From: Phyllobacterium phragmitis
GTDB taxonomy: Bacteria; Pseudomonadota; Alphaproteobacteria; Rhizobiales; Rhizobiaceae
Length of the DNA: 64,000 bases
Assembly (NCBI RefSeq): GCF_002980495.1
Contig: NZ_PVBR01000007.1
Span: forward strand, 62,001 to 126,000
Reading direction: 5' to 3'
Position 1 is the first letter of the stretch. Every line of letters starts with the position of its first letter. This document shows positions 1 through 64,000 of this stretch, piece by piece. Under the pieces are notes generated by a model. That model was not told the origin of the DNA. It saw only the letters and a program-made list of their open reading frames with translations, and made no database searches. Both the position numbers and the translations under genes were made by a program.

Positions 1-596
1 AACGCGAGAATGTCAGCGCCATCTCGGTACTGAAGGGGGATACGCTCTATGTCGACCCCAAAATCTGGTCCCCGGCCCATGCCGCGCTCCTGAAGCGGGC
101 GGCGAGCTATCCGGAAGTGGAACGCATCTTCGTCCATCCCGGCATCAAGAAGAAGCTCTGCGACACCGTGACCGGCGACCGCAGCTGGATGGCCAAGATC
201 CGCCCCTATTGGGGCCACCACTATCATTTCCACATACGCATGTCGTGCCAGCCCGGCTCGCCCGGCTGCAAACCGCAAGCGCCGACAGGCAGGGATGACG
301 GCTGCGGCAAATCACTCGCCTGGTGGTTCACGGACGAGCCGTGGAAGCCGGCCAAGCCTTCCACGCCGAAAAAACCTAAAAAGCCGGCGATGCTATCGGA
401 CCTGCCATCTGCCTGTGCACGCATATTGAACGAGCCCGCGCCCGCTTCCATCGCGGATGTGACGTTTGGTCTCGGCAGCGGTGGCGGCGCCGCCACGGAT
501 GCCACTCCCGGTTCTCCACCAGTCCCGGCAGCGGCTTTTGCCGCGCCGCCGGCCGCGACAAGCATCCCGCTGCCGATCCCACGGCCGGGGAACTGA
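1..596 (+). CDS. mepA: Penicillin-insensitive murein endopeptidase, 3' part (gene starts before the window)
   Basis: C-terminal part of a LAS-family zinc endopeptidase that cuts D-Ala-mDAP cross-links of peptidoglycan in the periplasm. The frame is open from base 3 and ends with TGA at 594-596, so the start lies outside the window. Visible MepA features are FVHPGIKKKLC, the WGHHYHFHIRMSC segment carrying the metal-binding H-x-H of the family, and the cysteine-rich tail with GCGKSLAWWF before a Pro/Ala-rich extension of about 80 residues that is longer than in E. coli MepA. The Pro/Ala tail could be a linker or a low-complexity C-terminus. It is followed by mgsA on the same strand after a gap of 110 bp. 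The family call is firm; only the N-terminal half is unseen. Confidence 0.9.
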   Translation, partial: RENVSAISVLKGDTLYVDPKIWSPAHAALLKRAASYPEVERIFVHPGIKKKLCDTVTGDRSWMAKIRPYWGHHYHFHIRMSCQPGSPGCKPQAPTGRDDGCGKSLAWWFTDEPWKPAKPSTPKKPKKPAMLSDLPSACARILNEPAPASIADVTFGLGSGGGAATDATPGSPPVPAAAFAAPPAATSIPLPIPRPGN

Positions 597-706
597 CAGA
601 TTCATGGACGCACCCACCAGGCAAAGAGCAATCGGCCCTTTTCAGGCGGGGATGGTTTCGTTATAGATTTCAACCGATTTAGCACTGTTCCCAATATGGA
701 TTTCTC

Positions 707-1093
707 GTGTCGAAGCCATTACGTCTAGCGCTGATCGCGCATGACCAGAAGAAGGACGACATGGTCGCCTTTGTCCGCGCCCATGAAAGCCGGCTTTCGC
801 GGTTCGAGATCGTCTCGACCGGCACCACCGGCGGGTTGGTGCAGGAGGCGTGTCCTTCGCTTGTCGTGCACCGGGTCAAGAGCGGACCGCTCGGAGGCGA
901 TCAGCAGATCGGCGCAATGATCGCCGAGGGCGTGGTCCAGGCGATGATCTTCTTCATCGATCCGCTATCGCCGATGCCGCACGATGTCGACGTCAAGGCG
1001 CTGACGCGGCTCGGCAGCGTCTACGACATACCGATGGCATTGAACCGTGCCACGGCGGAAATGCTGGTGGAAAAGCTGGCGCATGCGAAATAG
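707..1093 (+). CDS. mgsA: Methylglyoxal synthase
   Basis: Converts dihydroxyacetone phosphate to methylglyoxal and phosphate in the cytoplasm, a bypass of lower glycolysis that matters under phosphate limitation or sugar overload. At 128 residues it is slightly shorter than E. coli MgsA because the N-terminus is trimmed. Family motifs are present in order: [10 protein letters not shown] (His12), TGTTGGLV (39-45), [14 protein letters not shown] with the catalytic Asp65, FFIDPL (Asp85) and PHDVDVKAL (His92, Asp95). The start is GTG at 707; an ATG at 696 is out of frame. It lies between mepA and glk on the same strand, 52 bp before glk, so glk and mgsA plausibly share a transcript and both act on triose/hexose flux. 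Confidence 0.95.
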
Positions 1094-1145
1094 AGCAGTT
1101 CCGTCAAAGACGGAGGCTGGCTCCGAAGCAGAACGGGAAGATAAA

Positions 1146-2177
1146 ATGATCTCCAACATCGACACCGACAGCATACTGCATTTCCCGGTTCTTGTCGGCG
1201 ATATCGGCGGCACCAACGCGCGGTTTGCCATCCTCGTCGATTCCTATGCCGAGCCGAAGCAGTTCCCGACCCTGCAGACGGCGGATTACGAAACGATCGA
1301 CGATGCGATCCAGAGCGCCGTCCTCGACCACACATCGATCCAGCCACGCTCGGCGGTGCTGGCCATTGCCGGACCGGTCGAGGGCGACGAGATCGATCTG
1401 ACCAACTGCCCCTGGGTGGTGAAGCCCAAGCAGATGATGGAGACGCTCGGGCTGGAGGACATCATCGTCGTCAATGATTTCGAGGCGCAGGCGCTGGCCG
1501 TCGCCTCGCTGGAGAGCGAGTATCTGGAAAAGATCGGCGGCGGCGAGGGTGAGCCGAACGGCAGCCGTGTCGTGCTCGGCCCCGGCACGGGCCTTGGCGT
1601 GGCGGGACTGATCCGCACCCGGCAGACATGGGTGCCGGTTCCCGGCGAAGGCGGCCATGTCGATTTCGGACCGCGCAGCGAACGCGATTTCGAGATATTC
1701 CCGCATCTCGAGCGCATCGAGGGGCGCATCTCGGCCGAACAGCTTTTGTGCGGACGCGGGCTGCAGAACATCTACCACGCCGTCTGCAAGGCGAATGGCG
1801 TCGCGCCGGCACTCGCAACGCCGGCCGAGATCACCGGTGCCGCGCTGGACGACTCGTCCAAGGAAGCCAGGGAGACGCTGCAGCTCTTCGTCGTCTATCT
1901 CGGACGGCTTTCGGGCGATTTCGCGCTCACCTTCATGGCGCTGGGCGGGATCTATCTGGCGGGCGGCATCGTGCAGCGTATCATCCCGGCGCTGAAAGAC
2001 CCTTCGTTCCGCGAAGCCTTCGAGGACAAGGCGCCGCACGAGGATATCCTCAAAACCGTGCCTGTTTATGTCATCACCCATCCGCTGGCGGCGCTGAGCG
2101 GACTTTCGGCCTATGCCCGCACCCCATCGCGCTTCGGCGTGCCGACCGAAGGACGGCGCTGGCGCAAGGACGCCTGA
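1146..2177 (+). CDS. glk: Glucokinase
   Basis: ATP-dependent phosphorylation of glucose to glucose 6-phosphate. The protein has 343 residues, as expected for the alphaproteobacterial Glk family. The phosphate-1 motif [10 protein letters not shown] is at residues 19-28, followed by [12 protein letters not shown] with the catalytic Asp, [11 protein letters not shown], the sugar-binding [18 protein letters not shown] and the adenosine-motif segment LAGGIV. The start chosen is ATG 1146, preceded by GGGAAGAT; the open frame runs upstream to 1047 but no family homology is visible there. It ends 106 bp before the ABC exporter. Assignment to glucose rather than another hexose follows the family, not a direct test. 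Confidence 0.95.
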
Positions 2178-2283
2178 GCCCGATTTCCCGGCAGGCATAG
2201 GCAAGGCGGCGCAATAGGGCTATAGGGGCGGGCGAGAACGCAAGCGTTCGCGTCGAGCGCAGATATTCGGGACTATCCTGACC

Positions 2284-4167
2284 GTGAGCAATACCAAGAA
2301 GAAGATCGATCCCGCCGAGGCGACGCGCGTCATCCGCCGCATGATGTCGGAGAATTTGCGCGAATATAAGAAGAATTATATTATCGCCATCACGGCATCG
2401 CTGGTCGTCGGTGCTTCAAACGGCGCTCTCGCCTATCTGATGAAGCCGATGATCGACAAGATCTTCTACGAGCAGAAACTTGGCCTCGTACCGATCATCT
2501 GCGGTGCGCTCTTCGGTATCTTTGTTTTTCGTGGCCTGTCCGGTTATGTGCAGGCGGTGGAACTCGCCAAGATCGGCAACAATCTGGTGGCGCGCTACCA
2601 GAAGCGCATCTTCGATCATCTGATGAGGCTCGGCCTCAACTTCTACAACGACACGCGCTCCGGCCATCTCGCCGCACAGATCAACCAGAACGTTTCGGGC
2701 ATACGCGATCTTCTCAACATGACGATCTCGTCGATCGCCCGCGACATGGTCTCGCTGATCGGCCTTGTCGCCACCATGTTCTATATGGACCCGGTTCTGT
2801 CGGCGATCGTTTTCCTGATCGGGCCGCCGCTGGTGCTGGCGGTGGCCTATATCTCGCGCCGTATCCGTTCGGTAACGCGCGATCTCGTGCATCTCAATTC
2901 GCATCTTCTGGGCGCAATGCAGGAATCCGTGCAGGGCATCGCCATCGTCAAGGCCTTCACCATGGAGGACCAGTTGCGCGCCAAGATCGGCAAGCTGATC
3001 GACCAGGCCGAAGGGCGCAGCAACAAGATTGCCAAGGTGTCCGAACGCACGACGCCGATCGCCGAAATCCTCGCCGGCTTCGCCGTCGCCGGCGTTCTCG
3101 CCTATGGCAGCTACCGCGCCATCCTCAACCAGCAGCCGCCCGGCGCGATGTTCGCCTTCATCACGGCGCTGCTTCTCGCCTATGATCCGGCGCGCCGCCT
3201 CGCCCGCCTTCAGGTCGGGCTGGAGCGCTCGCTGGTCAATGCGCGCATGATCTATGAAATTCTCGACATCAACCCGAGGCAGAGCAATGTGCCCGGCGCC
3301 GTGCCGCTTCATGTCGAAAAGGGCGAAATCCGCTTCGAGGACGTATATTTTTCCTATTCCGAGGCAGCACCCGTGCTCCACGGCGTCAGTTTCGTTGCGG
3401 CACCGGGGAAGACGACGGCCATCATCGGCGCATCGGGCGCCGGCAAATCGACACTGATCGGGCTGGTGCAGCGTTTCTACGATATAGAGAAGGGGCGCAT
3501 TCTCATTGACGGCCAGGACATCGCTGATGTGACCAACCAGTCGCTGCGCCATTCCATCGCCTATGTCTCGCAGCAGCCCTATCTCTTCGAGGGCAGCATC
3601 GCGGACAATATCCGCTACGGGCGGCCGGATGCGACGATGGACGAGATCATCGCCGCCGCCAGGCTGGCGCATGCCGATGAATTCATCCTGCAGCAACCGC
3701 AGGGCTATGACACGCCGGTCGGCGAGAATGGCGTGACGCTTTCCGGCGGGCAGCGCCAGCGCCTGTCGATCGCCCGCGCCATCGTGCGCAATGCGCCGAT
3801 CCTGCTGCTCGACGAGGCAACCTCGGCGCTCGACAATGAATCGGAAAAGCGCGTGCAGCAGGCGCTCGACGGCATCATGCAGGGCCGCACCACCATCGTC
3901 ATCGCGCACCGCCTGTCGACCATCGTCAATGCCGAACATATCGTCGTCATGGAGGCCGGCCGTGTCGTCGAGGAAGGCCGTCACGAAACGCTGATCGCCA
4001 ATCCGCACAGCATCTATGCCCGCTTCCACAAGCTGCAGGGCGGCGCCGACTGGCAGGTGCTGGACGATCTCATAGTGGACGAGATGGGCGAAACAGGCGA
4101 AAAAGCCCCTGAGCCCCGGAGGAAAGCTGTTGTTCGGGCGCGCGGAAAGGCGGGAAGCAAGGCATGA
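2284..4167 (+). CDS. MsbA-like ABC exporter (fused membrane and ATPase domains)
   Basis: A 627-residue half-transporter of the type I ABC exporter family, expected to work as a homodimer in the inner membrane and flip lipid A, other lipids or hydrophobic compounds. The N-terminal ~330 residues form the six-helix membrane domain (hydrophobic stretches around residues 25-55, 70-90, 145-195 and 255-300). The C-terminal domain shows Walker [12 protein letters not shown]-loop VSQQPYLF, signature [14 protein letters not shown], Walker [13 protein letters not shown] and H-loop IAHRLST. The basic/Glu-rich tail (about 45 residues) is not part of the core. GTG start at 2284 with no strong Shine-Dalgarno. 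The stop overlaps the dapB start as ATGA, so the two genes are translationally coupled. The substrate cannot be read from sequence; msbA is the best guess. Confidence 0.85.
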
Positions 4168-5039
4168 GCAAAACAGAACCATTGATATCGGATATGGAAG
4201 CATCGGGGGATGAAGTCTCTTCACCCGGGGATATGAACCTGGTGGTCGTCGGTGCCGGCGGACGCATGGGCCAGACGCTGATCCGGACCATCCATGCCAT
4301 CGACGGCGCACGGCTTGCCGGCGCGATCGAGCGTCCCGGCTCGCCGCATATCGGGCATGACGCGGGCGAAGTGGCGGGCGTCGGCCTCCTCGGCGTCACC
4401 ATATCGGACGATCCGCTGCCGGCCTTCGCGGCGGCCGAAGGCGTGCTCGACTTCACCTCGCCTGCCGCGACCGTTGAATTCGCCATGCTGTCGGCGCAGG
4501 CGCGTATCGTCCATGTCATCGGCACCACGGGCTGCTCGGCCGCCGACGAGGAAAAGATCCACGCCGCGGCGCGCCACGCCATTATCGTCAAATCCGGCAA
4601 TATGAGCCTCGGCGTCAATCTTCTCGCCGTTCTGGTGGAGAAGGCGGCGAAGGCGCTCGGCCCCGACGATTTCGACATCGAGATCCTGGAAATGCACCAC
4701 AAGCACAAGGTCGACGCGCCTTCGGGCACAGCACTCCTCCTCGGCGAGGCGGCGGCCGAGGGGCGCGGCATCGATCTGGCCGCACAGAGCGTGCGCGTGC
4801 GCGACGGCCATACGGGCGGGCGCGAAAACGGCACGATCGGCTTTGCCAGCTTACGCGGCGGCTCGGTCGTCGGCGACCATTCGGTCATCCTGGCCGGCAC
4901 GGGCGAACGCATCACGCTTTCGCACCATGCCGATGACCGCACGATCTTCGCGCGCGGCGCGGTCAAGGCGGCGCTGTGGGCGCGCGGGCGCAAGCCCGGC
5001 CTCTATTCGATGCTCGACGTTCTTAATCTCAACGACTAG
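4164..5039 (+). CDS. dapB: 4-hydroxy-tetrahydrodipicolinate reductase
   Basis: NAD(P)H-dependent reduction of hydroxy-tetrahydrodipicolinate in the lysine/meso-diaminopimelate pathway, which feeds peptidoglycan. Rossmann motif [12 protein letters not shown], the substrate-binding [18 protein letters not shown], the catalytic [15 protein letters not shown] (His pair and Lys) and the C-terminal GDHSVIL are all present. Two starts are possible. ATG 4164 overlaps the exporter stop and has GGGAAGCAAGG upstream, but adds 23 residues that the family lacks. ATG 4233 ([10 protein letters not shown]) gives the usual 268 residues but has a poorly spaced ribosome site. I list the upstream start and regard the downstream one as equally possible. 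Confidence 0.95.
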
Positions 5040-5043
5040 AGTG

Positions 5044-5221
5044 TGGCAGAACTGGCTTAAAATGGCTCCCCCCTGGCCGTCATTCTCGGGCTTGTCCCGA
5101 GAATCTACGACAGTATGACTGTCAGAACGGCAATTGCTTTTCTTTTTCCTTATGGCAGATTCTCGGGACAAGCCCGAGAATGACGGCCAGTGGGGGTGCT
5201 GTTTCAGGTCGTTCTGCCAGA
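5044..5221. repeat. Palindromic intergenic repeat, family C
   Basis: Two arms about 34 bp long (5074-5107 and 5158-5190) are near-perfect inverted copies built around TCTCGGGCTTGTCCCGAGA, itself a small palindrome. Outer arms TGGCAGAACT (5044-5053) and GTTCTGCCA (5211-5219) extend the dyad, so the whole unit could fold into one long hairpin. The same element recurs at 21632-21740 and is cut by the window end at 63919-64000. It lies between dapB and gpmA and could act as a transcript end or an mRNA-stabilising hairpin; that role is inferred. Confidence 0.85.
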
Positions 5222-5260
5222 CTCTAATCCCATACCAATCATCAACACGGAGCATATGCG

Positions 5261-5881
5261 ATGTCCGGCACACTTGTCCTCGTCCGCCACGGCCAGAGCG
5301 AATGGAATCTGCAGAACCTTTTCACCGGATGGCGTGATCCGGGTCTCACCGAACTCGGCCACGCCGAGGCCAAGGACGCCGGCCAGCGCCTGAAGGCCGC
5401 CGGCATGCATTTCGACATCGCGTTCACCTCGCTGCTTTCGCGGGCCCAGACCACCTGCCAGCACATTCTCGACGAGGTCGGCCAGCCGGATCTCAAGACC
5501 ATCCGCGACCAGGCGCTGAACGAGCGCGACTATGGCGAGCTCGCCGGTCTCAACAAGGACGATGCGCGGGCGAAATGGGGCAAGGAGCAGGTCCATATCT
5601 GGCGCCGCTCCTATGATGTGCCGCCGCCCGGCGGCGAGAGCCTGCGCGATACCGGCGCCCGCGTCTGGCCCTATTACATGCACGACGTGCAGCCGCATGT
5701 GCTGCGCGGCGAGACGGTTCTCATCGCCGCCCACGGCAATTCGCTGCGCGCGCTGATCATGGCGCTCGAAGGGCTTTCGGGCGAGGAGATCCTGGAGCGC
5801 GAAGTGGGCACCGGCGTGCCGATCATCTACAAGTTCAACGCCGATTCCACCATCGCCTCGAAAGAGGTGCTGCAGGGATAA
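5261..5881 (+). CDS. gpmA: 2,3-bisphosphoglycerate-dependent phosphoglycerate mutase
   Basis: Interconverts 3- and 2-phosphoglycerate in glycolysis and gluconeogenesis through a phosphohistidine. Residues [10 protein letters not shown] place the catalytic His at position 10. [25 protein letters not shown] and [12 protein letters not shown] (second active-site His) follow. At 206 residues it is the short alphaproteobacterial form, lacking the C-terminal tail of the ~250-residue E. coli enzyme. ATG 5261 is preceded by CACGGAGCAT. It sits downstream of dapB across a palindromic repeat on the same strand. Confidence 0.95.
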
Positions 5882-5923
5882 GGGCTTGTTGGGGCGACTG
5901 TCGAACGGGCTCTTTTTTTGGCC

Positions 5924-5967
5924 GCATGATCTTATCTGAAAAGCGTGCCAACTTTTCGGGATCATGC
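5924..5967. repeat. GCATGATC palindrome, family E
   Basis: A 44-bp imperfect palindrome beginning GCATGATCTTATCTGAAAA and ending CTTTTCGGGATCATGC. Near-identical copies lie at 52818-52860 and, degenerate, at 18454-18497. From memory, this GCATGATC hairpin is a common intergenic palindrome of Brucella and rhizobial genomes. Here it follows gpmA and may help end that transcript. A separate perfect 16-bp palindrome CGGATAATATTATCCG follows at 5981-5996, before the tRNA promoter. Confidence 0.75.
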
Positions 5968-6003
5968 TCTGGATAAAAGCCGGATAATATTATCCGAACC
6001 CGA

Positions 6004-6031
6004 TTGACAGAGCGCCGCCCGCCCCTTACAT
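6004..6031 (+). promoter_or_regulatory. Promoter of tRNA-Leu
   Basis: TTGACA at 6004-6009 and TTACAT at 6026-6031, separated by 16 bp, end 11 bp before the first base of tRNA-Leu. The consensus -35 and the short leader are what is expected for a stable-RNA promoter read by the housekeeping sigma factor. Confidence 0.7.
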
Positions 6032-6042
6032 GGGACCCCGTT

Positions 6043-6129
6043 GCCCAGATGGCGGAATTGGTAGACGCGCCAGCTTCAGGTGCTGGTACTCGAAAGGGTG
6101 TGGAGGTTCGAGTCCTCTTCTGGGCACCA
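6043..6129 (+). tRNA. tRNA-Leu (CAG)
   Basis: An 87-nt class II tRNA with encoded CCA (6127-6129). Acceptor arms GCCCAGA (6043-6049) and TCTGGGC (6119-6125) pair fully. The D-arm holds GGCGGAATTGGTAGACGC, the anticodon arm is CCAGC-TTCAGGT-GCTGG with anticodon CAG, the long variable arm is present, and the T-arm carries GGTTCGAGTCC. It reads CUG codons. An orphan ORF of different base composition follows it, which is a common integration context. Confidence 0.97.
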
Positions 6130-6271
6130 GCCTTTCTTCCTAATTGTTTGTACTGTATTTTTTTGAATTTGGTTGTTCCTCATCTTGCTCGCTGGTTTTG
6201 GCAACAGATCGGGAATTGAGAAGCCCGCATTGTGATGCCAACTACTGCCTCACCAGAGACTAGGGCAAGAA

Positions 6272-6814
6272 ATGACCGACATTGGTAGTGTTACCTTTTC
6301 CTTCGACATTGATACGGATCGACTGAAGGCAGCGCTATTGAGCGAAGATGACATTGGCGTGATGATTCGCTGTCATTTTGAGGCCGAGCGCGCAGCAATC
6401 CATGTTCTTGATGCTGTGACAGCAGGCAGATTTGGTCAGAAGGGTAGCCGCAGGCACCAATATCTGTCCGACAAACTTGACCTATTGGAGATCATTGGGC
6501 TCGAGGCTCTTCACCTTGAACCCTTGCGATATATCAATAGGCATCGCAACAAGTTTGCTCACGACGGCCAAGATCGCATAAGTCAGACACAGGTTGGCGA
6601 ACTTTGGGGAGCTGTGACCAGAGCCGCTTCGCAACTCAACGAAGATACGCGATTCACATTTGCGGGCGACGATCGGTACCGCGATGTGCGGGTCGGCGAC
6701 TTAGAGCTGAGAGAGCGATATGTAATCGGAGCGAGTTCAGCAATTGGCGTGTTCGCCGCTCTGCCGGAGATTTTGACTTCTTTGTCTAGTCGATCACAAA
6801 CGCCGTCCGAGTAA
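6272..6814 (+). CDS. Hypothetical protein with a HEPN-like RX4H motif
   Basis: A 180-residue protein not recognised by name. It is helical in character and contains RYINRHRNKFAHDGQD; Arg92 and His97 form the R-x4-H pattern that defines the active site of many HEPN-fold ribonucleases and also occurs in MltR-like and DUF4145-like proteins. No membrane segment or signal peptide is visible. Base composition is clearly more AT-rich than its neighbours, and the gene stands alone between tRNA-Leu and a terminator, which suggests acquisition. ATG 6272 has a weak AGGGCAAGAA upstream. No partner antitoxin or nucleotidyltransferase lies next to it, so a toxin role is only one possibility. Confidence 0.65.
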   Translation: MTDIGSVTFSFDIDTDRLKAALLSEDDIGVMIRCHFEAERAAIHVLDAVTAGRFGQKGSRRHQYLSDKLDLLEIIGLEALHLEPLRYINRHRNKFAHDGQDRISQTQVGELWGAVTRAASQLNEDTRFTFAGDDRYRDVRVGDLELRERYVIGASSAIGVFAALPEILTSLSSRSQTPSE

Positions 6815-6933
6815 TATTTCGGGCAACAGACTTCTTCGAATCTAATTGTTTTTAAAGGCATTTTATTGCTGCGCCTATGAGCAGTACGACTCTTTTGAGC
6901 GCCTGTTCTTTTTCGCCTAGGTCCATGATCATC

Positions 6934-6960
6934 AAAAAGCCCGCATCCGTGGGCTTTTTT
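6934..6960. terminator. Rho-independent terminator
   Basis: A-rich left flank, stem AGCCC...GGGCT around a short loop, then six T residues on the plus strand; the A-run on the other side would also let it work on the minus strand. It ends the tRNA-Leu/HEPN-like region and isolates it from the permease gene at 7075. Confidence 0.8.
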
Positions 6961-7074
6961 CCTTTCAATTAATGCGCAACTCTAAACCGCTCCTTGCCTC
7001 CAGCTTCATCATGAAGGAACCTTTTCCCAACGCCGAGAGTTTTGCGAAACCGGTTTCAGCGGCAGGGGGGATTC

Positions 7075-7821
7075 ATGTCATTTGATTTTTTATCATCCGA
7101 TTTTCTCATCTTCGTCCTCATCGGGTTTTGCGCGCAGATGGTCGATGGGGCGCTTGGCATGGCGTTTGGGGTGCTGTCGACGACCAGCCTTCTCGCCATC
7201 GGGGTTCCGCCGGCGGCGGCGAGTGCCATGACGCATGTGGCGGAGGTTTTCACGACTGCCGCGTCCGGCCTTTCCCACGCCTATCATCGCAATGTGAACT
7301 GGCATTTCGTGGCGCGGCTGGCGCCGGCCGGGATTGCGGGCGGCATCATCGGCGCCTACCTCCTGACGCAGATCGACGGCAAGGCGATCGAGCCGCTGGT
7401 CTCGGCCTATCTGATGGCCATCGGCCTCTACATCCTGTTCAAGGCGTTCCAGCCATTATGGCCGCGCGACGTGCGCGACTGGATCATTCCCTATGTGGGC
7501 TTCGGCGGCGGCGTTCTCGATGCAGCGGGCGGCGGCGGTTGGGGACCGATCGTGACGACCTCGCTCGTCGGACGCGGCCACGATCTGAAAAAGGTGATCG
7601 GCTCCACCAACCTGACCGAATTCCTGGTGACGCTGTCGATCTCCATCACCTTCGTCCTGACGCTGGGGTGGTCGGAATTGAACGCGGCCATCGGGCTGAT
7701 CGTCGGCGGTGTCATCGCGGCGCCCTTCGGCGCCTATGTGGTCAACCGCGTTCCGACCCGCCCGCTGATGATCGCAGTGGCCATCGTCATCATCGCCACA
7801 TCGGCGATCCGGGTGTTCTAA
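7075..7821 (+). CDS. TauE/SafE (TSUP) family inner-membrane permease
   Basis: A 248-residue protein with about eight hydrophobic segments in the usual two-half TSUP layout. The first half has CAQMVDGALGMAFG, the second GFGGGVLDAAGGGGWGPIV, matching the duplicated glycine-rich loops of this family, which exports or imports sulfite, sulfoacetate or other small organosulfur anions. The start is ATG 7075 with the purine-rich GCAGGGGGG upstream; an in-frame ATG at 7042 lacks a ribosome site. There is no linked sulfonate gene here, so the substrate stays open. Confidence 0.85.
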   Translation: MSFDFLSSDFLIFVLIGFCAQMVDGALGMAFGVLSTTSLLAIGVPPAAASAMTHVAEVFTTAASGLSHAYHRNVNWHFVARLAPAGIAGGIIGAYLLTQIDGKAIEPLVSAYLMAIGLYILFKAFQPLWPRDVRDWIIPYVGFGGGVLDAAGGGGWGPIVTTSLVGRGHDLKKVIGSTNLTEFLVTLSISITFVLTLGWSELNAAIGLIVGGVIAAPFGAYVVNRVPTRPLMIAVAIVIIATSAIRVF

Positions 7822-7848
7822 GGCAGGTAAACGTTGGCGCCGTCGTAA

Positions 7849-7875
7849 CCCCCTCTAGCCTGCCGGCCAGGGGTG
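7849..7875. repeat. Relic of repeat family A
   Basis: CCCCTCTAGCCTGCCGGCCAG, one degraded outer arm of the family A palindrome described at 14117-14278, without its partner arm. It lies in the 200-bp gap between the TSUP gene and the EEP-domain gene. A small hairpin, CAGACG (7878-7883) with CGTCTG, follows it. Confidence 0.4.
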
Positions 7876-8021
7876 TTCAGACGTATCAACATATCCGTCT
7901 GGCCGAATTAATCCGCTGTCTTGCCATCAAACTTGCGCCACGCGACCGGAAACGATTATCCTGAACAGCGGCGTCATGGTTCGTGCCGGGGTTTCCGGCG
8001 GCATATTGACAGGTCCTGCGG

Positions 8022-8894
8022 ATGGCAAAAAAGGAAGCGTTGGTGGGAAGAAAGCTGAAAGAGAAGAAGCTCTCCGCAAGCATTCTCACGGCCATCCGGA
8101 ACAGACCCGGCCACAGGCCGCTTGCCGCCAATACGCGCGCCGGCGATACGATCATCGCTTCCTACAATGTGCATAAATGCGTTGGCATCGACAAGCAGTT
8201 CGACCCGGAGCGCATCGCGCGCGTCATCACCGAGATCGATGCGGATGTGATCGCCATCCAGGAGGCGGACAAGCGTTTCGGCCAGCGTTCCGGGCTGCTC
8301 GATCTCGATTGGCTGGAACGCGAAAGTGGTCTCGTGCCGGTGCCGATCAACGCCATGTCGCCCACCGGCCATGGCTGGCACGGCAATCTCCTTTTGTCGC
8401 GCAAGGGAACGGTGCGCCATGTCCACCAGCTCAAGCTGCCCGGTGTCGAGCCGCGCGGAGCACTCGTCGTCGACATCGATTTCGCGGCTGGGCAATTGCG
8501 CATCATCGCGGCGCATCTGGGCCTCCTCAGGCGCTCGCGCGAGCAGCAGGCGGAGGCGATCATGGCTGCGTTCGAGACAGAGGAAGTGCTACCGACGCTG
8601 CTCATCGGCGATCTCAATGAATGGCGCGTCGGCAAGCGTTCGTCGCTCGCCTCGCTATTGCCGATCTTCGACCCGTCCTCCGGCGCGGTGCCGAGCTTTC
8701 CCTCGCGCTTCCCCGTGCTGGCGCTCGACCGGGTGCTCGGCCACCCGCATAATCTCGTCACGGCGGTCGAGGTGCACGATACGCCGCTCGCCCGCATCGC
8801 CTCGGATCATCTGCCGATCAAGGCGCATATCGATCTGGCATCGCTTCTTTCGACAGGAGAACCACTCAGAGATAGGGTGAACCAAGCCATATGA
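8022..8894 (+). CDS. Endonuclease/exonuclease/phosphatase-fold protein
   Basis: A 290-residue member of the EEP metal-dependent phosphohydrolase superfamily. The core motifs are SYNVHKCVG (Asn49), IQEAD (Glu81), the central AAHLGLL, LIGDLNEWR and the C-terminal SDHLPI, which form the usual Asn/Glu/Asp/His active site. The first ~35 residues are strongly basic with no clear signal peptide. Its 3' end overlaps that of the convergent cardiolipin synthase gene by 29 bp. EEP-fold proteins paired with phospholipase D proteins occur in rhizobial genomes as I recall, so a role in phospholipid or nucleic-acid turnover is plausible but not shown. Confidence 0.85.
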   Translation: MAKKEALVGRKLKEKKLSASILTAIRNRPGHRPLAANTRAGDTIIASYNVHKCVGIDKQFDPERIARVITEIDADVIAIQEADKRFGQRSGLLDLDWLERESGLVPVPINAMSPTGHGWHGNLLLSRKGTVRHVHQLKLPGVEPRGALVVDIDFAAGQLRIIAAHLGLLRRSREQQAEAIMAAFETEEVLPTLLIGDLNEWRVGKRSSLASLLPIFDPSSGAVPSFPSRFPVLALDRVLGHPHNLVTAVEVHDTPLARIASDHLPIKAHIDLASLLSTGEPLRDRVNQAI

Positions 8895-10326
8895 TACGCT
8901 CCAGGAGGCGCCTGGGGAATGGGCGGGCGCGCAAATCCTTGAGGATGACGGGCTTGGCGCCCTGCATCGCGGCGCGGATACGTGCATCGACCTTTGCGGC
9001 GAAACCCTTGTCGAACACTTCGACATCCACCTCGAAATTCAGCCGCAGCGACCGTGGGTCGAGGTTGGACGAGCCGATATAGGCCCAGGAGCCGTCGATC
9101 ACCATCAGCTTGGAATGATTGAAATGGCCCGTCGCCCGCCAGATGCGGCAGCCATCTCGGAGGAGCTGGTCGAATTGCGCCGTCATGGCATGGTCGACCA
9201 GCGTCAGATTGTTGACGCCGGGCACGAGGATATCGACGGCGACGCCACGCCGCGACGCCGTGACCAGGGCGCTGATCAACTCGCGATCGGGGAGGAAATA
9301 GGGCGACATGATGCGGATATAATCCTTGGCGACGGAAAAGGCCCCCATCATCATGCGGTGATTGGCTTCAAGGCTTCTGTCCGGCCCGGAAGGCACGACG
9401 CGCGCCAGCACGCCGGTGCCCGGTTCGCCATCGGGCGCGACGACGGCCCAGGACTCACCTTGGAGCAACTCGCCGGTGGCGAAGCGCCAGTCCTCCAGCG
9501 CGGTATGGAACAGATCGGCGACGGCGGGACCGGAGATCCGGAAATGGGTATCGCCGGCGACGCCATCGCCGACGGTCTCGGCGGCAAAGCCCGCCCTGAT
9601 GTTCATGCCGCCGGTGAAGGCCACCCCTCCATCGATGATGAGGATCTTGCGGTGGGTGCGCAGATTGGCGTAGGGCAATCTCAAGCCCATGATGATATTG
9701 CCGTTGAAGACATCGACCGGCACGCCGCCCTTCTGGAGATAGCCGACGATGCTGGGGATCGAATAGCGTGCGCCGACGGCATCGATCAGCACGCGGACCT
9801 GGACGCCGCGCTTGACCGCATCCACCAGCGCATCGGCAAAGCGGATGCCGATGACGTCCTTGTCGAAAATATAGGTTTCGAGAAGGATGCTGCGCCTGGC
9901 ATCCTTGATGGCGGCGAGCATGGCGGCATAGGCCTCGTCGCCGGTTTCCAGCATATCGATGCTGTTGCCGGAGGTCAGCTTGCAGCGGCTGACGCGATCG
10001 CCCAATATCTTCATGGCTGCGAAGGCGCCGCCGAAATCGCGCTCCACGACATCGCCGGTCACGTCATATTCGGCGAGATGATGCCGCTCGACCTCCGTCA
10101 TGCCGGCGCGCTGCATGCTCAGCGTCGAACGGCGGATGAGATTGATGCCCGCGATCGCATAGATCAGCGTGCCGATGATCGGCGACAGCACGATGACGCC
10201 GACCCAGCCGATCGCCGAGCGGACCTCCTCCTTGGTCATCGTCGCGTGGATGGCGGCGACGGTGCCCATGATGATCGAGAGGACCGCGAGGACCTGAGCC
10301 CAATGGGTGGAAATGGTTTCAAGCAT
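8866..10326 (-). CDS. cls: Cardiolipin synthase (phospholipase D family)
   Basis: Makes cardiolipin from two phosphatidylglycerols (or PG plus another donor) at the inner membrane. The 486 residues begin with two membrane helices (about 8-28 and 38-60), as in bacterial ClsA. They continue with two HKD motifs: His225, Lys227, Asp232 in THRKILIIDG and His404, Lys406, Asp411 in HSKLMVIDGSWAYIGSSN. Length and domain order match the family. ATG at 10326. It is convergent with the EEP gene and divergent from the HdeD-like gene, with 157 bp between the two starts. Confidence 0.92.
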   Translation of the reverse strand: MLETISTHWAQVLAVLSIIMGTVAAIHATMTKEEVRSAIGWVGVIVLSPIIGTLIYAIAGINLIRRSTLSMQRAGMTEVERHHLAEYDVTGDVVERDFGGAFAAMKILGDRVSRCKLTSGNSIDMLETGDEAYAAMLAAIKDARRSILLETYIFDKDVIGIRFADALVDAVKRGVQVRVLIDAVGARYSIPSIVGYLQKGGVPVDVFNGNIIMGLRLPYANLRTHRKILIIDGGVAFTGGMNIRAGFAAETVGDGVAGDTHFRISGPAVADLFHTALEDWRFATGELLQGESWAVVAPDGEPGTGVLARVVPSGPDRSLEANHRMMMGAFSVAKDYIRIMSPYFLPDRELISALVTASRRGVAVDILVPGVNNLTLVDHAMTAQFDQLLRDGCRIWRATGHFNHSKLMVIDGSWAYIGSSNLDPRSLRLNFEVDVEVFDKGFAAKVDARIRAAMQGAKPVILKDLRARPFPRRLLERIIWLGSPYL

Positions 10327-10483
10327 GACAACCCGACTTTATCCGCGAAATCAATGGCTTTGGAAAGAGCATGAGGGGACCCACAATGGCGGAGCGGCGA
10401 AAGGACGGTTTGCCCCATCTCTGGTATCCACCGGAAAACACATGTATACTGCGAATACTTTAAGATTTTTCAGGAGAAACAAG

Positions 10484-11098
10484 ATGGCGACAGCACCGCA
10501 GCAGATTTCGCAGGTAAAAATTCCAGCAGAACTGAGAAGCAAATGGGGCTGGTTCGTCGGGATCGGGGTCTTGCTGCTCATCCTCGGCGGGATCGCGCTC
10601 GGCAATCTCTTCATCGCCACCGTCGCTTCGGTTTATTTCATCGGCATGCTGATGCTGATCGGCGGCATCATCGAGATCATCCATGCCTTCGGCGTCAAGG
10701 ACTGGAAGAGCTTCCTGTTCTGGGCGCTGAGCGGGCTGCTCTATGCCGCCGCCGGCGTCGTCGCCTTCATCAATCCGATTCTCGCCTCTGCGGTCCTGAC
10801 CTTCCTGCTCGCCGCGGCCCTGATCGCCACCGGTCTCCTGCGCGCCTGGAGCGGTGTCCAGAGCAAGCCCGCAAAGGGCTGGGGCTGGCTCGTCGCGGCG
10901 GGCGTGCTGACGGCGCTGGCAGGCATCGTCATCGCGCTCGGCTGGCCGGTCAACAGCCTGTGGATCCTTGGTGCGTTCCTCGCCATCGATCTGATCTTCC
11001 AGGGCTGGGCGTTCATCGCCTTCGGCCTCGGCATCAAAACAGCGGGCGGAACGGTTCCCTCAAAACCCGCAAAGACGGGTCCAGCAAAGGCGAGCTGA
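10484..11098 (+). CDS. HdeD-family acid-resistance membrane protein
   Basis: A 204-residue membrane protein with about six hydrophobic helices arranged as pairs, the pattern of the HdeD/DUF308 family. Glycine-rich helices such as GWFVGIGVLLLILGGIALG and the motif LMLIGGIIEIIHAF are typical. The N-terminal ~25 residues and the Lys/Pro-rich tail face the cytoplasm by charge. ATG 10484 is preceded by CAGGAGAAACAAG; the longer frame from 10307 has no ribosome site. In enterics HdeD works in acid resistance at high cell density; in this group the role is unproven. It is divergent from cls and 121 bp upstream of prfC. Confidence 0.85.
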   Translation: MATAPQQISQVKIPAELRSKWGWFVGIGVLLLILGGIALGNLFIATVASVYFIGMLMLIGGIIEIIHAFGVKDWKSFLFWALSGLLYAAAGVVAFINPILASAVLTFLLAAALIATGLLRAWSGVQSKPAKGWGWLVAAGVLTALAGIVIALGWPVNSLWILGAFLAIDLIFQGWAFIAFGLGIKTAGGTVPSKPAKTGPAKAS

Positions 11099-11219
11099 GC
11101 GACAGGCGAGAGCAGGTCGGGGCTGTGGCATGCAATTGATAGTCGACGGAAGGGTCGCGGGCTGGTAGAAGCCCGCAATCCTGATATTTTTCGACCCGAC
11201 ACCCGAAACGAGCCCTTCC

Positions 11220-12803
11220 ATGCCCGCAGCCGACCATCCCGTTTCCAGACGCCGCACCTTCGCGATCATCGCGCACCCGGACGCCGGCAAGACGACGCTG
11301 ACGGAGAAGCTGCTTTTGTTCGGCGGCGCGATCCAGCTTGCCGGCGAGGTGAAGGCCAAGAAGGACCGCATCCAGACGCGTTCGGACTGGATGAAGATCG
11401 AGCGCGAGCGCGGCATCTCGGTCGTCACCTCGGTGATGACGTTCGAATACAAGGACCATATCTTCAACCTGCTCGATACGCCCGGCCACGAGGATTTCGC
11501 CGACGATACCTATCGCACGCTGACGGCCGTCGACAGCGCGGTCATGGTCATCGATGCGGCCAAGGGCATCGAGCCGCGCACGCTGAAGCTCTTCGAAGTC
11601 TGCCGGATGCGCGACATTCCGATCGTCACCTTCATCAACAAGATGGACCGCGAAGCCCGCGACCCGCTCGAAATCCTCGACGAGATCGAGGAGAAGCTGG
11701 CGCTCGATACGGCACCCATCACCTGGCCGATCGGCTCCGGCAAAAGCTTTGCCGGGACTTACGACCTCCACAACAATACCCTGCGCCAGAAGGATTCCGA
11801 GGAGCAGCCGACCAAGGTCGGCGGCCCTGAGGAAGCGGCGAAACTACTGCCTGAAAACGAGCGCCAGGCGTGGATCGACAGCGCTGAACTGGCGCAAGGC
11901 GTCTGCCGTCCCTTCGACCTGGAGTCCTTCCGCGAGGGGCACATGACGCCGGTCTATTTCGGCTCGGCGCTGAAAAATTACGGCGTGCGCGACCTGATCG
12001 AAGCCTTCTGCGATTTCGGGCCGAGCCCGCGCGCGCAGGATGCCGATACGCGCAGGGTGGAGGCGACGGAGGAGCGGATGACCGGCTTCGTCTTCAAGAT
12101 CCAGGCCAATATGGACCCCAACCATCGCGACCGCATCGCCTTCCTGCGCGTCTGCTCGGGCAAGCTTTCGCGCGGCATGAAGGCGAAGCTGGTGCGTACC
12201 GGCAAGCCGATGAGCCTTTCGGCGCCGCAATTCTTCTTCGCCCGCAGCCGCCAGATCGCCGACGAGGCATTCGCCGGCGACGTGGTGGGCATACCCAACC
12301 ACGGCACGCTGCGGATCGGCGACACGCTGACCGAGGGTGAGGATATTCTCTTCCGCGGCGTGCCGAATTTTGCCCCCGAAATCCTGCGCCGCGTGCGCCT
12401 CGATGATGCGATGAAGGCGAAGAAACTGAAGGAAGCCCTGCAGCAGATGGCCGAGGAAGGCGTGGTGCAGCTGTTCCTGCCCGATGACGGTTCGCCAGCC
12501 ATCGTCGGCGTCGTCGGCGCGCTGCAGATCGACGTTTTGACCGAGCGGCTGAGGGTCGAATATACGCTGCCGGTCGGCTTCGAACAGGCGCGCTTTTCAA
12601 TCTGCCGCTGGATATCGGCGGACGACCCGGCAGAACTCGCCCGCTTCATCGCGTCGCATCGCGCCGACATCGCCCACGATCTCGACGGCGATCCGGTGTT
12701 CCTGGCGCAGAACGGTTTCTCGCTCAATTACGAGGCCGAGCGCTGGAAGGCAATCCGTTTCGCCACCATCAAGGATTACCAGGTGCGCGACAAGGCGGCG
12801 TGA
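11220..12803 (+). CDS. prfC: Peptide chain release factor 3
   Basis: GTPase that recycles RF1/RF2 from the ribosome after peptide release. The 527 residues match RF3 (E. coli 529). G1 AHPDAGKTTLTEKL, switch I ERGISVVTS, G3 DTPGHEDF and G4 NKMD are intact, followed by the domain II/III region with FKIQANMDPNHRDR and the C-terminal GALQIDVL. The ATG at 11220 gives the short tail MPAADHPVSRRRTFAIIAH, normal for the family. It stands alone on the plus strand between an HdeD-like gene and a decayed sigma-factor gene. Confidence 0.96.
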   Translation: MPAADHPVSRRRTFAIIAHPDAGKTTLTEKLLLFGGAIQLAGEVKAKKDRIQTRSDWMKIERERGISVVTSVMTFEYKDHIFNLLDTPGHEDFADDTYRTLTAVDSAVMVIDAAKGIEPRTLKLFEVCRMRDIPIVTFINKMDREARDPLEILDEIEEKLALDTAPITWPIGSGKSFAGTYDLHNNTLRQKDSEEQPTKVGGPEEAAKLLPENERQAWIDSAELAQGVCRPFDLESFREGHMTPVYFGSALKNYGVRDLIEAFCDFGPSPRAQDADTRRVEATEERMTGFVFKIQANMDPNHRDRIAFLRVCSGKLSRGMKAKLVRTGKPMSLSAPQFFFARSRQIADEAFAGDVVGIPNHGTLRIGDTLTEGEDILFRGVPNFAPEILRRVRLDDAMKAKKLKEALQQMAEEGVVQLFLPDDGSPAIVGVVGALQIDVLTERLRVEYTLPVGFEQARFSICRWISADDPAELARFIASHRADIAHDLDGDPVFLAQNGFSLNYEAERWKAIRFATIKDYQVRDKAA

Positions 12804-12835
12804 TTTGCTTCTGGGCCAGGTCATTTCTGCATTGC

Positions 12836-13222
12836 GGTGCAATGGAGATGGCGAGGCCCAGAAGAAAGCTTCCGCGATCTTCAGGCAGTGGATAGCGCGA
12901 GCGGCTCTCATGCACATGATCGCGCGCGGCTGGCGAGCTGGCGGCAGGAGGCCGGGTCGCGATCCGGAATGCGCGCCACCTCCTCGAAATTCACATCGAA
13001 CACATCATGCAGAAGAAAGGCCGTGCGCTCCAATGGCGAAAGGCGCTCCAGCACCATCATCAGCGTCAAGGTGAGATCGTCGTCCTCGTCCTCCACCGGC
13101 TCGGGCAGCCATGTGCCGGGATAGATTTCCCGGTGCACGCGCGCTGACTTGATATGATCGAGGCAAAGCCGCGTGACGATGCGGGCGAGCAATCTCCCGC
13201 TTCGATCCGATGGCGCTTTGTT
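12836..13222 (-). pseudogene. Remnant of an ECF sigma factor gene (SigJ/ECF41-like)
   Basis: Minus-strand translation from 13222 reads GRLLARIVTRLCLDHIKSAR, then LPEPVEDEDDDL and LERLSPLERTAFLLHDVFD with FEEVARI and CRQLASRAR. These are region 2-4 signatures of a large ECF sigma factor with helix-turn-helix region 4. The frame stops at about 12908, but one frame over the text continues as RDHVHESRSRYPLPEDRG, which is how such sigma factors continue towards their SnoaL-like C-terminal domain. So there is a frameshift near 12915. The N-terminal region 2.1-2.2 is missing (a stop precedes the remnant) and so is the C-terminal domain. It is not functional as read. Confidence 0.75.
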
Positions 13223-13261
13223 CTATGATCGGATAAAATTCCAGCGAACAGGAGAGTTGCC

Positions 13262-13921
13262 ATGGGCCTTCGTATCAATGACACAGCACCGGATTTCACC
13301 GCCGAGACGACACAGGGCGAAATCCGCTTCCACGACTGGATCGGCAACGGCTATGCCGTGCTCTTCAGCCATCCCAAGAACTTTACCCCGGTCTGCACCA
13401 CCGAACTCGGCTATATGGCCGGCCTTGCTCCGGAATTCACCAAGCGTAATGCGAAGATCATCGGCATTTCGATAGATCCGGTGGAAAGCCACGCCAAATG
13501 GAAAGCCGACATCAAGACTGCGACCGGCCATGACGTCGATTATCCGCTGATCGGCGACAGGGAGCTGAAGATCGCCAAGCTCTATGACATGCTGCCGGCA
13601 GAGGCGGGCGATACCTCTGAAGGCCGCACGCCCGCCGACAATGCCACGGTGCGGACGGTCTTCATCATCGGCCCGGACAAGAAGGTGAAGCTGACCATCA
13701 GCTACCCGATGACGACGGGCCGAAATTTCGACGAGATCCTGCGCGCCATCGACTCGATCCAGTTGACGGCGAAGCATCAGGTGGCGACCCCAGCGCAATG
13801 GAAGCAAGGCGAGGACGTCATCGTCACCGCCGCCGTTTCCGACGAGGACGCGGAAAAGCGCTTCGGCGGCTTCGAGCGGGTGCTGCCCTACCTGCGCAAG
13901 ACCAGACAGCCCGCCGGGTAG
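13262..13921 (+). CDS. 1-Cys peroxiredoxin (Prx6 type)
   Basis: Reduces hydrogen peroxide and organic or lipid hydroperoxides in the cytoplasm. The 219 residues consist of an AhpC/TSA thioredoxin-like core with the peroxidatic motif PKNFTPVCTTE (Thr42, Cys45) and a C-terminal 1-Cys Prx domain ending GFERVLPYLRKT. No resolving Cys is apparent, which fits the Prx6 group. ATG 13262 follows AACAGGAGAGTTGCC. It is divergent from the ECF sigma remnant, about 40 bp away, so the lost sigma factor may once have regulated it; that is inference. Confidence 0.92.
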   Translation: MGLRINDTAPDFTAETTQGEIRFHDWIGNGYAVLFSHPKNFTPVCTTELGYMAGLAPEFTKRNAKIIGISIDPVESHAKWKADIKTATGHDVDYPLIGDRELKIAKLYDMLPAEAGDTSEGRTPADNATVRTVFIIGPDKKVKLTISYPMTTGRNFDEILRAIDSIQLTAKHQVATPAQWKQGEDVIVTAAVSDEDAEKRFGGFERVLPYLRKTRQPAG

Positions 13922-14023
13922 ACGGATTGCCCGCCCGGTCGTGTCAGGCGGCAGAGTGGGGACGACCGAGTGGGCAACGGGGCTGCCTGATGCCGGCTAG
14001 ACAAGCAGATGCCGCCACCTCTG

Positions 14024-14050
14024 GAGCGGTTCCTGTTTTGATGGAATCGC
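14024..14050. repeat. Short box GAGCGGTTCCTGTTTTNATGGAATCGC
   Basis: A 27-bp box next to a family A palindrome. The same box, in either orientation, lies at 19469-19492, 29727-29752, 54132-54157, 60669-60694 and, by itself, at 44351-44377. It appears to be a mobile or recombinogenic companion of the larger repeats. Confidence 0.6.
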
Positions 14051-14116
14051 TTGGCTTTGAGCGATCATTGCCGAAGAACCGGGTTATTCCGGCAGACGGC
14101 GAGGTTGAGCTTCGTC

Positions 14117-14278
14117 ACACCCCCCTCTGGCCTGCCGGCCATCTCCCCCACAAGGGTGGAGATTGGGCTTTGATTTCCGCTTTCGCTAATCGTCAACGCA
14201 GCAGGTGATATGCCGTCATCAATGATAGCCAATCTCCACCCTTGTGGGGGAGATGGCCGGCAGGCCAGAGGGGGGTGA
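14117..14278. repeat. Palindromic intergenic repeat, family A (copy 1)
   Basis: About 160 bp with arms CCCCCTCTGGCCTGCCGGCC + ATCTCCCCCACAAGGGTGGA and their reverse complement, and a variable ~65-bp centre. Five further full copies are at 17437, 29563, 30988, 53967 and 60501. It fills most of the 399-bp gap between the peroxiredoxin and the end of coaBC; I see no gene in that gap. ORFs read through it are low-complexity artefacts. Confidence 0.85.
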
Positions 14279-14320
14279 AAACGTGGCATATGCAGGGCCA
14301 CCTGTTCGTCTTTCATCGGC

Positions 14321-15751
14321 TCATGTCGCGATGGTCTCAAGCGCCTCGGCGATCTTTTGCGCGAGACGCGCCGCTACCTCTTCCTTGGTCAAGTCGGGCC
14401 ATTCCTCGACATTCAGCTTCGAGACGATGCGCACCGTGTTGCGGTCGCCGCCCATGACGCCGCTTGTCTGCGACACGTCATTGGCGACGATCCAGTCCGC
14501 GCCCTTCTTCTCGAGCTTCAGTTGAGCATTGGCGAGAAGGTCCTGGGTTTCCGCGGCAAAGCCGACGACAAGGCGCGGGCGCTCGGCATGATGGCCAATG
14601 CCGGCGAGAATGTCGGGGTTTTCCACCATCTGCAGCGCCGGGGGCGCGCCGCCCGGCCGTTTCTTGATCTTCTGCCCCGCTTCACTCTCGGCGCGCCAAT
14701 CGGCGACGGCGGCGACCATGACCGCCGCATCGGCCGGCAGCAATTGCTCGACCGCATCCTTCATCTCGCGCGCCGTTTCCACGTGGATGACCGATACGCC
14801 TTGCGGATCGGGTATCGATACCGGGCCGGAAACGAGGCGCACGGTGGCGCCGAGCCGCGCAAGGGCTGCCGCGATGGCATGGCCCTGCTTGCCCGACGAG
14901 CGGTTGGCGATATAGCGTACGGGGTCGATCGGCTCGACGGTCGGACCTGAAGTCACGATAATTGCTTTGCCGGCTAACGGAAGATAAGCCGGCTTAAAGA
15001 AAGCTTCGATGGCGGCGGCGATTTCGAGCGGTTCCGCCATGCGGCCAGTGCCCGCCTCGCCGCTTTCCGCCATCTCGCCGCGACTGGGACCGATGAAACG
15101 AATGCCATCCTGCAACAGCGTGGCGTGATTGCGCCGCGTCGCCGGGTGGTTCCACATCAGCGGGTTCATGGCAGGGGCGACAAGCACCGGCGCTGTGGTG
15201 GCGAGAAGCACAGCGGAGGCCAGATCATCGGCAAGGCCATTGGCCATTTTCGCCATCAGATCGGCGGTGGCAGGCGCGACTACGATCAAATCCACCTCGC
15301 GCGACAGCCTGATATGACCGACATCCTGCTCGTCCTCGCGGGAGAAGAGATCGGTAAAGACATGATCGGCGGCAAGCGCGCCGACGGCAAGCGGCGTGAC
15401 GAATTGCTGCGCCGCTTTGGTCATGACAGGGCGCACGCAAGCGCCACGCTCGCGCAGGCGGCGGATGAGATCGAGAGACTTATAGGCAGCGATGCCGCCG
15501 CCGATGATGAGCAACAGGCGCTTTCCCGCCAGCGTTCCGCCGGAGAGATGCCCCTCACCCTTACCCTCTCCCCGCAAGCGGGGCGAGGGGGGCATAGAAA
15601 TTGTCGCCTCTTCCTTCTCCCCGCTTGGGCGCTCGGTGTGGCTCAACAGAACCCGAGCCTCCTCCTCCATCGAGCGGCCATTGCGGGCGGCACGCAGGCG
15701 CAGCCGCTCCTTTACCTCATCATCGAGATTGCGGATGGTGATGCTGGCCAT
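14321..15751 (-). CDS. coaBC: CoaBC (phosphopantothenoylcysteine decarboxylase / phosphopantothenate-cysteine ligase) with an N-terminal FitA-type RHH domain
   Basis: Bifunctional enzyme of coenzyme A synthesis. CoaC part (about 77-250): LLLIIGGGIAAYKSLDLIRR, VVAPATADLMAKMANGLADD, APAMNPLMW. CoaB part (about 265-476): SGPTVEPIDPVRYIANRSSG, KIKKRPGGAPPALQMVENPD. The unusual part is the N-terminus. Residues 1-37 (MASITIRNLDDEVKERLRLR onward, RSMEEEARVLL) are a FitA/Arc-like ribbon-helix-helix DNA-binding domain, and residues about 38-68 are the translation of a palindromic repeat (SMPPSPRLRGEGKGEG). No ATG, GTG or TTG lies in frame between the repeat and the CoaC core, so the fusion appears real. 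ATG 15751 has AGGAGG about 11 bp upstream. It is 68 bp from the ubiB stop. Product identity is firm; whether the RHH domain binds DNA is open. Confidence 0.92.
   Translation of the reverse strand: MASITIRNLDDEVKERLRLRAARNGRSMEEEARVLLSHTERPSGEKEEATISMPPSPRLRGEGKGEGHLSGGTLAGKRLLLIIGGGIAAYKSLDLIRRLRERGACVRPVMTKAAQQFVTPLAVGALAADHVFTDLFSREDEQDVGHIRLSREVDLIVVAPATADLMAKMANGLADDLASAVLLATTAPVLVAPAMNPLMWNHPATRRNHATLLQDGIRFIGPSRGEMAESGEAGTGRMAEPLEIAAAIEAFFKPAYLPLAGKAIIVTSGPTVEPIDPVRYIANRSSGKQGHAIAAALARLGATVRLVSGPVSIPDPQGVSVIHVETAREMKDAVEQLLPADAAVMVAAVADWRAESEAGQKIKKRPGGAPPALQMVENPDILAGIGHHAERPRLVVGFAAETQDLLANAQLKLEKKGADWIVANDVSQTSGVMGGDRNTVRIVSKLNVEEWPDLTKEEVAARLAQKIAEALETIAT
15549..15630. repeat. Repeat inserted within the coaBC reading frame (family B-like)
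   Basis: Palindromic core CCCTCTCCCCGCAAGCGGGG at 15564-15583 and a further CTTCTCCCCGCTTGGGCG around 15613-15630. The unit is read in frame in coaBC (about residues 40-68), giving a Pro/Arg/Gly/Glu-rich linker between the RHH and CoaC domains. It resembles the intergenic family B element at 19291-19460, which also carries CTTCTCCC...AAGGGGAGAAG arms. Confidence 0.75.
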
Positions 15752-15753
15752 TT

Positions 15754-15804
15754 GATTGCAATCCTCCTGAAAGAACGCTGCATAAGCGCAATCATTGCAA
15801 TCAT
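15754..15804 (-). promoter_or_regulatory. Pair of ATTGCAAT palindromes upstream of coaBC
   Basis: GATTGCAATC, a perfect 10-bp palindrome, lies at 15754-15763 between the ribosome site and the ATG. A second ATTGCAAT (15794-15801) lies about 35 bp upstream inside a tandem minus-strand TGATTGCAATGATTGCG. Ribbon-helix-helix antitoxins such as FitA bind short palindromes in their own promoter, so these are candidate autoregulatory sites. This is inference from pattern and context. Confidence 0.4.
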
Positions 15805-15819
15805 ATTAGGCCAGTTTCC

Positions 15820-17397
15820 CTATAAATGAAAGCCAAAAGCCACCCCAACGACGGCGAGTGCAATCAGTGCGAGAGCGATCCGGCCCCAGCGCGAGCCGCG
15901 CGCTGCCGCCCTGCCGATGGCCTCCGACGTTTCGAGCTCGAAGCGCAGGCCGCTTTCAGCCATCCGGTCGAGCTCGTAGGAAATCCGCTCGAAACGCTTG
16001 GCAAGGTCAGGTGTCTGGCGCAGCAGATGTACGAGCGCAAAGCCGCTGTCGCGCGCATCGGCCACGATCCCGGACGGTCCGAGGTTGTCCCTGATCCAGT
16101 CGCCCACCACCGGCTCGGCCGCCTTCCACATGTTGAAATGCGGATCGAGCGTGCGAGACACGCCCTCGACCACCACCATGGTCTTTTGCAGGAGCAGCAG
16201 TTCCGGCCGCGTCTGCATATCGAAGAGCTCGGTCACCTCGAAAAGCAGGGTCAGGAGCTTGGCCATGGAAATGGTTTCGGCCGACTGGCCGTGAATCGGC
16301 TCGCCGATGGCCCGGATCGCCTGGGCGAAACTCGCGACATCGTGACGGTGCGGTACATAGCCGGCTTCGAAATGCACTTCGGCGACGCGGCGATAGTCGC
16401 GCGTGATGAAGCCATAGAGGATTTCGGCGAGGAAGCGGCGCTCCTTCTTGCCGAGGCGGCCGGTAATGCCGAAATCGACGGCAACGATGATGCCCTGCGG
16501 ATCGACGAAAAGATTGCCCGGATGCATGTCGGCATGGAAGAAGCCGTCGCGCAACGTCTGGCGCAGAAAGGACTGGATGAGCGTTTCGGCGAGCTTCACC
16601 AGATCGTAGCCGGCGGCACGCAGGCCTTCCACATCCGACATCTTGACGCCGTCGATCCATTCGAGGGTCAGCACGTCGCGGCCGGTGCGCTCCCAATCCA
16701 CCGTCGGGACGCGGAAGCCGGCATCATCCTTGATATTCTCGGCGATTTCCGAAAGGGCGGCCGCTTCGAGCCGCAGATCCATCTCGATGCGCGTCGTCTG
16801 GGCGAGCGTTTCGGCGACCTGCACCGGGCGCAGACGTCGTGCCGCCGGCATATAGCGCTCCTGCAGCCGCGCCAGCATGAAAAAGCTTTCCAGATCGCGG
16901 GCGAAGCGCGGGCGAACCCCCGGTCGAATCACCTTGACCGCGACCTTGTGCGGCACACCGTCGCGCATGACTTCCGCCGGATGGACCTGGGCGATGGAGG
17001 CAGCCGCGATCGGCATGCCGAAGCTGACATAGAGATCGCCGATCGGGCGGCCGAGCGATCCTTCCACCGCCTTGATCGCGGCACCTTGAGGAAAATGGTC
17101 GAGCTTGTCCTGCAACAGCGCCAGATCGAGCGCCACGTCACGCCCGACAATATCGGGGCGCGTGGCCAGGAACTGGCCGAGCTTGACATAGGACGGGCCG
17201 AGCCGGTTCATCGCGCGCGACATGCGCTCGGAGCGTTTGGTCGAGCGGACGCGGCGGCGCGCCAAAAGGCCGGCGATGCGGTGGCCGAAGGCGGGCAGCC
17301 CCGTCAACCCCTCGGCGGGCAGTGCGGTGATGACGCCCTCGCGCGTCATGATCCACCCGGCATGGATCAGCCGGAAGGCGGCGGCGAGACTGCTCAT
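15820..17397 (-). CDS. ubiB: UbiB family ABC1 kinase-like protein, ubiquinone synthesis
   Basis: Atypical kinase/ATPase required for ubiquinone synthesis at the inner membrane. The 525 residues carry the ABC1 family signatures: KxGQ motif YVKLGQFLATRPD, Ala-rich loop AAASIAQVHPAEV, catalytic HADMHPGNLF and metal-binding DFGITG. Two hydrophobic stretches near the C-terminus (the last ~25 residues) form the membrane anchor. The start is ATG 17397 (MSSLAAAFRLIHAG); the longer frame to 17469 only reads into the adjacent palindromic repeat. It follows ubiE on the same strand, separated by about 230 bp that hold a family A repeat. The two genes are a conserved pair in alphaproteobacteria. Confidence 0.95.
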   Translation of the reverse strand: MSSLAAAFRLIHAGWIMTREGVITALPAEGLTGLPAFGHRIAGLLARRRVRSTKRSERMSRAMNRLGPSYVKLGQFLATRPDIVGRDVALDLALLQDKLDHFPQGAAIKAVEGSLGRPIGDLYVSFGMPIAAASIAQVHPAEVMRDGVPHKVAVKVIRPGVRPRFARDLESFFMLARLQERYMPAARRLRPVQVAETLAQTTRIEMDLRLEAAALSEIAENIKDDAGFRVPTVDWERTGRDVLTLEWIDGVKMSDVEGLRAAGYDLVKLAETLIQSFLRQTLRDGFFHADMHPGNLFVDPQGIIVAVDFGITGRLGKKERRFLAEILYGFITRDYRRVAEVHFEAGYVPHRHDVASFAQAIRAIGEPIHGQSAETISMAKLLTLLFEVTELFDMQTRPELLLLQKTMVVVEGVSRTLDPHFNMWKAAEPVVGDWIRDNLGPSGIVADARDSGFALVHLLRQTPDLAKRFERISYELDRMAESGLRFELETSEAIGRAAARGSRWGRIALALIALAVVGVAFGFHL

Positions 17398-17436
17398 GCA
17401 ATGATACTCATGCTTGGTAGGCTGGCGGGCGGCAAT

Positions 17437-17594
17437 ACCCCCCTCTGCCCTGCCGGGCATCTCCCCCACAAGGGGGGAGATTGGCTATGAGTTCCGCTTT
17501 CGCCAATCGCCATCGTTGCAAAGGATGCACCGTCATCAATGAAGGCGTAATCTCCCCCCTTGTGGGGGAGATGGCCGGCAGGCCAGAGGGGGGT
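17437..17594. repeat. Palindromic intergenic repeat, family A (copy 2)
   Basis: Arms ACCCCCCTCTGCCCTGCCGG + GCATCTCCCCCACAAGGGGG and the inverted partner at about 17546-17594. It separates ubiE from ubiB within what should be one transcript, so the hairpin would form in the intercistronic mRNA. Confidence 0.85.
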
Positions 17595-17629
17595 GTTTCG
17601 TTGAGCGCGACGAACCATTTCCATCGAAA

Positions 17630-18421
17630 CTAAAGCTTCCAGCCGGAATGGAGCGCGGCGATGCCGCCGGAATAATTGCGCCATGTCACGCGCTCGAAGC
17701 CGGCGGCGCGGATCATCGCGGCGAAATCGGGCTGCTTGGGGAATTTTCGGATGGATTCGACCAGATAACGGTAGGAATCGCCGTCGCCGGCGACCATCTG
17801 GCCGATGCGGGGAATGGCGTTGAACGACCAGCCATCATAGATGCGGTCGAGCAGCGGCATGTCGACCTCGGAAAATTCGAGACAAAGCAGGCGCCCGCCC
17901 GGCTTCAGCACGCGATAGGCTTCCGACAGCGCCCGGTCGATATGCGGCACGTTGCGGATGCCGAAGGCGATGGTATAGGCATCGAAACGGTCGGCATCGA
18001 AAGGCAGTTCCTCGGCATTGGCCTCGACGAACTCGACATTATCGGCAAGCCCCTTCTTGACCGCCCGGTCATGGCCGACGGCAAGCATCGATCCGTTGAT
18101 GTCGAGAACGGTGGCGTGGGCCTTGCGTCCCGAGGCTTCCAGGATGCGGAAGGCGATATCGCCGGTGCCGCCAGCGACATCGAGCACCTGCCAGTCCTCG
18201 CGCTTGGGCGGCGAAAGCCAGGTGACCATCGCGTCTTTCCAGACGCGGTGCAGCCCGGCCGACATCAGATCATTCATGACGTCATAGCGAGAGGCGACGC
18301 GGTGGAACACCTCGTTGACCAGCCCCTGCTTTTCGCTCTCGCCGACATCGCGGAAGCCAAAGGATTTCTCCATGCCGCCCCTGGCGCCGACGCGGTCCGA
18401 ACTGCCCTGTTCCTGGCTCAT
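17630..18421 (-). CDS. ubiE: Demethylmenaquinone/2-methoxy-6-polyprenyl-1,4-benzoquinol C-methyltransferase
   Basis: SAM-dependent C-methylation in ubiquinone (and menaquinone) synthesis. The 263-residue class I methyltransferase has the UbiE signatures: [23 protein letters not shown]-binding [33 protein letters not shown] and the C-terminal [20 protein letters not shown]. An N-terminal extension of about 25 residues ([16 protein letters not shown]) precedes the core. ATG 18421 on the minus strand, upstream of ubiB; divergent from upp. Confidence 0.96.
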
Positions 18422-18453
18422 ATCGTCACCTGCTTGTTCGTCCTCGTCTCAAC

Positions 18454-18497
18454 GCATGATCTTTTCCCGATGGCCTGTCAACTTCGGGACCATGTGC
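18454..18497. repeat. Degenerate GCATGATC palindrome, family E
   Basis: GCATGATCTTTTCCCGATGG ... ACTTCGGGACCATGTGC, an eroded copy of the 44-bp element at 5924 and 52818, in the ubiE-upp divergent intergenic region. Confidence 0.5.
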
Positions 18498-18649
18498 GTG
18501 ACATCGATATAAAGCTTGCACCGGGCGATACAAGCGGGCGCGGCCATGTTTCCGAAGGCATAAAACTGTGCGTGTGATGCACGCAGGCGTTTCCACGCCT
18601 GCCGCCTGCCGCTAATATCCCGGAAAAATGCGTAGAGAGAGTAGCAGTC

Positions 18650-19276
18650 ATGGGCGTCACAGTCGTCGGTCATCCGCTTGTCCAGCACAAGCTCACCATC
18701 ATGCGCAAGAAGGAAACCTCGACTGCGAGCTTCCGGCGGCTGCTCAGGGAGATCTCGCTGTTGCTGTGTTACGAAGTGACGCGCGACCTGGAATTGACGA
18801 CGACGCGGATCGAAACGCCGATGACGACGATGGACGCGCCGACGCTGGAAGGCAAGAAGCTGGTCTTCGCCTCGATCCTGCGCGCCGGCAACGGTCTCTT
18901 GGAAGGCATGCTCGATCTGGTGCCGGCGGCGCGCGTCGCCCATATCGGGCTCTACCGCGACCACGACACGCTGCAGCCGATCGAATATTATTTCAAGGCG
19001 CCGGACGATATCGTCAACCGCCTGATCATCGTGGTCGATCCGATGCTCGCCACCGCCAATTCGGCAATCGCGGCGATCGACAAGCTGAAGGAGCGCGGCG
19101 CGACCAATATCCGCTTCCTCTGCCTTCTCGCAGCGCCCGAAGGCATCGAACGCTTCACCAAGGCGCATCCCGATGTGCCGGTCTTCACGGCGGCAATCGA
19201 CAGCCATTTGAACGAGAAGGGCTATATTATTCCAGGTCTGGGTGACGCGGGTGATCGGATGTATGGGACGAAATGA
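18650..19276 (+). CDS. upp: Uracil phosphoribosyltransferase
   Basis: Salvages uracil to UMP using PRPP. The 208 residues match the bacterial UPRT family. Landmarks are [49 protein letters not shown], the PRPP loop [12 protein letters not shown] and the C-terminal uracil-binding [21 protein letters not shown] 18650 is preceded by AGAGAGAGTAGCAGTC. It transcribes towards, and is convergent with, the deoA-deoC-punA-cdd salvage genes, across a family B repeat. Confidence 0.97.
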
Positions 19277-19290
19277 ACATTTCAGGCATA

Positions 19291-19460
19291 CCCCTCATCC
19301 GACCGCTTCGCGGCCACCTTCTCCCACAAGGGGAGAAGGGAGGCGCTGCATAAAGGTGTCCGCCAACCGCTGACGTTTGTGATTGGCAGTAAGGCCGATG
19401 CCACGTTCTTTCCTTCTCCCCTTGTGGGAGAAGGTGGCCGCGAAGCGGTCGGATGAGGGG
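19291..19460. repeat. Palindromic intergenic repeat, family B
   Basis: Arms CCCCTCATCCGACCGCTTCG + CGGCCACCTTCTCCCACAAG and the exact inverse at about 19415-19460, with a centre of about 65 bp; 170 bp in total. It lies between the convergent upp and deoA and could act as a bidirectional terminator. The short companion box of family A follows it (19469-19492). Confidence 0.85.
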
Positions 19461-19496
19461 TGTGCGGGCGATTCCGTTAAAACAGGAACTGTTGTT

Positions 19497-20810
19497 CTAC
19501 ACCCCAATGCGGCGCTTGACCGGCCGGATGGCACGCGGACGGAGCGGCACAAAGCCGTAGGCGGTCTGAACCGCGCGGATTGCCGCCTCTGCTGCCGCCT
19601 CATCGCGAGCATGAACCAGCGCCAGCGGGTCGCCCCGTTCCATTTCCGCGCCAATCGGTTGAAGCGCGGTGAGGCCGACCGCGTGGTCGATTGTATCTTC
19701 TGGCCGCGTGCGGCCACCGCCGAGCGCGACGACGGCCAAGCCCAGCGTGCGGGTCTCAATGGAACCGACAAAGCCCTTTTGCGGCGATGGCACGTCCCGC
19801 ACGATCGGCGCAGCGGGCAGGTAATGCGCGGCCCGCGAGATGAAATCATTCGGCCCGCCGAGAAGCGCCACCATGCGCCCGAATATTTCCGCCGCCCGGC
19901 CGCTCTCAAGCGTGGCTCGCGCCTTTTCCATGGCTTCGCGCGGCGTTTGCGCCAGTCCAGCGGTCACCAGCATTTCGGCGGCGAGCGCCAGCGTCACCTC
20001 TTCGAGCCGCGCATCGCGCCGGTCGCCGGTGAGGAAATCGACGGCGTTCCCGACCTCGACGGCATTGCCGGCGGCCAGCGCCAGAGGCTGGTTCATATCG
20101 GTGAGGAGCGCCGTGGTGGGAAGGCCGGCGCCATTGGCGACCGCGACGAGGCTTTCGGCCAGCGCCGTCGCATCGCGCGTCCTGGCCATGAAGGCACCGT
20201 TGCCCACCTTGACGTCGAGCACCAGCCCCTGCAAGCCGGCGGCGAGCTTCTTCGACAGGATGGACGCTGTGATGAGCGGGATGGATTCGACCGTCGCCGT
20301 AACATCGCGGATCGAATAGAAGCGCTTGTCGGCGGGCGCCAGATCGGCGGTCTGGCTGATGATGGCGCAGCCGGCCTCGCGCACCGCCCTGACAAAGCGC
20401 GTCTTGTCGGGTTGGCTGATATAGCCAGGGATCGAATCCATCTTGTCGAGCGTGCCGCCGGTATGGCCGAGGCCGCGACCGGAGATCATCGGCACATAAG
20501 CGCCGCAGGCGGCCACAATCGGCGCCAGCATCAGCGAAACATTGTCGCCGACGCCGCCGGTTGAATGCTTGTCGATCACCGGGCCAGGAAGCGCCGACCA
20601 ATCGAGCACATCGCCGGAATCGCGCATGGCGAGCGTCAGCCCCACCGCTTCGTCGCGGCTCATGCCGTTGAAGAACACGGCCATGGCGAAGGCGGCTATC
20701 TGGCCTTCGCTGACCGCGCCCGAGGCGATCCCCTCGGCGAAAAAGGCGATCTCGTCGGAGCCAAGCACTCTGCCGTCGCGCTTGGCGCGAATGATCTCCT
20801 GCGGCAGCAT
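19497..20810 (-). CDS. deoA: Thymidine phosphorylase
   Basis: Phosphorolysis of thymidine (and deoxyuridine) to thymine and deoxyribose 1-phosphate. At 437 residues it has the family's usual length. The pyrimidine-nucleoside phosphorylase signature is intact: [40 protein letters not shown], with [13 protein letters not shown] further on. The start is ATG 20810 ([13 protein letters not shown]), 1 bp after the deoC stop, so the genes are coupled; a longer open frame to 20987 lies inside deoC. It is the last gene of the salvage operon. Confidence 0.95.
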
Positions 20811-20811
20811 G

Positions 20812-21585
20812 TCAATGACCCACTGACGGCGCGGCGCTTCGGCCGTTGCCGCCCAATGCCGCGAGCACGTCATCGAGAAGGCCCGAAGCGCCGAAGCGGA
20901 AGGTTTCCGGCGTGATCCATCCTTCACCCATGATCTCGTCGGCAAGATCGAGATAATATCTTGCATCTTCCAGGGTATGGATGCCACCGGCGGGCTTTAT
21001 CCCGGCACCGCGGCGAAACTCCCTGATGGTTTCGAGAATGATGCGCGCGGCCTGCGGCGTGGCGTTGATTCCGGCCTTGCCGCTCGAGGTCTTGATGAAA
21101 TGCGCGCCCTCTTCGAGGGCCACTTCGGATGCGGCCTCGATCAAGGCATCATTGCCCAATTCGCCAGCTTCGATGATGACCTTGAGCCTGTTATTGCGGC
21201 CGCAGAGCTTTCGCACCGACTTGATCATCTGTCTGGAGATGATCACGCCGTTCTCGACGAAATCGCGACAGGGCAGCACCAGGTCGATCTCATCGGCGCC
21301 ATCGGCGATCGCCTTCTCCGTGTCGGCCAGAACCCCGTCGATATCGGTGCCGCCATCGGGAAAATTGACGGCAGCGGCAATCCGCACGCCGGTCCCATGC
21401 AAAAGCGATTTGGCCGTCTCGACGAAATGCGGCCAGATGCAGATCGCCGCCGTGGGGCCATACGGGGTAATCGCTTTGGCGCTCAGCGCGGCGACGGCCA
21501 GCGGCGACGAATTCTTGTCGAGATCGGTCAGGTCGATCAGCGGCAGCACGCGAAGCGCCGCCAATCTGCGGTCGGCTTGTTTCAT
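20812..21585 (-). CDS. deoC: Deoxyribose-phosphate aldolase
   Basis: Cleaves deoxyribose 5-phosphate to acetaldehyde and glyceraldehyde 3-phosphate, the step that moves nucleoside sugar into glycolysis. At 257 residues it belongs to the long (E. coli-like) DeoC group. [15 protein letters not shown] and the Schiff-base motif [15 protein letters not shown] are present. ATG 21585 ([12 protein letters not shown]) has GGGGAGAGATCGC upstream; the frame extends to 21621 without a better site. The deoC-punA gap holds a family C palindrome. Confidence 0.95.
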
Positions 21586-21631
21586 GCGATCTCTCCCCAC
21601 TCTCAAATCTGTCAGAGCCACGTTGAAACAT

Positions 21632-21740
21632 CGTCATTCTCGGGCTTGTCCCGAGAATCTGCAACGCATGTTCTGTCAGAACCGTAATTGCTTCTCTTTT
21701 CCTCGTCGCAGATACTCGGGACAAGCCCGAGAATGACGGC
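21632..21740. repeat. Palindromic intergenic repeat, family C (copy 2)
   Basis: CGTCATTCTCGGGCTTGTCC + CGAGAATCT and its inverse, ending at 21740, one base from the punA stop (21741-21743). It is transcribed as part of the punA-deoC message and probably forms a stem-loop between the cistrons. Confidence 0.85.
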
Positions 21741-22535
21741 TCAGTAGGCAGCTAAGAAATGCTCCAATATTTTTTGCAAGCGTTTCCCCCCAACGGGGGC
21801 CATATCCTTGGTTTCCTGATGCGACAGCTCGTTTCCGGTTAGCCCCGCGCCGAAATTGGTGATGACGGAGCAGGCGGCGATGCGCAGGCCGAGAAAACGG
21901 CCGAGGATGACTTCCGGCACGGTCGACATGCCCACCGCATCGGCGCCGAGCACCCGCGCCATGCGGATTTCGGCCGGCGTTTCGAAGGACGGGCCTGAAA
22001 ACCACATATAGACGCCGCGCGGCAGCGCCTCGCCGGCTTTGCGTGCAGCCGCCTCGAAAGCATCCTTGAGGCCGGCATCATAGGCGGCGGTCATGCCGAC
22101 GAAGCGCGCATCCGACGGCTCGCCGATCAGCGGATTGAGGCCGGAATAATTGATATGGTCGTCGATCAGCATGACGCTGCCCGGCGCCAGATCCTCGCGC
22201 ACCGAGCCCGCGGCATTGGTCAGGATCAATGTTTCAATGCCGAGGCTTTTAAGCGTCTCCAGAACCGGGCGCATGGCGGAAGCGTTGCCATGCTCGTAAT
22301 AATGCGCCCTGCCCGACAGGATGAGCACGGGCTTGCCCGAAAGCCGCCCCGCCACCAGTTCGCCCGCATGGCCGGTGACGCCGCTTGCCGGAAAACCCGG
22401 CAGCTCGGCATAGGAAATACGCACCGCATCCTCCACCGCGTCAACAAGGGAGCCCAGGCCGGAACCGAGCACGAAAGCCAGTTTCGGCATCGACCCATCG
22501 AGCCTTGCCTTTATGCGGTTGGCGGCTTCGTTCAT
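21741..22535 (-). CDS. punA: Purine-nucleoside phosphorylase (trimeric type)
   Basis: Phosphorolysis of inosine, guanosine and deoxy forms to base and (deoxy)ribose 1-phosphate. The 264-residue family 2 PNP has VLGSGLGSLVDAV, SGRAHYYEHG, LTNAAGSV, YMWFSGPSFETPAEI and STVPEVILGR, followed by TNFGAGLTGNELSH. ATG 22535 is directly adjacent to the TAG of cdd. It works with cdd, deoC and deoA in nucleoside catabolism. Confidence 0.95.
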   Translation of the reverse strand: MNEAANRIKARLDGSMPKLAFVLGSGLGSLVDAVEDAVRISYAELPGFPASGVTGHAGELVAGRLSGKPVLILSGRAHYYEHGNASAMRPVLETLKSLGIETLILTNAAGSVREDLAPGSVMLIDDHINYSGLNPLIGEPSDARFVGMTAAYDAGLKDAFEAAARKAGEALPRGVYMWFSGPSFETPAEIRMARVLGADAVGMSTVPEVILGRFLGLRIAACSVITNFGAGLTGNELSHQETKDMAPVGGKRLQKILEHFLAAY

Positions 22536-22931
22536 CTAACCTCCGATCACATCCGTCTTGAAACCGTGGGGAAGCAGGTCCTTCAGCAGCACGGTCTCGA
22601 CCACTCCCTTGTCGTCGCACAGATGCAGCGGCGTTTCCGGTCCGGCGAATTCGGCCAGACGCTGGCGGCAGCCACCGCAGGGCGGGCATTTTTCGAGCTT
22701 CTCGGCGACGACGAGGATCTCGGATATCTCGCCGCCACCTCCCATGACGAAATGCGAGAGCGCGGTGGTTTCCGCACACCAGCCCTCAGGGAAAGAAATC
22801 ACCTCGATATTGCAGCCAGAATAGATGCGTCCGTCCCTGGTGCGCAATGCGGCGCCTACCGGAAATTTCGAATAGGGCGCATGGCATTTCTGCATTGCGG
22901 CATGGGCTGCGTCAAACAGGTCCTTGGACAT
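22536..22931 (-). CDS. cdd: Cytidine deaminase
   Basis: Zinc-dependent deamination of (deoxy)cytidine to (deoxy)uridine. At 131 residues it is the short tetrameric type. Zinc site: the WCAETTAL segment (Cys plus catalytic Glu) and CPPCGGCRQRLAEF (two Cys). ASNIE-like SGCNIEVISF is present. ATG 22931. It abuts punA downstream. The two permeases of the nucleoside transporter lie upstream across a 227-bp gap occupied by a family D repeat. Confidence 0.96.
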   Translation of the reverse strand: MSKDLFDAAHAAMQKCHAPYSKFPVGAALRTRDGRIYSGCNIEVISFPEGWCAETTALSHFVMGGGGEISEILVVAEKLEKCPPCGGCRQRLAEFAGPETPLHLCDDKGVVETVLLKDLLPHGFKTDVIGG

Positions 22932-22982
22932 GGTGGTCCTTCCTGATGTGGTTAAGATTTCTTATGAAAACGACACCAAGCG

Positions 22983-23120
22983 CCCTCGTCCTTCGAGGCT
23001 TCGTTCCCCCTTCGACAAGCTCAGGGTCCACTACGCACCTCAGGATGAGGGCTACTGGAGCGACGCGCCTTTCACCCTCATCCTGAGGTGCGAGCGCAGC
23101 GAGCCTCGAAGGACGAGGGT
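22983..23120. repeat. Palindromic intergenic repeat, family D (copy 1)
   Basis: CCCTCGTCCTTCGAGGCT ... CACCTCAGGATGAGGG and the inverse CCCTCATCCTGAGGTGCGAG ... AGCCTCGAAGGACGAGGG. The left arm carries an extra CCCCCTTCGACAAGCTCAGG insert. It fills the cdd-permease gap; I see no gene there. A second copy is at 25343-25490. Confidence 0.8.
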
Positions 23121-23158
23121 GAAAGGCATTCCAGAAGGACCGATGCACCACCATTCCT

Positions 23159-24130
23159 TCAGCGTTCCTTCACATAAGGCACGCCGCCCGCTCTGGGAGG
23201 GATGGCCTTGCCGATGAAGCCTGCGAGCAGGATGACGGTGAGCACATAGGGCAGCGCCTGCATGAACTGCACCGGAACCTCGCCGATCAGCGGCAGCGGA
23301 TGGCCCTGCATGCGGATCGCCAGCGCATCGAGAAAGCCGAAAAGCAGACAGGCGAGCATTGCGGGGACCGGACGCCATTTGGCGAAGATCAGCGCGGCGA
23401 GCGCGATATAGCCCTTGCCGGCCGTCATGTCCTTGACGAAGCCCGCGCCTTGCGCCTGCGCCAGATAGGCGCCGGCAAGGCCGCAGAGGATGCCGCAGCA
23501 GATCACCGCGCGATAGCGCAGCCAGGTCACGGAGATGCCGGCGGTATCCACCGCCGCCGGATTTTCACCGACCGCCCTCAACCGCAGGCCGAAACGGGTG
23601 CGCTGGAGCACCCACCAGGTGAACGGCACCATGAGGAAGGCGAGGTAGACCAGTATGGAATGACCGGAGATCAACTCAGAATAGAGATAGCCCGCGACGG
23701 GCACATCCCGCAACGCTTCCGCTCCCGGCAAGTGCAGAGCGCCGAAACGCGCGCCTGCCGGCAGCGACGGCGTGCGCCCGCCCTGCCGAAACCAGGCCTG
23801 GCCGAGAATGACCGTGGTGCCGGCTGCGATGAAATTGATGGCGACGCCGGAGACGATCTGGTTGCCGCGATGCGTGATCGAGGCAAAGCCATGCACCAGC
23901 CCGAGCAGCACCGAAACCAGAACGGCGGCGAGAAGCCCGACCATGGCCGAGCCCGTGAGATAGGCGGCGGTGCCGGCGGCGAAGGCGCCGGCCAGCATCT
24001 TGCCTTCGAGGCCGATATCGAAAATGCCGGCGCGCTCCGAATAGAGCCCGGCAAGGCAGGCGAAGAGCAACGGCACGGAAAGGCGGATGGTGGAATCCAG
24101 GAGCTGGACGAGCGTGACGTAATAATCCAT
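23159..24130 (-). CDS. ABC transporter permease, nucleoside/purine uptake (BMP/Nup type), second subunit
   Basis: A 323-residue inner-membrane permease of the branched-chain/ribose-like type II ABC importer fold with about nine hydrophobic segments. LYSERAGIFDIGLEGKMLAG and GENPAAVDTAGISV are hallmarks of the YufQ/NupQ-like subunits of BMP-dependent nucleoside importers. Its ATG (24130) overlaps the TGA of the upstream permease by one base. With the ATPase, the first permease and the BMP binding protein at 29849 it completes an importer that would feed cdd, punA, deoC and deoA. Substrate by context, not by assay. Confidence 0.9.
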   Translation of the reverse strand: MDYYVTLVQLLDSTIRLSVPLLFACLAGLYSERAGIFDIGLEGKMLAGAFAAGTAAYLTGSAMVGLLAAVLVSVLLGLVHGFASITHRGNQIVSGVAINFIAAGTTVILGQAWFRQGGRTPSLPAGARFGALHLPGAEALRDVPVAGYLYSELISGHSILVYLAFLMVPFTWWVLQRTRFGLRLRAVGENPAAVDTAGISVTWLRYRAVICCGILCGLAGAYLAQAQGAGFVKDMTAGKGYIALAALIFAKWRPVPAMLACLLFGFLDALAIRMQGHPLPLIGEVPVQFMQALPYVLTVILLAGFIGKAIPPRAGGVPYVKER

Positions 24131-25272
24131 CAGTGGCTCTCCCCGGTGGCGATGGGCGTCGCGCGCAGATCGGAGCCACTGAGGCGCCCGAACAATCTCT
24201 GGATCGCCGGGCGGAACATATGTTCGAGCGCGCCGGCGAACAGGATCACCAGCCCCTGGATGATGACGATCATGTCGCGCGAGATGTTGGGCATGTCGAA
24301 GGCGATTTCCGCGCCGCCCTGATAGAGCATGCCGAACAGGATGGCGGCCAGCACGATGCCGACCGGATGCGAGCGGCCCATCAGCGCGACCGCGATGCCG
24401 ACGAAGCCCGCGCCGGAGACGAAATCGAGCTGCATGCGGTGCTGCGCGCCCATCACCGGATTGAGCGCCATCATCCCGGCCAACGCGCCGGAGATCATCA
24501 TGGTGATGACGATGATCCTGGTCTGGCTGATGCCGGCATAATCGGCGGCGCGCGGGCTGAAGCCCATGGTGCGGATCTCATAGCCGATGCGCGTGCGCCA
24601 GATCAGCACCCATACGACGAAGGCCGACGCGAGCGCCAGCAGAAAAGACACATTGAGCGGCGCGGAACGCACCTGAAGGCCGAACATCTGCAGGAGCCAG
24701 CCGAGCTGCGGCAATTGCCCGCCTTCACCGAAGACGCGGGTTTCCGGCGCTTGTGAAGCGAGCGGCTTCAGGACGCCGACCAGCAGATAGACCATGAGGC
24801 TGGCGGCAATGAAATTGAACATGATGGTGGTGATGACGATATGCGAGCCGCGCCGCGCCTGAAGCCAGGCGGGAATGAGCGCCCACAGCGCGCCGGCAAG
24901 GGCTGCGCCTAAAATGGCGAGCGGAAAGGTCAGCCACCACGGCAGGAAATCGCCGAAGGCGAGGCAGGCCAGCGAGACGCCGAGGCCGCCGAGATAGGCC
25001 TGCCCCTCGCCGCCGATATTGAACAGGCCGCAATGGAACGCCACCGCCACGCACAGGCCGGTGAAGATGAAATTCGTCGCGTAATAGAGCGTGTAGCCGA
25101 TGCCCTCGCCGGAACCGAAGGCGCCCTTGACCATCAGTCCCGCCGCCTGGATCGGATTTTCGCCGACAAGCAGCACCACCAGCCCCGCGACGAGAAAGGC
25201 GACGACGAGATTGACGAGCGGGATGAGGCCATAATCCGCCCATGCGGGCAATTTGGCGAAAGGCTGGCTCAT
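24130..25272 (-). CDS. ABC transporter permease, nucleoside/purine uptake, first subunit
   Basis: A 380-residue inner-membrane permease (YufP/NupP-like). LFNIGGEGQAYLGGLG, GSHIVITTIMFNFIAA and MGFSPRAADYAGIS are family landmarks, and roughly ten hydrophobic segments are visible. It is longer than the second subunit because of an extended periplasmic loop near residues 175-210. ATG 25272. It precedes the second permease with a 1-bp overlap and follows fosX across a 250-bp gap filled by a family D repeat. Confidence 0.9.
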   Translation of the reverse strand: MSQPFAKLPAWADYGLIPLVNLVVAFLVAGLVVLLVGENPIQAAGLMVKGAFGSGEGIGYTLYYATNFIFTGLCVAVAFHCGLFNIGGEGQAYLGGLGVSLACLAFGDFLPWWLTFPLAILGAALAGALWALIPAWLQARRGSHIVITTIMFNFIAASLMVYLLVGVLKPLASQAPETRVFGEGGQLPQLGWLLQMFGLQVRSAPLNVSFLLALASAFVVWVLIWRTRIGYEIRTMGFSPRAADYAGISQTRIIVITMMISGALAGMMALNPVMGAQHRMQLDFVSGAGFVGIAVALMGRSHPVGIVLAAILFGMLYQGGAEIAFDMPNISRDMIVIIQGLVILFAGALEHMFRPAIQRLFGRLSGSDLRATPIATGESH

Positions 25273-25342
25273 GGCAGGGCCTCGATTGGAATTGTTTTAT
25301 TGTCGGGTACAAGAGGAACATTCTTCTTCCAATTCCTGCCCG

Positions 25343-25490
25343 CACCCTCGCCCTTCGAGGCTCGCTTCGCTCGCACCTCAGGATGAGGGTGCTGCGGCGG
25401 CGCCTCATGTTCTTCATCCTGAGAAGGCAGCGGAGGCACCTCATGTTCCTCACCCTGAGGTGTGAGCGAAGCGAGCCTCGAAGGGCGAGG
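25343..25490. repeat. Palindromic intergenic repeat, family D (copy 2)
   Basis: CACCCTCGCCCTTCGAGGCT + CGCTTCGCTCGCACCTCAGG ATGAGGG, and the inverse ending CGAAGGGCGAGG. The centre has extra short repeats of CACCTCATGTTC. It lies between fosX and the first permease; no gene is visible in this gap. Confidence 0.8.
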
Positions 25491-25522
25491 AACATGAGGG
25501 TCCAGATACCGCATCGGAGCCG

Positions 25523-25939
25523 TCATCCTGTCACCCGCCCTGTCGTGTATCGCGCCAGCCGTTCGGCAAGCGTTCCAGTATGCAATTCGAACATATGGTT
25601 ATCTTCGTCATAGAAGTAGATCGACCGTCCCTCGCCTTCGACGCGAGAACGCGGCGCGCGCATCTCAAGACCGAGTGCCTCCACCTTTTCCACATAGCTG
25701 TCGAAATCGTCGTCGGAGATCTTGAAGGCGATATGATTGTAGCTGCGGGACGGAAGCGGCTCGCCTTGCATGATCGCTATCCAGATATCCCCGACGAGAA
25801 AGAATTTTTCTCGCGAAAGAGAAAACTGCTCCCCGTCGCTCGAATAAATTTCCCTTGCTCCCAGCACATTTTCGAGGATTTCGGACATCCGGTCGAGATC
25901 GCGCACGATGAAGGTCATATGTGATAGGCCTTCGATCAT
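25523..25939 (-). CDS. fosX: FosX-type fosfomycin hydrolase
   Basis: A 138-residue vicinal-oxygen-chelate metalloenzyme that opens the epoxide of fosfomycin with water (Mn-dependent). Metal ligands His7 (GLSHMTFIVRDLDRM), His69 (SYNHIAFKIS) and Glu118 (HMFELHTGTL) are present, and so is Glu44 (SREKF), the general base that separates FosX from the thiol-using FosA and FosB. A FosX from the relative Mesorhizobium loti has been characterised biochemically. ATG 25939 overlaps the TGA of the upstream ABC ATPase gene (ATGA), so it is co-translated with a nucleoside importer. That is an odd setting for a resistance gene and hints at a native substrate. The longer frame to 26011 lies inside the ATPase gene. 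Confidence 0.9.
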   Translation of the reverse strand: MIEGLSHMTFIVRDLDRMSEILENVLGAREIYSSDGEQFSLSREKFFLVGDIWIAIMQGEPLPSRSYNHIAFKISDDDFDSYVEKVEALGLEMRAPRSRVEGEGRSIYFYDEDNHMFELHTGTLAERLARYTTGRVTG

Positions 25940-27468
25940 TCCGCAGCCGCTTTCTGCTCGACACCCGCCATCAGCAGGCCGATTTCGCCTTCGCTTGCCT
26001 CGGGTCCGCATTCGCCGACGATGCGGCCGGCGAACATCACCAGGATACGGTCGGAGAGTGAGCGGATCTCGTCGAGCTCGACGGAAACGAGCAGCACGGC
26101 CTTGCCGGCATCGCGCATCTCGATGATGCGACGGTGGATGAACTCGATGGCGCCGACATCGACGCCGCGCGTCGGCTGGGCGACGATCAGCACCGAGGGA
26201 TCGCGTTCCAGTTCCCGCGCCAGCACGATCTTCTGCTGGTTGCCACCGGAAAAATTGGCGGTCTTCAGGCGGGCATCGGCCGGGCGGATATCGTATTGGG
26301 CGATCTTCGCTTCCGCATCGGCGCGGATCGCGTCGACGTCGAGGAACGGTCCTTTTAGAAAATGCTTGTCATCCTGATAGCCGAGGATGGCGTTTTCGCT
26401 TTCGTCGAATGCGAGCACCAGCCCCATATGGTGGCGGTCCTCCGGCACATGGGCGAGCCCACGCTGACGCAACTCGGCCGGATTGGCTTTGCCGGTGACG
26501 TCTACGGCCAAGCCGTCGAGCGTCACCTTTCCCGAAACCGCACGGCGGATGCCGGCGATCGTCTCGATCAGTTCCGACTGGCCATTGCCGGCCACCCCTG
26601 CAATGCCAACGATCTCGCCGGCGCGTACCTCGAAGGAGACATGATCGACGGCAGGGCACCCCCTGGAGTCGCGCACGTTGAGATTTTCGACCGTCAGCTT
26701 GACCGCGCCGGGCTTCGCCTCGCCCTTTTCGACGCGCAGCAGCACGCGCCTTCCGACCATGAGTTCGGCCAGTTCCTCGACACTTGCATCCGCCGTCTTC
26801 AGGGTGGCGACGATCTCGCCCTGGCGCATGACCGAGACATTGTCGGTCACGGCCTTGATCTCGCGCAGCTTATGGGTGATGAGGACAATGGTCTTTCCCT
26901 GCTCCTTGAGTTGCCGCAAGATGCGAAAGAGATGATCGGCCTCGGCGGGCGTCAGCACGCCCGTCGGTTCGTCCAGGATCAGGATATCGGCGCCGCGATA
27001 AAGGGCTTTGAGGATTTCCACGCGCTGCTGCAGGCCGAGCGGCAGATCCTCGATCAGCGCGTCGGGATCGACCTCGAGCTCGTAGTCCTCCTCGAGCCGC
27101 TTCAGTTCAGCGCGGACTTTGGCAATGCCTTTGGAGAGCAGCGGTGCGCCCTCGACGCCGAGCATGACATTTTCCAGAACGGTGAAATTCTCCACCAGCA
27201 TGAAATGCTGATGCACCATGCCGATGCCGGCTGCGATGGCGGCATTGGGATCGGCGATGACCACCTTTTTGCCATCGACGCGGATCTCGCCGCGATCAGC
27301 CTGATAGAAGCCATAGAGGATCGACATCAGCGTCGATTTTCCCGCACCGTTCTCGCCGATGATGCCGTGAATGGTGCCCCGCTCGATGCGCAGATGGATA
27401 TCGCGGTTGGCGTGGACCATCCCGAAACGCTTGTCGATGCCGACCAGTTCGATTGCAGCTTCCGCCAT
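25936..27468 (-). CDS. ABC transporter ATP-binding protein, nucleoside/purine uptake (duplicated ATPase)
   Basis: A 510-residue cytoplasmic ATPase with two tandem ABC domains, as in sugar and BMP-dependent nucleoside importers. First domain: Walker A GENGAGKSTL, signature region DLPLGLQQRVEI, Walker B ILILDEPTGVLTP. Second domain: degenerate Walker A GVAGNGQSELIETIAG, FSGGNQQKIVLAREL and VLIVAQPTRGVDVGA. ATG 27468 (MAEAAIELVGIDKRFG) has a GATGGGGAC site; the frame to 27693 runs into the divergent dehydrogenase promoter region. It heads the run ATPase-fosX-permease-permease-cdd-punA-deoC-deoA. Confidence 0.92.
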   Translation of the reverse strand: MAEAAIELVGIDKRFGMVHANRDIHLRIERGTIHGIIGENGAGKSTLMSILYGFYQADRGEIRVDGKKVVIADPNAAIAAGIGMVHQHFMLVENFTVLENVMLGVEGAPLLSKGIAKVRAELKRLEEDYELEVDPDALIEDLPLGLQQRVEILKALYRGADILILDEPTGVLTPAEADHLFRILRQLKEQGKTIVLITHKLREIKAVTDNVSVMRQGEIVATLKTADASVEELAELMVGRRVLLRVEKGEAKPGAVKLTVENLNVRDSRGCPAVDHVSFEVRAGEIVGIAGVAGNGQSELIETIAGIRRAVSGKVTLDGLAVDVTGKANPAELRQRGLAHVPEDRHHMGLVLAFDESENAILGYQDDKHFLKGPFLDVDAIRADAEAKIAQYDIRPADARLKTANFSGGNQQKIVLARELERDPSVLIVAQPTRGVDVGAIEFIHRRIIEMRDAGKAVLLVSVELDEIRSLSDRILVMFAGRIVGECGPEASEGEIGLLMAGVEQKAAAE

Positions 27469-27640
27469 GTCCCCATCCGTTGATGATTTTCTTTTCCGGA
27501 TGGTCAAACCTAGCACGTGTACCCGCGGTTTCCAGCCTATAAACGCATCATCCAGGGACGCTGCCCGTGTCAACATCAAAGACCTGAATTGACTGGAATG
27601 AGCGGTGGATTCACGGGTCCGTCTCTGGCAATGTCCGGCG

Positions 27641-28837
27641 ATGACAACGGCCCATGCTATTCCTTCCTTTTCGTTCCACACCACGCCGCGCATCGTTTTC
27701 TCGGAGGGAGCGGCGCGTGAACTGGCGCATCATCTCGGCACGACGGCACAGGACCGGTTGCTGATCGTCACCGACCCCGGGATTCTCGGGCTCGGCCTGG
27801 CGGAGCCGGCGGTCCGCTCGCTGAAAAATGCCGGCGCCGATGTCCTGATCTTCGGCGAGGTCGAGGCCGATCCGTCGCTTGTGACATTGAGACGGTCCAT
27901 TGCGACGGCGCTTGATTTCGGCGCGACCGGCGTGATCGGTTTCGGCGGCGGTTCGTCGCTGGACGTCGCCAAGCTCACGGCGCTTTTCGCCGGTTCGGGA
28001 CAGGCGATCGACACGGCCTGGGGCGTCAACAACGCCAAGGGGCCGCGCCTGCCCCTGGCGCTGATTCCGACGACGGCGGGAACCGGCTCGGAGGTGACGC
28101 CCGTCGCCATCATCACGGTGGGAGAGGATGAAAAGCGCGGCGTCTCCTCGCCTCTCAATCTCCCTGACGTGGCCGTTCTCGATCCGGCGCTGACGACGGG
28201 CCTGCCGCCGCACATCACCGCCGCGACGGGCATCGACGCCATGGTCCATGCCATCGAATCCTACGCCTCGAAAAACGCCAACAACAATCCGATGTCGCGC
28301 AATCTCGCGGTGGAGGCGCTGCGGCTTCTCGGTCGCAACATCGAAGATGCCGTCTTCAACGGCGAGAACCGCGCCGCCCGCTCAGCCATGCTGATCGGCT
28401 CGATGCTGGCGGGACAGGCCTTCGCCAATTCGCCGGTCGCCGCCGTGCACGCGCTTGCCTATCCCATCGGCGGACGTTTCCACGTGCCGCACGGGCTTTC
28501 CAATGCGCTGGTGCTGCCGCATGTGCTGCGCTTCAACGCCGCCGATGCGGCGAACGGCTCTTTCGCCCATTATGCGGCGCTTGCCCCGCATGTCTTTCCT
28601 GATCTCGACGCCGATGGCGAAAGCGGCATGCAGGCTGTCTGCGCCCGCTTCATCGACCGACTTGCCGAACTCTCGGCCAGGCTCGGTCTGAAGAGCCGGC
28701 TGCGCGATGTCGGCATCGCGGAAACGGATCTGCCTGATATGGCGGCGGACGCCATGAAACAGACGCGGCTTCTCGTCAATAATCCGCGTGATGTCAGCGA
28801 GGCTGACGCCTACGCCATCTACAAAGCTGCCTGGTGA
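27641..28837 (+). CDS. Iron-containing alcohol dehydrogenase
   Basis: A 398-residue group III metal-dependent dehydrogenase. The N-terminal NAD-binding domain has GFGGGSSLDVAKLTALF and PTTAGTGSEVTP. The C-terminal helical domain has DPALTTGLPPH, GIDAMVHAIESY and the iron-binding AVHALAYPIGGRFHVPHG. The substrate is not predictable from sequence (1,3-propanediol, maleylacetate, lactaldehyde and other reductases share the fold). ATG 27641, about 170 bp from the divergent ATPase start; an upstream GTG in frame at 27605 is less likely. SlyX follows after 10 bp. Confidence 0.88.
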   Translation: MTTAHAIPSFSFHTTPRIVFSEGAARELAHHLGTTAQDRLLIVTDPGILGLGLAEPAVRSLKNAGADVLIFGEVEADPSLVTLRRSIATALDFGATGVIGFGGGSSLDVAKLTALFAGSGQAIDTAWGVNNAKGPRLPLALIPTTAGTGSEVTPVAIITVGEDEKRGVSSPLNLPDVAVLDPALTTGLPPHITAATGIDAMVHAIESYASKNANNNPMSRNLAVEALRLLGRNIEDAVFNGENRAARSAMLIGSMLAGQAFANSPVAAVHALAYPIGGRFHVPHGLSNALVLPHVLRFNAADAANGSFAHYAALAPHVFPDLDADGESGMQAVCARFIDRLAELSARLGLKSRLRDVGIAETDLPDMAADAMKQTRLLVNNPRDVSEADAYAIYKAAW

Positions 28838-28847
28838 GGAGAAACCG

Positions 28848-29060
28848 ATGAGCGGGACCGATGCGGAACGAATCGTCGAACTGGAAATCCGTGTTGCGGA
28901 GCAGGAAAAGACCATCGAGGAGCTTTCCGGCCAGATCACCGAACAGTGGAAGACCATCGAAGCGATGCGCAAGAAGCTCGATGCGCTGACGGACCGCTTC
29001 CTCGTTCTGGAGGAGCAGGCGGCGCCGGATATTCCGATAACGAAACCGCCGCATTGGTAG
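28848..29060 (+). CDS. slyX: SlyX-family small coiled-coil protein
   Basis: A 70-residue acidic protein, mostly heptad-rich (ERIVELEIRVAEQEKTIEEL), ending in PPHW as SlyX proteins do. The function is unknown in the family. ATG 28848 follows TGAGGAGAAACCG, 10 bp after the dehydrogenase stop. It shares a likely transcript with the GNAT gene that starts 1 bp after its stop. Confidence 0.85.
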   Translation: MSGTDAERIVELEIRVAEQEKTIEELSGQITEQWKTIEAMRKKLDALTDRFLVLEEQAAPDIPITKPPHW

Positions 29061-29061
29061 G

Positions 29062-29523
29062 ATGAAGATGATCAAGATCGAGGCCTTGGGCCTGCATCCG
29101 GAATTGATTTCCCTATGCGCCCGCTGGAATCATGAAGAGTGGGGAAAGCATGACGGACGGAGCCTGGAGGAGTCGATCGCTGGCCTCCAGCAGATCATCA
29201 TGGACGACAAGCAGGAAGCCCTGGTGGCCCTGGTGGATACGGTGCCATGCGGGATGGCTCTGCTGATCGATTGCGATCTGCCGAGCCATAGCCATCTCAA
29301 GCCATGGGTCGCGAGCGTTCTGGTGCAGCCGGATTTCCGCGGCCGCGGCGTCGGCCGCGAACTGGTCGCCGCCATAGAACGCGCTGCACATGGCTTCGGC
29401 TTCGGCGAAGCCCATCTCTACACCGCCAAGCCGGGCTACTACCAACGTTTCGGCTGGCAAAACCATGAGAGTTGGATCGACGGGAAAGACGAACTCTTCA
29501 TCATGAGCAAGTCTTTGCGTTAG
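29062..29523 (+). CDS. GNAT-family N-acetyltransferase
   Basis: A 153-residue GCN5-related acetyltransferase; the acetyl-CoA loop is VQPDFRGRGVGRELVAAIER (about 92-111). The C-terminal AHLYTAKPGYYQRFGWQNHE is the usual substrate-side beta bulge region. No target can be named. ATG 29062 lies directly after the slyX stop; a second ATG at 29068 is possible. Confidence 0.85.
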   Translation: MKMIKIEALGLHPELISLCARWNHEEWGKHDGRSLEESIAGLQQIIMDDKQEALVALVDTVPCGMALLIDCDLPSHSHLKPWVASVLVQPDFRGRGVGRELVAAIERAAHGFGFGEAHLYTAKPGYYQRFGWQNHESWIDGKDELFIMSKSLR

Positions 29524-29562
29524 AGCATTTCACATTGAAGTGGAAACGCTGGCGGGACAGCG

Positions 29563-29721
29563 CCCCCCTCTGCCCTGCCGGGCATCTCCCCCGCAAAGGG
29601 GGGAGATTACGCCTTCATGGATGTTCGGCGCCAATTGCAGATGTTCCAGAATGGGCAAGAGGGTCGCGTCAGCCAATCTCCCCCCCTTGCGGGGGAGATG
29701 TTCGGCAGGGCAGAGGGGGGT
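29563..29721. repeat. Palindromic intergenic repeat, family A (copy 3)
   Basis: CCCCCCTCTGCCCTGCCGGG + CATCTCCCCCGCAAAGGGGG and its inverse, followed at 29727-29752 by the short box GCGATTCCATTAAAACAGGA. It occupies most of the 325-bp gap between the GNAT gene and the BMP gene; the rest of the gap holds the BMP terminator. Confidence 0.85.
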
Positions 29722-29769
29722 GCCTCGCGATTCCATTAAAACAGGAACCGCCCTAGATCATTTCCTTGC

Positions 29770-29807
29770 AGCCAAAACAAAACCGCCGGAAAATCGCCCG
29801 GCGGTTT
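29770..29807 (-). terminator. Terminator of the BMP-family gene
   Basis: Stem AACCGCCGG (29781-29789) with CCGGCGGTT (29798-29806); on the minus strand it is followed by TTTTGTTTT. It lies 41 bp past the BMP stop codon and shows that this binding-protein gene ends its own transcript rather than reading into the transporter operon. Confidence 0.75.
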
Positions 29808-29848
29808 CACATTCAGTATCTGGCAGAATCAGGACGCAAGCCGGCCGA

Positions 29849-30856
29849 TCAATAGGGGCACTTATTGTCCGTCATGTAATCGTGAACGGTGATCTTGCCG
29901 GCGATGAGATCGGCCTTGGCGGCTTCCACCGCCTGCTTCATTTCCGGGCTGATCAGCTTTTCGTTGTTCTCGTCCACGGCGTAGTCGACGCCGTTCTCCT
30001 TGAGGCCGAGCACCTGGACGCCGGCGGTGAACGTATCGTCGGCCACGTCCTTGAAAGCGTTATAGACAGCCGTATCGACGCGCTTGACCATCGATGTCAG
30101 CACCGAGCCGGGATGCAGGCCGTTCTGGTTGGAATCGACGCCGATGCCGAGCTTGCCGGCGTCGGCAACCGCCTGCAGCATGCCGATGCCGGTGCCGCCG
30201 GCGGCGTGATAGATGACATCTGCACCCTGATCCATCTGCGACTTGGCAATCTCGCCACCCTTGGCCGGATCGTTCCATGCCGAAGGCGTGTCGCCGGTCA
30301 TGTTCTGGATGATCTTGGCGTCTTCCTTGCCGGCCTTGACGCCAGCGACATAGCCGCAGGCGAATTTGCGGATCAGCGGCACATCCATGCCGCCGACGAA
30401 GCCGACAGTGCCGGTCTTGGACGCCATGATCCCGAGCAAGCCGACCAGATAGGAGCCCTCTTCTTCCCTAAAGACGACGGAGCGGACATTCGGCTTGTCG
30501 ACGACGGCATCGATGATGACGAATTTGGTATCCGGGAACTCGTCGGCGACCTTTTCGATGGCGGCGGTCGCCGAGAAACCGGCGATGACGACAGGCGAAT
30601 TGCCGTCCTGCGCGAATTTGCGCAACGCCTGCTCGCGCTGGGCCTCGTTCTGGATCTCGAATTCACGATAGGCGATGCCGGTGTCGGCCTTGTATTTCTC
30701 GGCGCCGTCATAGGCCGCTTCGTTGAACGATTTGTCGAATTTGCCGCCGAGATCATAGACGACGGCCGGCTTCTCATCGGCCGCCACAGCGGCGGACGAC
30801 ATGCCGGCCACGGACAGGGCGGTTGCGGCCATCAGGCCTAGGACAAGATGTTTCAT
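29849..30856 (-). CDS. BMP-family periplasmic nucleoside-binding protein
   Basis: Substrate-binding protein of the PnrA/BMP family. The 335 residues begin with a Sec signal peptide (MKHLVLGLMAATALSVAGMS..., cleavage likely after AVAA), with no lipobox Cys, so it is a soluble periplasmic protein. Core landmarks are YDLGGKFDKSFNEAAYDGAE, the GSYLVGLLG segment, FVGGMDVPLI, QGADVIYHAAGGTG and GIGVDSNQNG, the last two lining the nucleoside site in this family. ATG 30856 with GAGGG about 10 bp upstream. It is likely the partner of the ATPase and permeases at 23159-27468, although a plus-strand block and a terminator separate them. Confidence 0.92.
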   Translation of the reverse strand: MKHLVLGLMAATALSVAGMSSAAVAADEKPAVVYDLGGKFDKSFNEAAYDGAEKYKADTGIAYREFEIQNEAQREQALRKFAQDGNSPVVIAGFSATAAIEKVADEFPDTKFVIIDAVVDKPNVRSVVFREEEGSYLVGLLGIMASKTGTVGFVGGMDVPLIRKFACGYVAGVKAGKEDAKIIQNMTGDTPSAWNDPAKGGEIAKSQMDQGADVIYHAAGGTGIGMLQAVADAGKLGIGVDSNQNGLHPGSVLTSMVKRVDTAVYNAFKDVADDTFTAGVQVLGLKENGVDYAVDENNEKLISPEMKQAVEAAKADLIAGKITVHDYMTDNKCPY

Positions 30857-30987
30857 TTTTTTAAGAACCCTCTGGATTACTGAATGCACAGCGCGCAGAA
30901 CCCGCCCGCACACTTCTTTTCAATTTGGCATGCCGGCGAACAAATTTCACGCGGAATCTTGACTGGTTGGAAAAATCTTGCGGGGTT

Positions 30988-31149
30988 CACCCCCCTCTGG
31001 CCTGCCGGCCATCTCCCCCACAAGGGTGGAGATTGCATCTTCATCGACGTTGAAGACCAATCGCAGACGTTGAAGGATGAGTGATAAAAGTTGATGTCAG
31101 CCGATCTCCCTCCTTGTGGGGGAGATGGCCGGCAGGCCAGAGGGGGGTG
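30988..31149. repeat. Palindromic intergenic repeat, family A (copy 4)
   Basis: TCACCCCCCTCTGGCCTGCC + GGCCATCTCCCCCACAAGGG and its inverse at about 31103-31149. It fills the middle of the 335-bp gap between the BMP gene start and the msrA stop. I see no gene in the gap. Confidence 0.85.
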
Positions 31150-31191
31150 AAGCAGCCGCCAGCGACTCCACCCGAATGCGCCGACTCCAGA

Positions 31192-31854
31192 TCAGGCTGT
31201 TGTCGACTGGGGCACGGCGCAGGCGACGCCGGTGCCGCGCAGGCCGCAATAGCCGTTCGGGTTCTTGGCCAGATATTGTTGGTGATAATCCTCGGCATAA
31301 TAGAATTCCGGCGCATCGAGGATTTCCGTCGTGATCCGGCCCAGCCCTTTGGCATCGAGCGCCTTTTGATAGGCGTCGCGGCTTTCTTCGGCGACCTGCC
31401 GGTCCTCGGGCGAAAAGGTGTAGATGCCGGAACGATAGGTCGTGCCGATATCATTGCCCTGGCGCATGCCTTGCGTCGGATCGTGCTCCTCCCAGAATAT
31501 CTTGAGGAGTTCGCCGAGGCTGACGATATCAGGATCATAGACCACCAGCACCACCTCATTGTGCCCGGTCCGGCCCGTGCAGGTCTCCTCATAGGTCGGG
31601 TTGGGCGTGATGCCGCCGGCATAGCCGGCCGCTGTCGCATGGACGCCCGGCACCTGCCAGAACAGGCGCTCCACACCCCAGAAGCAGCCCATGCCGAACA
31701 TGATCTTCCGCATATTGTCAGGCCAAGGGCCCTTGAGCGGTCTTCCCGTGACAAAATTCGTCGCAGCTGTCGGGATCGGCTCGGGGCGGCCGGGCAACGC
31801 CTCGTCAGGCGCCGGCATCTTCAATTTCTTGCTGAGTTTTTCGATCAGGGACAT
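31192..31854 (-). CDS. msrA: Peptide methionine (S)-S-oxide reductase
   Basis: Repairs oxidised methionine in proteins. At 220 residues it has the family's usual length. The catalytic Cys lies in [52 protein letters not shown]-like text (here DIGTTYRS) and the C-terminal [19 protein letters not shown] with a candidate resolving Cys follow. ATG 31854 follows AGGAGAAGATTG; the longer frame to 31941 overlaps the upstream gene without support. Confidence 0.96.
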
Positions 31855-31888
31855 CAATCTTCTCCTGAGAAGGCCTTCAATCGGACCT

Positions 31889-32212
31889 TCAATTGGCGGC
31901 GAAACGACCAAAACCTCGTTCGCGGCGGTGACCCACGGCATAGAACAGCAGCGCCAGAACCGCCAGGATCAGCCAGGCTGGCTGACCGAGCACCCAGATC
32001 AGCACCGGATCCCATGCCACGGCACTGATATAGTGCGTCGTCAGCGCTTTCGCATCGGCCAGCGTCTGCGGCGAGGCGGAAGCCCATATGCCGAGGAGCG
32101 GCGTCGCGATGAATTTCGATGCGCCGATGGAACGCGCCGCATCCAGCACCGCTGAGATGACCGCGAGAGCCAGGGCCGCCACGGCCAGCGCGCGAAACAT
32201 GAAACGGAACAT
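31889..32212 (-). CDS. Small two-helix membrane protein, unknown function
   Basis: A 107-residue protein with two clear hydrophobic helices (about residues 5-27 and 73-95) and a basic tail ([14 protein letters not shown]). I do not recognise the family. ATG 32212 ([11 protein letters not shown]) is preferred because hydrophobicity starts there; the frame is open up to 32314. It lies 34 bp upstream of msrA on the same strand and may be co-transcribed with it. Confidence 0.6.
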
Positions 32213-32611
32213 GGCGTATGCCTCTACACTCTCACTATTTCCGGCACTTACTTCCGGTACGTTGCGCTTCTGCAAACGCTTTTCTCCTACCGTCCGGTTT
32301 GGAGCACCCTGCATTCCATGGAACGCAATAAGCGTTTCAATCGTTCAATTCTCGCATGGTCCTATCCGAAAAACGCTGCATTCTTTCGGTAAAGTTCTTC
32401 CCTAGAATTAGGGATTGGCGGCGCGGGAAGCAATCGCCATCGCATGGATTATACTGTTTTCAGTTTCATGCGAAATAGCGGTTGAACCCACGGCTTTTCT
32501 GATTATAGTGCGCGCCGCACCGGATGATAGGCGACTAACCAGCGCCTTCGATTCTCCGGTGCATTTATTTATCCGTATCCTCGGCCTCACGGCTTGTGGA
32601 AACAGATGAAT
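32213..32611. other. 399-bp gap before tRNA-Ser, no gene seen
   Basis: Contains a remnant resembling family E (TCCTATCCGAAAAACGCTGC near 32360) and a possible plus-strand promoter TTGAAC (32482-32487), 16 bp, TATAGT (32504-32509), which lies about 100 bp before the tRNA. ORFs on either strand are short and of non-coding character, including the well-known artefact antisense to tRNA-Ser. Confidence 0.5.
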
Positions 32612-32701
32612 GGAGAGGTGGCCGAGTGGTTGAAGGCGCACGCCTGGAAAGTGTGTATACGGGAAACCGTATCGCGGGTTCGAATCCCGCTCTCTCCGCC
32701 A
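32612..32701 (+). tRNA. tRNA-Ser (GGA)
   Basis: A 90-nt class II tRNA with encoded CCA. Acceptor GGAGAGG (32612-32618) pairs with TCTCTCC (32691-32697), including one G-T pair. The anticodon arm is CACGC-CTGGAAA-GTGTG with anticodon GGA, the variable arm is long (TATACGGGAAACCGTATC) and the T-arm is GCGGGTTCGAATCCCGC. It reads UCC/UCU codons. Confidence 0.97.
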
Positions 32702-32863
32702 TCCTGCTTCGCTCTTCGAGTTTCGCAGGACTGGCACAGCCTTTCGCACGAAGCAGGGCGCATCCTGCTTTCAGTCAGCGAAAACTGTGCTTATGCAACC
32801 TTTTTCTTTCTCCATGCTCCCTTACGTTGTACGCTGCCGGTTTTCAGCAGGCATATAATTTCA

Positions 32864-33247
32864 ATGAAACATTTTTTTCGTCTTCTTGCTTCCTCTCCCG
32901 CATTGGCCGGCATCCTGCTGCACGGATATACCGCCTTCGTGATGCATGAAGGATATTCTTACCTCTCTTGGAAGATATTCCTCTATTCCTGTTTTTCCTA
33001 CGTTATTTGCTGGACCATCGCTGCTCTGATCAATCCTCTGGCGGGATTCTTCGGCGCGCTCGCCGCATTGATCGATGACATGATCGTATTTCACGATGTA
33101 TTCATAGCCCCCACCCATTCGACCGCACCGATCAGCCTGCTCTTTGCTCCCATGGCTAACCTGATCCTGTTCGTACCGGTCGGGCTGTTCATCGGGTGGT
33201 GCGTGGATCGTGGGGGTCGCGCCTACCGCTCGCGCCGACCGACCTAG
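32864..33247 (+). CDS. Hypothetical multi-helix membrane protein
   Basis: A 127-residue protein with about three hydrophobic stretches (residues ~8-25, ~32-70, ~90-115) and a basic tail (CVDRGGRAYRSRRPT). The family is not recognised. Base composition is more AT-rich in its first third than that of its neighbours, and it follows tRNA-Ser, so it may be an acquired gene. ATG 32864 has only a weak AGCAGG at a long distance; the frame upstream runs through the tRNA and is not coding. Moderate confidence that it is a gene at all. Confidence 0.5.
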   Translation: MKHFFRLLASSPALAGILLHGYTAFVMHEGYSYLSWKIFLYSCFSYVICWTIAALINPLAGFFGALAALIDDMIVFHDVFIAPTHSTAPISLLFAPMANLILFVPVGLFIGWCVDRGGRAYRSRRPT

Positions 33248-33309
33248 CGAACTCTCCACCATCATGCTCGGCTGATAACGGTCAGGCTTTGGAAGGTTGC
33301 ATCCTAACC

Positions 33310-34197
33310 CTACCGCGGATGAAGCAGCGACATCGGACGGAAGGCCTCGCGGATCATTTCAGCCATCCCCTCAACCGCCGGGCTCGAATGATAGGGGTTG
33401 CGGCGCAGCACGACGCGCGAGGAATCGACCATCGGGAAGCCGTCGGCCGCGGAGAGTTCCCGGCAATCCGCGGAGATGTTGCTGCGCGACAGCGCCGCGA
33501 TGGCAAGACCCGATGAGATGGCGATCTTCAACCCGCCGCTGGTGTCGCAGGTGAAGGCGATGCGGTATTCAAGCCCGTGCTGCTGCAGCGAGCGGATGGC
33601 GAATTCGGTGCACCAGTCGGAGTTTCCGTAGACGGCGATCGGCAGGGGCGTGCGCTCATGCAGCCGGTGGACGAGTGAGGTCACCCAGACCGTCGGATCG
33701 ATGAGAAGGATCTCACCGGCGGCCCGCTCGTGCCAGTCGAACACCACGGCGAGGTCCAGATCGTCGTTCTCCAGCGCCGTCATCTGGCGGAACGTATAAT
33801 CGCATCTGACCGTGACCTCCACCGCCGGGTGGCGCTCGGCGAAGGCCGCGAGCGCCCGTGGCAGCACGGTCTGGCTGTATTCCTCGGGAATGCCGATACG
33901 CACAGGCCCATCGAGCGGCTTGACACGCATGGCGGCCGCCGTCTCCTCGAGAAGCCCGACGACGCGGCGTGCATAGGGCACGAGCTGGTCGCCGCGCCTG
34001 GTCAGGACGACGCCGCGCGGCCCGCGCTCGAACAAGGCCTCGCCCAGGCTCTCCTCGAGCCGCTTGACCTGCATGCTGACGGCCGACTGGGTGCGCCCGA
34101 CGTCTTCCGCGGCTTTGGTGAAATTGCCGGTTTCGGCGACGACCAGAAACGTCCTGAGAAGATCGCTGTCGAGGGGAGCGTACATGGTAAGAGCCAT
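33310..34197 (-). CDS. LysR-family transcriptional regulator
   Basis: A 295-residue LTTR. The N-terminal winged helix has LLRTFLVVAETGNFTKAAED, TQSAVSMQVKRLEESLG and LFERGPRGVVLTRRG. The substrate-binding domain follows from about residue 95 (VRIGIPEEYSQTVLP). The start is ATG 34197, with ATG 34185 (MYAPLDSDLLRTF) as an alternative. It is divergent from a DUF1127 gene with only about 93 bp between their starts, so that gene is a possible target. The effector is unknown. Confidence 0.92.
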   Translation of the reverse strand: MALTMYAPLDSDLLRTFLVVAETGNFTKAAEDVGRTQSAVSMQVKRLEESLGEALFERGPRGVVLTRRGDQLVPYARRVVGLLEETAAAMRVKPLDGPVRIGIPEEYSQTVLPRALAAFAERHPAVEVTVRCDYTFRQMTALENDDLDLAVVFDWHERAAGEILLIDPTVWVTSLVHRLHERTPLPIAVYGNSDWCTEFAIRSLQQHGLEYRIAFTCDTSGGLKIAISSGLAIAALSRSNISADCRELSAADGFPMVDSSRVVLRRNPYHSSPAVEGMAEMIREAFRPMSLLHPR

Positions 34198-34290
34198 TCG
34201 ATTTTTATATGGCTGACATTGTCACTATTCGTTTGTGTGATGTCAAATTTTCCCGATCATGGCCCGATGAGAGGGCCCCGGAAGAGCGAC

Positions 34291-34521
34291 ATGGATAAGC
34301 GAAAAAGGCGCGGCAATGCTCCCCTGCCCGAGCGGATGAAGGCTTTGTGGGTATTTCTTCGTGAGGAAGCGGAAAGGCGTCGCGCGCTTGGCGATATTCT
34401 CGCCAAGCATGGCGACCATTGGCTGGACGATGTGGGGATCAGCCGTGACGAAGCGCTCCGCGTGTTGAAAAGATCGCTTCTGCGCCGGATCATCGAATGG
34501 GCGAGAACGGACGGACGTTGA
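34291..34521 (+). CDS. DUF1127 (YjiS-like) small protein
   Basis: A 76-residue basic protein with two helices; DDVGISRDEALRVL matches the conserved core of DUF1127. In alphaproteobacteria small DUF1127 proteins act in phosphate and carbon homeostasis and RNA turnover. ATG 34291 is preceded by CCGGAAGAGCGAC; in-frame ATGs at 34240 and 34267 would add 17 or 8 residues. Head-to-head with the LysR gene. Confidence 0.7.
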   Translation: MDKRKRRGNAPLPERMKALWVFLREEAERRRALGDILAKHGDHWLDDVGISRDEALRVLKRSLLRRIIEWARTDGR

Positions 34522-34665
34522 TCCCGACGAAGCCTGGTGTCTCGCATGGGAACGATATGGCGGGGCCGACGTTCCCCATCGACCTTCATAGCGATGGCAA
34601 GCGTTTCGGCATCGAGCGGCAGTTGGAAGGCCAGGGGATCGCCCCGTGAGGGAGAAGACCCACCA

Positions 34666-35958
34666 TCATTGATAGCCGAACAGGCGGGGCAGGAAGAGCA
34701 CCGTTTCCGGGAACAGGATCATGATGAGGAGGGCTGTGAGGAGGATGACCAGGAACGCCCAGATCTCCCGGATGATCTCGCCCAACGGTATCCCCGTCAC
34801 CGCATTGATGACGAACAGCAACACGCCATAGGGCGGCGTCACCAACCCGATCATGATGTTGACGACCAGAACCACGCCGAGATGAACGGGATCGATGCCC
34901 AGTTCGCGCGCCGCCGGCAGGAACAGCGGCACCACCACGAGCAGCAGCGTCGCGGCATCGAAGAGGCAGCCGAGCAGCAGGAAGATGATGTTGACGCCGA
35001 TCAGGAACAGGATCGGCGACATCTCCAGACCGCTCAGCTTTGCGGCGACGAGGCTCGGGATGTTTTCGCTGGCGACGACGTAATTCAGCACCAGCGCCGA
35101 GGCGATGATCATGCCGACGACGGAGGTGGACTTCGCGGAATCGAGCACCATGCGGTAGAATTCGCGCGGGCTCAGCGAGCGATAGAAGATCGCCGCCAGA
35201 ATGAGCGCGTAGGCCGCCGCGATCGCCGCCGCCTCCGTCGGCGTGGTGGCGCCGCCATAGATGCCGGCCAGCAGGATTACCGGCATCAACAGTGCCGGGA
35301 AGGCGCGAGCCGTGGTCTTGGGCATCGCCTTGAGCGGCACGATTTCATCGGCGGGAAAGCCGCGCTTGACCGCCATATACCAGTTGAGCGCCATCAGGCA
35401 CAGCGCGATGATGAGGCCGGGGATGATGCCGCCGAGGAAGAGATAGCCCACCGACGAGCCCGAGATCAGGGCATAGAGGACCATCGGGATCGACGGCGGA
35501 ACGATGGGACCGATGACGGCGGACGCCGCCGTGAGGGCCGCCGCATAGCCTGCGGGGTAGCGGTCGTTCTTGCGCATCATGTCGATGATGACACGCCCGA
35601 TGCCGGCGGCGTCCGCAATCGCGGAGCCGGACATGCCGGAGAAGATGAGGCTGGCGACGATATTGACCTGGCCGAGGCCGCCGCGAAAGCGACCGACCAG
35701 CGCCACGCAAAAGGCAAGCAGCCTGTCGCTGATGCTGCCGGCATTCATGAAATTCGCGGCGAGAATGAACAGCGGCACGGACAGGAGCACGAAGGAATCG
35801 AAGAGCCCGTTAAGGCTCTGCTCGGCAACCAGCGCCACGTCCTGGCCGGTGGCGAAGAGATAGGCGATGGCAGCCGCGAACATGGCGAAGGCGATCGGCA
35901 CATTGGCGCCGGCGAGGATGAAGAAGCCCGCGAGCGCGACAAGAAAGGCAGTGCTCAT
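34666..35958 (-). CDS. TRAP transporter large permease (DctM)
   Basis: A 430-residue, roughly 12-helix DctM subunit that carries the substrate using a Na+ gradient. Landmarks are GANVPIAFAMFAAAI, RFRGGLGQVNIVASLIFSGM with SGSAIADAAGIG, and PPSIPMVLYALISG; the C-terminal half repeats the pattern (TPPYGVLLFVINAVTGIP). Its ATG (35958) overlaps the dctQ stop as ATGA. Last gene of dctP-dctQ-dctM. Confidence 0.95.
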   Translation of the reverse strand: MSTAFLVALAGFFILAGANVPIAFAMFAAAIAYLFATGQDVALVAEQSLNGLFDSFVLLSVPLFILAANFMNAGSISDRLLAFCVALVGRFRGGLGQVNIVASLIFSGMSGSAIADAAGIGRVIIDMMRKNDRYPAGYAAALTAASAVIGPIVPPSIPMVLYALISGSSVGYLFLGGIIPGLIIALCLMALNWYMAVKRGFPADEIVPLKAMPKTTARAFPALLMPVILLAGIYGGATTPTEAAAIAAAYALILAAIFYRSLSPREFYRMVLDSAKSTSVVGMIIASALVLNYVVASENIPSLVAAKLSGLEMSPILFLIGVNIIFLLLGCLFDAATLLLVVVPLFLPAARELGIDPVHLGVVLVVNIMIGLVTPPYGVLLFVINAVTGIPLGEIIREIWAFLVILLTALLIMILFPETVLFLPRLFGYQ

Positions 35959-36446
35959 AGAGCCTCCGGGGTATGCGCCGTGTGGACATCATCCCGGCCA
36001 CGGAAGGCACGATAAAGCGCCAGCACCGAGCGGATGACGACCGCCACCACGAAAACCGGGAAGATGGAATAGACGAGATCGAAACGGATGCGCGTCACCG
36101 GTGTCGAATCGATCTTCATGAAGCTGATATAGTCGATGATGGAGGGAAGCGCGCTGGCGAAGACCAGCCCCAATATGACATGGCCGATGATGGTGAGCAC
36201 CCGGCGCGTCCGCGCGTTGACTGCATCGCTCAGCATTGAGAAGCTGACATGGTCGCTTTCATCCAGCAGGAAGGCGGAGGTCCAGAAGACGGTCCAGATA
36301 TAGAGGATGACGCACGCCTCAGACGTCCAGCCGAGCGGATGGTTGAGGATGTAGCGCATGAATATCTGGAGGAGGAAAGCCGCGAACATGGCCGTGAGCA
36401 ATGCCACGGCCACGATTTCGGCGAGCTTGCGCGCTCTGGACAGCAT
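35955..36446 (-). CDS. TRAP transporter small permease (DctQ)
   Basis: A 163-residue, four-helix DctQ subunit. RYILNHPLGWTSEACVILYI and WTSAFLLDESDHVSF are typical of the family, and the tail is charged (YRAFRGRDDVHTAHTPEAL). ATG 36446 follows the dctP stop by 10 bp; the longer frame to 36638 lies inside dctP. Works with DctP and DctM. Confidence 0.92.
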   Translation of the reverse strand: MLSRARKLAEIVAVALLTAMFAAFLLQIFMRYILNHPLGWTSEACVILYIWTVFWTSAFLLDESDHVSFSMLSDAVNARTRRVLTIIGHVILGLVFASALPSIIDYISFMKIDSTPVTRIRFDLVYSIFPVFVVAVVIRSVLALYRAFRGRDDVHTAHTPEAL

Positions 36447-36456
36447 TATCCCGCCT

Positions 36457-37452
36457 TTACTTGACGGCGTTGATCTTGTCGACGATGCCCTCGGGCCAGC
36501 TCTTGGCGAATTCCGAGGTCTGATAGGCCTTCTGCACCCGCTCGCGGAAGGCATCGCGGTTCGGCTCGTAGACGGACAGCCCCTGTTCCTTGAAGAACGC
36601 GACCAGTTCCGCCTCGTCCCGGATGCGGTTCTCGTCATTATAGGCGATAGCCTTCTCAGCCGCTTCCGCGACCTTCGCCTTCTGATCGTCGGAAAGCTTG
36701 TCCCATGTTTTCGACGACATGGACAGGAAGACGGCGTCGACGAGATGATTGGTCAGCACGATCTGCTTGGTCACTTCGTAGAATTTCGCGGCCTTGTCCG
36801 TCGGCAGCGGATTGTCCTGGCCGTCGGCGACGCCGGTCTGCAGTGCGGTGTAGATTTCACCGAAGGCGATCGACACGGGGTTCGCGCCCAGGGCGGAACC
36901 GAGGAACTGCCAGGCATCCGAGCCCGGCATACGCAGCTTGACGCCGCTCAGATCGTCAGGCGTTTCGATCTTCTTGTCGCCGCGCAAATTGAGCTGGCGT
37001 GTGCCGAGATAGCCGACATCGAGGATCTTGATGCCCATCTGATCCTCGACCAGACGATAGAACTGCTTGCCGATCTCGCCGCGGAACACCTTCTTCTGGT
37101 GCTCGGGATCGCGGATCAGATAGCCCGCCGTGAAGACGGACCATTCGGGGATCTGCTTGGCAATGTCCTGCGCGGAAATCATCGCCATATCGAGATTGCC
37201 GCGCTGCATGGCAGCCGGCTCGGTGCCCTGCTTGAACAGCGTCGCATTGAGATGGATTTCGACGTCGAACTGACCCGGCGCCAGCTTTTCCAGCTCGTCC
37301 TTGAATACCGGCAGCATCTTGGCATGCCAGTCGGACTCGACGGCCGGTGTGGAGATGCGCAGCTTGATCGCATCGGCGGCAAGAGCCGGCATGGCGCCTG
37401 CCATCAATGCGCCTGCGGCGGCGATCATCGCAATGCGTCTGGTTATGTTCAT
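36457..37452 (-). CDS. TRAP transporter substrate-binding protein (DctP family)
   Basis: A 331-residue periplasmic binding protein with a Sec signal peptide (MNITRRIAMIAAAGALMAGA, cleavage likely after ALAA). Core features are LRISTPAVESDWHAKMLPVF, LDVGYLGTRQLN (near the conserved Arg that grips the substrate carboxylate), KLRMPGSDAWQFLGSALGAN, GEIYTALQTGVADGQDNPLP and FYEVTKQIVLTNH. These are normal for C4-dicarboxylate or sugar-acid binders. ATG 37452 has AGGGAGGAAACG upstream. It is divergent from the DapA-like gene; the shared control region is at 37536-37589. Confidence 0.95.
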   Translation of the reverse strand: MNITRRIAMIAAAGALMAGAMPALAADAIKLRISTPAVESDWHAKMLPVFKDELEKLAPGQFDVEIHLNATLFKQGTEPAAMQRGNLDMAMISAQDIAKQIPEWSVFTAGYLIRDPEHQKKVFRGEIGKQFYRLVEDQMGIKILDVGYLGTRQLNLRGDKKIETPDDLSGVKLRMPGSDAWQFLGSALGANPVSIAFGEIYTALQTGVADGQDNPLPTDKAAKFYEVTKQIVLTNHLVDAVFLSMSSKTWDKLSDDQKAKVAEAAEKAIAYNDENRIRDEAELVAFFKEQGLSVYEPNRDAFRERVQKAYQTSEFAKSWPEGIVDKINAVK

Positions 37453-37535
37453 CGTTTCCTCCCTGAATGCTTCAAAACCATTATTCCAACAACCGGCAAA
37501 GGGTCTCCCACCCGAGATGCCGATCACTCGATAAT

Positions 37536-37589
37536 TTATGTTACACGGCATTCGCCCTCTTGCAACATAAAAAACACACAGTAACATGT
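37536..37589. promoter_or_regulatory. Symmetric divergent control region between dctP and the DapA-like gene
   Basis: A central palindromic hexamer TTGCAA (37560-37565) is flanked at 16 bp on each side by ATGTTA (37538-37543, TAACAT on the minus strand) and TAACAT (37582-37587). It can therefore be read as two back-to-back promoters sharing one -35. Half-sites of the form GTAACATAA occur three times (37536-37545 inverted, 37561-37570, 37580-37589), which would suit the GntR regulator encoded downstream. The role is inferred from pattern and position. Confidence 0.5.
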
Positions 37590-37616
37590 CAGTCACAACT
37601 CAACAGGAAACGCACC

Positions 37617-38504
37617 GTGACTGCACGCAAGAGATTCGGCCTTTCCGTCGCCCTGGCGACCCCCTTCAACCGCGATGGAAGCATCGATTTCATCAGGCTC
37701 GGCGAGCATGCGACCGCCAGCATCGAAGGCGGCTGCGACAGCATTACCGTGTTCGGCACGACAGGTGAAGGCGCGTCGATCGGTGCTGGCGAGCGCGGTC
37801 AGATCCTCGACCATATCGGCCGCACCGCCATCAGGCCCGGACAGGTCGTCGCCTGCATCGCGGCAACGGCGATCGACGATGCGGCGTGGCAGTGCCGCGA
37901 GGCGCTCGACTTCGGCTGCAAGGCGCTGCTCCTGCCGCCACCCTTCTATTTCAAAGGCGTGAGCGACGACGGCGTGTTCGGCTGGTATGCCGGCCTTCTG
38001 GAAAAGATCGGCCCGGATGCGCGCGACGCCATCCTCTATAACATTCCTTCCGTCACGTCGGTGACCGTTTCGCAGGATGTGCTGGCGCGGCTGCGCGCGG
38101 CGTTCGGCGGCGTCATCTCCGGCGTCAAGGATTCCGGCGGCGACTGGAAATACACCGAAGGGCTGCTCGACGCCCATGGCGACATCGCCATTCTGGTCGG
38201 CGACGAGCGCCATCTTGCAGCCGCCGTCAGGCGCGGCGGCCAGGGCGCGATCTCGGGTATCGCCAATCTTTTCCCGGCGGAAATGCGCGGCCTTGCCATC
38301 GACGGTCGCGATGACCCGCGCATCCGCGCGCTTGTCGAACTGGTCTTGCACTATCCCGTGGTTCCGGCCATCAAGGTGCTGATGGCGCATATGTCGGGTC
38401 ATGCGGGATGGTCGAGGGTGCGGGCGCCGCTGGTCGATGCCGATGCGAGCGCCGACACGCTGGTCAAGAGCTTGCAGGCCATCATGGCCCAGAACGCGGC
38501 CTGA
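37617..38504 (+). CDS. DapA/NanA-superfamily lyase (dihydrodipicolinate synthase-like)
   Basis: A 295-residue class I aldolase-fold enzyme. The substrate carboxylate loop is FGTTGEGASIG, the Tyr is in ILYNIPSVTSVTVS and the Schiff-base Lys in GVISGVKDSGGD. The group includes N-acetylneuraminate lyase, 2-keto-3-deoxy sugar-acid aldolases/dehydratases and true DapA. The TRAP transporter and GntR gene alongside point to catabolism of an imported acid, not lysine synthesis. GTG 37617 has CAGGAAACGCACC upstream; the long frame from 37467 covers the promoter and is not used. GntR follows after 22 bp. Confidence 0.88.
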   Translation: MTARKRFGLSVALATPFNRDGSIDFIRLGEHATASIEGGCDSITVFGTTGEGASIGAGERGQILDHIGRTAIRPGQVVACIAATAIDDAAWQCREALDFGCKALLLPPPFYFKGVSDDGVFGWYAGLLEKIGPDARDAILYNIPSVTSVTVSQDVLARLRAAFGGVISGVKDSGGDWKYTEGLLDAHGDIAILVGDERHLAAAVRRGGQGAISGIANLFPAEMRGLAIDGRDDPRIRALVELVLHYPVVPAIKVLMAHMSGHAGWSRVRAPLVDADASADTLVKSLQAIMAQNAA

Positions 38505-38526
38505 TCAAAACCAACAGGGAACCGGC

Positions 38527-39192
38527 ATGCGCAACAATGACGGCGAGTCCACCAAACAGCGCGATCAGGCGTACCGTTCGTTCACGCGCCATCTCCTGGC
38601 GAGCGACATCCGCCCGGGCCAGTTCATTTCCCAGCGCGAGCTCGTCGCGTTGACGCAGATGCCGCTCGGCGCGATCCGCGAGCTGGTGCCGCGGCTCGAG
38701 GCGGAAGGGTTGATCACCACCATTCCGCAGCGCGGCATGCAGGTCGCGCCGATCGATTACAGCCTCGTCCGCGACGCCTATCAGTTCCGGCTGATCCTGG
38801 AGAAGGAAGCCATCCGGCATTTCACCACGACGACAGGCGACGAGGCCATCGCCGCGATCAGGGCCAGCCATGAGAACATCCTCCAGCGGGTCGAGACAGA
38901 GGGCGCGACGGCCGACATCGTCAATGAAGCACAGGCGGTCGACTGGGGCTTCCACGACATATTGATCGAATCGCTCGGCAACGACATCGTCACCAGCACC
39001 TACCGGGTGAATTCGCTGAAGATCCGCCTCATCCGCCAGGAACTGATCCGGATCGACGGTCATGTCGTGCCGGTGATGCATGAACATCTGGGGATCATCG
39101 CGGAGATTGAAAAACGCGATCCGGCGGCAGCAGCGGCGGCGCTCGAACGCCACATCCTCGGCGCACGGCAGCGCGCCCTCGGCATGCCGTAG
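38527..39192 (+). CDS. GntR-family (FCD domain) transcriptional regulator
   Basis: A 221-residue FadR-subgroup regulator. The N-terminal winged helix holds SQRELVALTQMPLGAIRELV and LEAEGLITTIPQRGMQV. The C-terminal all-helical FCD domain has the metal-binding Asp/His set in AQAVDWGFHDILIES and VPVMHEHLGIIAEIEKRDP. ATG 38527 after CAGGGAACCGGC. It is in one operon with the DapA-like lyase and probably controls both that operon and dctPQM through the symmetric region at 37536-37589. Confidence 0.92.
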   Translation: MRNNDGESTKQRDQAYRSFTRHLLASDIRPGQFISQRELVALTQMPLGAIRELVPRLEAEGLITTIPQRGMQVAPIDYSLVRDAYQFRLILEKEAIRHFTTTTGDEAIAAIRASHENILQRVETEGATADIVNEAQAVDWGFHDILIESLGNDIVTSTYRVNSLKIRLIRQELIRIDGHVVPVMHEHLGIIAEIEKRDPAAAAAALERHILGARQRALGMP

Positions 39193-39489
39193 CACAAGGC
39201 CCCACAGAGAAGCAGTCCCATTTTCCTGGACCAGTTCTCCGCCTGTTGCGGATATGCAACTCCAGGGCGAGATAAAGCGGTTTCAGCAGTCGAAAACTTT
39301 ATGAGCACTGTCCAAATTCTGGAAATGCCATCGTTTCCAGAAAGACGGCACTGAATTTTTTCCTTCTTAATCAACATGTTCTGCGTTTCAGCCGAATCAG
39401 CGCCCTCAATATGCGGCGCGATCTGTGTGGCTATTTCCAGTTGTTCTCCGCGTTTTTTTAACCTGAATCCAGCACCGTCGGAGGCTGCC

Positions 39490-42400
39490 TTGATTTCCCA
39501 TTATCTGTTTACCAAAAAGAAATTACTGTCATCCGTTTCAGCCGTCATCGGTGCCGCGGTTTTCCTGCCAATGCCGGCCGAGGCGGCCTGCATCACGTCG
39601 GGACTGACGACGAACTGCGACACTGCCGCTCCCAATCCTTGGACCGAAACAATAGGTATAGGCGGCATCGACGCCCCGGACGACGAAGACAACAGAATCG
39701 TTATCGTTGAAACCGGCTCGCAGATAAATGTCAGTGAAAAAGTCGGGATATCGCTCGGTGACAACGCCAACATCACCATCAAAAGCGGCGCGAAGGTCAG
39801 CGGTACGACAAATACAGATGGAAGGGTCGGCCCTAATTGGCTGGGCTCCAACACCATCGATTTCCTCACCGCAGGGACAATGACGATAGAGGAAGGCGCC
39901 GAGGTCCTGGCGCTGGGGACCGCAGGAAATGCAGAAGCGATCAACTACACAGGGGCAGGAACCACGATCGTCAATAGCGGCCGGATCCATTCGGAGTACA
40001 CCGCAGCCATCTGGTTCGAGAATGATACTGCAGGGCGCAATACCATCATCAACAATGAGACCGGCGTGATCAGCACGGCCGTGGCAGGCGGCAATGTGAT
40101 TGGTTCCAGCCAGGACGGCAGCACGGAATTCACCAACAAGGGCCGGATCGAAGGCAGTCTGCTCTTCGCGGGCGGCGATGACATCATGCATCTGTTTGCC
40201 GGCTCGGTGATTACCGGCAACATGAATGGCGGCGACGGGACCGACCAGATATTCCTGGAAGGAGACGGGGATGATGCCCTTGACGGCAATCTCGACGGTT
40301 TCGAGGAATTCACCAAGCGAGGCTCCGGCACATGGACACTGGGCGGCACGATCGCGGGCCTCACCAAGGTCGAGATCAAGGAAGGCACGCTGGTGCTGAC
40401 CGGCAACAATTCCGATGCAGCCGGCGTCATCACCATCGACGACGGGGCTTTCCTGGCCGCGCGAGCCCAGAGCCTGCCGTCGACGGTGCACAACAACAAC
40501 GGCACGGTGCGTTTCCTGCAGACCGATGATGGAACCTATGGGGGCTCCATTTTGGGTACGGGGCATATGATCAAGGAAGATGCGGGCCGGCTGACGCTGA
40601 CGGGGGTCAATCCCTATACAGGCGGGACGCTGGTGAAAGCCGGGCTTGTGAACGTGTCCTCGGACGACAATCTCGGCGCTTTGTCAGGCGGCGTGACGCT
40701 CGATGGCGGCGGGCTGCAATTCGGCGCGGCCTTCTCCATGAAGCACGATGTGACGCTTGCAGCCGGCAATGGCACGATCGACACGATGGACAATGACAGC
40801 GCGATCGAAGGCACCATCGACGGTGCCGGCGGCCTGGCGAAGATCGGCAATGGCACGCTGACGCTGACCGGGAAAAACAGCTACAAGGGTGAAACCCTCG
40901 TCAACGCCGGCGGTCTGGTCATCGACGGCAACCATTCGGCGGCGACGGGGCTTGTGAGCGTCACCAACGGCGCGACGCTTTCCGGCAAGGGGGTCGTCGG
41001 CGGCGATGTCGCGATCGGCGATGGCGGCACCTTGAGCGTCTCCAGCGATGCGGGCGGGGCACGGGTGCTGACCATCAAGGGCGGCCTTTCCCTGCAGCAG
41101 ACCTCGACGATCGATTATGGCTACGGCCAGACGGCCGGCGGCGTACCGGCCAATGTGCTGGCGGTCAATGTCGGCGGCGATCTGACCCTTGACGGCACGA
41201 TCAACATCAACAACAGCTCGGGTGCCGCCTTCCCGATGCCCGGTCTCTACCGGCTGATCAACTATGCCGGCACATTGACCGATAATGGCGTGGTGCTCGG
41301 TGCCCGCCCGACGACAAACGACTATTTCGTGCAGACCTCGGTGGATCATCAGGTCAATCTGGTCTCTTATGTCGGCATCGACGCCAATTTCTGGGACGGG
41401 GCGGGCGGCGCACGCAACAATAGGCGGATCGAAGGCGGCGACGGCATCTGGCAGGCTGCCGGGGGCAACGACAACTGGACCGACAAGGACGGCACGATCA
41501 ACGTGCCGTTCACCGACAGCAACTTTGCCATCTTCACCGGCAAGGCCGGCACGGTGACGGTCGACACCAGCAAGGGCGATGTGCGCGCCGAGGGCATGCA
41601 GTTCGCCGTCGACGGCTATGTCATCACTGGCGGCGATATCGCCCTCGGCGGCGAACCGGCGACGATCCGCGTCGGCGACGGCACCGCGAAAGGTGCCGGC
41701 TACGATGCCACCATCGCTTCCCGGCTCACCGGCGCTGCGCAGCTGGTCAAACAGGATCTCGGCACGCTGATCCTGACCGGCGAAAACAGCTATAGCGGCG
41801 GAACGTCGGTTGCGGCAGGTGTGCTGCAACTCGGCGATGGCGGCACATCGGGCAGCATCTCGGGCGCCGTGGCACTTGCCGACGGTACCAAACTGGTCGC
41901 CAATCGCTCGGACGCGATGACGCTCAGTGGCATCATCTCGGGCGACGGCAAGCTCGTCCAGGCGGGGACGGGCACGACGAAGCTTGCCGGCGCTAACAGC
42001 TACAAGGGCGGCATCGATATCCTTGCCGGCATTCTCAACGTCTCATCCAGCGGCAATCTCGGCGATATCGCGAGCCGTGTGACGATCAATGGCGGCACGC
42101 TGCAATCCGGTGCTTCCTTCGAGACGGGCCACGCCGTGACGCTCGCCGCAGCCGACAGCACCATCGACACGCAAGCCAACAACAACACGCTGACAGGCAG
42201 CATCGACGGACCGGGCTCGCTGACCAAGACCGGCACGGGACGGCTCAGCCTGGCGGGAACCGGCACTTATGCCGGCAGGAGCATCGTCAAACAAGGTACG
42301 CTGGCGCTGGTCGGCGATGGCGACATCAGTGCGACAGGCGGGGTGACGGCGGACGCTACATTCGACATCTCGGGCATCGCTGCCGATATGACCAGCATCA

Positions 42401-44334
42401 AGGGCCTGTCGGGCGGGTCGGACGGCAGCGTCCATCTCGGCGGCAAGGAGCTCACCATTACCGCCGCCGATAACGATATCTTCCGGGGCGTCATCGATGG
42501 CGATGGCGGCCTTGACGTCACCGGCGGCGGGCAAATCCTGTCGGGTGATAACATTTATACCGGTGGCACCCATATCGCCCAGAATGCTGCGCTGCAGATC
42601 GGCAATGGCGGCACCAGCGGCAGCGTCAAGAGCGGCATTGCCATAGACGGCCTGCTCGCCTTCAACCGCTCCGATATGTTCACCGCCGATAATGCACTTT
42701 TCGGCAGCGGTACGCTGGAGCAGATCGGCAGCGGCACCACTATGCTCACCTCCGACAATTCCGGCTTCACCGGCACCACCAATATCCGCGCCGGGGCGCT
42801 GCAGGTCGATCAAATGCTCGGCGGGACGATGAATGTGCTTGCCGGCGGTCATCTGCAGGGTGAAGGCACGGTGGGTTCGACTGTCAATGCCGGCACCATC
42901 GCGCCCGGCAATGGCGGCAAGGACTTGGGCACGCTGACCATCAATGGCAATTATGCCGGTGATGGCGGTCTCATCCGGCTCAACACGGTGCTCGGCGGCG
43001 ACGATTCGCCGACCGACATGCTGGCAATTGCCGGCAACACATCGGGCGAAACCAATGTCCGGGTGATCAACCGCGGCGGGCTCGGCGCCCAGACCGACAA
43101 GGGCATCAAGGTGATCGATGTCGGCGGCCAGTCCGATGGCGGCTTCACGCTTATCGGCGACTATACCACCAAGGACGGCAAGAGCGCGGTCATCGGCGGC
43201 GCCTATGCCTACACGCTGCACAAGAACGGCCTCGCCACCCAGAAGGGTGACGGCGACTGGTACCTGCGCAGCGAATATATCTTCCAGCCCGGTGCGCCGC
43301 TTTACGAAGTCTATGGCCAGACGCTCAATCATCTCAACAGGCTGCCGACGCTGCGCGAGCGCACCGGCAACCGCTACTGGGCCGGTGCCGGCTATGTCCC
43401 GATCGCACAGGGCGACGGGCCGGGAACCATCGATCCCATCCCCTACCCGCCCGAGGATCCGGCCGATACCCGCACCGAAGCCTTCATCGAAACCGGCTTC
43501 ATCATCTGGAACCGCATCGAGGCCGCGCATGCGCACCATCGGCCCGACACGTCGACCACCGGCGCCGAATACGACATCGATATGTGGAAGATGCAGACGG
43601 GCATCGACGGTCAGTTCTACGAGGACGAGCGCGGCCGGCTGATCGGCAGCGTCTGGGTCAGTTACGGCAATGCTTCCGCCGATATCAATGCCTTCTACGG
43701 CGACGGCAAGATCGAGACCGACGGCTACGGCCTTGGCAGCGCGCTCACATGGTATGACGATGCCGGCTACTATCTCGACGCGCAGGGCCAGGTCACCTGG
43801 TTCGACAGCGATCTGAACTCGTCGACCCTGGACCGCACCCTCCTCGATGGCGACAAGGCGCTCGGTTATGCCCTGAGCAGTGAAACCGGCATCCGCTACA
43901 GCATGGACGACAGCTGGACGCTGACGCCGCAGGCCCAACTCACCTATGCCCAGATCCTGCTCGACGATTTCACCGATCCCTATGGCGCAAGGGTGAGCTA
44001 TGAGCGCAACGCCAAGCTGACGGGGCGCATCGGCATTGCCGCCAACTATCAGACCGCCTGGCAGGACCAGTACGGCTATGCGCGCCGCGCCGACCTCTAC
44101 GGCGTCATCAATCTCCAACAGGAATTCCTCGACGAGATCAAGATGAAGATCGAGGGCCATCGGCTCGCCAACAATGAAGAGAGGACGTGGACTGAAATCG
44201 GCGGCGGCGGCACCTACAACTGGAATGACGATCATTACGTGCTGTTTGGAACCCTCACCGCAGGAACAGGCCTCGCCAATATCGGCGAAAGCTACAGGTT
44301 CGCCGGAAATGTCGGATTCAAGGTGAAATGGTAA
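39490..44334 (+). CDS. Large autotransporter (type Va) with PATR-type passenger
   Basis: A surface protein of about 1,614 residues. Start TTG 39490 is chosen because GGAGGCTGCC precedes it and it yields a signal peptide, ISHYLFTKKKLLSSVSAVIG... ending MPAEA; ATG 39376 would bury that signal behind 38 residues. The passenger (about 35-1300) is a Gly/Asn/Thr-rich beta-helix with at least seven passenger repeats of the type LTLTGxNxYxGGTxVxAGxL (near 40591, 40855, 41764, 41980, 42238, 42535, 42739). The C-terminal ~285 residues (from about 43474) form the 12-strand beta-barrel translocator, ending FAGNVGFKVKW with the expected terminal aromatic. Likely adhesin or biofilm role; no protease or esterase motif seen. 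Confidence 0.88.
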   Translation: MISHYLFTKKKLLSSVSAVIGAAVFLPMPAEAACITSGLTTNCDTAAPNPWTETIGIGGIDAPDDEDNRIVIVETGSQINVSEKVGISLGDNANITIKSGAKVSGTTNTDGRVGPNWLGSNTIDFLTAGTMTIEEGAEVLALGTAGNAEAINYTGAGTTIVNSGRIHSEYTAAIWFENDTAGRNTIINNETGVISTAVAGGNVIGSSQDGSTEFTNKGRIEGSLLFAGGDDIMHLFAGSVITGNMNGGDGTDQIFLEGDGDDALDGNLDGFEEFTKRGSGTWTLGGTIAGLTKVEIKEGTLVLTGNNSDAAGVITIDDGAFLAARAQSLPSTVHNNNGTVRFLQTDDGTYGGSILGTGHMIKEDAGRLTLTGVNPYTGGTLVKAGLVNVSSDDNLGALSGGVTLDGGGLQFGAAFSMKHDVTLAAGNGTIDTMDNDSAIEGTIDGAGGLAKIGNGTLTLTGKNSYKGETLVNAGGLVIDGNHSAATGLVSVTNGATLSGKGVVGGDVAIGDGGTLSVSSDAGGARVLTIKGGLSLQQTSTIDYGYGQTAGGVPANVLAVNVGGDLTLDGTININNSSGAAFPMPGLYRLINYAGTLTDNGVVLGARPTTNDYFVQTSVDHQVNLVSYVGIDANFWDGAGGARNNRRIEGGDGIWQAAGGNDNWTDKDGTINVPFTDSNFAIFTGKAGTVTVDTSKGDVRAEGMQFAVDGYVITGGDIALGGEPATIRVGDGTAKGAGYDATIASRLTGAAQLVKQDLGTLILTGENSYSGGTSVAAGVLQLGDGGTSGSISGAVALADGTKLVANRSDAMTLSGIISGDGKLVQAGTGTTKLAGANSYKGGIDILAGILNVSSSGNLGDIASRVTINGGTLQSGASFETGHAVTLAAADSTIDTQANNNTLTGSIDGPGSLTKTGTGRLSLAGTGTYAGRSIVKQGTLALVGDGDISATGGVTADATFDISGIAADMTSIKGLSGGSDGSVHLGGKELTITAADNDIFRGVIDGDGGLDVTGGGQILSGDNIYTGGTHIAQNAALQIGNGGTSGSVKSGIAIDGLLAFNRSDMFTADNALFGSGTLEQIGSGTTMLTSDNSGFTGTTNIRAGALQVDQMLGGTMNVLAGGHLQGEGTVGSTVNAGTIAPGNGGKDLGTLTINGNYAGDGGLIRLNTVLGGDDSPTDMLAIAGNTSGETNVRVINRGGLGAQTDKGIKVIDVGGQSDGGFTLIGDYTTKDGKSAVIGGAYAYTLHKNGLATQKGDGDWYLRSEYIFQPGAPLYEVYGQTLNHLNRLPTLRERTGNRYWAGAGYVPIAQGDGPGTIDPIPYPPEDPADTRTEAFIETGFIIWNRIEAAHAHHRPDTSTTGAEYDIDMWKMQTGIDGQFYEDERGRLIGSVWVSYGNASADINAFYGDGKIETDGYGLGSALTWYDDAGYYLDAQGQVTWFDSDLNSSTLDRTLLDGDKALGYALSSETGIRYSMDDSWTLTPQAQLTYAQILLDDFTDPYGARVSYERNAKLTGRIGIAANYQTAWQDQYGYARRADLYGVINLQQEFLDEIKMKIEGHRLANNEERTWTEIGGGGTYNWNDDHYVLFGTLTAGTGLANIGESYRFAGNVGFKVKW

Positions 44335-44350
44335 AAACCATTGATGGCTG

Positions 44351-44377
44351 GAGCGGTTGCCAATTCAATGGAATCGC
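44351..44377. repeat. Stand-alone short box (family A companion)
   Basis: GAGCGGTTGCCAATTCAATG GAATCGC, a diverged copy of the 27-bp box found next to palindromic repeats elsewhere, here without a large repeat. Confidence 0.5.
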
Positions 44378-44521
44378 CTGGCCTTACAGCATCCTGCACC
44401 GTCGGAACTGTGGAGATGGCGATGCCGCTGTTGCTACAGTCGGAAGAGGATGTTTGCCACCGTAGAGATTGAGGACCGCCTGAACGCGTCGTTTTCACCT
44501 GAAAGTGAAAGGCTCCAAACG

Positions 44522-44552
44522 GATGAAGGCGGTCTTCGGGACCGCCTTCATC
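44522..44552. terminator. Strong hairpin between convergent genes
   Basis: GATGAAGGCGGTC, a short TTCG-containing loop and GACCGCCTTCATC give a 13-bp near-perfect stem. It lies between the autotransporter and the convergent RcnB-like gene and probably serves both; the T-tract after it on the plus strand is weak (TCTCTT). Confidence 0.7.
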
Positions 44553-44582
44553 TCTTGCGTCATATTCGCCTGGGAGGCGTGA

Positions 44583-44951
44583 TTACCGCCCCGCCACGAT
44601 CGAAGCGATCACGCCGCTGGCGATGCTGATCAGGAGATAGTCATTGTTCACCCGCACCCACTGTTGTCCGCGCGCCGGCTTGCGCAGATGATGGCGGCCA
44701 TAGTCGCGCACGACATTGCGGCGATAGTTGCGTGGCAGCGAGCGGCCGCGCGACCAGCGTTGGCGCTTGTCATCATGGCGGCGCATATCGCGCTTGTCGT
44801 TATGGCGGCGCATATCACGGCGGTCGTCATGACGCTTGCCATAGGATTTTTCGACGCGATGCTCGTAACCGTGTTTCGGCTGGTATTGCGCAAGGGCTGC
44901 CGTGGGAGCGAGAATGGAGAGAGCGGTGACAGCTATGACAAGATTTTTCAT
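44583..44951 (-). CDS. RcnB-family periplasmic protein
   Basis: A 122-residue protein with a signal peptide (MKNLVIAVTALSILAPTAAL, cleavage after LAQ or nearby). A His/Arg/Asp-rich middle (RHDDRRDMRRHNDKRDMRRH) is followed by the RcnB-like domain (GRSLPRNYRRN, ARGQQWVRVNNDYLLI) and a final hydrophobic stretch. E. coli RcnB takes part in nickel/cobalt homeostasis; whether this one does is unknown. ATG 44951 has AAAGGAAATCAGG upstream. Confidence 0.8.
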   Translation of the reverse strand: MKNLVIAVTALSILAPTAALAQYQPKHGYEHRVEKSYGKRHDDRRDMRRHNDKRDMRRHDDKRQRWSRGRSLPRNYRRNVVRDYGRHHLRKPARGQQWVRVNNDYLLISIASGVIASIVAGR

Positions 44952-45080
44952 CCTGATTTCCTTTGTTGATGCCACGAATTTCACGTGCTCAACATCGCTC
45001 CAGGGGAATGAATGGAACATGAATGACGGGATTAAACATCGGTAATGTGGCGGGTCGCGGGCTTCGCGAAATCGCTGGTG

Positions 45081-48000
45081 TCACTCCGCCGCTTCCGCGG
45101 ATGCGGTGCGATTGGCCGGCACATAATTGAGGATGGGTCCAAGCCAGCGCTCGACCTCGGCCACGTCCATGTTCTTGCGCGCGGCATAATCCTCGACCTG
45201 ATCGCGTTCGACCTTGGCGACGCCGAAATAATAGCTATCGGGTTGCGCCAGATAGAGGCCGGAAACGGAGGAGCCCGGCCACATCGCATAGCTTTCGGTG
45301 AGCGTCACGCCCGTCGCGTTTTCCGCGTCGAGCAGGCGGAAGAGCGTGGTCTTTTCGGTGTGATCCGGCTGGGCGGGATAGCCCGGCGCCGGACGGATGC
45401 CGCGATAGGATTCGCCGATCAGATCGGTAGGCGCAAGCGTCTCGTCTGCGGCATAGCCCCAGAATTCCTTGCGCACGCGCTCATGCATCAATTCGGCGAA
45501 GGCTTCGGCGAAACGGTCGGCAAGCGCCTTCACCAGGATCGAGGAATAATCGTCATTGGCGCGCTCGAAGCGTTCGGCGATCGCCACCTCCTCGATGCCC
45601 GCGGTGACGACAAATCCGCCGACATAATCCGTCTTGCCCGTATCGAGAGGCGCGACGAAATCGGATAGCGCCACGTTCGGCCGGCCATCGCGCTTGGAAA
45701 GCTGCTGGCGCAGGGTGAAGAAGGTTTCCAGTTCGTCTTTCCGGCTCTCGTCGGCGAAAAGCCTGATATCGTCGCCAACGGCATTGGCCGGCCAGAAGCC
45801 GATGACCGCCCTTGGCCGGAACCATTTCTCGTCGATGATCTGCTTCAGCATCGCCTGCGCATCGGCAAAGAGCTGGCGCGCCGCTTCGCCCTGTTTCTCG
45901 TCTTCGAGAATCGCGGGGTAGCGGCCCTTCATCTCCCATGTCTGGAAGAAAGGCGTCCAGTCGATATAGCGGGAAAGCTCTTCCAGGTCCCAGCTTTCAA
46001 ACGTACGGGTTCCGAGGAAAGCCGGCCTTGGCGGCGTGTAGGCATCCCAGTCGATCTTTTGCGCATTGGCGCGGGCGCGGGCGAGCGGGAGGCGCTGCTT
46101 GTCGGCCTCGTTGCGCGCGTGGGCGGCGGCCACCTTGGCGTATTCACCGCGCACGGTCTCGACATAATTCTGTTTGGTCTCCAGCGATAGCAGGCTGGAG
46201 ACGACGCCGACGGCGCGGCTGGCATCGACGACATAGACCGTCTGGCCCTTGGTATAGCGCGGATGGATCTTGACCGCCGTGTGGACGCGACTGGTCGTGG
46301 CGCCGCCGATCAGCAGCGGAATGTCGAAGCCCTCGCGCTCCATCTCTGAAGCCACATGCGCCATTTCATCGAGCGACGGCGTGATCAGGCCGGACAGGCC
46401 GATGATATCGACGTTCTCGGCACGCGCGGTCTCAAGAATCTTCGTCGCGGGCACCATGACGCCCAGATCGATGATCTCATAATTGTTGCAGGCGAGCACG
46501 ACGCCGACGATGTTCTTGCCGATATCGTGCACATCGCCCTTGACGGTCGCCATCAGCACCTTGCCGGCGCTCTGGCGCTCGCTGACGCCGCCATTGAGGC
46601 GCTTCTCTTCCTCCATGTAGGGCAGGAGAACGGCCACGGCCTGCTTCATGACACGGGCGGATTTGACCACCTGCGGCAGGAACATCTTGCCCGCGCCGAA
46701 GAGATCGCCCACCACATTCATGCCCGCCATCAGCGGCCCTTCGATGACATGCAGCGGGCGCTTGGCTTGAAGCCGCGCTTCCTCGGTATCGGCCTCGATA
46801 TATTCGGTGATGCCGTTGACCAGCGCATGTTCCAGCCGCTTTTCGACCGGCCATTCGCGCCACTTCAGATCGCGTTCCTTGGCCTCCTTGCCGGCTACGC
46901 CCTTGAAGCGCTCGGCAAGTTCCAGCAGGCGTTCGGTCGAATCCTCACGGCGGTTGAGCACCACGTCTTCGCAGGCATCGCGTAAGTCAGGCTCGATCGA
47001 TTCATAGACCGAGAGCTGGCCGGCATTGACGATGCCCATATCCATGCCCGCCTGGATGGCGTGGTAGAGGAAAACGGCGTGCATCGCCTCGCGCACCGGC
47101 TCATTGCCGCGAAACGAAAACGAGAGGTTCGACACGCCGCCCGAGATATGGACGTGCGGCAAGGTCGCGATGATTTCGCGTGTGGCTTCGATAAAATCGA
47201 CACCGTAATTGTTGTGCTCCTCGATGCCGGTGGCCACCGCGAAGATGTTGGGATCGAAGATGATGTCTTCCGGCGGGAAGCCAGCCTGTTCGGTCAGAAG
47301 CTTGTAGGCGCGGGTGCATATCTCGACCTTGCGCGCTTGTGTGTCCGCTTGGCCCTGCTCGTCGAAAGCCATGACGACGACCGCCGCCCCATAGGCGCGG
47401 CAGAGTCTGGCATGATGCAGGAAGGCTTCCTCGCCCTCCTTCATCGAGATGGAATTGACCAGCGGCTTGCCCTGAACGCATTTCAGGCCCGCTTCGATGA
47501 TCTCCCATTTGGAGGAATCGATCATCACCGGAACCCGCGCGATATCCGGCTCGGCGGCGACGAGATTGAGAAACTCGGTCATCGCCTTCTGCGAATCGAT
47601 CAGGCCTTCATCCATGTTGATATCGATGATCTGCGCGCCGTTCTCCACCTGGTCGCGGGCAACATCGAGGGCGGCGGAAAAATCACCCGCCGTGATCAGC
47701 TTGCGGAACTTGGCCGAGCCGGTGACATTGGTGCGCTCGCCGATATTGACGAAGGGAATGTCCTTGGTCAGCGTGAACGGTTCAAGGCCGGAAAGCCGCA
47801 TCAACGGCGGAATTTCTGGAATCGCGCGCGGCTTGTGAGGGGAGACGGCTTGCGCAATGGCGCGGATATGATCAGGCGTCGAGCCGCAGCAGCCGCCGAC
47901 CACATTGACCAGACCCTCGCGGGCAAAGTCCTCGATCTGCGCCGCCATCGCCTCGGGGCTTTCGTCATACTGGCCGAATTCGTTGGGCAGGCCGGCATTG

Positions 48001-48863
48001 GGATAAGCACAGACGAAGGTATCGGCGACGGTGGACAACTCCGCCAGATGGGCGCGCATGGCGTTGGCGCCAAGAGCACAATTGAGCCCGATGGTGAAAG
48101 GGCTGGCATGACGCAGCGAATACCAGAATGCCGTTGGCGTCTGGCCGGAAAGCGTGCGGCCGGAGAGGTCGGTGATGGTGCCCGAGATCATCACCGGCAG
48201 GCGCATGGCCTTCTCAGTGAAGATTTCCTCGCATGCGAAAACCGCCGCCTTGGCGTTCAGCGTGTCGAAGATGGTCTCGATCAGGATGATATCCGCGCCG
48301 CCGTCGATCAGACCCCGGAGCTGTTCGGCGTAGGCAACCTTGAGTTCGTCGAAGGAGACGGCGCGATAGCCGGGATTGTTGACATCCGGCGACATGGAAG
48401 CGGTGCGGTTGGTCGGCCCGAGCGCGCCGGCGACGAAGCGGCGGCGGCCATCCGTCTTTTCAGCACGTAGCGCAGCACGGCGGGCAAGGCGCGCGCCGTC
48501 GCGGTTGAGATCATAGACTTCCGCCTCCATGCCGTAATCGGCCTGGGCGATGGAGGTGGAGGAAAAGGTGTTGGTTTCGAGGATATCCGCGCCCGCCATG
48601 GCGTAGGCATAGTGGATTTCCTCGATGGCCGCCGGCTGGGTCAAGGTGAGAAGATCGTTGTTGCCCTGCAAATGACATTCGCAGGCGGCGAAGCGTTGCC
48701 CACGAAAATGCTCCTCGTGGAAGCCGAGCCCCTGGATCTGCGTCCCCATCGCGCCATCGAGAATGAGGATACGCTCCCGCGCCGCCTCGGTCAGCGCAGC
48801 GAGAACTTCCGAACCGTCCGGCTTTGGCGCTTCGGGACCGAAGAGATCGTCAATGGAACTCAT
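45081..48863 (-). CDS. metH: Cobalamin-dependent methionine synthase
   Basis: Transfers a methyl group from methyltetrahydrofolate to homocysteine through methylcobalamin. The full-length enzyme has 1,260 residues and four modules. Homocysteine-binding module (to ~340): [14 protein letters not shown] and zinc Cys325/Cys326 in GGCCGS. Pterin-binding module (~350-650): [20 protein letters not shown]. Cobalamin module (~670-900): [11 protein letters not shown], with His779 the axial cobalt ligand. Reactivation module (~930-1260): TYPEPAQPDH-like text (here [14 protein letters not shown]). ATG 48863 on the minus strand has no strong ribosome site. Expression is probably controlled by the operator at 48912-48940. 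Confidence 0.97.
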
Positions 48864-48911
48864 TGTAACAAATTACCCGCTGTGCCTGCTAATCGGATCG
48901 GATGAACTAAC

Positions 48912-48940
48912 TTAATGACATAAAGATATGTTTATGTCAA
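48912..48940 (-). promoter_or_regulatory. metH promoter with embedded operator (SahR-like inverted repeat)
   Basis: On the minus strand, TTGACA (48940-48935), 17 bp, CATTAA (48917-48912). The spacer contains GACATAAA (48917-48924) and its perfect inverse TTTATGTC (48931-48938) around GATATG, an inverted repeat overlapping both promoter hexamers. This resembles sites of ArsR-type regulators that sense S-adenosylhomocysteine and control methionine-cycle genes; the regulator is not encoded here. The rest of the 318-bp gap (48864-49181) shows no gene. Confidence 0.6.
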
Positions 48941-49140
48941 ATAAGCAGACCAAATTCCGGGCGAGGCAGAGCGGCCCGCACTTTGATAGAAAGGTGGGTG
49001 GGAAGCAGGGGAATTTTGTCAGTGGTTCCTGTTTATGGCATCGGGTGGCATGAGTTGTTCTGCGCTGTCTACGCGGTGGATAGGGCGAGGATTCCTCAAC
49101 AGTGTCGTTTCCGCTACGAAACATGATTGCTGGGCGCGGC

Positions 49141-49171
49141 AAAGAGGGCGGAAAATAAGCGAACCGCCCTC
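49141..49171 (-). terminator. Terminator after the riboswitch-controlled ORF
   Basis: GAGGGCGG (49144-49151) pairs with CCGCCCTC (49164-49171); on the minus strand it is followed by only three T residues, so it is a modest terminator. It lies 10 bp past the stop of the small ORF and would separate that transcript from metH. Confidence 0.55.
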
Positions 49172-49181
49172 ACTGAATGCC

Positions 49182-49424
49182 CTAATTCCGCAGCGGTCCC
49201 GCGAGCGTGGCGATCAAGGCAAGGAACATGGCCCGCAATTGATGCGGGCCGGCCAGATTGCCGCGATAGCGGTCGAGCTTGCGCACCTCTTCCGCGGCGG
49301 CGGCGGCCATGTCGGCTTCTTTCGGCAACCACAGCAGCCAGGCGAGAAAGATATCTTCCGGTGTTTTTTGCGCGGTATCACGATGTTCCGCGATCGTTTT
49401 GGCTTGAAGTCCGGCAGTACGCAT
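49182..49424 (-). CDS. Uncharacterised 80-residue protein downstream of a cobalamin riboswitch
   Basis: Not recognised. The sequence (MRTAGLQAKTIAEHRDTAQK, then EDIFLAWLLWLPKEAD and EEVRKLDRYRGN, ending ALIATLAGPLRN) suggests a small helical cytoplasmic protein with an amphipathic LAWLLWLP helix and no signal peptide. It has no CbtB-type histidines and no membrane helix. ATG 49424 has GGGGATTTTG upstream; an in-frame ATG at 49469 adds 15 residues but lacks a ribosome site. It is the only gene between the B12 riboswitch and a hairpin, so it should be repressed when cobalamin is plentiful. Real-gene status rests on that context and a sensible amino-acid composition. Confidence 0.5.
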   Translation of the reverse strand: MRTAGLQAKTIAEHRDTAQKTPEDIFLAWLLWLPKEADMAAAAAEEVRKLDRYRGNLAGPHQLRAMFLALIATLAGPLRN

Positions 49425-49560
49425 CAAAATCCCCGATGATGGCGGCGGGGAATGTTCAAGCGCACGCATGCCGAAAAGCGAATGAAGAACACCCGAAGCA
49501 AGCGATACACCGGGACACCCCGCCCGTTGACCTATTCGCGGACGTTTTCACGTCCATTAT

Positions 49561-49812
49561 CGGGGCAGGTCTCCTGGCTCACAGGTCATCGCCGCTGTCT
49601 GGCCTTCCCGATCCGTCAACCGGACCAGTGACTTTTGTTTAGCGGCATTTTGCGACGCCAAATGTTCCACCTGGCTGCAAAATACTACTTAAGCGACAGC
49701 AACTCGCTGCATACAGTTGCGGGGGCAGCGCCGGCCTTGCGCTCCAAAGATGGAGTGCGCACCGGCTTCCCTCTTAGCCTTCTCGCCGTTTCCGACTCGA
49801 AAGAACCTCGAT
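49561..49812 (-). promoter_or_regulatory. Cobalamin (AdoCbl) riboswitch
   Basis: On the minus strand the conserved blocks occur in order: GGTTCTTTCGAG (49808 down), AAGAGGGAAGCCGGTG, GCTGCCCCCGCAACTGT, the GTCACTGG segment, CGGGAAGGCCAGACAGCGGCG and the B12 box GAGCCAGGAGACCTGCC (49581-49565). This is a complete element of about 250 nt. A hairpin GGACGTGAAAACGTCC follows (about 49555-49540). The expected effect is repression by adenosylcobalamin of the gene that follows at 49424. Confidence 0.92.
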
Positions 49813-49818
49813 GGCTCC

Positions 49819-49847
49819 ATTAGCACCGCGGGTTTCGATCATGTCAA
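49819..49847 (-). promoter_or_regulatory. Promoter of the cobalamin riboswitch transcript
   Basis: Minus strand TTGACA (49847-49842), a 17-bp spacer and GCTAAT (49824-49819). The predicted start, about 49811, coincides with the first conserved riboswitch block, which supports both calls. Confidence 0.7.
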
Positions 49848-50069
49848 CACGTGGTGAGGGATCGGCAAGGCCGGAGATGCGCCAGCCGCCTTCAACTGTC
49901 TGTTAAACAGCGGCGTAAAATGTGACCCTAAGTGGCGGAAAACGCTGTATTTCCATCATCGCCGCGCCATAATGCTCTGCGAATGAGGCTTGTAAGGGAC
50001 ATATTTCCTGCGAATTGCCGTTTGTGACCCGTAAGGACTTGATCCGGCAAAGGCGCAGAAGGAGGTAAT

Positions 50070-50522
50070 ATGAGAGCTCGTATTTCGGCGGTCTTCGCCG
50101 TCTTGATGTCTTTGGCCATGGGGGCTTCCGGAGCGATCGGAACGGCGAATGCCGCCCCCCTTTCCGTCACCAATCCACAACCGATGGCAGCCGCCGGGCA
50201 GGTCGAGACGGTCCAGCACCGCGAGTACCGGCACCGCGGACATCGCCACCGCCCACGCTTCAAGCACCGCCGGCATTGGCGCCATCATAACAGGAGATGG
50301 GACCGGCACCATGGCTGGCGGCACCATCGCCGGCACTATCGGCCTCGTTATGGCTGGGGCGTCCGGCCCCACTATCGCGGGCATAGGCCACGCTATCGCC
50401 GCCCGGCAGGCAGTGCGCATGTGCGCTGGTGCTATAATCGTTACCGGTCGTACAGGGCTTACGACAACAGCTACCAGCCCTATAACGGCCCACGCCGCCA
50501 GTGCTATTCGCCGTTCATCTGA
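50070..50522 (+). CDS. BA14K-family protein
   Basis: A 150-residue secreted or periplasmic protein: a signal peptide ([20 protein letters not shown]..., cleavage after NAA), a central segment of about 65 residues that is extremely His/Arg/Tyr-rich, and the C-terminal BA14K domain [20 protein letters not shown] ending [11 protein letters not shown]14K is a Brucella immunoreactive protein with reported lectin-like activity; the function in other genera is not known. ATG 50070 follows an almost perfect AAGGAGGTAAT. A terminator follows at 50552. Confidence 0.9.
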
Positions 50523-50551
50523 ATGCAGGATGCATATCAGACCCCAATTGA

Positions 50552-50578
50552 GAGCCCCGGTTTTTCCGGGGCTTTTTC
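50552..50578 (+). terminator. Terminator of the BA14K gene
   Basis: AGCCCCGG, a T-rich loop, CCGGGGCT and then five T residues, 30 bp after the stop codon. Confidence 0.88.
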
Positions 50579-50637
50579 GTTCATGCCCATTGGGGGTAGG
50601 TTAGCTGGCGTCAGGATCTGTTTCACGGGAGTGGAAA

Positions 50638-50898
50638 ATGAGCGGAACAAGCACGGACCAGACTGCCATCGGCATGATGGAGATCGCCATCTGCCTCGCG
50701 CAGATCCTGCACGAGACGGATGCAAGCGCTGCCCGGCGCATGAATTATGCGGCCGGCAAGATCTATAACAGGCTCAAGAGCCAGGGGAACGACGAAGCGG
50801 CCGAACTCGTCTACACGTTCGGACGTACGCTGCTCGACCGGGAGATATTCCCGACGGATGACGATTTACCGGAGGATGCGGAGGTTCACGTTACATAG
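50638..50898 (+). CDS. Small acidic hypothetical protein
   Basis: An 86-residue, mostly helical, acidic protein (MMEIAICLAQILHETDASAA, then FPTDDDLPEDAEVHVT). No signal peptide, metal site or known domain seen. ATG 50638 has CGGGAGTGGAAA upstream. It stands alone; its 3' end overlaps that of the convergent small membrane protein by 13 bp. Confidence 0.65.
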   Translation: MSGTSTDQTAIGMMEIAICLAQILHETDASAARRMNYAAGKIYNRLKSQGNDEAAELVYTFGRTLLDREIFPTDDDLPEDAEVHVT

Positions 50899-51131
50899 GC
50901 GCCGATCGATGCGCCAACGAGCGCGATCGCTGTGGCGATCATGATGCCGTAAAGACGCGGCCGGTCGAACAGCACCGCGAAGGCCGAAAACCACGCCACG
51001 ATCGCGGCGCCCAGGGCGAAGAGGAAGCCCGGCTTGTCGGCAACCGTGATATTGACGGCCATCAGCCCGCCAATGATGAGCGCGCCAAACACGATCAACA
51101 GCCCCGTCGCGTATCTTTCGTAATCGTCCAT
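50886..51131 (-). CDS. Small membrane protein, unknown function
   Basis: An 81-residue protein with three hydrophobic helices (about 8-28, 34-52, 58-78) after MDDYERYATG. The family is not recognised. ATG 51131 is chosen because TGAGGAATGAAA gives a well-spaced ribosome site; ATG 51137 lies too close to it. Confidence 0.65.
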   Translation of the reverse strand: MDDYERYATGLLIVFGALIIGGLMAVNITVADKPGFLFALGAAIVAWFSAFAVLFDRPRLYGIMIATAIALVGASIGAYVT

Positions 51132-51420
51132 TTTCATTCCTCAGTTCACAGCCGGCACGCAACCGCATCGGCCCGAAAACCGGAATCGGTCTTCGGAAAG
51201 CACGATGCGCCGGTCCAATAATCTACAGCGTCCTTTATGCCTCCTAAAGGACGCATGGCGCTGTAGGAAGCAGTCTTCGCGCTTCCGTGGCTATTTCTAG
51301 GCGGACGGCGCAAAAATGTCTCGTGTTATTAGCCTCGTCACCCGCCGTTTTCCCAAGACAAACATTATTTCCGTCCGGCTTCAACCACATCAATTTACGA
51401 TTCATGTTAGGATAAGGGTT

Positions 51421-51996
51421 ATGGAATCGCCTGGGACAACCGCCTTCGAAACCGCAATAGGCCCCTGTGCCATCGCCTGGGGCGAAAAGGGCATCGTCGG
51501 CGTTCAACTGCCGGAGGCCGATGCGGCGGCAACGCAAGCGAAGCTGCAAAAACGATTTCCGCTGGCGCAGGAGAGGCCCGCACCCGCCGCCGTGCGGGAT
51601 GTGATAGACCGCATCATTGCACTCCTCGAAGGCGAGAAGGTCGATTTTTCCAAGGCTCCGCTCGATATGGAAGGCCTGCCGCCACTTCACCGGCAGGTCT
51701 ATGAAATCGCGCTCCAGATTGCGCCCGGAGAGACCCTCACCTATGGCGCGATCGCCAGGCGCATCGGCGATGTCAGCCTTTCGCAGGCGATAGGCCAGGC
51801 GCTCGGCAAGAACCCCTTCCCCATCATCGTTCCCTGTCATCGCGTGCTCGGCGCAAGCGGCAAGACCGGCGGCTTCTCGGCCAATGGCGGCGCTGAGACG
51901 AAGCTGCGGATCTTGACCATCGAGGGGGCGCGGACGAGCGACGAACCCGATCTTTTCGGCAATCTGCCGCTGGCGATGAAGCCGGGACGAAGGTAG
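51421..51996 (+). CDS. ogt: Methylated-DNA-protein cysteine methyltransferase
   Basis: Suicide repair of O6-alkylguanine in DNA. At 191 residues, slightly longer than E. coli Ogt. The helix-turn-helix region is LTYGAIARRIGDVSLSQAIG, followed by the active site NPFPIIVPCHRVLGASG, with the acceptor Cys in PCHRV, and GGFSANGGAETK. ATG 51421 (MESPGTTAFETAIG) follows AGGATAAGGGTT; the frame upstream to 51316 has no homology. Confidence 0.92.
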   Translation: MESPGTTAFETAIGPCAIAWGEKGIVGVQLPEADAAATQAKLQKRFPLAQERPAPAAVRDVIDRIIALLEGEKVDFSKAPLDMEGLPPLHRQVYEIALQIAPGETLTYGAIARRIGDVSLSQAIGQALGKNPFPIIVPCHRVLGASGKTGGFSANGGAETKLRILTIEGARTSDEPDLFGNLPLAMKPGRR

Positions 51997-52054
51997 ATGC
52001 GTCTCTCGTTTTAACGAAAGCGCGCTGCGATCTAAGAGTGAACCGCGCCAAACT

Positions 52055-52348
52055 TCACCGAAACTTCGACACCACATCCGCCGAATAGCGCATTTCGCGC
52101 ATCGGGCGCACGTGCCGGGTGGTCTCGGCATAGGTGGGATGGGCCTTATACGCCGCAAGCGCTGCCTCATCGGCAAATTCGGCATAGACCACGAGATCGA
52201 TCCTGTCGCAGAGCGGATCGACCTTGCTGTTCTCCAGGACCTCGAACATATCGGAATGGGGGATCGTCCCCAACCGCTCCAGCCCGGCGCGCATCTCCTC
52301 GAGATCCTGCCCTTCCCTGGCGCTGAAAAAAACGATGTGCCGGATCAA
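52055..52348 (-). CDS. Dabb (stress-responsive alpha/beta-barrel) domain protein
   Basis: A 97-residue ferredoxin-like barrel: IRHIVFFSAREGQDLEEMRA, DLVVYAEFADEAALAAYKAH and the HPTYAETTRHVRPM end are characteristic. Function unknown; homologues form small dimers. The start is TTG 52348, because AAAGGAGACCGCC lies just upstream and the homologous fold starts there; the ATG at 52432 lies in a repeat. Confidence 0.8.
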   Translation of the reverse strand: MIRHIVFFSAREGQDLEEMRAGLERLGTIPHSDMFEVLENSKVDPLCDRIDLVVYAEFADEAALAAYKAHPTYAETTRHVRPMREMRYSADVVSKFR

Positions 52349-52366
52349 GGCGGTCTCCTTTTCAAA

Positions 52367-52455
52367 GGGGAATAAGGGAGTAGGGGAATAGGGGAATATG
52401 TTTTGAGGAGCAAGCGGCTGCTTGCTCCTCAATTCCCTTACTCCCCTACTCCCCT
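52367..52455. repeat. Inverted repeat of AGGGGAATA/TATTCCCCT type, family F
   Basis: Imperfect arms of GGGGAATAAGGGAGTAGGGG and CCCTTACTCCCCTACTCCCC surround a perfect hairpin GAGGAGCAAG...CTTGCTCCTC (52405-52430). The right arm runs into the ferredoxin stop codon (52454-52456). Only one copy is seen in this window. Confidence 0.7.
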
Positions 52456-52798
52456 AAGCAGCTTCGCGGCCCGTTTGTGTGCCGGGCGCCAGCGTCACCT
52501 CGAGGCCGTCCAGTTCCGGCGTCATGATGAGCTGGCAGGAGAGGCGGGAATTATCCTCGACATGAAAGGTCTGGTCCAGTTGGTCCTGCTCCTCGTCGAG
52601 CGGCTCGTAAAGCTTGCGCCCCCAATCCTCATCCACATAGACATGGCAGGTGCCGCAGGCGCAGGCGCCGCCGCATTCGGCCTTGATGTCCAGCCCCCAG
52701 TCGCGGATGATCTCCATCACGCGAAAGCCTTCCAGCGCCTCAAGCGTGTGGCGCTCGCCGTTCTGGTCTGTAACATGAATAAGAAGCGTATCGGACAC
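52454..52798 (-). CDS. 2Fe-2S ferredoxin (adrenodoxin/putidaredoxin type)
   Basis: A 114-residue electron carrier. Cluster Cys42, Cys48, Cys51 (ECGGACACGTC) and Cys88 (RLSCQL) fit C-x5-C-x2-C-x36-C of the vertebrate-type ferredoxins. The C-terminal tail (LAPGTQTGREAA) is longer than in ISC-linked Fdx. ATG 52798. It lies 62 bp downstream of a ferredoxin-NADP reductase-like gene on the same strand, so the pair may form one electron-transfer chain, perhaps for the ferredoxin-type sulfite reductase at 55436; that link is inference. Confidence 0.9.
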   Translation of the reverse strand: MSDTLLIHVTDQNGERHTLEALEGFRVMEIIRDWGLDIKAECGGACACGTCHVYVDEDWGRKLYEPLDEEQDQLDQTFHVEDNSRLSCQLIMTPELDGLEVTLAPGTQTGREAA

Positions 52799-52817
52799 TG
52801 TAAACCTGTTGTTAGCC

Positions 52818-52860
52818 GCATGATCTTATCCGAAAAGTCTGCAACTTTTCGGGATCATGC
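52818..52860. repeat. GCATGATC palindrome, family E (copy 2)
   Basis: GCATGATCTTATCCGAAAAG ... CTTTTCGGGATCATGC; it ends at 52860, directly next to the stop codon of the reductase gene (52861-52863). It forms a stem between reductase and ferredoxin cistrons. Confidence 0.8.
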
Positions 52861-53949
<1,089 letters not shown>

Positions 53950-53966
53950 TCAAGGGCGCGCTCCAA

Positions 53967-54125
53967 CACCCCCCTCTGTCCTGCCGGACATCTCCCCCAC
54001 AAGGGGGGAGATTAGCCTTCAAAAATGTTTGGCACCAATCGCAAACCTCGTAGAATGGATGCCGTGGGCTATGTCAGCCAATCTCCCCCCTTGTGGGGGA
54101 GATGTCCGGCAGGACAGAGGGGGGT
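53967..54125. repeat. Palindromic intergenic repeat, family A (copy 5)
   Basis: ACACCCCCCTCTGTCCTGCC + GGACATCTCCCCCACAAGGG and its inverse, then the short box GCGATTCCATTAAAACAAGA (54132-54157), which abuts the stop of the DUF934 gene at 54158. Confidence 0.85.
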
Positions 54126-54157
54126 TGCCTAGCGATTCCATTAAAACAAGAACCGCT

Positions 54158-54694
54158 CTAACCAGCCGGCGTCCGGCGCCAGCTATAGCCGCCGGCTGTC
54201 TGCGCCGATCCGCGCCCCGGCTGGTAATAGCCCGGCGTGTCGTGCAGATCGCTCGCGTTCAGACGTTCGAGCGCTATCGGGTTGCTCACCTGCAGGGTGT
54301 CGAAACCGGCGCGCAGCATGAACACCACCTGGTCGATCAGCACATCGCCGACGGCGCGCAACTCGCCAGAGAAGCCGTGGCGCCCTTTCAGGAGTTCGGC
54401 CTTCGAATAGGAGCGGCCATCGTTGAAAGCGGGAAACTGCAACGCGATCAGCGGGATGGTGTCGAGCTTGTCCAGCAGCGGCTCGATATCCTCGCCCGGA
54501 GCGACCATGACGCCGATCCTGCGATTGCTGGTCCGCCTGATATCGTCATCAAGCCCAAGCCATGCGGCCAGCGGCAGGATGACGGCCGGCGCATCGCCCG
54601 CCGCATCGAGGCTTTCGGCCTCTATATAGGGATCGTTGCGGAAACCTTCACGCCCCCAGAGCTGCTTTTCGTTCTGCTCGGTCGTTTCACTCAT
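54158..54694 (-). CDS. DUF934 protein, sulfite-reduction accessory
   Basis: A 178-residue protein of the DUF934 family, which almost always sits next to ferredoxin-type sulfite reductase genes. Landmarks are APAVILPLAAWLG, TIPLIALQFPAFNDGRSYSK, GELRAVGDVLIDQV and MLRAGFDTLQV. The role is uncertain; it may be an accessory factor of the reductase. ATG 54694 overlaps the cysH stop (ATGA). Last gene of the cysG-DUF2849-cysI-cysH operon. Confidence 0.9.
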   Translation of the reverse strand: MSETTEQNEKQLWGREGFRNDPYIEAESLDAAGDAPAVILPLAAWLGLDDDIRRTSNRRIGVMVAPGEDIEPLLDKLDTIPLIALQFPAFNDGRSYSKAELLKGRHGFSGELRAVGDVLIDQVVFMLRAGFDTLQVSNPIALERLNASDLHDTPGYYQPGRGSAQTAGGYSWRRTPAG

Positions 54695-55461
54695 AAATTC
54701 GATTCCGTCAGCGAAATGTTGGATAGGGTGTCGGTCAGGCCCGTCAGGTGAATGCCGCATTCCGTCTTGTCCGAACCGGCCCAGCGTCCGGCGCGCTGGT
54801 CTTCCCCATCCTCGACCGGCTTGGTGCAGGGCATGCAGCCGATCGAGCGGTAGCCCTTTTCGATAAGCGGATGCGCGGGAAGACCGTGCGCGACCATATA
54901 GGCCTGCAGGTCCGATGACTGCCAGCGGGCCAGCGGATTGATGCGGATGCGCGAACCGACAGCCTCGAACACCGGCAGTGCCTGGCGCGTCGACGCCTGG
55001 AACTGCTTGCGCCCCGTCATCCAGGCGCGATAGGGCGCCACGGCGCGCGCCATCGGCTCGACCTTGCGGATGAAGCAGCAACGGTCTTTGTCAGTCATCG
55101 ACAAGGCGCCGAAGGGATCCTCGCGCTTCAACGAATTCTGCTGGGGATAGACATTCTGCACGTCGGTGAGGCCCAATTCCTCGATCAGGCGGTCGCGATG
55201 CGCCAAAGTGGCGCTGAAATGCTTTCCGGTTTCGAGGAAAATGACCGGCGTCGAATGGTCGACCTGGGAGATGAGATGCAGAAGCACGGCGGATTCCGCG
55301 CCAAACGAAGAAACTGCGGCTATCTCTTCGTTGAAGAGATGATCGATCGCGAGTTCGATGATGAGCCTCGAATCAAGCCCGCCATAGCGCGCTTCCAGCG
55401 CGCGCGCCTCGTCGGCCACGGCGTTTTCGTCGATATCAGGCAGCACGGCTGACTGGGCCAT
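54691..55461 (-). CDS. cysH: Adenylyl-sulfate (APS/PAPS) reductase
   Basis: Reduces activated sulfate to sulfite. At 256 residues, the iron-sulfur type: cysteine pairs in DKDRCCFIRK and IGCMPCTKP bind a [4Fe-4S] cluster, which marks APS reductases, and the C-terminal ECGIH carries the catalytic Cys. PP-loop-related SSFGAESAVLLHLI is near the start. Its ATG (55461) lies 26 bp inside the end of cysI; GTG 55446 is an alternative. The upstream open frame is a shadow of cysI. Confidence 0.93.
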   Translation of the reverse strand: MAQSAVLPDIDENAVADEARALEARYGGLDSRLIIELAIDHLFNEEIAAVSSFGAESAVLLHLISQVDHSTPVIFLETGKHFSATLAHRDRLIEELGLTDVQNVYPQQNSLKREDPFGALSMTDKDRCCFIRKVEPMARAVAPYRAWMTGRKQFQASTRQALPVFEAVGSRIRINPLARWQSSDLQAYMVAHGLPAHPLIEKGYRSIGCMPCTKPVEDGEDQRAGRWAGSDKTECGIHLTGLTDTLSNISLTESNL

Positions 55462-57106
55462 AGAGCGCCTCCTTGAATGGCGCCGCACCGACGCGCCTGT
55501 AGGCGGCAAGGAAATTTTCCTGCCTGCCGGTGCGCAGACCGAGATAGGTGTCGACGATCTTTTCGATGGCATCGACCACCTCTTCCGAGGAGAAGCCACG
55601 GCCGGTGATCTCGCCCACCGTGGTGATCTCGTCGGCCGAGCCGCCGAGCGTGATCTGATAAAGTTCCTCGCCCTTCTTCTCGACGCCGAGAATGCCGATA
55701 TGGCCGACATGGTGATGGCCGCAGGCATTGATGCAGCCGGAGATCTTGATCTTCAAATCGCCGATCTCCGACTGGCGGGCGGGAGCGCCGAAGCGTTCGG
55801 AAATGCGCTGCGCCACCGGAATGGAGCGGGCATTGGCAAGCGCGCAATAATCAAGCCCCGGGCAGGCGATGATATCGGTGATCAATCCGGCATTGGCGGT
55901 GGCGAGGCCATCGGTCAGGAGCAGATCATAGACGGTACGCAGATCGGCGAGCGCGACATGCGGCAGCACCAGATTCTGCTCGTGGCTGACGCGGATTTCG
56001 TCCTGGCTGAACTTCTCGGCGATATCGGCGACCAGTTCCATCTGCTCGGCGCTGGCGTCACCGGGGATGCCGCCGATGGGCTTCAGCGAAATGGTGACGA
56101 CGCCATAATCCGGGTGTCTGTGCGGCGTGACGTTCTGATCGACCCAGGCGGCGAAACCGGCATCGGCCCGCTTGGCCACGGCAAGCGTGCCCCAGCCTTC
56201 CGGCCGCTCGGGCAACACCGGCGGGCGGAAATAGGTGTCGATGGCGTTTATATCGCCCTGCGGCAGCTTGAGGTCGCTCTCCTTGAGCGCCCGCCATTCG
56301 GCCTCGATCTGACGGGTCAGCTCCTCCGTGCCGGTCTCATGGACGAGGATCTTGATGCGCGCCTTGTACTTGTTGTCGCGGCGGCCATGCAGATTGTAAA
56401 CGCGGACGATGGCCGTGGTGTAGGAAAGCAGATCCTCGGCGGGCAGGAAGTCGCGGATATTCTTGGCCACCATCGGCGTGCGACCCTGGCCGCCGCCGAT
56501 ATAGACGCCGAAGCCCAATTCACCCGCCGCGTTCTTCTTTAAATGCAGGCCGATATCGTGCGTCTGGATCGCGGCGCGGTCATGCTCGGCGCCGGTGACG
56601 GCGATCTTGAACTTGCGCGGCAGGAACGAGAATTCCGGATGCAGCGACGACCATTGCCGCAGGATTTCGGCGAAAGGACGCGGATCGGCGACCTCATCGG
56701 CGGCGGCCCCGGCGAAATGATCCGCGGTGACATTGCGGATGCAATTGCCCGACGTCTGCATGGCGTGCATTTCGACTTCCGCCAGCTCATCAAGGATCTT
56801 CGGAATGTCGCCAAGCGCCGGCCAGTTGTACTGGATGTTCTGCCGCGTGGTGAAATGGCCGTAGCCGCGATCATAGACGCGGGCGATAGACCCAAGCTTG
56901 CGCATCTGCTTAGCTGACAGCGTGCCATAGGGGACGGCGACGCGCAGCATATAGGCGTGCAGCTGGAGATAGACGCCGTTCATCAGCCGCAGCGGCTTGA
57001 ACTGGTCTTCCGTCAATTCGCCCGACAGACGGCGCTGGACCTGGTCCTTGAACTGCTCGACGCGGGCTGCGACAAAGGCGTGGTCGAACTCATCATAACG
57101 ATACAT
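55436..57106 (-). CDS. cysI: Ferredoxin-dependent nitrite/sulfite reductase
   Basis: Six-electron reduction of sulfite to sulfide with siroheme and a [4Fe-4S] cluster. The 556 residues contain duplicated ferrodoxin-like halves. HFTTRQNIQYNW is an early substrate-side motif; the cluster/siroheme cysteines occur as CPGLDYCALANARS and KISGCINACGHHHVGHIGIL. Position within cysG-cysH and length favour sulfite as substrate. ATG 57106. Electron supply could come from the ferredoxin at 52454. Confidence 0.94.
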   Translation of the reverse strand: MYRYDEFDHAFVAARVEQFKDQVQRRLSGELTEDQFKPLRLMNGVYLQLHAYMLRVAVPYGTLSAKQMRKLGSIARVYDRGYGHFTTRQNIQYNWPALGDIPKILDELAEVEMHAMQTSGNCIRNVTADHFAGAAADEVADPRPFAEILRQWSSLHPEFSFLPRKFKIAVTGAEHDRAAIQTHDIGLHLKKNAAGELGFGVYIGGGQGRTPMVAKNIRDFLPAEDLLSYTTAIVRVYNLHGRRDNKYKARIKILVHETGTEELTRQIEAEWRALKESDLKLPQGDINAIDTYFRPPVLPERPEGWGTLAVAKRADAGFAAWVDQNVTPHRHPDYGVVTISLKPIGGIPGDASAEQMELVADIAEKFSQDEIRVSHEQNLVLPHVALADLRTVYDLLLTDGLATANAGLITDIIACPGLDYCALANARSIPVAQRISERFGAPARQSEIGDLKIKISGCINACGHHHVGHIGILGVEKKGEELYQITLGGSADEITTVGEITGRGFSSEEVVDAIEKIVDTYLGLRTGRQENFLAAYRRVGAAPFKEALYGPVSRAA

Positions 57107-57147
57107 GGCTTGCGTTTTTCCCGATACGTTTGGCTTGTACGTTGTGC

Positions 57148-57462
57148 TCAGGCGGCGGAAACGGCGGAATTCTCCGGCTTCTTGCGCGGTTCGAAATCGA
57201 TGGTGGGCCCGCTGAGGCGGATGCGCTCGCGCAGGCGCAGCGGATAGAGTTCGCCGCCGCGTTCCTCGACATCGATCAAATTGACATCGACCACCAGATT
57301 GGCGCCGAGCGCCGCCTTGCCGGCGCTTTCAAGTGCTGCGACCGCTTCCGCGTCGCGCGCGAGAAGCGCACCCTCGATGGTCTCGCGCCACTCACCGTCA
57401 GCCCCAAGCCAGACGGCTTCGCCATCGGTCAGGCGGTTGGCGGTCAGAACCTTGATCGTCAT
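57148..57462 (-). CDS. DUF2849 protein
   Basis: A 104-residue protein of the alphaproteobacterial DUF2849 family (ANRLTDGEAVWLGADGEW ..., VVDVNLIDVEERGGELYPLR), found between cysG and cysI. Function unknown; the strict neighbourhood suggests a role in siroheme insertion or sulfite reductase maturation, which is inference. ATG 57462, 28 bp after cysG and 41 bp before cysI. Confidence 0.9.
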   Translation of the reverse strand: MTIKVLTANRLTDGEAVWLGADGEWRETIEGALLARDAEAVAALESAGKAALGANLVVDVNLIDVEERGGELYPLRLRERIRLSGPTIDFEPRKKPENSAVSAA

Positions 57463-57490
57463 CCATTTCGTCCTTTAATCAGGCTGCCAC

Positions 57491-58957
57491 TCAGGCAGCA
57501 ATCTCATGCCGGCGGAGCGCCAGCGATTCTGCTTTATGGATGGCTGCGCCGGCGACGGCATCGCCGATCACGACCATGACCGGGCCCAAGAGATCGCTGC
57601 GCTTCTCCAGCGCAGGCAAATCCTTCAACAGCCCGTGGAACATGCGGCGATCCGGGCGGCCGGCATTCTCGACGACGGCAACGGCCGTGTCTTCATGGAG
57701 GCCCGCGCTCATCAGCCTGGCTGCGACCGAGGCGGCGACGGAGCTCCCCATATAGACGGCGATGGTGGCGCCCGAAAGGGCGAGCCTGGCCCAATCCGGC
57801 AAAATTTCACCGGACATGTCGTGGCCGGTCGTAAAGACCAGCGAAGAGGCGACGCCGCGCAGCGTCAGCGGCAATTCCATGTCGGCGGCGGCGGCGAAAG
57901 CCGAGGTGATGCCCGGCACGATCTCGAAGCCGATGCCGGCCTCGCGCAATGCGGCCATTTCTTCCCCTGCCCGGCCATAAACCAGGGGATCACCCGATTT
58001 GAGCCGCGCCACGCGCTTGCCCTGACGGGCGAGCTCCACCAGCAGCGCATTGATGTCGTCCTGGCTCTTGGAATGGCAGCCTTTGCGCTTGCCGACGGAC
58101 AGGCGCTCGGCGTCGCGGCGGCCCATGGCGATGATGGCGTCTGGAACCAGCGCGTCATGAACGATGACATCGGCCTCCATCAGCACGCGCTGCGCGCGAA
58201 GCGTCAGCAGATCTTCCGCGCCGGGGCCGGCGCCGACCAGCCAGATATAACCCTGCGGCGCGCCCTGCTCTTTCAAAAGCTTTTTTGCGGCGGCATGGGC
58301 GGCAGCCTCATCGCCACGGTCGATCCGGCGCGCTACATCGCCTGAGAAGAACGAGCGCCAGTAGAGCCGCCGCACCGCGCCCTTAGGCAGGAATTTCTCG
58401 ACGGCGGGGCGATAGGCGTCGGCAAGCCTCGCCAGATCGCCGAGACGCGGCGAAAGTGCTGCATCGATGCTGGCGCGAATCATCTGCGTCAACACCGGGC
58501 CGGTGCCTTCCGAGCCGATGGCGATGGCGAGCGGGGCGCGGTTGACGATCGCCGGCGTGTAGAAATCGCAGAGATCCGGGCGGTCGACGACATTAACGGG
58601 AATTCGCTGACGGCGCGCCTCGGCGGCGATTGCCGTATCGGCGGCTTCGTCTCCGGTGGCTACGAAGACGAGCCGGGCGCCTGAGAGATGGGCGGACGTG
58701 AAGTCCTCGGCCAAATGCTCCACACCCTGCTCGGCGATGAACCTCGCCAGCACCGGCTCCGGGTTCGGCGAGACGATGCGGATCAGCGCGCTGGTCTGGC
58801 CAAGGAGCCGCGCCTTGTTGAGCGCTTCCTCACCATCCCCGACGATCACCACCACTTCATTCCGGATACGGAAGAAGGCGGGAAAGACCGACAGTGGGGC
58901 TGAACCAAATGCCACGGGACGATATCCTTTGAGATAGAGGCCCGGATTATCAGACAT
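57491..58957 (-). CDS. cysG: Siroheme synthase (uroporphyrinogen-III methyltransferase / precorrin-2 dehydrogenase / ferrochelatase)
   Basis: Trifunctional enzyme making siroheme for CysI. The 488 residues carry the Rossmann dehydrogenase/chelatase half first (VVIVGDGEEALNKARLL, FVATGDEAADTAIAAEAR, DLCDFYTPAIVNRAPLAIAI), then the methyltransferase half (VGAGPGAEDLLTLRAQRVL, KRKGCHSKSQDDIN, LKSGDPLVYGRAGEE, PGITSAFAAAA). ATG 58957. Head of the sulfite-reduction operon; the 212 bp before it (58958-59169) hold no gene that I can see. Confidence 0.95.
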   Translation of the reverse strand: MSDNPGLYLKGYRPVAFGSAPLSVFPAFFRIRNEVVVIVGDGEEALNKARLLGQTSALIRIVSPNPEPVLARFIAEQGVEHLAEDFTSAHLSGARLVFVATGDEAADTAIAAEARRQRIPVNVVDRPDLCDFYTPAIVNRAPLAIAIGSEGTGPVLTQMIRASIDAALSPRLGDLARLADAYRPAVEKFLPKGAVRRLYWRSFFSGDVARRIDRGDEAAAHAAAKKLLKEQGAPQGYIWLVGAGPGAEDLLTLRAQRVLMEADVIVHDALVPDAIIAMGRRDAERLSVGKRKGCHSKSQDDINALLVELARQGKRVARLKSGDPLVYGRAGEEMAALREAGIGFEIVPGITSAFAAAADMELPLTLRGVASSLVFTTGHDMSGEILPDWARLALSGATIAVYMGSSVAASVAARLMSAGLHEDTAVAVVENAGRPDRRMFHGLLKDLPALEKRSDLLGPVMVVIGDAVAGAAIHKAESLALRRHEIAA

Positions 58958-59169
58958 TTATCAAGGATTTATAAGGAACAGACTTGCGCCGGAACATGCT
59001 CCGGAGCATCGTTTTTGCCCAAACGGCGGAAAGCCAAGAATTTTCGTTCGCCGAACGATGTATCGAAAGCAGAGGCTCCGCCATGCGTGCATGCGCAGCG
59101 GATATGCCTCGGCCCGACGGATCGATTACCCCACAATTCTTATAGGATTTAAAGCCCTATGCAAGAGAT

Positions 59170-59541
59170 TTATCGGGATGCGGTGAAGGCCGCGGGCACA
59201 TGCAGCGGCCAGCGCCACGGCAGAACCGCGACCAGATCGAAACGCAGCGACAGCCGCGCCCGGTCGGGCTGGCGCGCCAGCCAGAGATCGGCCGCCGCCT
59301 CGATCCGACGCATGGAGGCGTAATTGACGGCATCCATCGCGCTCTCAAGCGTCGCGCGGGCCTTGACCTCGACAATGAGGACGAGATCGCCGCGTCTGGC
59401 GATCAGGTCGATTTCGCCAAGCCGTGTCCTGTAGCGGCGCGCGAGGATGCGGAAGCCTTTCAGCATCAAAGCGAGCGAAGCCAGCCGTTCGGCGGAATGG
59501 CCGCGAAAGAACGCCTTGCGCTTGCGTGCGGCCGCCGTCAT
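59170..59541 (-). CDS. UPF0102 (YraN) family protein
   Basis: A 123-residue endonuclease-fold protein of unknown role. [20 protein letters not shown], the metal-site [20 protein letters not shown] (Asp, Glu-x-Lys) and [15 protein letters not shown] are the family core. ATG 59541 overlaps the rsmI stop (ATGA); the long open frame upstream is a shadow of rsmI. In many relatives gshB follows this gene; here a cysG cluster does. Confidence 0.92.
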
Positions 59542-60473
59542 GTGCGCCCAGTCTTGAGCGCGATGAGGCGCTGATAAAGCTCGCCCTTCTGCCCGCCGGT
59601 CATCCTCGCGGCCTCGCCCGCCGCTTTCGCCGGCGGCATTTCGGCGGAAAGCGACAGAAGAAGCTGATCGATCTCCTCGGGACTTGCCGGCGCCTTCGCC
59701 TCGTCTGGCGGGCCGACCAGCAAAACCACCTCGCCGCGCAGCCGATCCTCGCCGTCGAACTGGCTGGCCAATTGCCCAAGCGGCGCGGTCACCACCGTCT
59801 CGTAGGCCTTGGTCAGTTCGCGGCAAAGCGCGCCCTTGCGGGTCTCGCCGAAAACCGCCGCCATATCGGCCAGCGTGGCGGCGGTGCGGTTGGGCGATTC
59901 GAAGAAGACCAGCGTCGCGTCGATGCGTTGCAGGGCTTCGAGCCTGGTGCGGCGCTGCCCCTGCTTGGACGGCAGAAAACCGGCGAAATGAAAACTGTCG
60001 GTCGGCAGGCCCGACGCCGTGAGTGCGGCGAGCACGGCGGATGCGCCGGGGATCGGCACAACGCGGATGCCGGCCGCCTTCGCCTCGCCCACCAGCCTGT
60101 AGCCGGGATCGGAAACGAGCGGCGTTCCCGCATCGGAGACGAGCGCGACGCTCTTGCCCTCGCACAGCGCCGCGATCAGCTTCGGCCCGGCCTCCGCCGC
60201 ATTGTGCTCGTGATAGGCGACGGGCCGCCTGGCGATACCGAAGCGGTCGAGCAGCACGCGGGTGACACGCGTATCCTCGCAGGCGAGGATATCCGCGCCC
60301 GCCAGCGTTTCGAGGCCGCGGACGGTCATGTCGCCAAGATTGCCGATCGGCGTGGCGACGATATAGAGCGCCGGCTCCAGCGGCCTCGCCCGGAAGGCGG
60401 CGGTGCCGATGACATATTCGCGCGATGGGGTGTCGGGGGTGGTCAAAGAGATTTCCTGACTAGAATATTTCAT
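59538..60473 (-). CDS. rsmI: 16S rRNA (cytidine-1402-2'-O)-methyltransferase
   Basis: SAM-dependent 2'-O-methylation of C1402 in the 30S P site. At 311 residues it is a little longer than E. coli RsmI owing to an N-terminal extension of about 30 residues. [71 protein letters not shown] and [14 protein letters not shown] are the tetrapyrrole-methylase-fold landmarks. ATG 60473; a family A repeat lies upstream. Confidence 0.95.
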
Positions 60474-60500
60474 TTTTCAATAGACGTTGGCGGGGCATCT

Positions 60501-60663
60501 CACCCCCCTCTGCCCTGCCGGGCATCTCCCCCTCAAGGGGGGAGATTACGCCTTCATCGACTGCGGTATCAATCGCGAATGTTGCAGGATCAGGTCGAGG
60601 GTTGTGTCAGCCAATCTCCCCCCCCCCTTGAGGGGGAGATGCCTGGCAAGGCAGAGGGGGGTT
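60501..60663. repeat. Palindromic intergenic repeat, family A (copy 6)
   Basis: CACCCCCCTCTGCCCTGCCG + GGCATCTCCCCCTCAAGGGG and its inverse, followed by the short box at 60669-60694. It separates hemW from rsmI. Confidence 0.85.
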
Positions 60664-60721
60664 GCCTCGCGATTCCATCAAAACAGGCCGCTCTAAGCCA
60701 CGAGCCATTCACTGCAAAGCG

Positions 60722-61924
60722 TCAAGCCGCCAGATCCGCCACCACCGCATCCAACAGCAGCGCGCCGTCCGGCGTGGCGCGGATGCGCGTGCCGCCCATC
60801 GGCTCGATCAGGTGCTGGCCGATGAGGCCGCCGAGCCTGCCCTGGTCGATATCGTGCCCGGTCAAACGGCGATAGCGGGAGAGATCGACGCCCTCGACAA
60901 GCCGCAGCCCCATCATCAGGAATTCATCGCCTTCCTGAGCACTCGTCAGATATTCTTCCTCGACAACACCATGGCCCTGACGCTCCGCCTTCTCCAGCCA
61001 GGTTTCGGGATGGCGCTCGGTCATGGTGACGGTGCGTATGCCGTTTTCGACGAAGCGGCCATGCGCGCCCGGCCCGATGCCGACATATTGGCCATAGCGC
61101 CAATAGACGAGGTTGTGCCTGGATTCCGCACCCGACGCGGCATGATTGGAGATCTCGTAGGCCGGAAGGCCATGCGCCGCCGTCACGTCTTGCGTTTCGA
61201 GATAAAGTGCTGCGGCGTGATCGCCATCGGGGGTGACGAGCTTTCCCGCCTTCCAGAGATTGTAGAAAGGCGTGCCTTCCTCGATGGTCAGTTGATAGAG
61301 CGACAGATGATCGGCGGCGAGCGCGATCGCCTGCTGCAGTTCCGCGCGCCATTCGGCGATCGACTGGTCGGGCCTGGCATAGATGAGATCGAAGGACAGG
61401 CGGGGGAAGATGTCCCGCGCCAGGCCGATTGCCGTCAGCGCTTCCTCGACATTGTGCAGCCGGCCCAGCCTTTTCAGATCCCGGTCGTTCAAGGCCTGCA
61501 CGCCGAGCGAGACGCGGTTGACGCCCGCCGCGCGATAGCCGCGGAAACGCTCGGCCTCGACGCTCGACGGATTGGCCTCGAGCGTCACTTCCGCGCCGTC
61601 CGCGATACTCCAGTTGGCGGCGATCTCGTTCAGCAGACGCTCAACCGTAGCGGGCTGCATCAGCGACGGCGTGCCGCCGCCGAGGAAGATGCTGGTGACG
61701 GTGCGCGGGCCGGTGCGCGCCCGCATGCTGCGCATCTCCTGCGCGAAGGCGGCGGCAAAGCGCGACTGATCGACCGGCTGATGGCGGACATGGCTGTTGA
61801 AATCGCAATAGGGGCACTTGGCCGCGCAGAACGGCCAGTGGACATAGACGCCGAAGGCCTTCTCGCCTTCCGCTGCCCCATGAACGATATCATGGCCCCA
61901 GTCCGGCCGCATCATCCGACCCAT
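60722..61924 (-). CDS. hemW: Radical SAM protein HemW (heme chaperone)
   Basis: Radical SAM enzyme that carries heme to respiratory enzymes; related to, but not, coproporphyrinogen oxidase HemN. At 400 residues it has the usual length. Cluster motif Cys33, Cys37, Cys40 in FCAAKCPYCDFNSH, then TSIFLGGGTPSLM, EANPSSVEAERFRGYRAAGV with NRVSLGVQALND, and SFDLIYARPDQS. HemW proteins lack the fourth HemN cysteine at this site; here it is Phe-Asn. ATG 61924 lies 1 bp after the rdgB stop. Confidence 0.94.
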   Translation of the reverse strand: MGRMMRPDWGHDIVHGAAEGEKAFGVYVHWPFCAAKCPYCDFNSHVRHQPVDQSRFAAAFAQEMRSMRARTGPRTVTSIFLGGGTPSLMQPATVERLLNEIAANWSIADGAEVTLEANPSSVEAERFRGYRAAGVNRVSLGVQALNDRDLKRLGRLHNVEEALTAIGLARDIFPRLSFDLIYARPDQSIAEWRAELQQAIALAADHLSLYQLTIEEGTPFYNLWKAGKLVTPDGDHAAALYLETQDVTAAHGLPAYEISNHAASGAESRHNLVYWRYGQYVGIGPGAHGRFVENGIRTVTMTERHPETWLEKAERQGHGVVEEEYLTSAQEGDEFLMMGLRLVEGVDLSRYRRLTGHDIDQGRLGGLIGQHLIEPMGGTRIRATPDGALLLDAVVADLAA

Positions 61925-61925
61925 A

Positions 61926-62573
61926 TCACTCGATGCCCAGCGCATCGCGGGCGAAGAGCCTGAAGGCCCTGGCGCGGTGCGAAAGCGCTTGCGCCATGCC
62001 CGGCTTCCAGCCGTGCTTCTCCTCAGCCTGCATTTCGCCGAATGTCCTTTCATGGCCGTCGGGCAGGAAGATCGGATCGTAGCCGAACCCTTTGTCGCCG
62101 CGCGGCGGCCAGACGATCTGGCCTGCCACCTCACCGCGATAGAAATCCGTATGCCCGTCCGGCCAGGCGATGCAGATGACCGAGACGAAGCGCGCTTTGC
62201 GCTTGTCCGGCGTCAACGCGCCCTTGTCCTGCAACGCATCCTCGACCTTGCGCATGCCGAACAGGAAATCGCGCGTGCCGTCGGGGCGTTCCGCCCAATT
62301 GGCGGTGTAGACACCGGGCGCGCCGCCAAGCATATCGATAGCAAGGCCGGAATCGTCCGAAAGCGCCGGCAGGCCGGTCGCCTTCGCCGCGGCCAGCGCC
62401 TTGATGGCGGCGTTTTCCTCGAAGGTCGTACCCGTCTCATCCGGCTCGGGCAGCCCAAGCTCGCCGGCCGATTGCGTTTCGAAGCCGAACGGACCGATCA
62501 GATCGTCGATCTCGCGCAGCTTGCCCTTGTTATGGGTTGCGACAACCAACCGGCCTTTTTCGAGCTTTCTCAT
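61926..62573 (-). CDS. rdgB: dITP/XTP pyrophosphatase (RdgB/HAM1 family)
   Basis: Removes inosine and xanthosine triphosphates from the nucleotide pool. The 215 residues carry [61 protein letters not shown] and the C-terminal [13 protein letters not shown] 62573 ([15 protein letters not shown]) follows GGAATATGCA; in-frame ATGs upstream to 62597 overlap the VOC gene end. Cleanly coupled to hemW. Confidence 0.95.
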
Positions 62574-62587
62574 TGCATATTCCATCA

Positions 62588-62998
62588 TCACGCCCATAGT
62601 TGCGGTTCGGCGAATTCCAGCGAATTGCCCGAGGGATCGCGGAAATAGAGCGAGTGCGCGCCGTTCGGCCAGTCGAATTCACTTTCGATCTCCACGCCAT
62701 GCGCTTGAAGATGCGCCTTCCATTCGACGATCTCGGCGCGGCTGGCGCTGAAGCAGAGATGCCCCGGCCCCTTGGCGCCATGCGCGGGGACCGGCAGCTT
62801 GCCCGGAGCGGCGGGCTTGATGGTTTCATCAGCGTCGAACAGAATCACCACGCTGGAACCGCAGCGGAAGAAGGCGGCGCGATGGTCGGCATGGCCGGCG
62901 AGTTCCAGGCCGAGCACGTCGCGATAGAAGGCAATTGCGCGCGGCAGGTCCGTGACATAGAGAACGGATTCCAGAACGGCGACGGGCTGCATCTTCAT
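62588..62998 (-). CDS. VOC-family (glyoxalase/dioxygenase-fold) protein
   Basis: A 136-residue vicinal-oxygen-chelate protein: [40 protein letters not shown] and [15 protein letters not shown]. Candidate metal ligands are His80 and Glu129. No substrate can be assigned. It sits between rph and rdgB on the same strand, with 14 bp to the chosen rdgB start and 24 bp from the rph stop. Confidence 0.85.
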
Positions 62999-63022
62999 GG
63001 CCGGTCCTTCTTCAAGAATGTC

Positions 63023-63739
63023 TCAGGCGACGGCGATCTTTTGAAGCGAAACCAGCCGGTTGATGCCGCCGCGCGCGAGCGCCATCAGCGAGGCGAATTC
63101 CTCCTCAGAGAATGGCACGCCTTCAGCGGTTCCCTGGATCTCGACGATGCCGCCCTTGCCGGTCATGACGAAATTGGCGTCGGTTCCGGCGGTCGAATCC
63201 TCGGCATAGTCGAGGTCGATGACGGGCACGCCCTCGCAGATGCCGCAGGAGATGGCGGCGACGTGATCCTTCAGCACCTTGTCGAGCTTGACCATCTGGC
63301 GGGTCTCCATCCAGCGCAGGCACTCGTGAAGCGCCACCCAGCCGCCGGTGATCGCGGCGGTGCGGGTGCCGCCATCGGCCTGGATGACATCGCAATCCAC
63401 CGTGATCTGCTGTTCTCCCAGGGCCTGGAGATCGACGATGGCGCGTAAGCTACGCCCGATCAGGCGCTGGATTTCCAGCGTGCGGCCGCCCTGCTTGCCG
63501 GTGGATGCCTCGCGGCGCATGCGATCGCCGGTCGAGCGCGGCAGCATGCCATATTCCGCCGTCACCCAGCCCTTGCCGGAATTGCGCATCCAGCCCGGCA
63601 CCTTTTCCTCAAGGCTCGCCGTGCAGAGCACCTGCGTGTCGCCGAACTTGACCAGGCAGGAGCCTTCGGCATGTTTGGAAACGCCGCGCTCGAATGAGAC
63701 GGCGCGCATTTCGTCGGCAGCGCGCTTGGATGGACGCAT
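63023..63739 (-). CDS. rph: Ribonuclease PH
   Basis: Phosphorolytic 3'-5' exoribonuclease that trims tRNA 3' ends. The 238 residues match the family. [40 protein letters not shown], the phosphate-site RSLRAIVDL and the metal/substrate [20 protein letters not shown] are present. ATG 63739 (MRPSKRA) is chosen; the open frame runs to 63880 without homology. In relatives hrcA lies divergently upstream, which would fall just past the window. Confidence 0.96.
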
Positions 63740-63918
63740 TGATAAACCTCGATTCCGTTTCTTGGAACGGCTTTTAGGCTGCAAAAATAAAAATAGAAAG
63801 GGAGTACCCCGCCTGTCCTGATTTAATCCCCGAAAAGACCAGCATATATAATCCCGTGCAATCATGTTAGAGTCTGGCATGGTTTAATTGCACTGCTGGC
63901 AGGACAAGGCGTTTTGTC

Positions 63919-64000
63919 TGCCGTCACTCTCGGGCTTGTCCCGAGAATCTGCCATAAGAAGAAAGTTAAGGTGATTACTGTTCTGACAGACCATATGTCG
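63919..64000. repeat. Palindromic intergenic repeat, family C (copy 3, cut by window end)
   Basis: CCGTCACTCTCGGGCTTGTC + CCGAGAATCT at 63920-63950, followed by the family's central TTCTGACAGA. The second arm would lie beyond base 64000. Confidence 0.8.

Follow-up and report, generated by a model that had tools for sequence, protein, structure and literature searches.

The central result of this study is a small gene of Phyllobacterium phragmitis, encoding a protein of 80 residues, which lies directly behind a cobalamin riboswitch and whose homologues are accompanied by such a switch in almost every case. The gene was analysed in a window of 64 000 nucleotides, the term used here for the whole stretch of DNA under study. 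The protein most likely represents a new family of B12-scarcity proteins, with a partner that may be MetH. Our preferred reading, to which we assign a probability of about 0.38, is that this unit represents a gene dedicated to B12 scarcity, whose product would act on idle B12-dependent machinery, the likeliest client being the B12-dependent methionine synthase MetH. Judged from sequence, a known type of switch is here connected with an undescribed class of target.

On the minus strand of the window, a promoter-like site, the riboswitch, the ORF and a hairpin follow one another from 49847 to 49144, in the order given in the preliminary description of this DNA, and metH is indeed the next gene downstream on that strand (Table 1). 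The aptamer scored 87.9 bits in cmscan, against an RF00174 gathering score of 31.5, and covered the full model (1–189). Six RF00174 matches were detected in the source genome, among which that of the window ranked fifth by score. By eye, the genes behind two of the other matches are TonB-receptor-like, and further matches precede a transporter permease and a series of CbtA-, CobU- and CobW-like genes.

Table 1. Features of the riboswitch unit and the neighbouring metH gene (positions in the window)
Feature	Position	Strand	Details	Basis
Promoter-like site TTGACA-N17-GCTAAT	49819..49847	-	TTGACA 49847-49842, 17 nt, GCTAAT 49824-49819	
Cobalamin riboswitch aptamer	49547..49825	-	RF00174	cmscan
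GGCGGGG strand	49518..49524	-	Can pair with CCCCGCC 49444-49450; possible competitor of the SD-masking hairpin	MFE fold of the leader
SD-masking hairpin TCCCCG...CGGGGA	49430..49451	-	SD GGGGA 49430-49434	Local folds
Small protein gene	49182..49424	-	80 aa, ATG start, three-helix core	ORF list, family alignments, dN/dS, AlphaFold
Terminator-like hairpin	49144..49171	-	8 bp stem (arms 49164-49171, 49144-49151), 12 nt loop, then TTT	By eye
metH promoter-like TTGACA with overlapping palindrome CATAAACATATCTTTATG	48919..48940	-	SahR-type operator	Conserved in alignment
metH, B12-dependent methionine synthase	45081..48863	-	1260 aa	NCBIfam TIGR02082, 1761.9 bits; five Pfam domains

The promoter-like site, the aptamer core, the leader and the start codon were common to the window and four other members of the genus. 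Within this alignment of five genomes, TTGACA and CTAATG of the promoter-like site, the core blocks of the aptamer and the GGCGGGG segment were invariant. The terminator-like hairpin sits in a window-specific stretch that is missing from the four relatives. The promoter-like site is absent from the result of a simple consensus scan (none found), which requires the second hexamer to have A as its second base, and the terminator-like hairpin was not picked up by a hairpin scan that admits loops of 3–8 only. The unit had been called self-contained, which holds for the source genome; in general, it is one of three arrangements, and its 3′ hairpin is not conserved. As a separate observation, the aptamer stem (5′ part) of three genus members (L020, L021 and L022) carries an insert of the palindromic-repeat type, GAGCATGATCC.GAAAAG...CTTTTCGGA, and another insert of about 50 nt, further along the aptamer, is common to the window and L020.

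Local folding placed the Shine-Dalgarno sequence (SD) of the small gene within a hairpin. In the MFE fold of the leader, for which the 5′ portion of the aptamer had been left off, the GGCGGGG strand takes the CCCCGCC arm of this hairpin, and the SD is then paired to CCCCGAT at the 3′ edge of the aptamer. On our own reading of the local folds, the SD was paired to an upstream C-rich arm in 23 of 34 stand-alone leaders, and the sequences of these masking stems varied between clades. The predicted leader fits a translational switch in which the formation of P1 would be linked to SD access, with the on-state left unsettled by folding. As expected from the riboswitch family, ample adenosylcobalamin would leave the ribosome site masked, and the small protein would be made when B12 falls. 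The preliminary description proposed an undescribed protein made only when B12 is scarce: its tie to a riboswitch was borne out, no earlier description of it came up among the papers listed, and its expression under B12 scarcity is what the riboswitch family would predict.

The start codon of the 80-residue frame and the leader ATCATCGGGG(A/T)TTTTGATG were identical in all five aligned genus members, on which ground an alternative upstream start at 49469 (95 aa) was rejected. The mean pN/pS of the small gene was 0.28 in the source genus, compared with 1.47 and 1.59 for the two alternative frames, and the values ranged from 0.16 to 0.43 across five clades. Third positions accounted for 57 of the 109 variable sites in the source genus. 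Codon-level conservation, a point that the preliminary description had left for checking, was thus clear, and the estimated rates indicate that the small gene is a genuine gene under purifying selection.

Searches of Pfam, NCBIfam, PHROGs and PDB sequences detected nothing above chance for the small protein family, in agreement with the earlier remark that the ORF resembles no known B12 protein. The window protein gave no Pfam row and a single NCBIfam row at chance level (E 0.05–0.07), and the best Pfam row among 55 family members had an E of 0.0056, in one member. Comparison by hhalign with NrdA, NrdB, MetH, the oxygenase and the reductase, the last two being partner enzymes described below, yielded a probability of at most 0.2%; recognizable kinship with these proteins, or with the cap region of MetH, was rejected after profile comparison gave nothing. 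By Pfam, NCBIfam and hhalign, the small protein showed no homology to enzyme families, MetE and NrdAB included, and by Pfam and NCBIfam none to families of B12 synthesis, B12 transport or cobalt transport. The AlphaFold model (mean pLDDT 80.1) contains confident helices at residues 22–32, 39–52 and 58–75 and a loose N-terminal part, and no confident structural relative was found by Foldseek or VIA-align. Cys is nowhere widely conserved in the family, and a single column contains His in just 21 of 55 rows, which makes a metal-based role unlikely. Given this lack of a conserved Cys/His set and of an enzyme family, the product would be a small helical binding protein.

Homologues of the small protein were detected in 9 of 61 genomes in a first search, the source genome included, and by profile search in 74 of 394 genomes of the bacterial family, belonging to 28 of 109 genera; the remaining 320 genomes of the family gave none. 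Profile searches at the level of the order and the class gave 7 positive genomes of 347 and 2 of 385, respectively, of which three and one belong to the bacterial family of the source. From 84 profile matches in the bacterial family, six below 24 bits (five without a riboswitch and one with) were set aside, and 78 were counted, at least two of which (L110 and the second L118 copy) appear broken. The surroundings of the loci were covered to approximately 7 kb upstream and 5 kb downstream. Four plasmid records hold the small gene, annotated as 'hypothetical protein' in one and unannotated in three. Among the sub-threshold copies, those of L130 and L133 look decayed, their likeness to the family stopping after the first or second helix; the L130 copy sits after nrdB, with no riboswitch seen upstream.

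A cobalamin riboswitch was present on the same strand, at most 4.6 kb upstream, for 77 of the 78 homologues of at least 24 bits, and on the opposite strand in that range for none of the 78; the counts include genomes of one clade and hence are non-independent. The chance expectation per locus is 0.2%, a rough value based on five switches in 5.4 Mb. The sole exception, L110, ends near a contig edge. The scan employed a profile seeded with 27 riboswitches, several of them from these loci, and the RF00174 model agreed at all 25 loci submitted as a check. Whether homologues also follow B12 riboswitches, a question raised in the preliminary description, is thus answered in the affirmative. Six matches outside the bacterial family of the source, inspected roughly, are not included in the 78. 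A same-strand riboswitch lies 2–3 kb upstream in two of them (L136 and L138), approximately 4 kb upstream in L137, and approximately 5 and 5.7 kb upstream in L140 and L139; in L141 (41 bits, another order), no riboswitch was found upstream in this rough inspection.

The homologues occur in three settings. The small gene stands alone behind the switch at 33 loci, follows a Rieske oxygenase–reductase pair at 34 and follows nrdA–nrdB at 10, and one locus has none of these settings. The distance from riboswitch to gene was approximately 0.1–0.4, 2.5–2.8 and 4.1–4.3 kb in the three groups, the gap being filled by the oxygenase and reductase genes in the 2.5 kb group and by nrdA and nrdB in the 4.2 kb group. 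Representative orders are riboswitch–gene–metH in Shinella sp. PSBB067, riboswitch–nrdA–nrdB–gene–metH in Phyllobacterium zundukense and metH–riboswitch–oxygenase–reductase–gene in Mesorhizobium zhangyense. Rieske pairs under a riboswitch were seen at L024, L089, L106 and other loci, approximately 2.5 kb before the small gene. We presume that the Rieske pair of these sister loci is the ardX-frdX of Rodionov et al. 2003.

The two kinds of operon look like B12-independent stand-ins. The best-scoring of all models listed for the L137 pair were those of the glycine betaine monooxygenase GbcAB, with 488.3 bits for the oxygenase (NF058607) and 361.5 bits for the reductase (NF058606), but both scores are below the curated cut-offs of 670 and 500. 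The three closest PDB chains of the L024 oxygenase were 3n0q, 3vca and 4qup, the last of which is named a monooxygenase/demethylase. As given in the available part of one study (PMC12478193), B12-dependent demethylation of betaine by MtgBCD was demonstrated in Ruegeria pomeroyi, mtgBCD genes exist in S. meliloti, and the B12-free route elsewhere is GbcAB. An MtgC-like corrinoid protein was detected in 40 of 40 tested genomes, at scores below the model cut-off. The sister operons suggest that, as a possible backup that does not need B12, the Rieske pair takes the place of B12-dependent betaine demethylation. A putative formaldehyde dehydrogenase gene, recognized by eye, is close to the Rieske pair in L074, L103 and L137; in L137 it lies, with the oxygenase and reductase genes, between the riboswitch and the small gene.

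The large genes have been lost, with the switch and the small gene retained, at three loci that carry scars. In L098, the start of NrdA is fused to the end of NrdB; in L115, from an assembly that is 81% complete, oxygenase residues 1–41 are followed by reductase residues 321–363; and in L017, a locus outside the 78 on a complete plasmid of Sinorhizobium meliloti, pieces of nrdA and nrdB are left. A tree of the small protein (72 rows, 82 columns) consisted of one half with the nrdAB-linked copies, including the source genus, and another with the oxygenase-linked copies, a split that was weakly supported (72/70). Stand-alone copies were present in both halves, and the stand-alone label required at least 12 changes on the tree, at least 5 of them forced by well-supported branches.

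The enzyme inventory of the genomes was also examined. NrdJ was found in 38 of 40 genomes, the source genome included, and NrdB in 17 of 40, the NrdB of the source genome being a fragment on another contig that covers 72 of 281 model positions; NrdB was not found in four genus members carrying the small gene. The fragment (L148, contig C39, 2191–2403) is C-terminal and may be what is left of a class I ribonucleotide reductase that has been lost. The MetE N-terminal domain scored above the cut-off in 9 of 68 genomes and had no match in the source genome, short 'core' MetE enzymes lying outside the search. Since neither a usual-type MetE nor more than an NrdB fragment was found in the source genome, which does have NrdJ, its synthesis of methionine and deoxyribonucleotides appears to be B12-dependent as far as searched.

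The relation of the small gene to metH was then considered. The gap between the two genes in the window is 318 nt and contains the promoter-like site of metH and the terminator-like hairpin. The palindrome overlapping this promoter-like site has the pattern CATAAA-ATAT-TTATG. SahR sites have been assigned to rhizobial metH in the available parts of two papers (PMC8877191, PMC4239095), and on our own reading the palindrome would be such a site. Across the 78 loci, metH is directly beside the small gene in 34. It follows on the same strand, no more than 1.5 kb away, at 21 of the 33 stand-alone loci and at 5 of the 10 nrdAB loci; it lies upstream at 3 of the 33 stand-alone loci and at 5 of the 34 Rieske loci. 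Five more loci have metH at a different place in the stretch, and at 39 it was not seen. Among 19 metH loci from genomes without the small gene, taken as controls (16 clear, with 72–93% identity, and three weaker, with 54–67%), the palindrome was found at metH on both strands in 11, and none had a riboswitch on the strand of metH within the 1.5 kb of flank examined; one of the weaker loci, L165, carries one on the opposite strand. With its own SahR-type promoter and no same-strand riboswitch at the 19 control loci, metH itself is probably not a target of the riboswitch, and since it has its own promoter, the small gene and metH need not be co-expressed. The adjacency of metH could mirror a general clustering of B12-switch operons. 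In one clade (L062, L064, L066, L069, L070, L072, L075, L076 and L078), a strong hairpin, CTCCGRTGCAG...CTGCAYCGGAGG, lies over the metH ribosome site, between the palindrome and metH, with a single apparently compensatory pair and a single broken pair in L076; other clades carry different hairpins. Downstream of metH in the window, a frame of 1652 aa on the other strand (39376–44334) is autotransporter-like with repeats, by eye.

Several explanations of the small gene were weighed against these results. That the ORF arose by chance and the riboswitch really serves another gene is exceedingly improbable: the absence of any family match above chance would agree with it, but it is rejected by the homologues in 74 of 394 genomes and by codon-level selection, and the occurrence in 28 genera and the conserved start and SD hairpin also argue against it. 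The ORF would also be very unlikely to serve as a translated leader (uORF) that sets metH expression. Precedents are the uORFs of the metE and ppe2 riboswitches of Mycobacterium tuberculosis, as described in the available part of PMC11260477, which likewise are small frames that separate a B12 switch from another gene, and the order riboswitch–ORF–metH at 21 of the 33 stand-alone loci is consistent with such a role. Unlike in that system, however, the small protein forms a conserved family that is also present at operon ends, and metH has its own promoter-like site. Moreover, conservation at the protein level extends to copies without metH downstream, metH is missing from the 1.5 kb downstream of 12 of the 33 stand-alone copies, and the genes, where neighbours, are separated by 65–909 nt, the short gaps that were inspected containing a SahR-type palindrome.

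A role as an accessory, such as an assembly factor or chaperone, of both NrdAB and the GbcAB-like pair, with the stand-alone copies being remnants or having another partner, is unlikely, despite the position of the small gene as the last gene of both operons. At 7 of the 30 Rieske loci scored, its start overlaps the reductase stop by 4 nt, and at 4 of the 8 nrdAB loci scored it overlaps the nrdB stop by 1–10 nt; NrdAB and the Rieske oxygenase are both iron and oxygen enzymes. Against this stand the 33 of 78 copies alone behind their own switch, the purifying selection in the source genus where NrdB is fragmentary or absent, the scarred loci that kept the small gene after losing the enzymes, and two genomes (G184 and G339) with nrdB and the small gene on different contigs. 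A brake or regulator in B12 starvation with a target other than MetH, for example NrdJ, corrinoid proteins of the MtgC type, RNA polymerase or the ribosome, seems rather unlikely to us.

The preferred reading, a B12-scarcity protein with MetH as its likeliest client, would have the product act on idle B12-dependent enzymes and not on the B12-independent isozymes. Two observations point to the B12-dependent machinery: the small gene survives the loss of the neighbouring nrdAB or Rieske pair, and the source genome is left with MetH and NrdJ as far as searched. Because the small protein persists without NrdAB or the oxygenase beside it, the client may be something that the cells keep, namely MetH, NrdJ or some other enzyme that uses B12. 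Among these, only adjacency favours MetH, which of six genes looked for is most often the neighbour of a stand-alone copy. The small protein would then protect, reactivate or hold back apo-MetH. Several results speak against the preferred reading: 44 of 78 homologues, including 29 of 34 in the Rieske setting, do not have metH as a direct neighbour in the stretches covered; most genomes of the bacterial family (320 of 394) have no copy of the protein; profile comparison with MetH and its cap region gave no match; the SD remains paired in the MFE fold of the leader; and neither NrdJ nor NrdB was found in two genomes with the small gene, G262 and G267.

The regulons of B12 riboswitches are commonly described in terms of synthesis, uptake, cobalt and isozymes. 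In the available part of a survey (PMC3766115), the targets are B12 synthesis, transport of B12 or its precursors, cobalt transport and isozymes of B12 enzymes. The unit resembles known regulons in having a full aptamer above the gathering score directly before the gene and an SD-masking leader, but the small gene belongs, by sequence, to none of the four classes given there. It shares two of its three settings with the B12-switch isozyme operons (nrdAB and the Rieske pair), whereas the window has the small gene by itself after the switch, without these enzymes. No description of the small gene was found among the matches listed for openly licensed PMC literature, judged by title and the start of the abstract, and the available part of PMC9600662 holds nothing on it.

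It is possible, if still doubtful, that with this family the targets of cobalamin riboswitches gain a fifth class, in which a small helical effector, made when B12 is scarce, would act directly on apo-B12 enzymes and on MetH above all. The small protein is readily testable, given its small size, a sharp predicted inducing condition and few candidate partners. As a small protein that is almost never without the switch and that outlives the isozymes, it points to an unstudied response to B12 shortage at the protein level in rhizobia and their kin. If the proposal of a fifth class is true, such an effector would manage the hand-over between B12-dependent and B12-independent metabolism, and would be kept even after the backup enzymes are lost.
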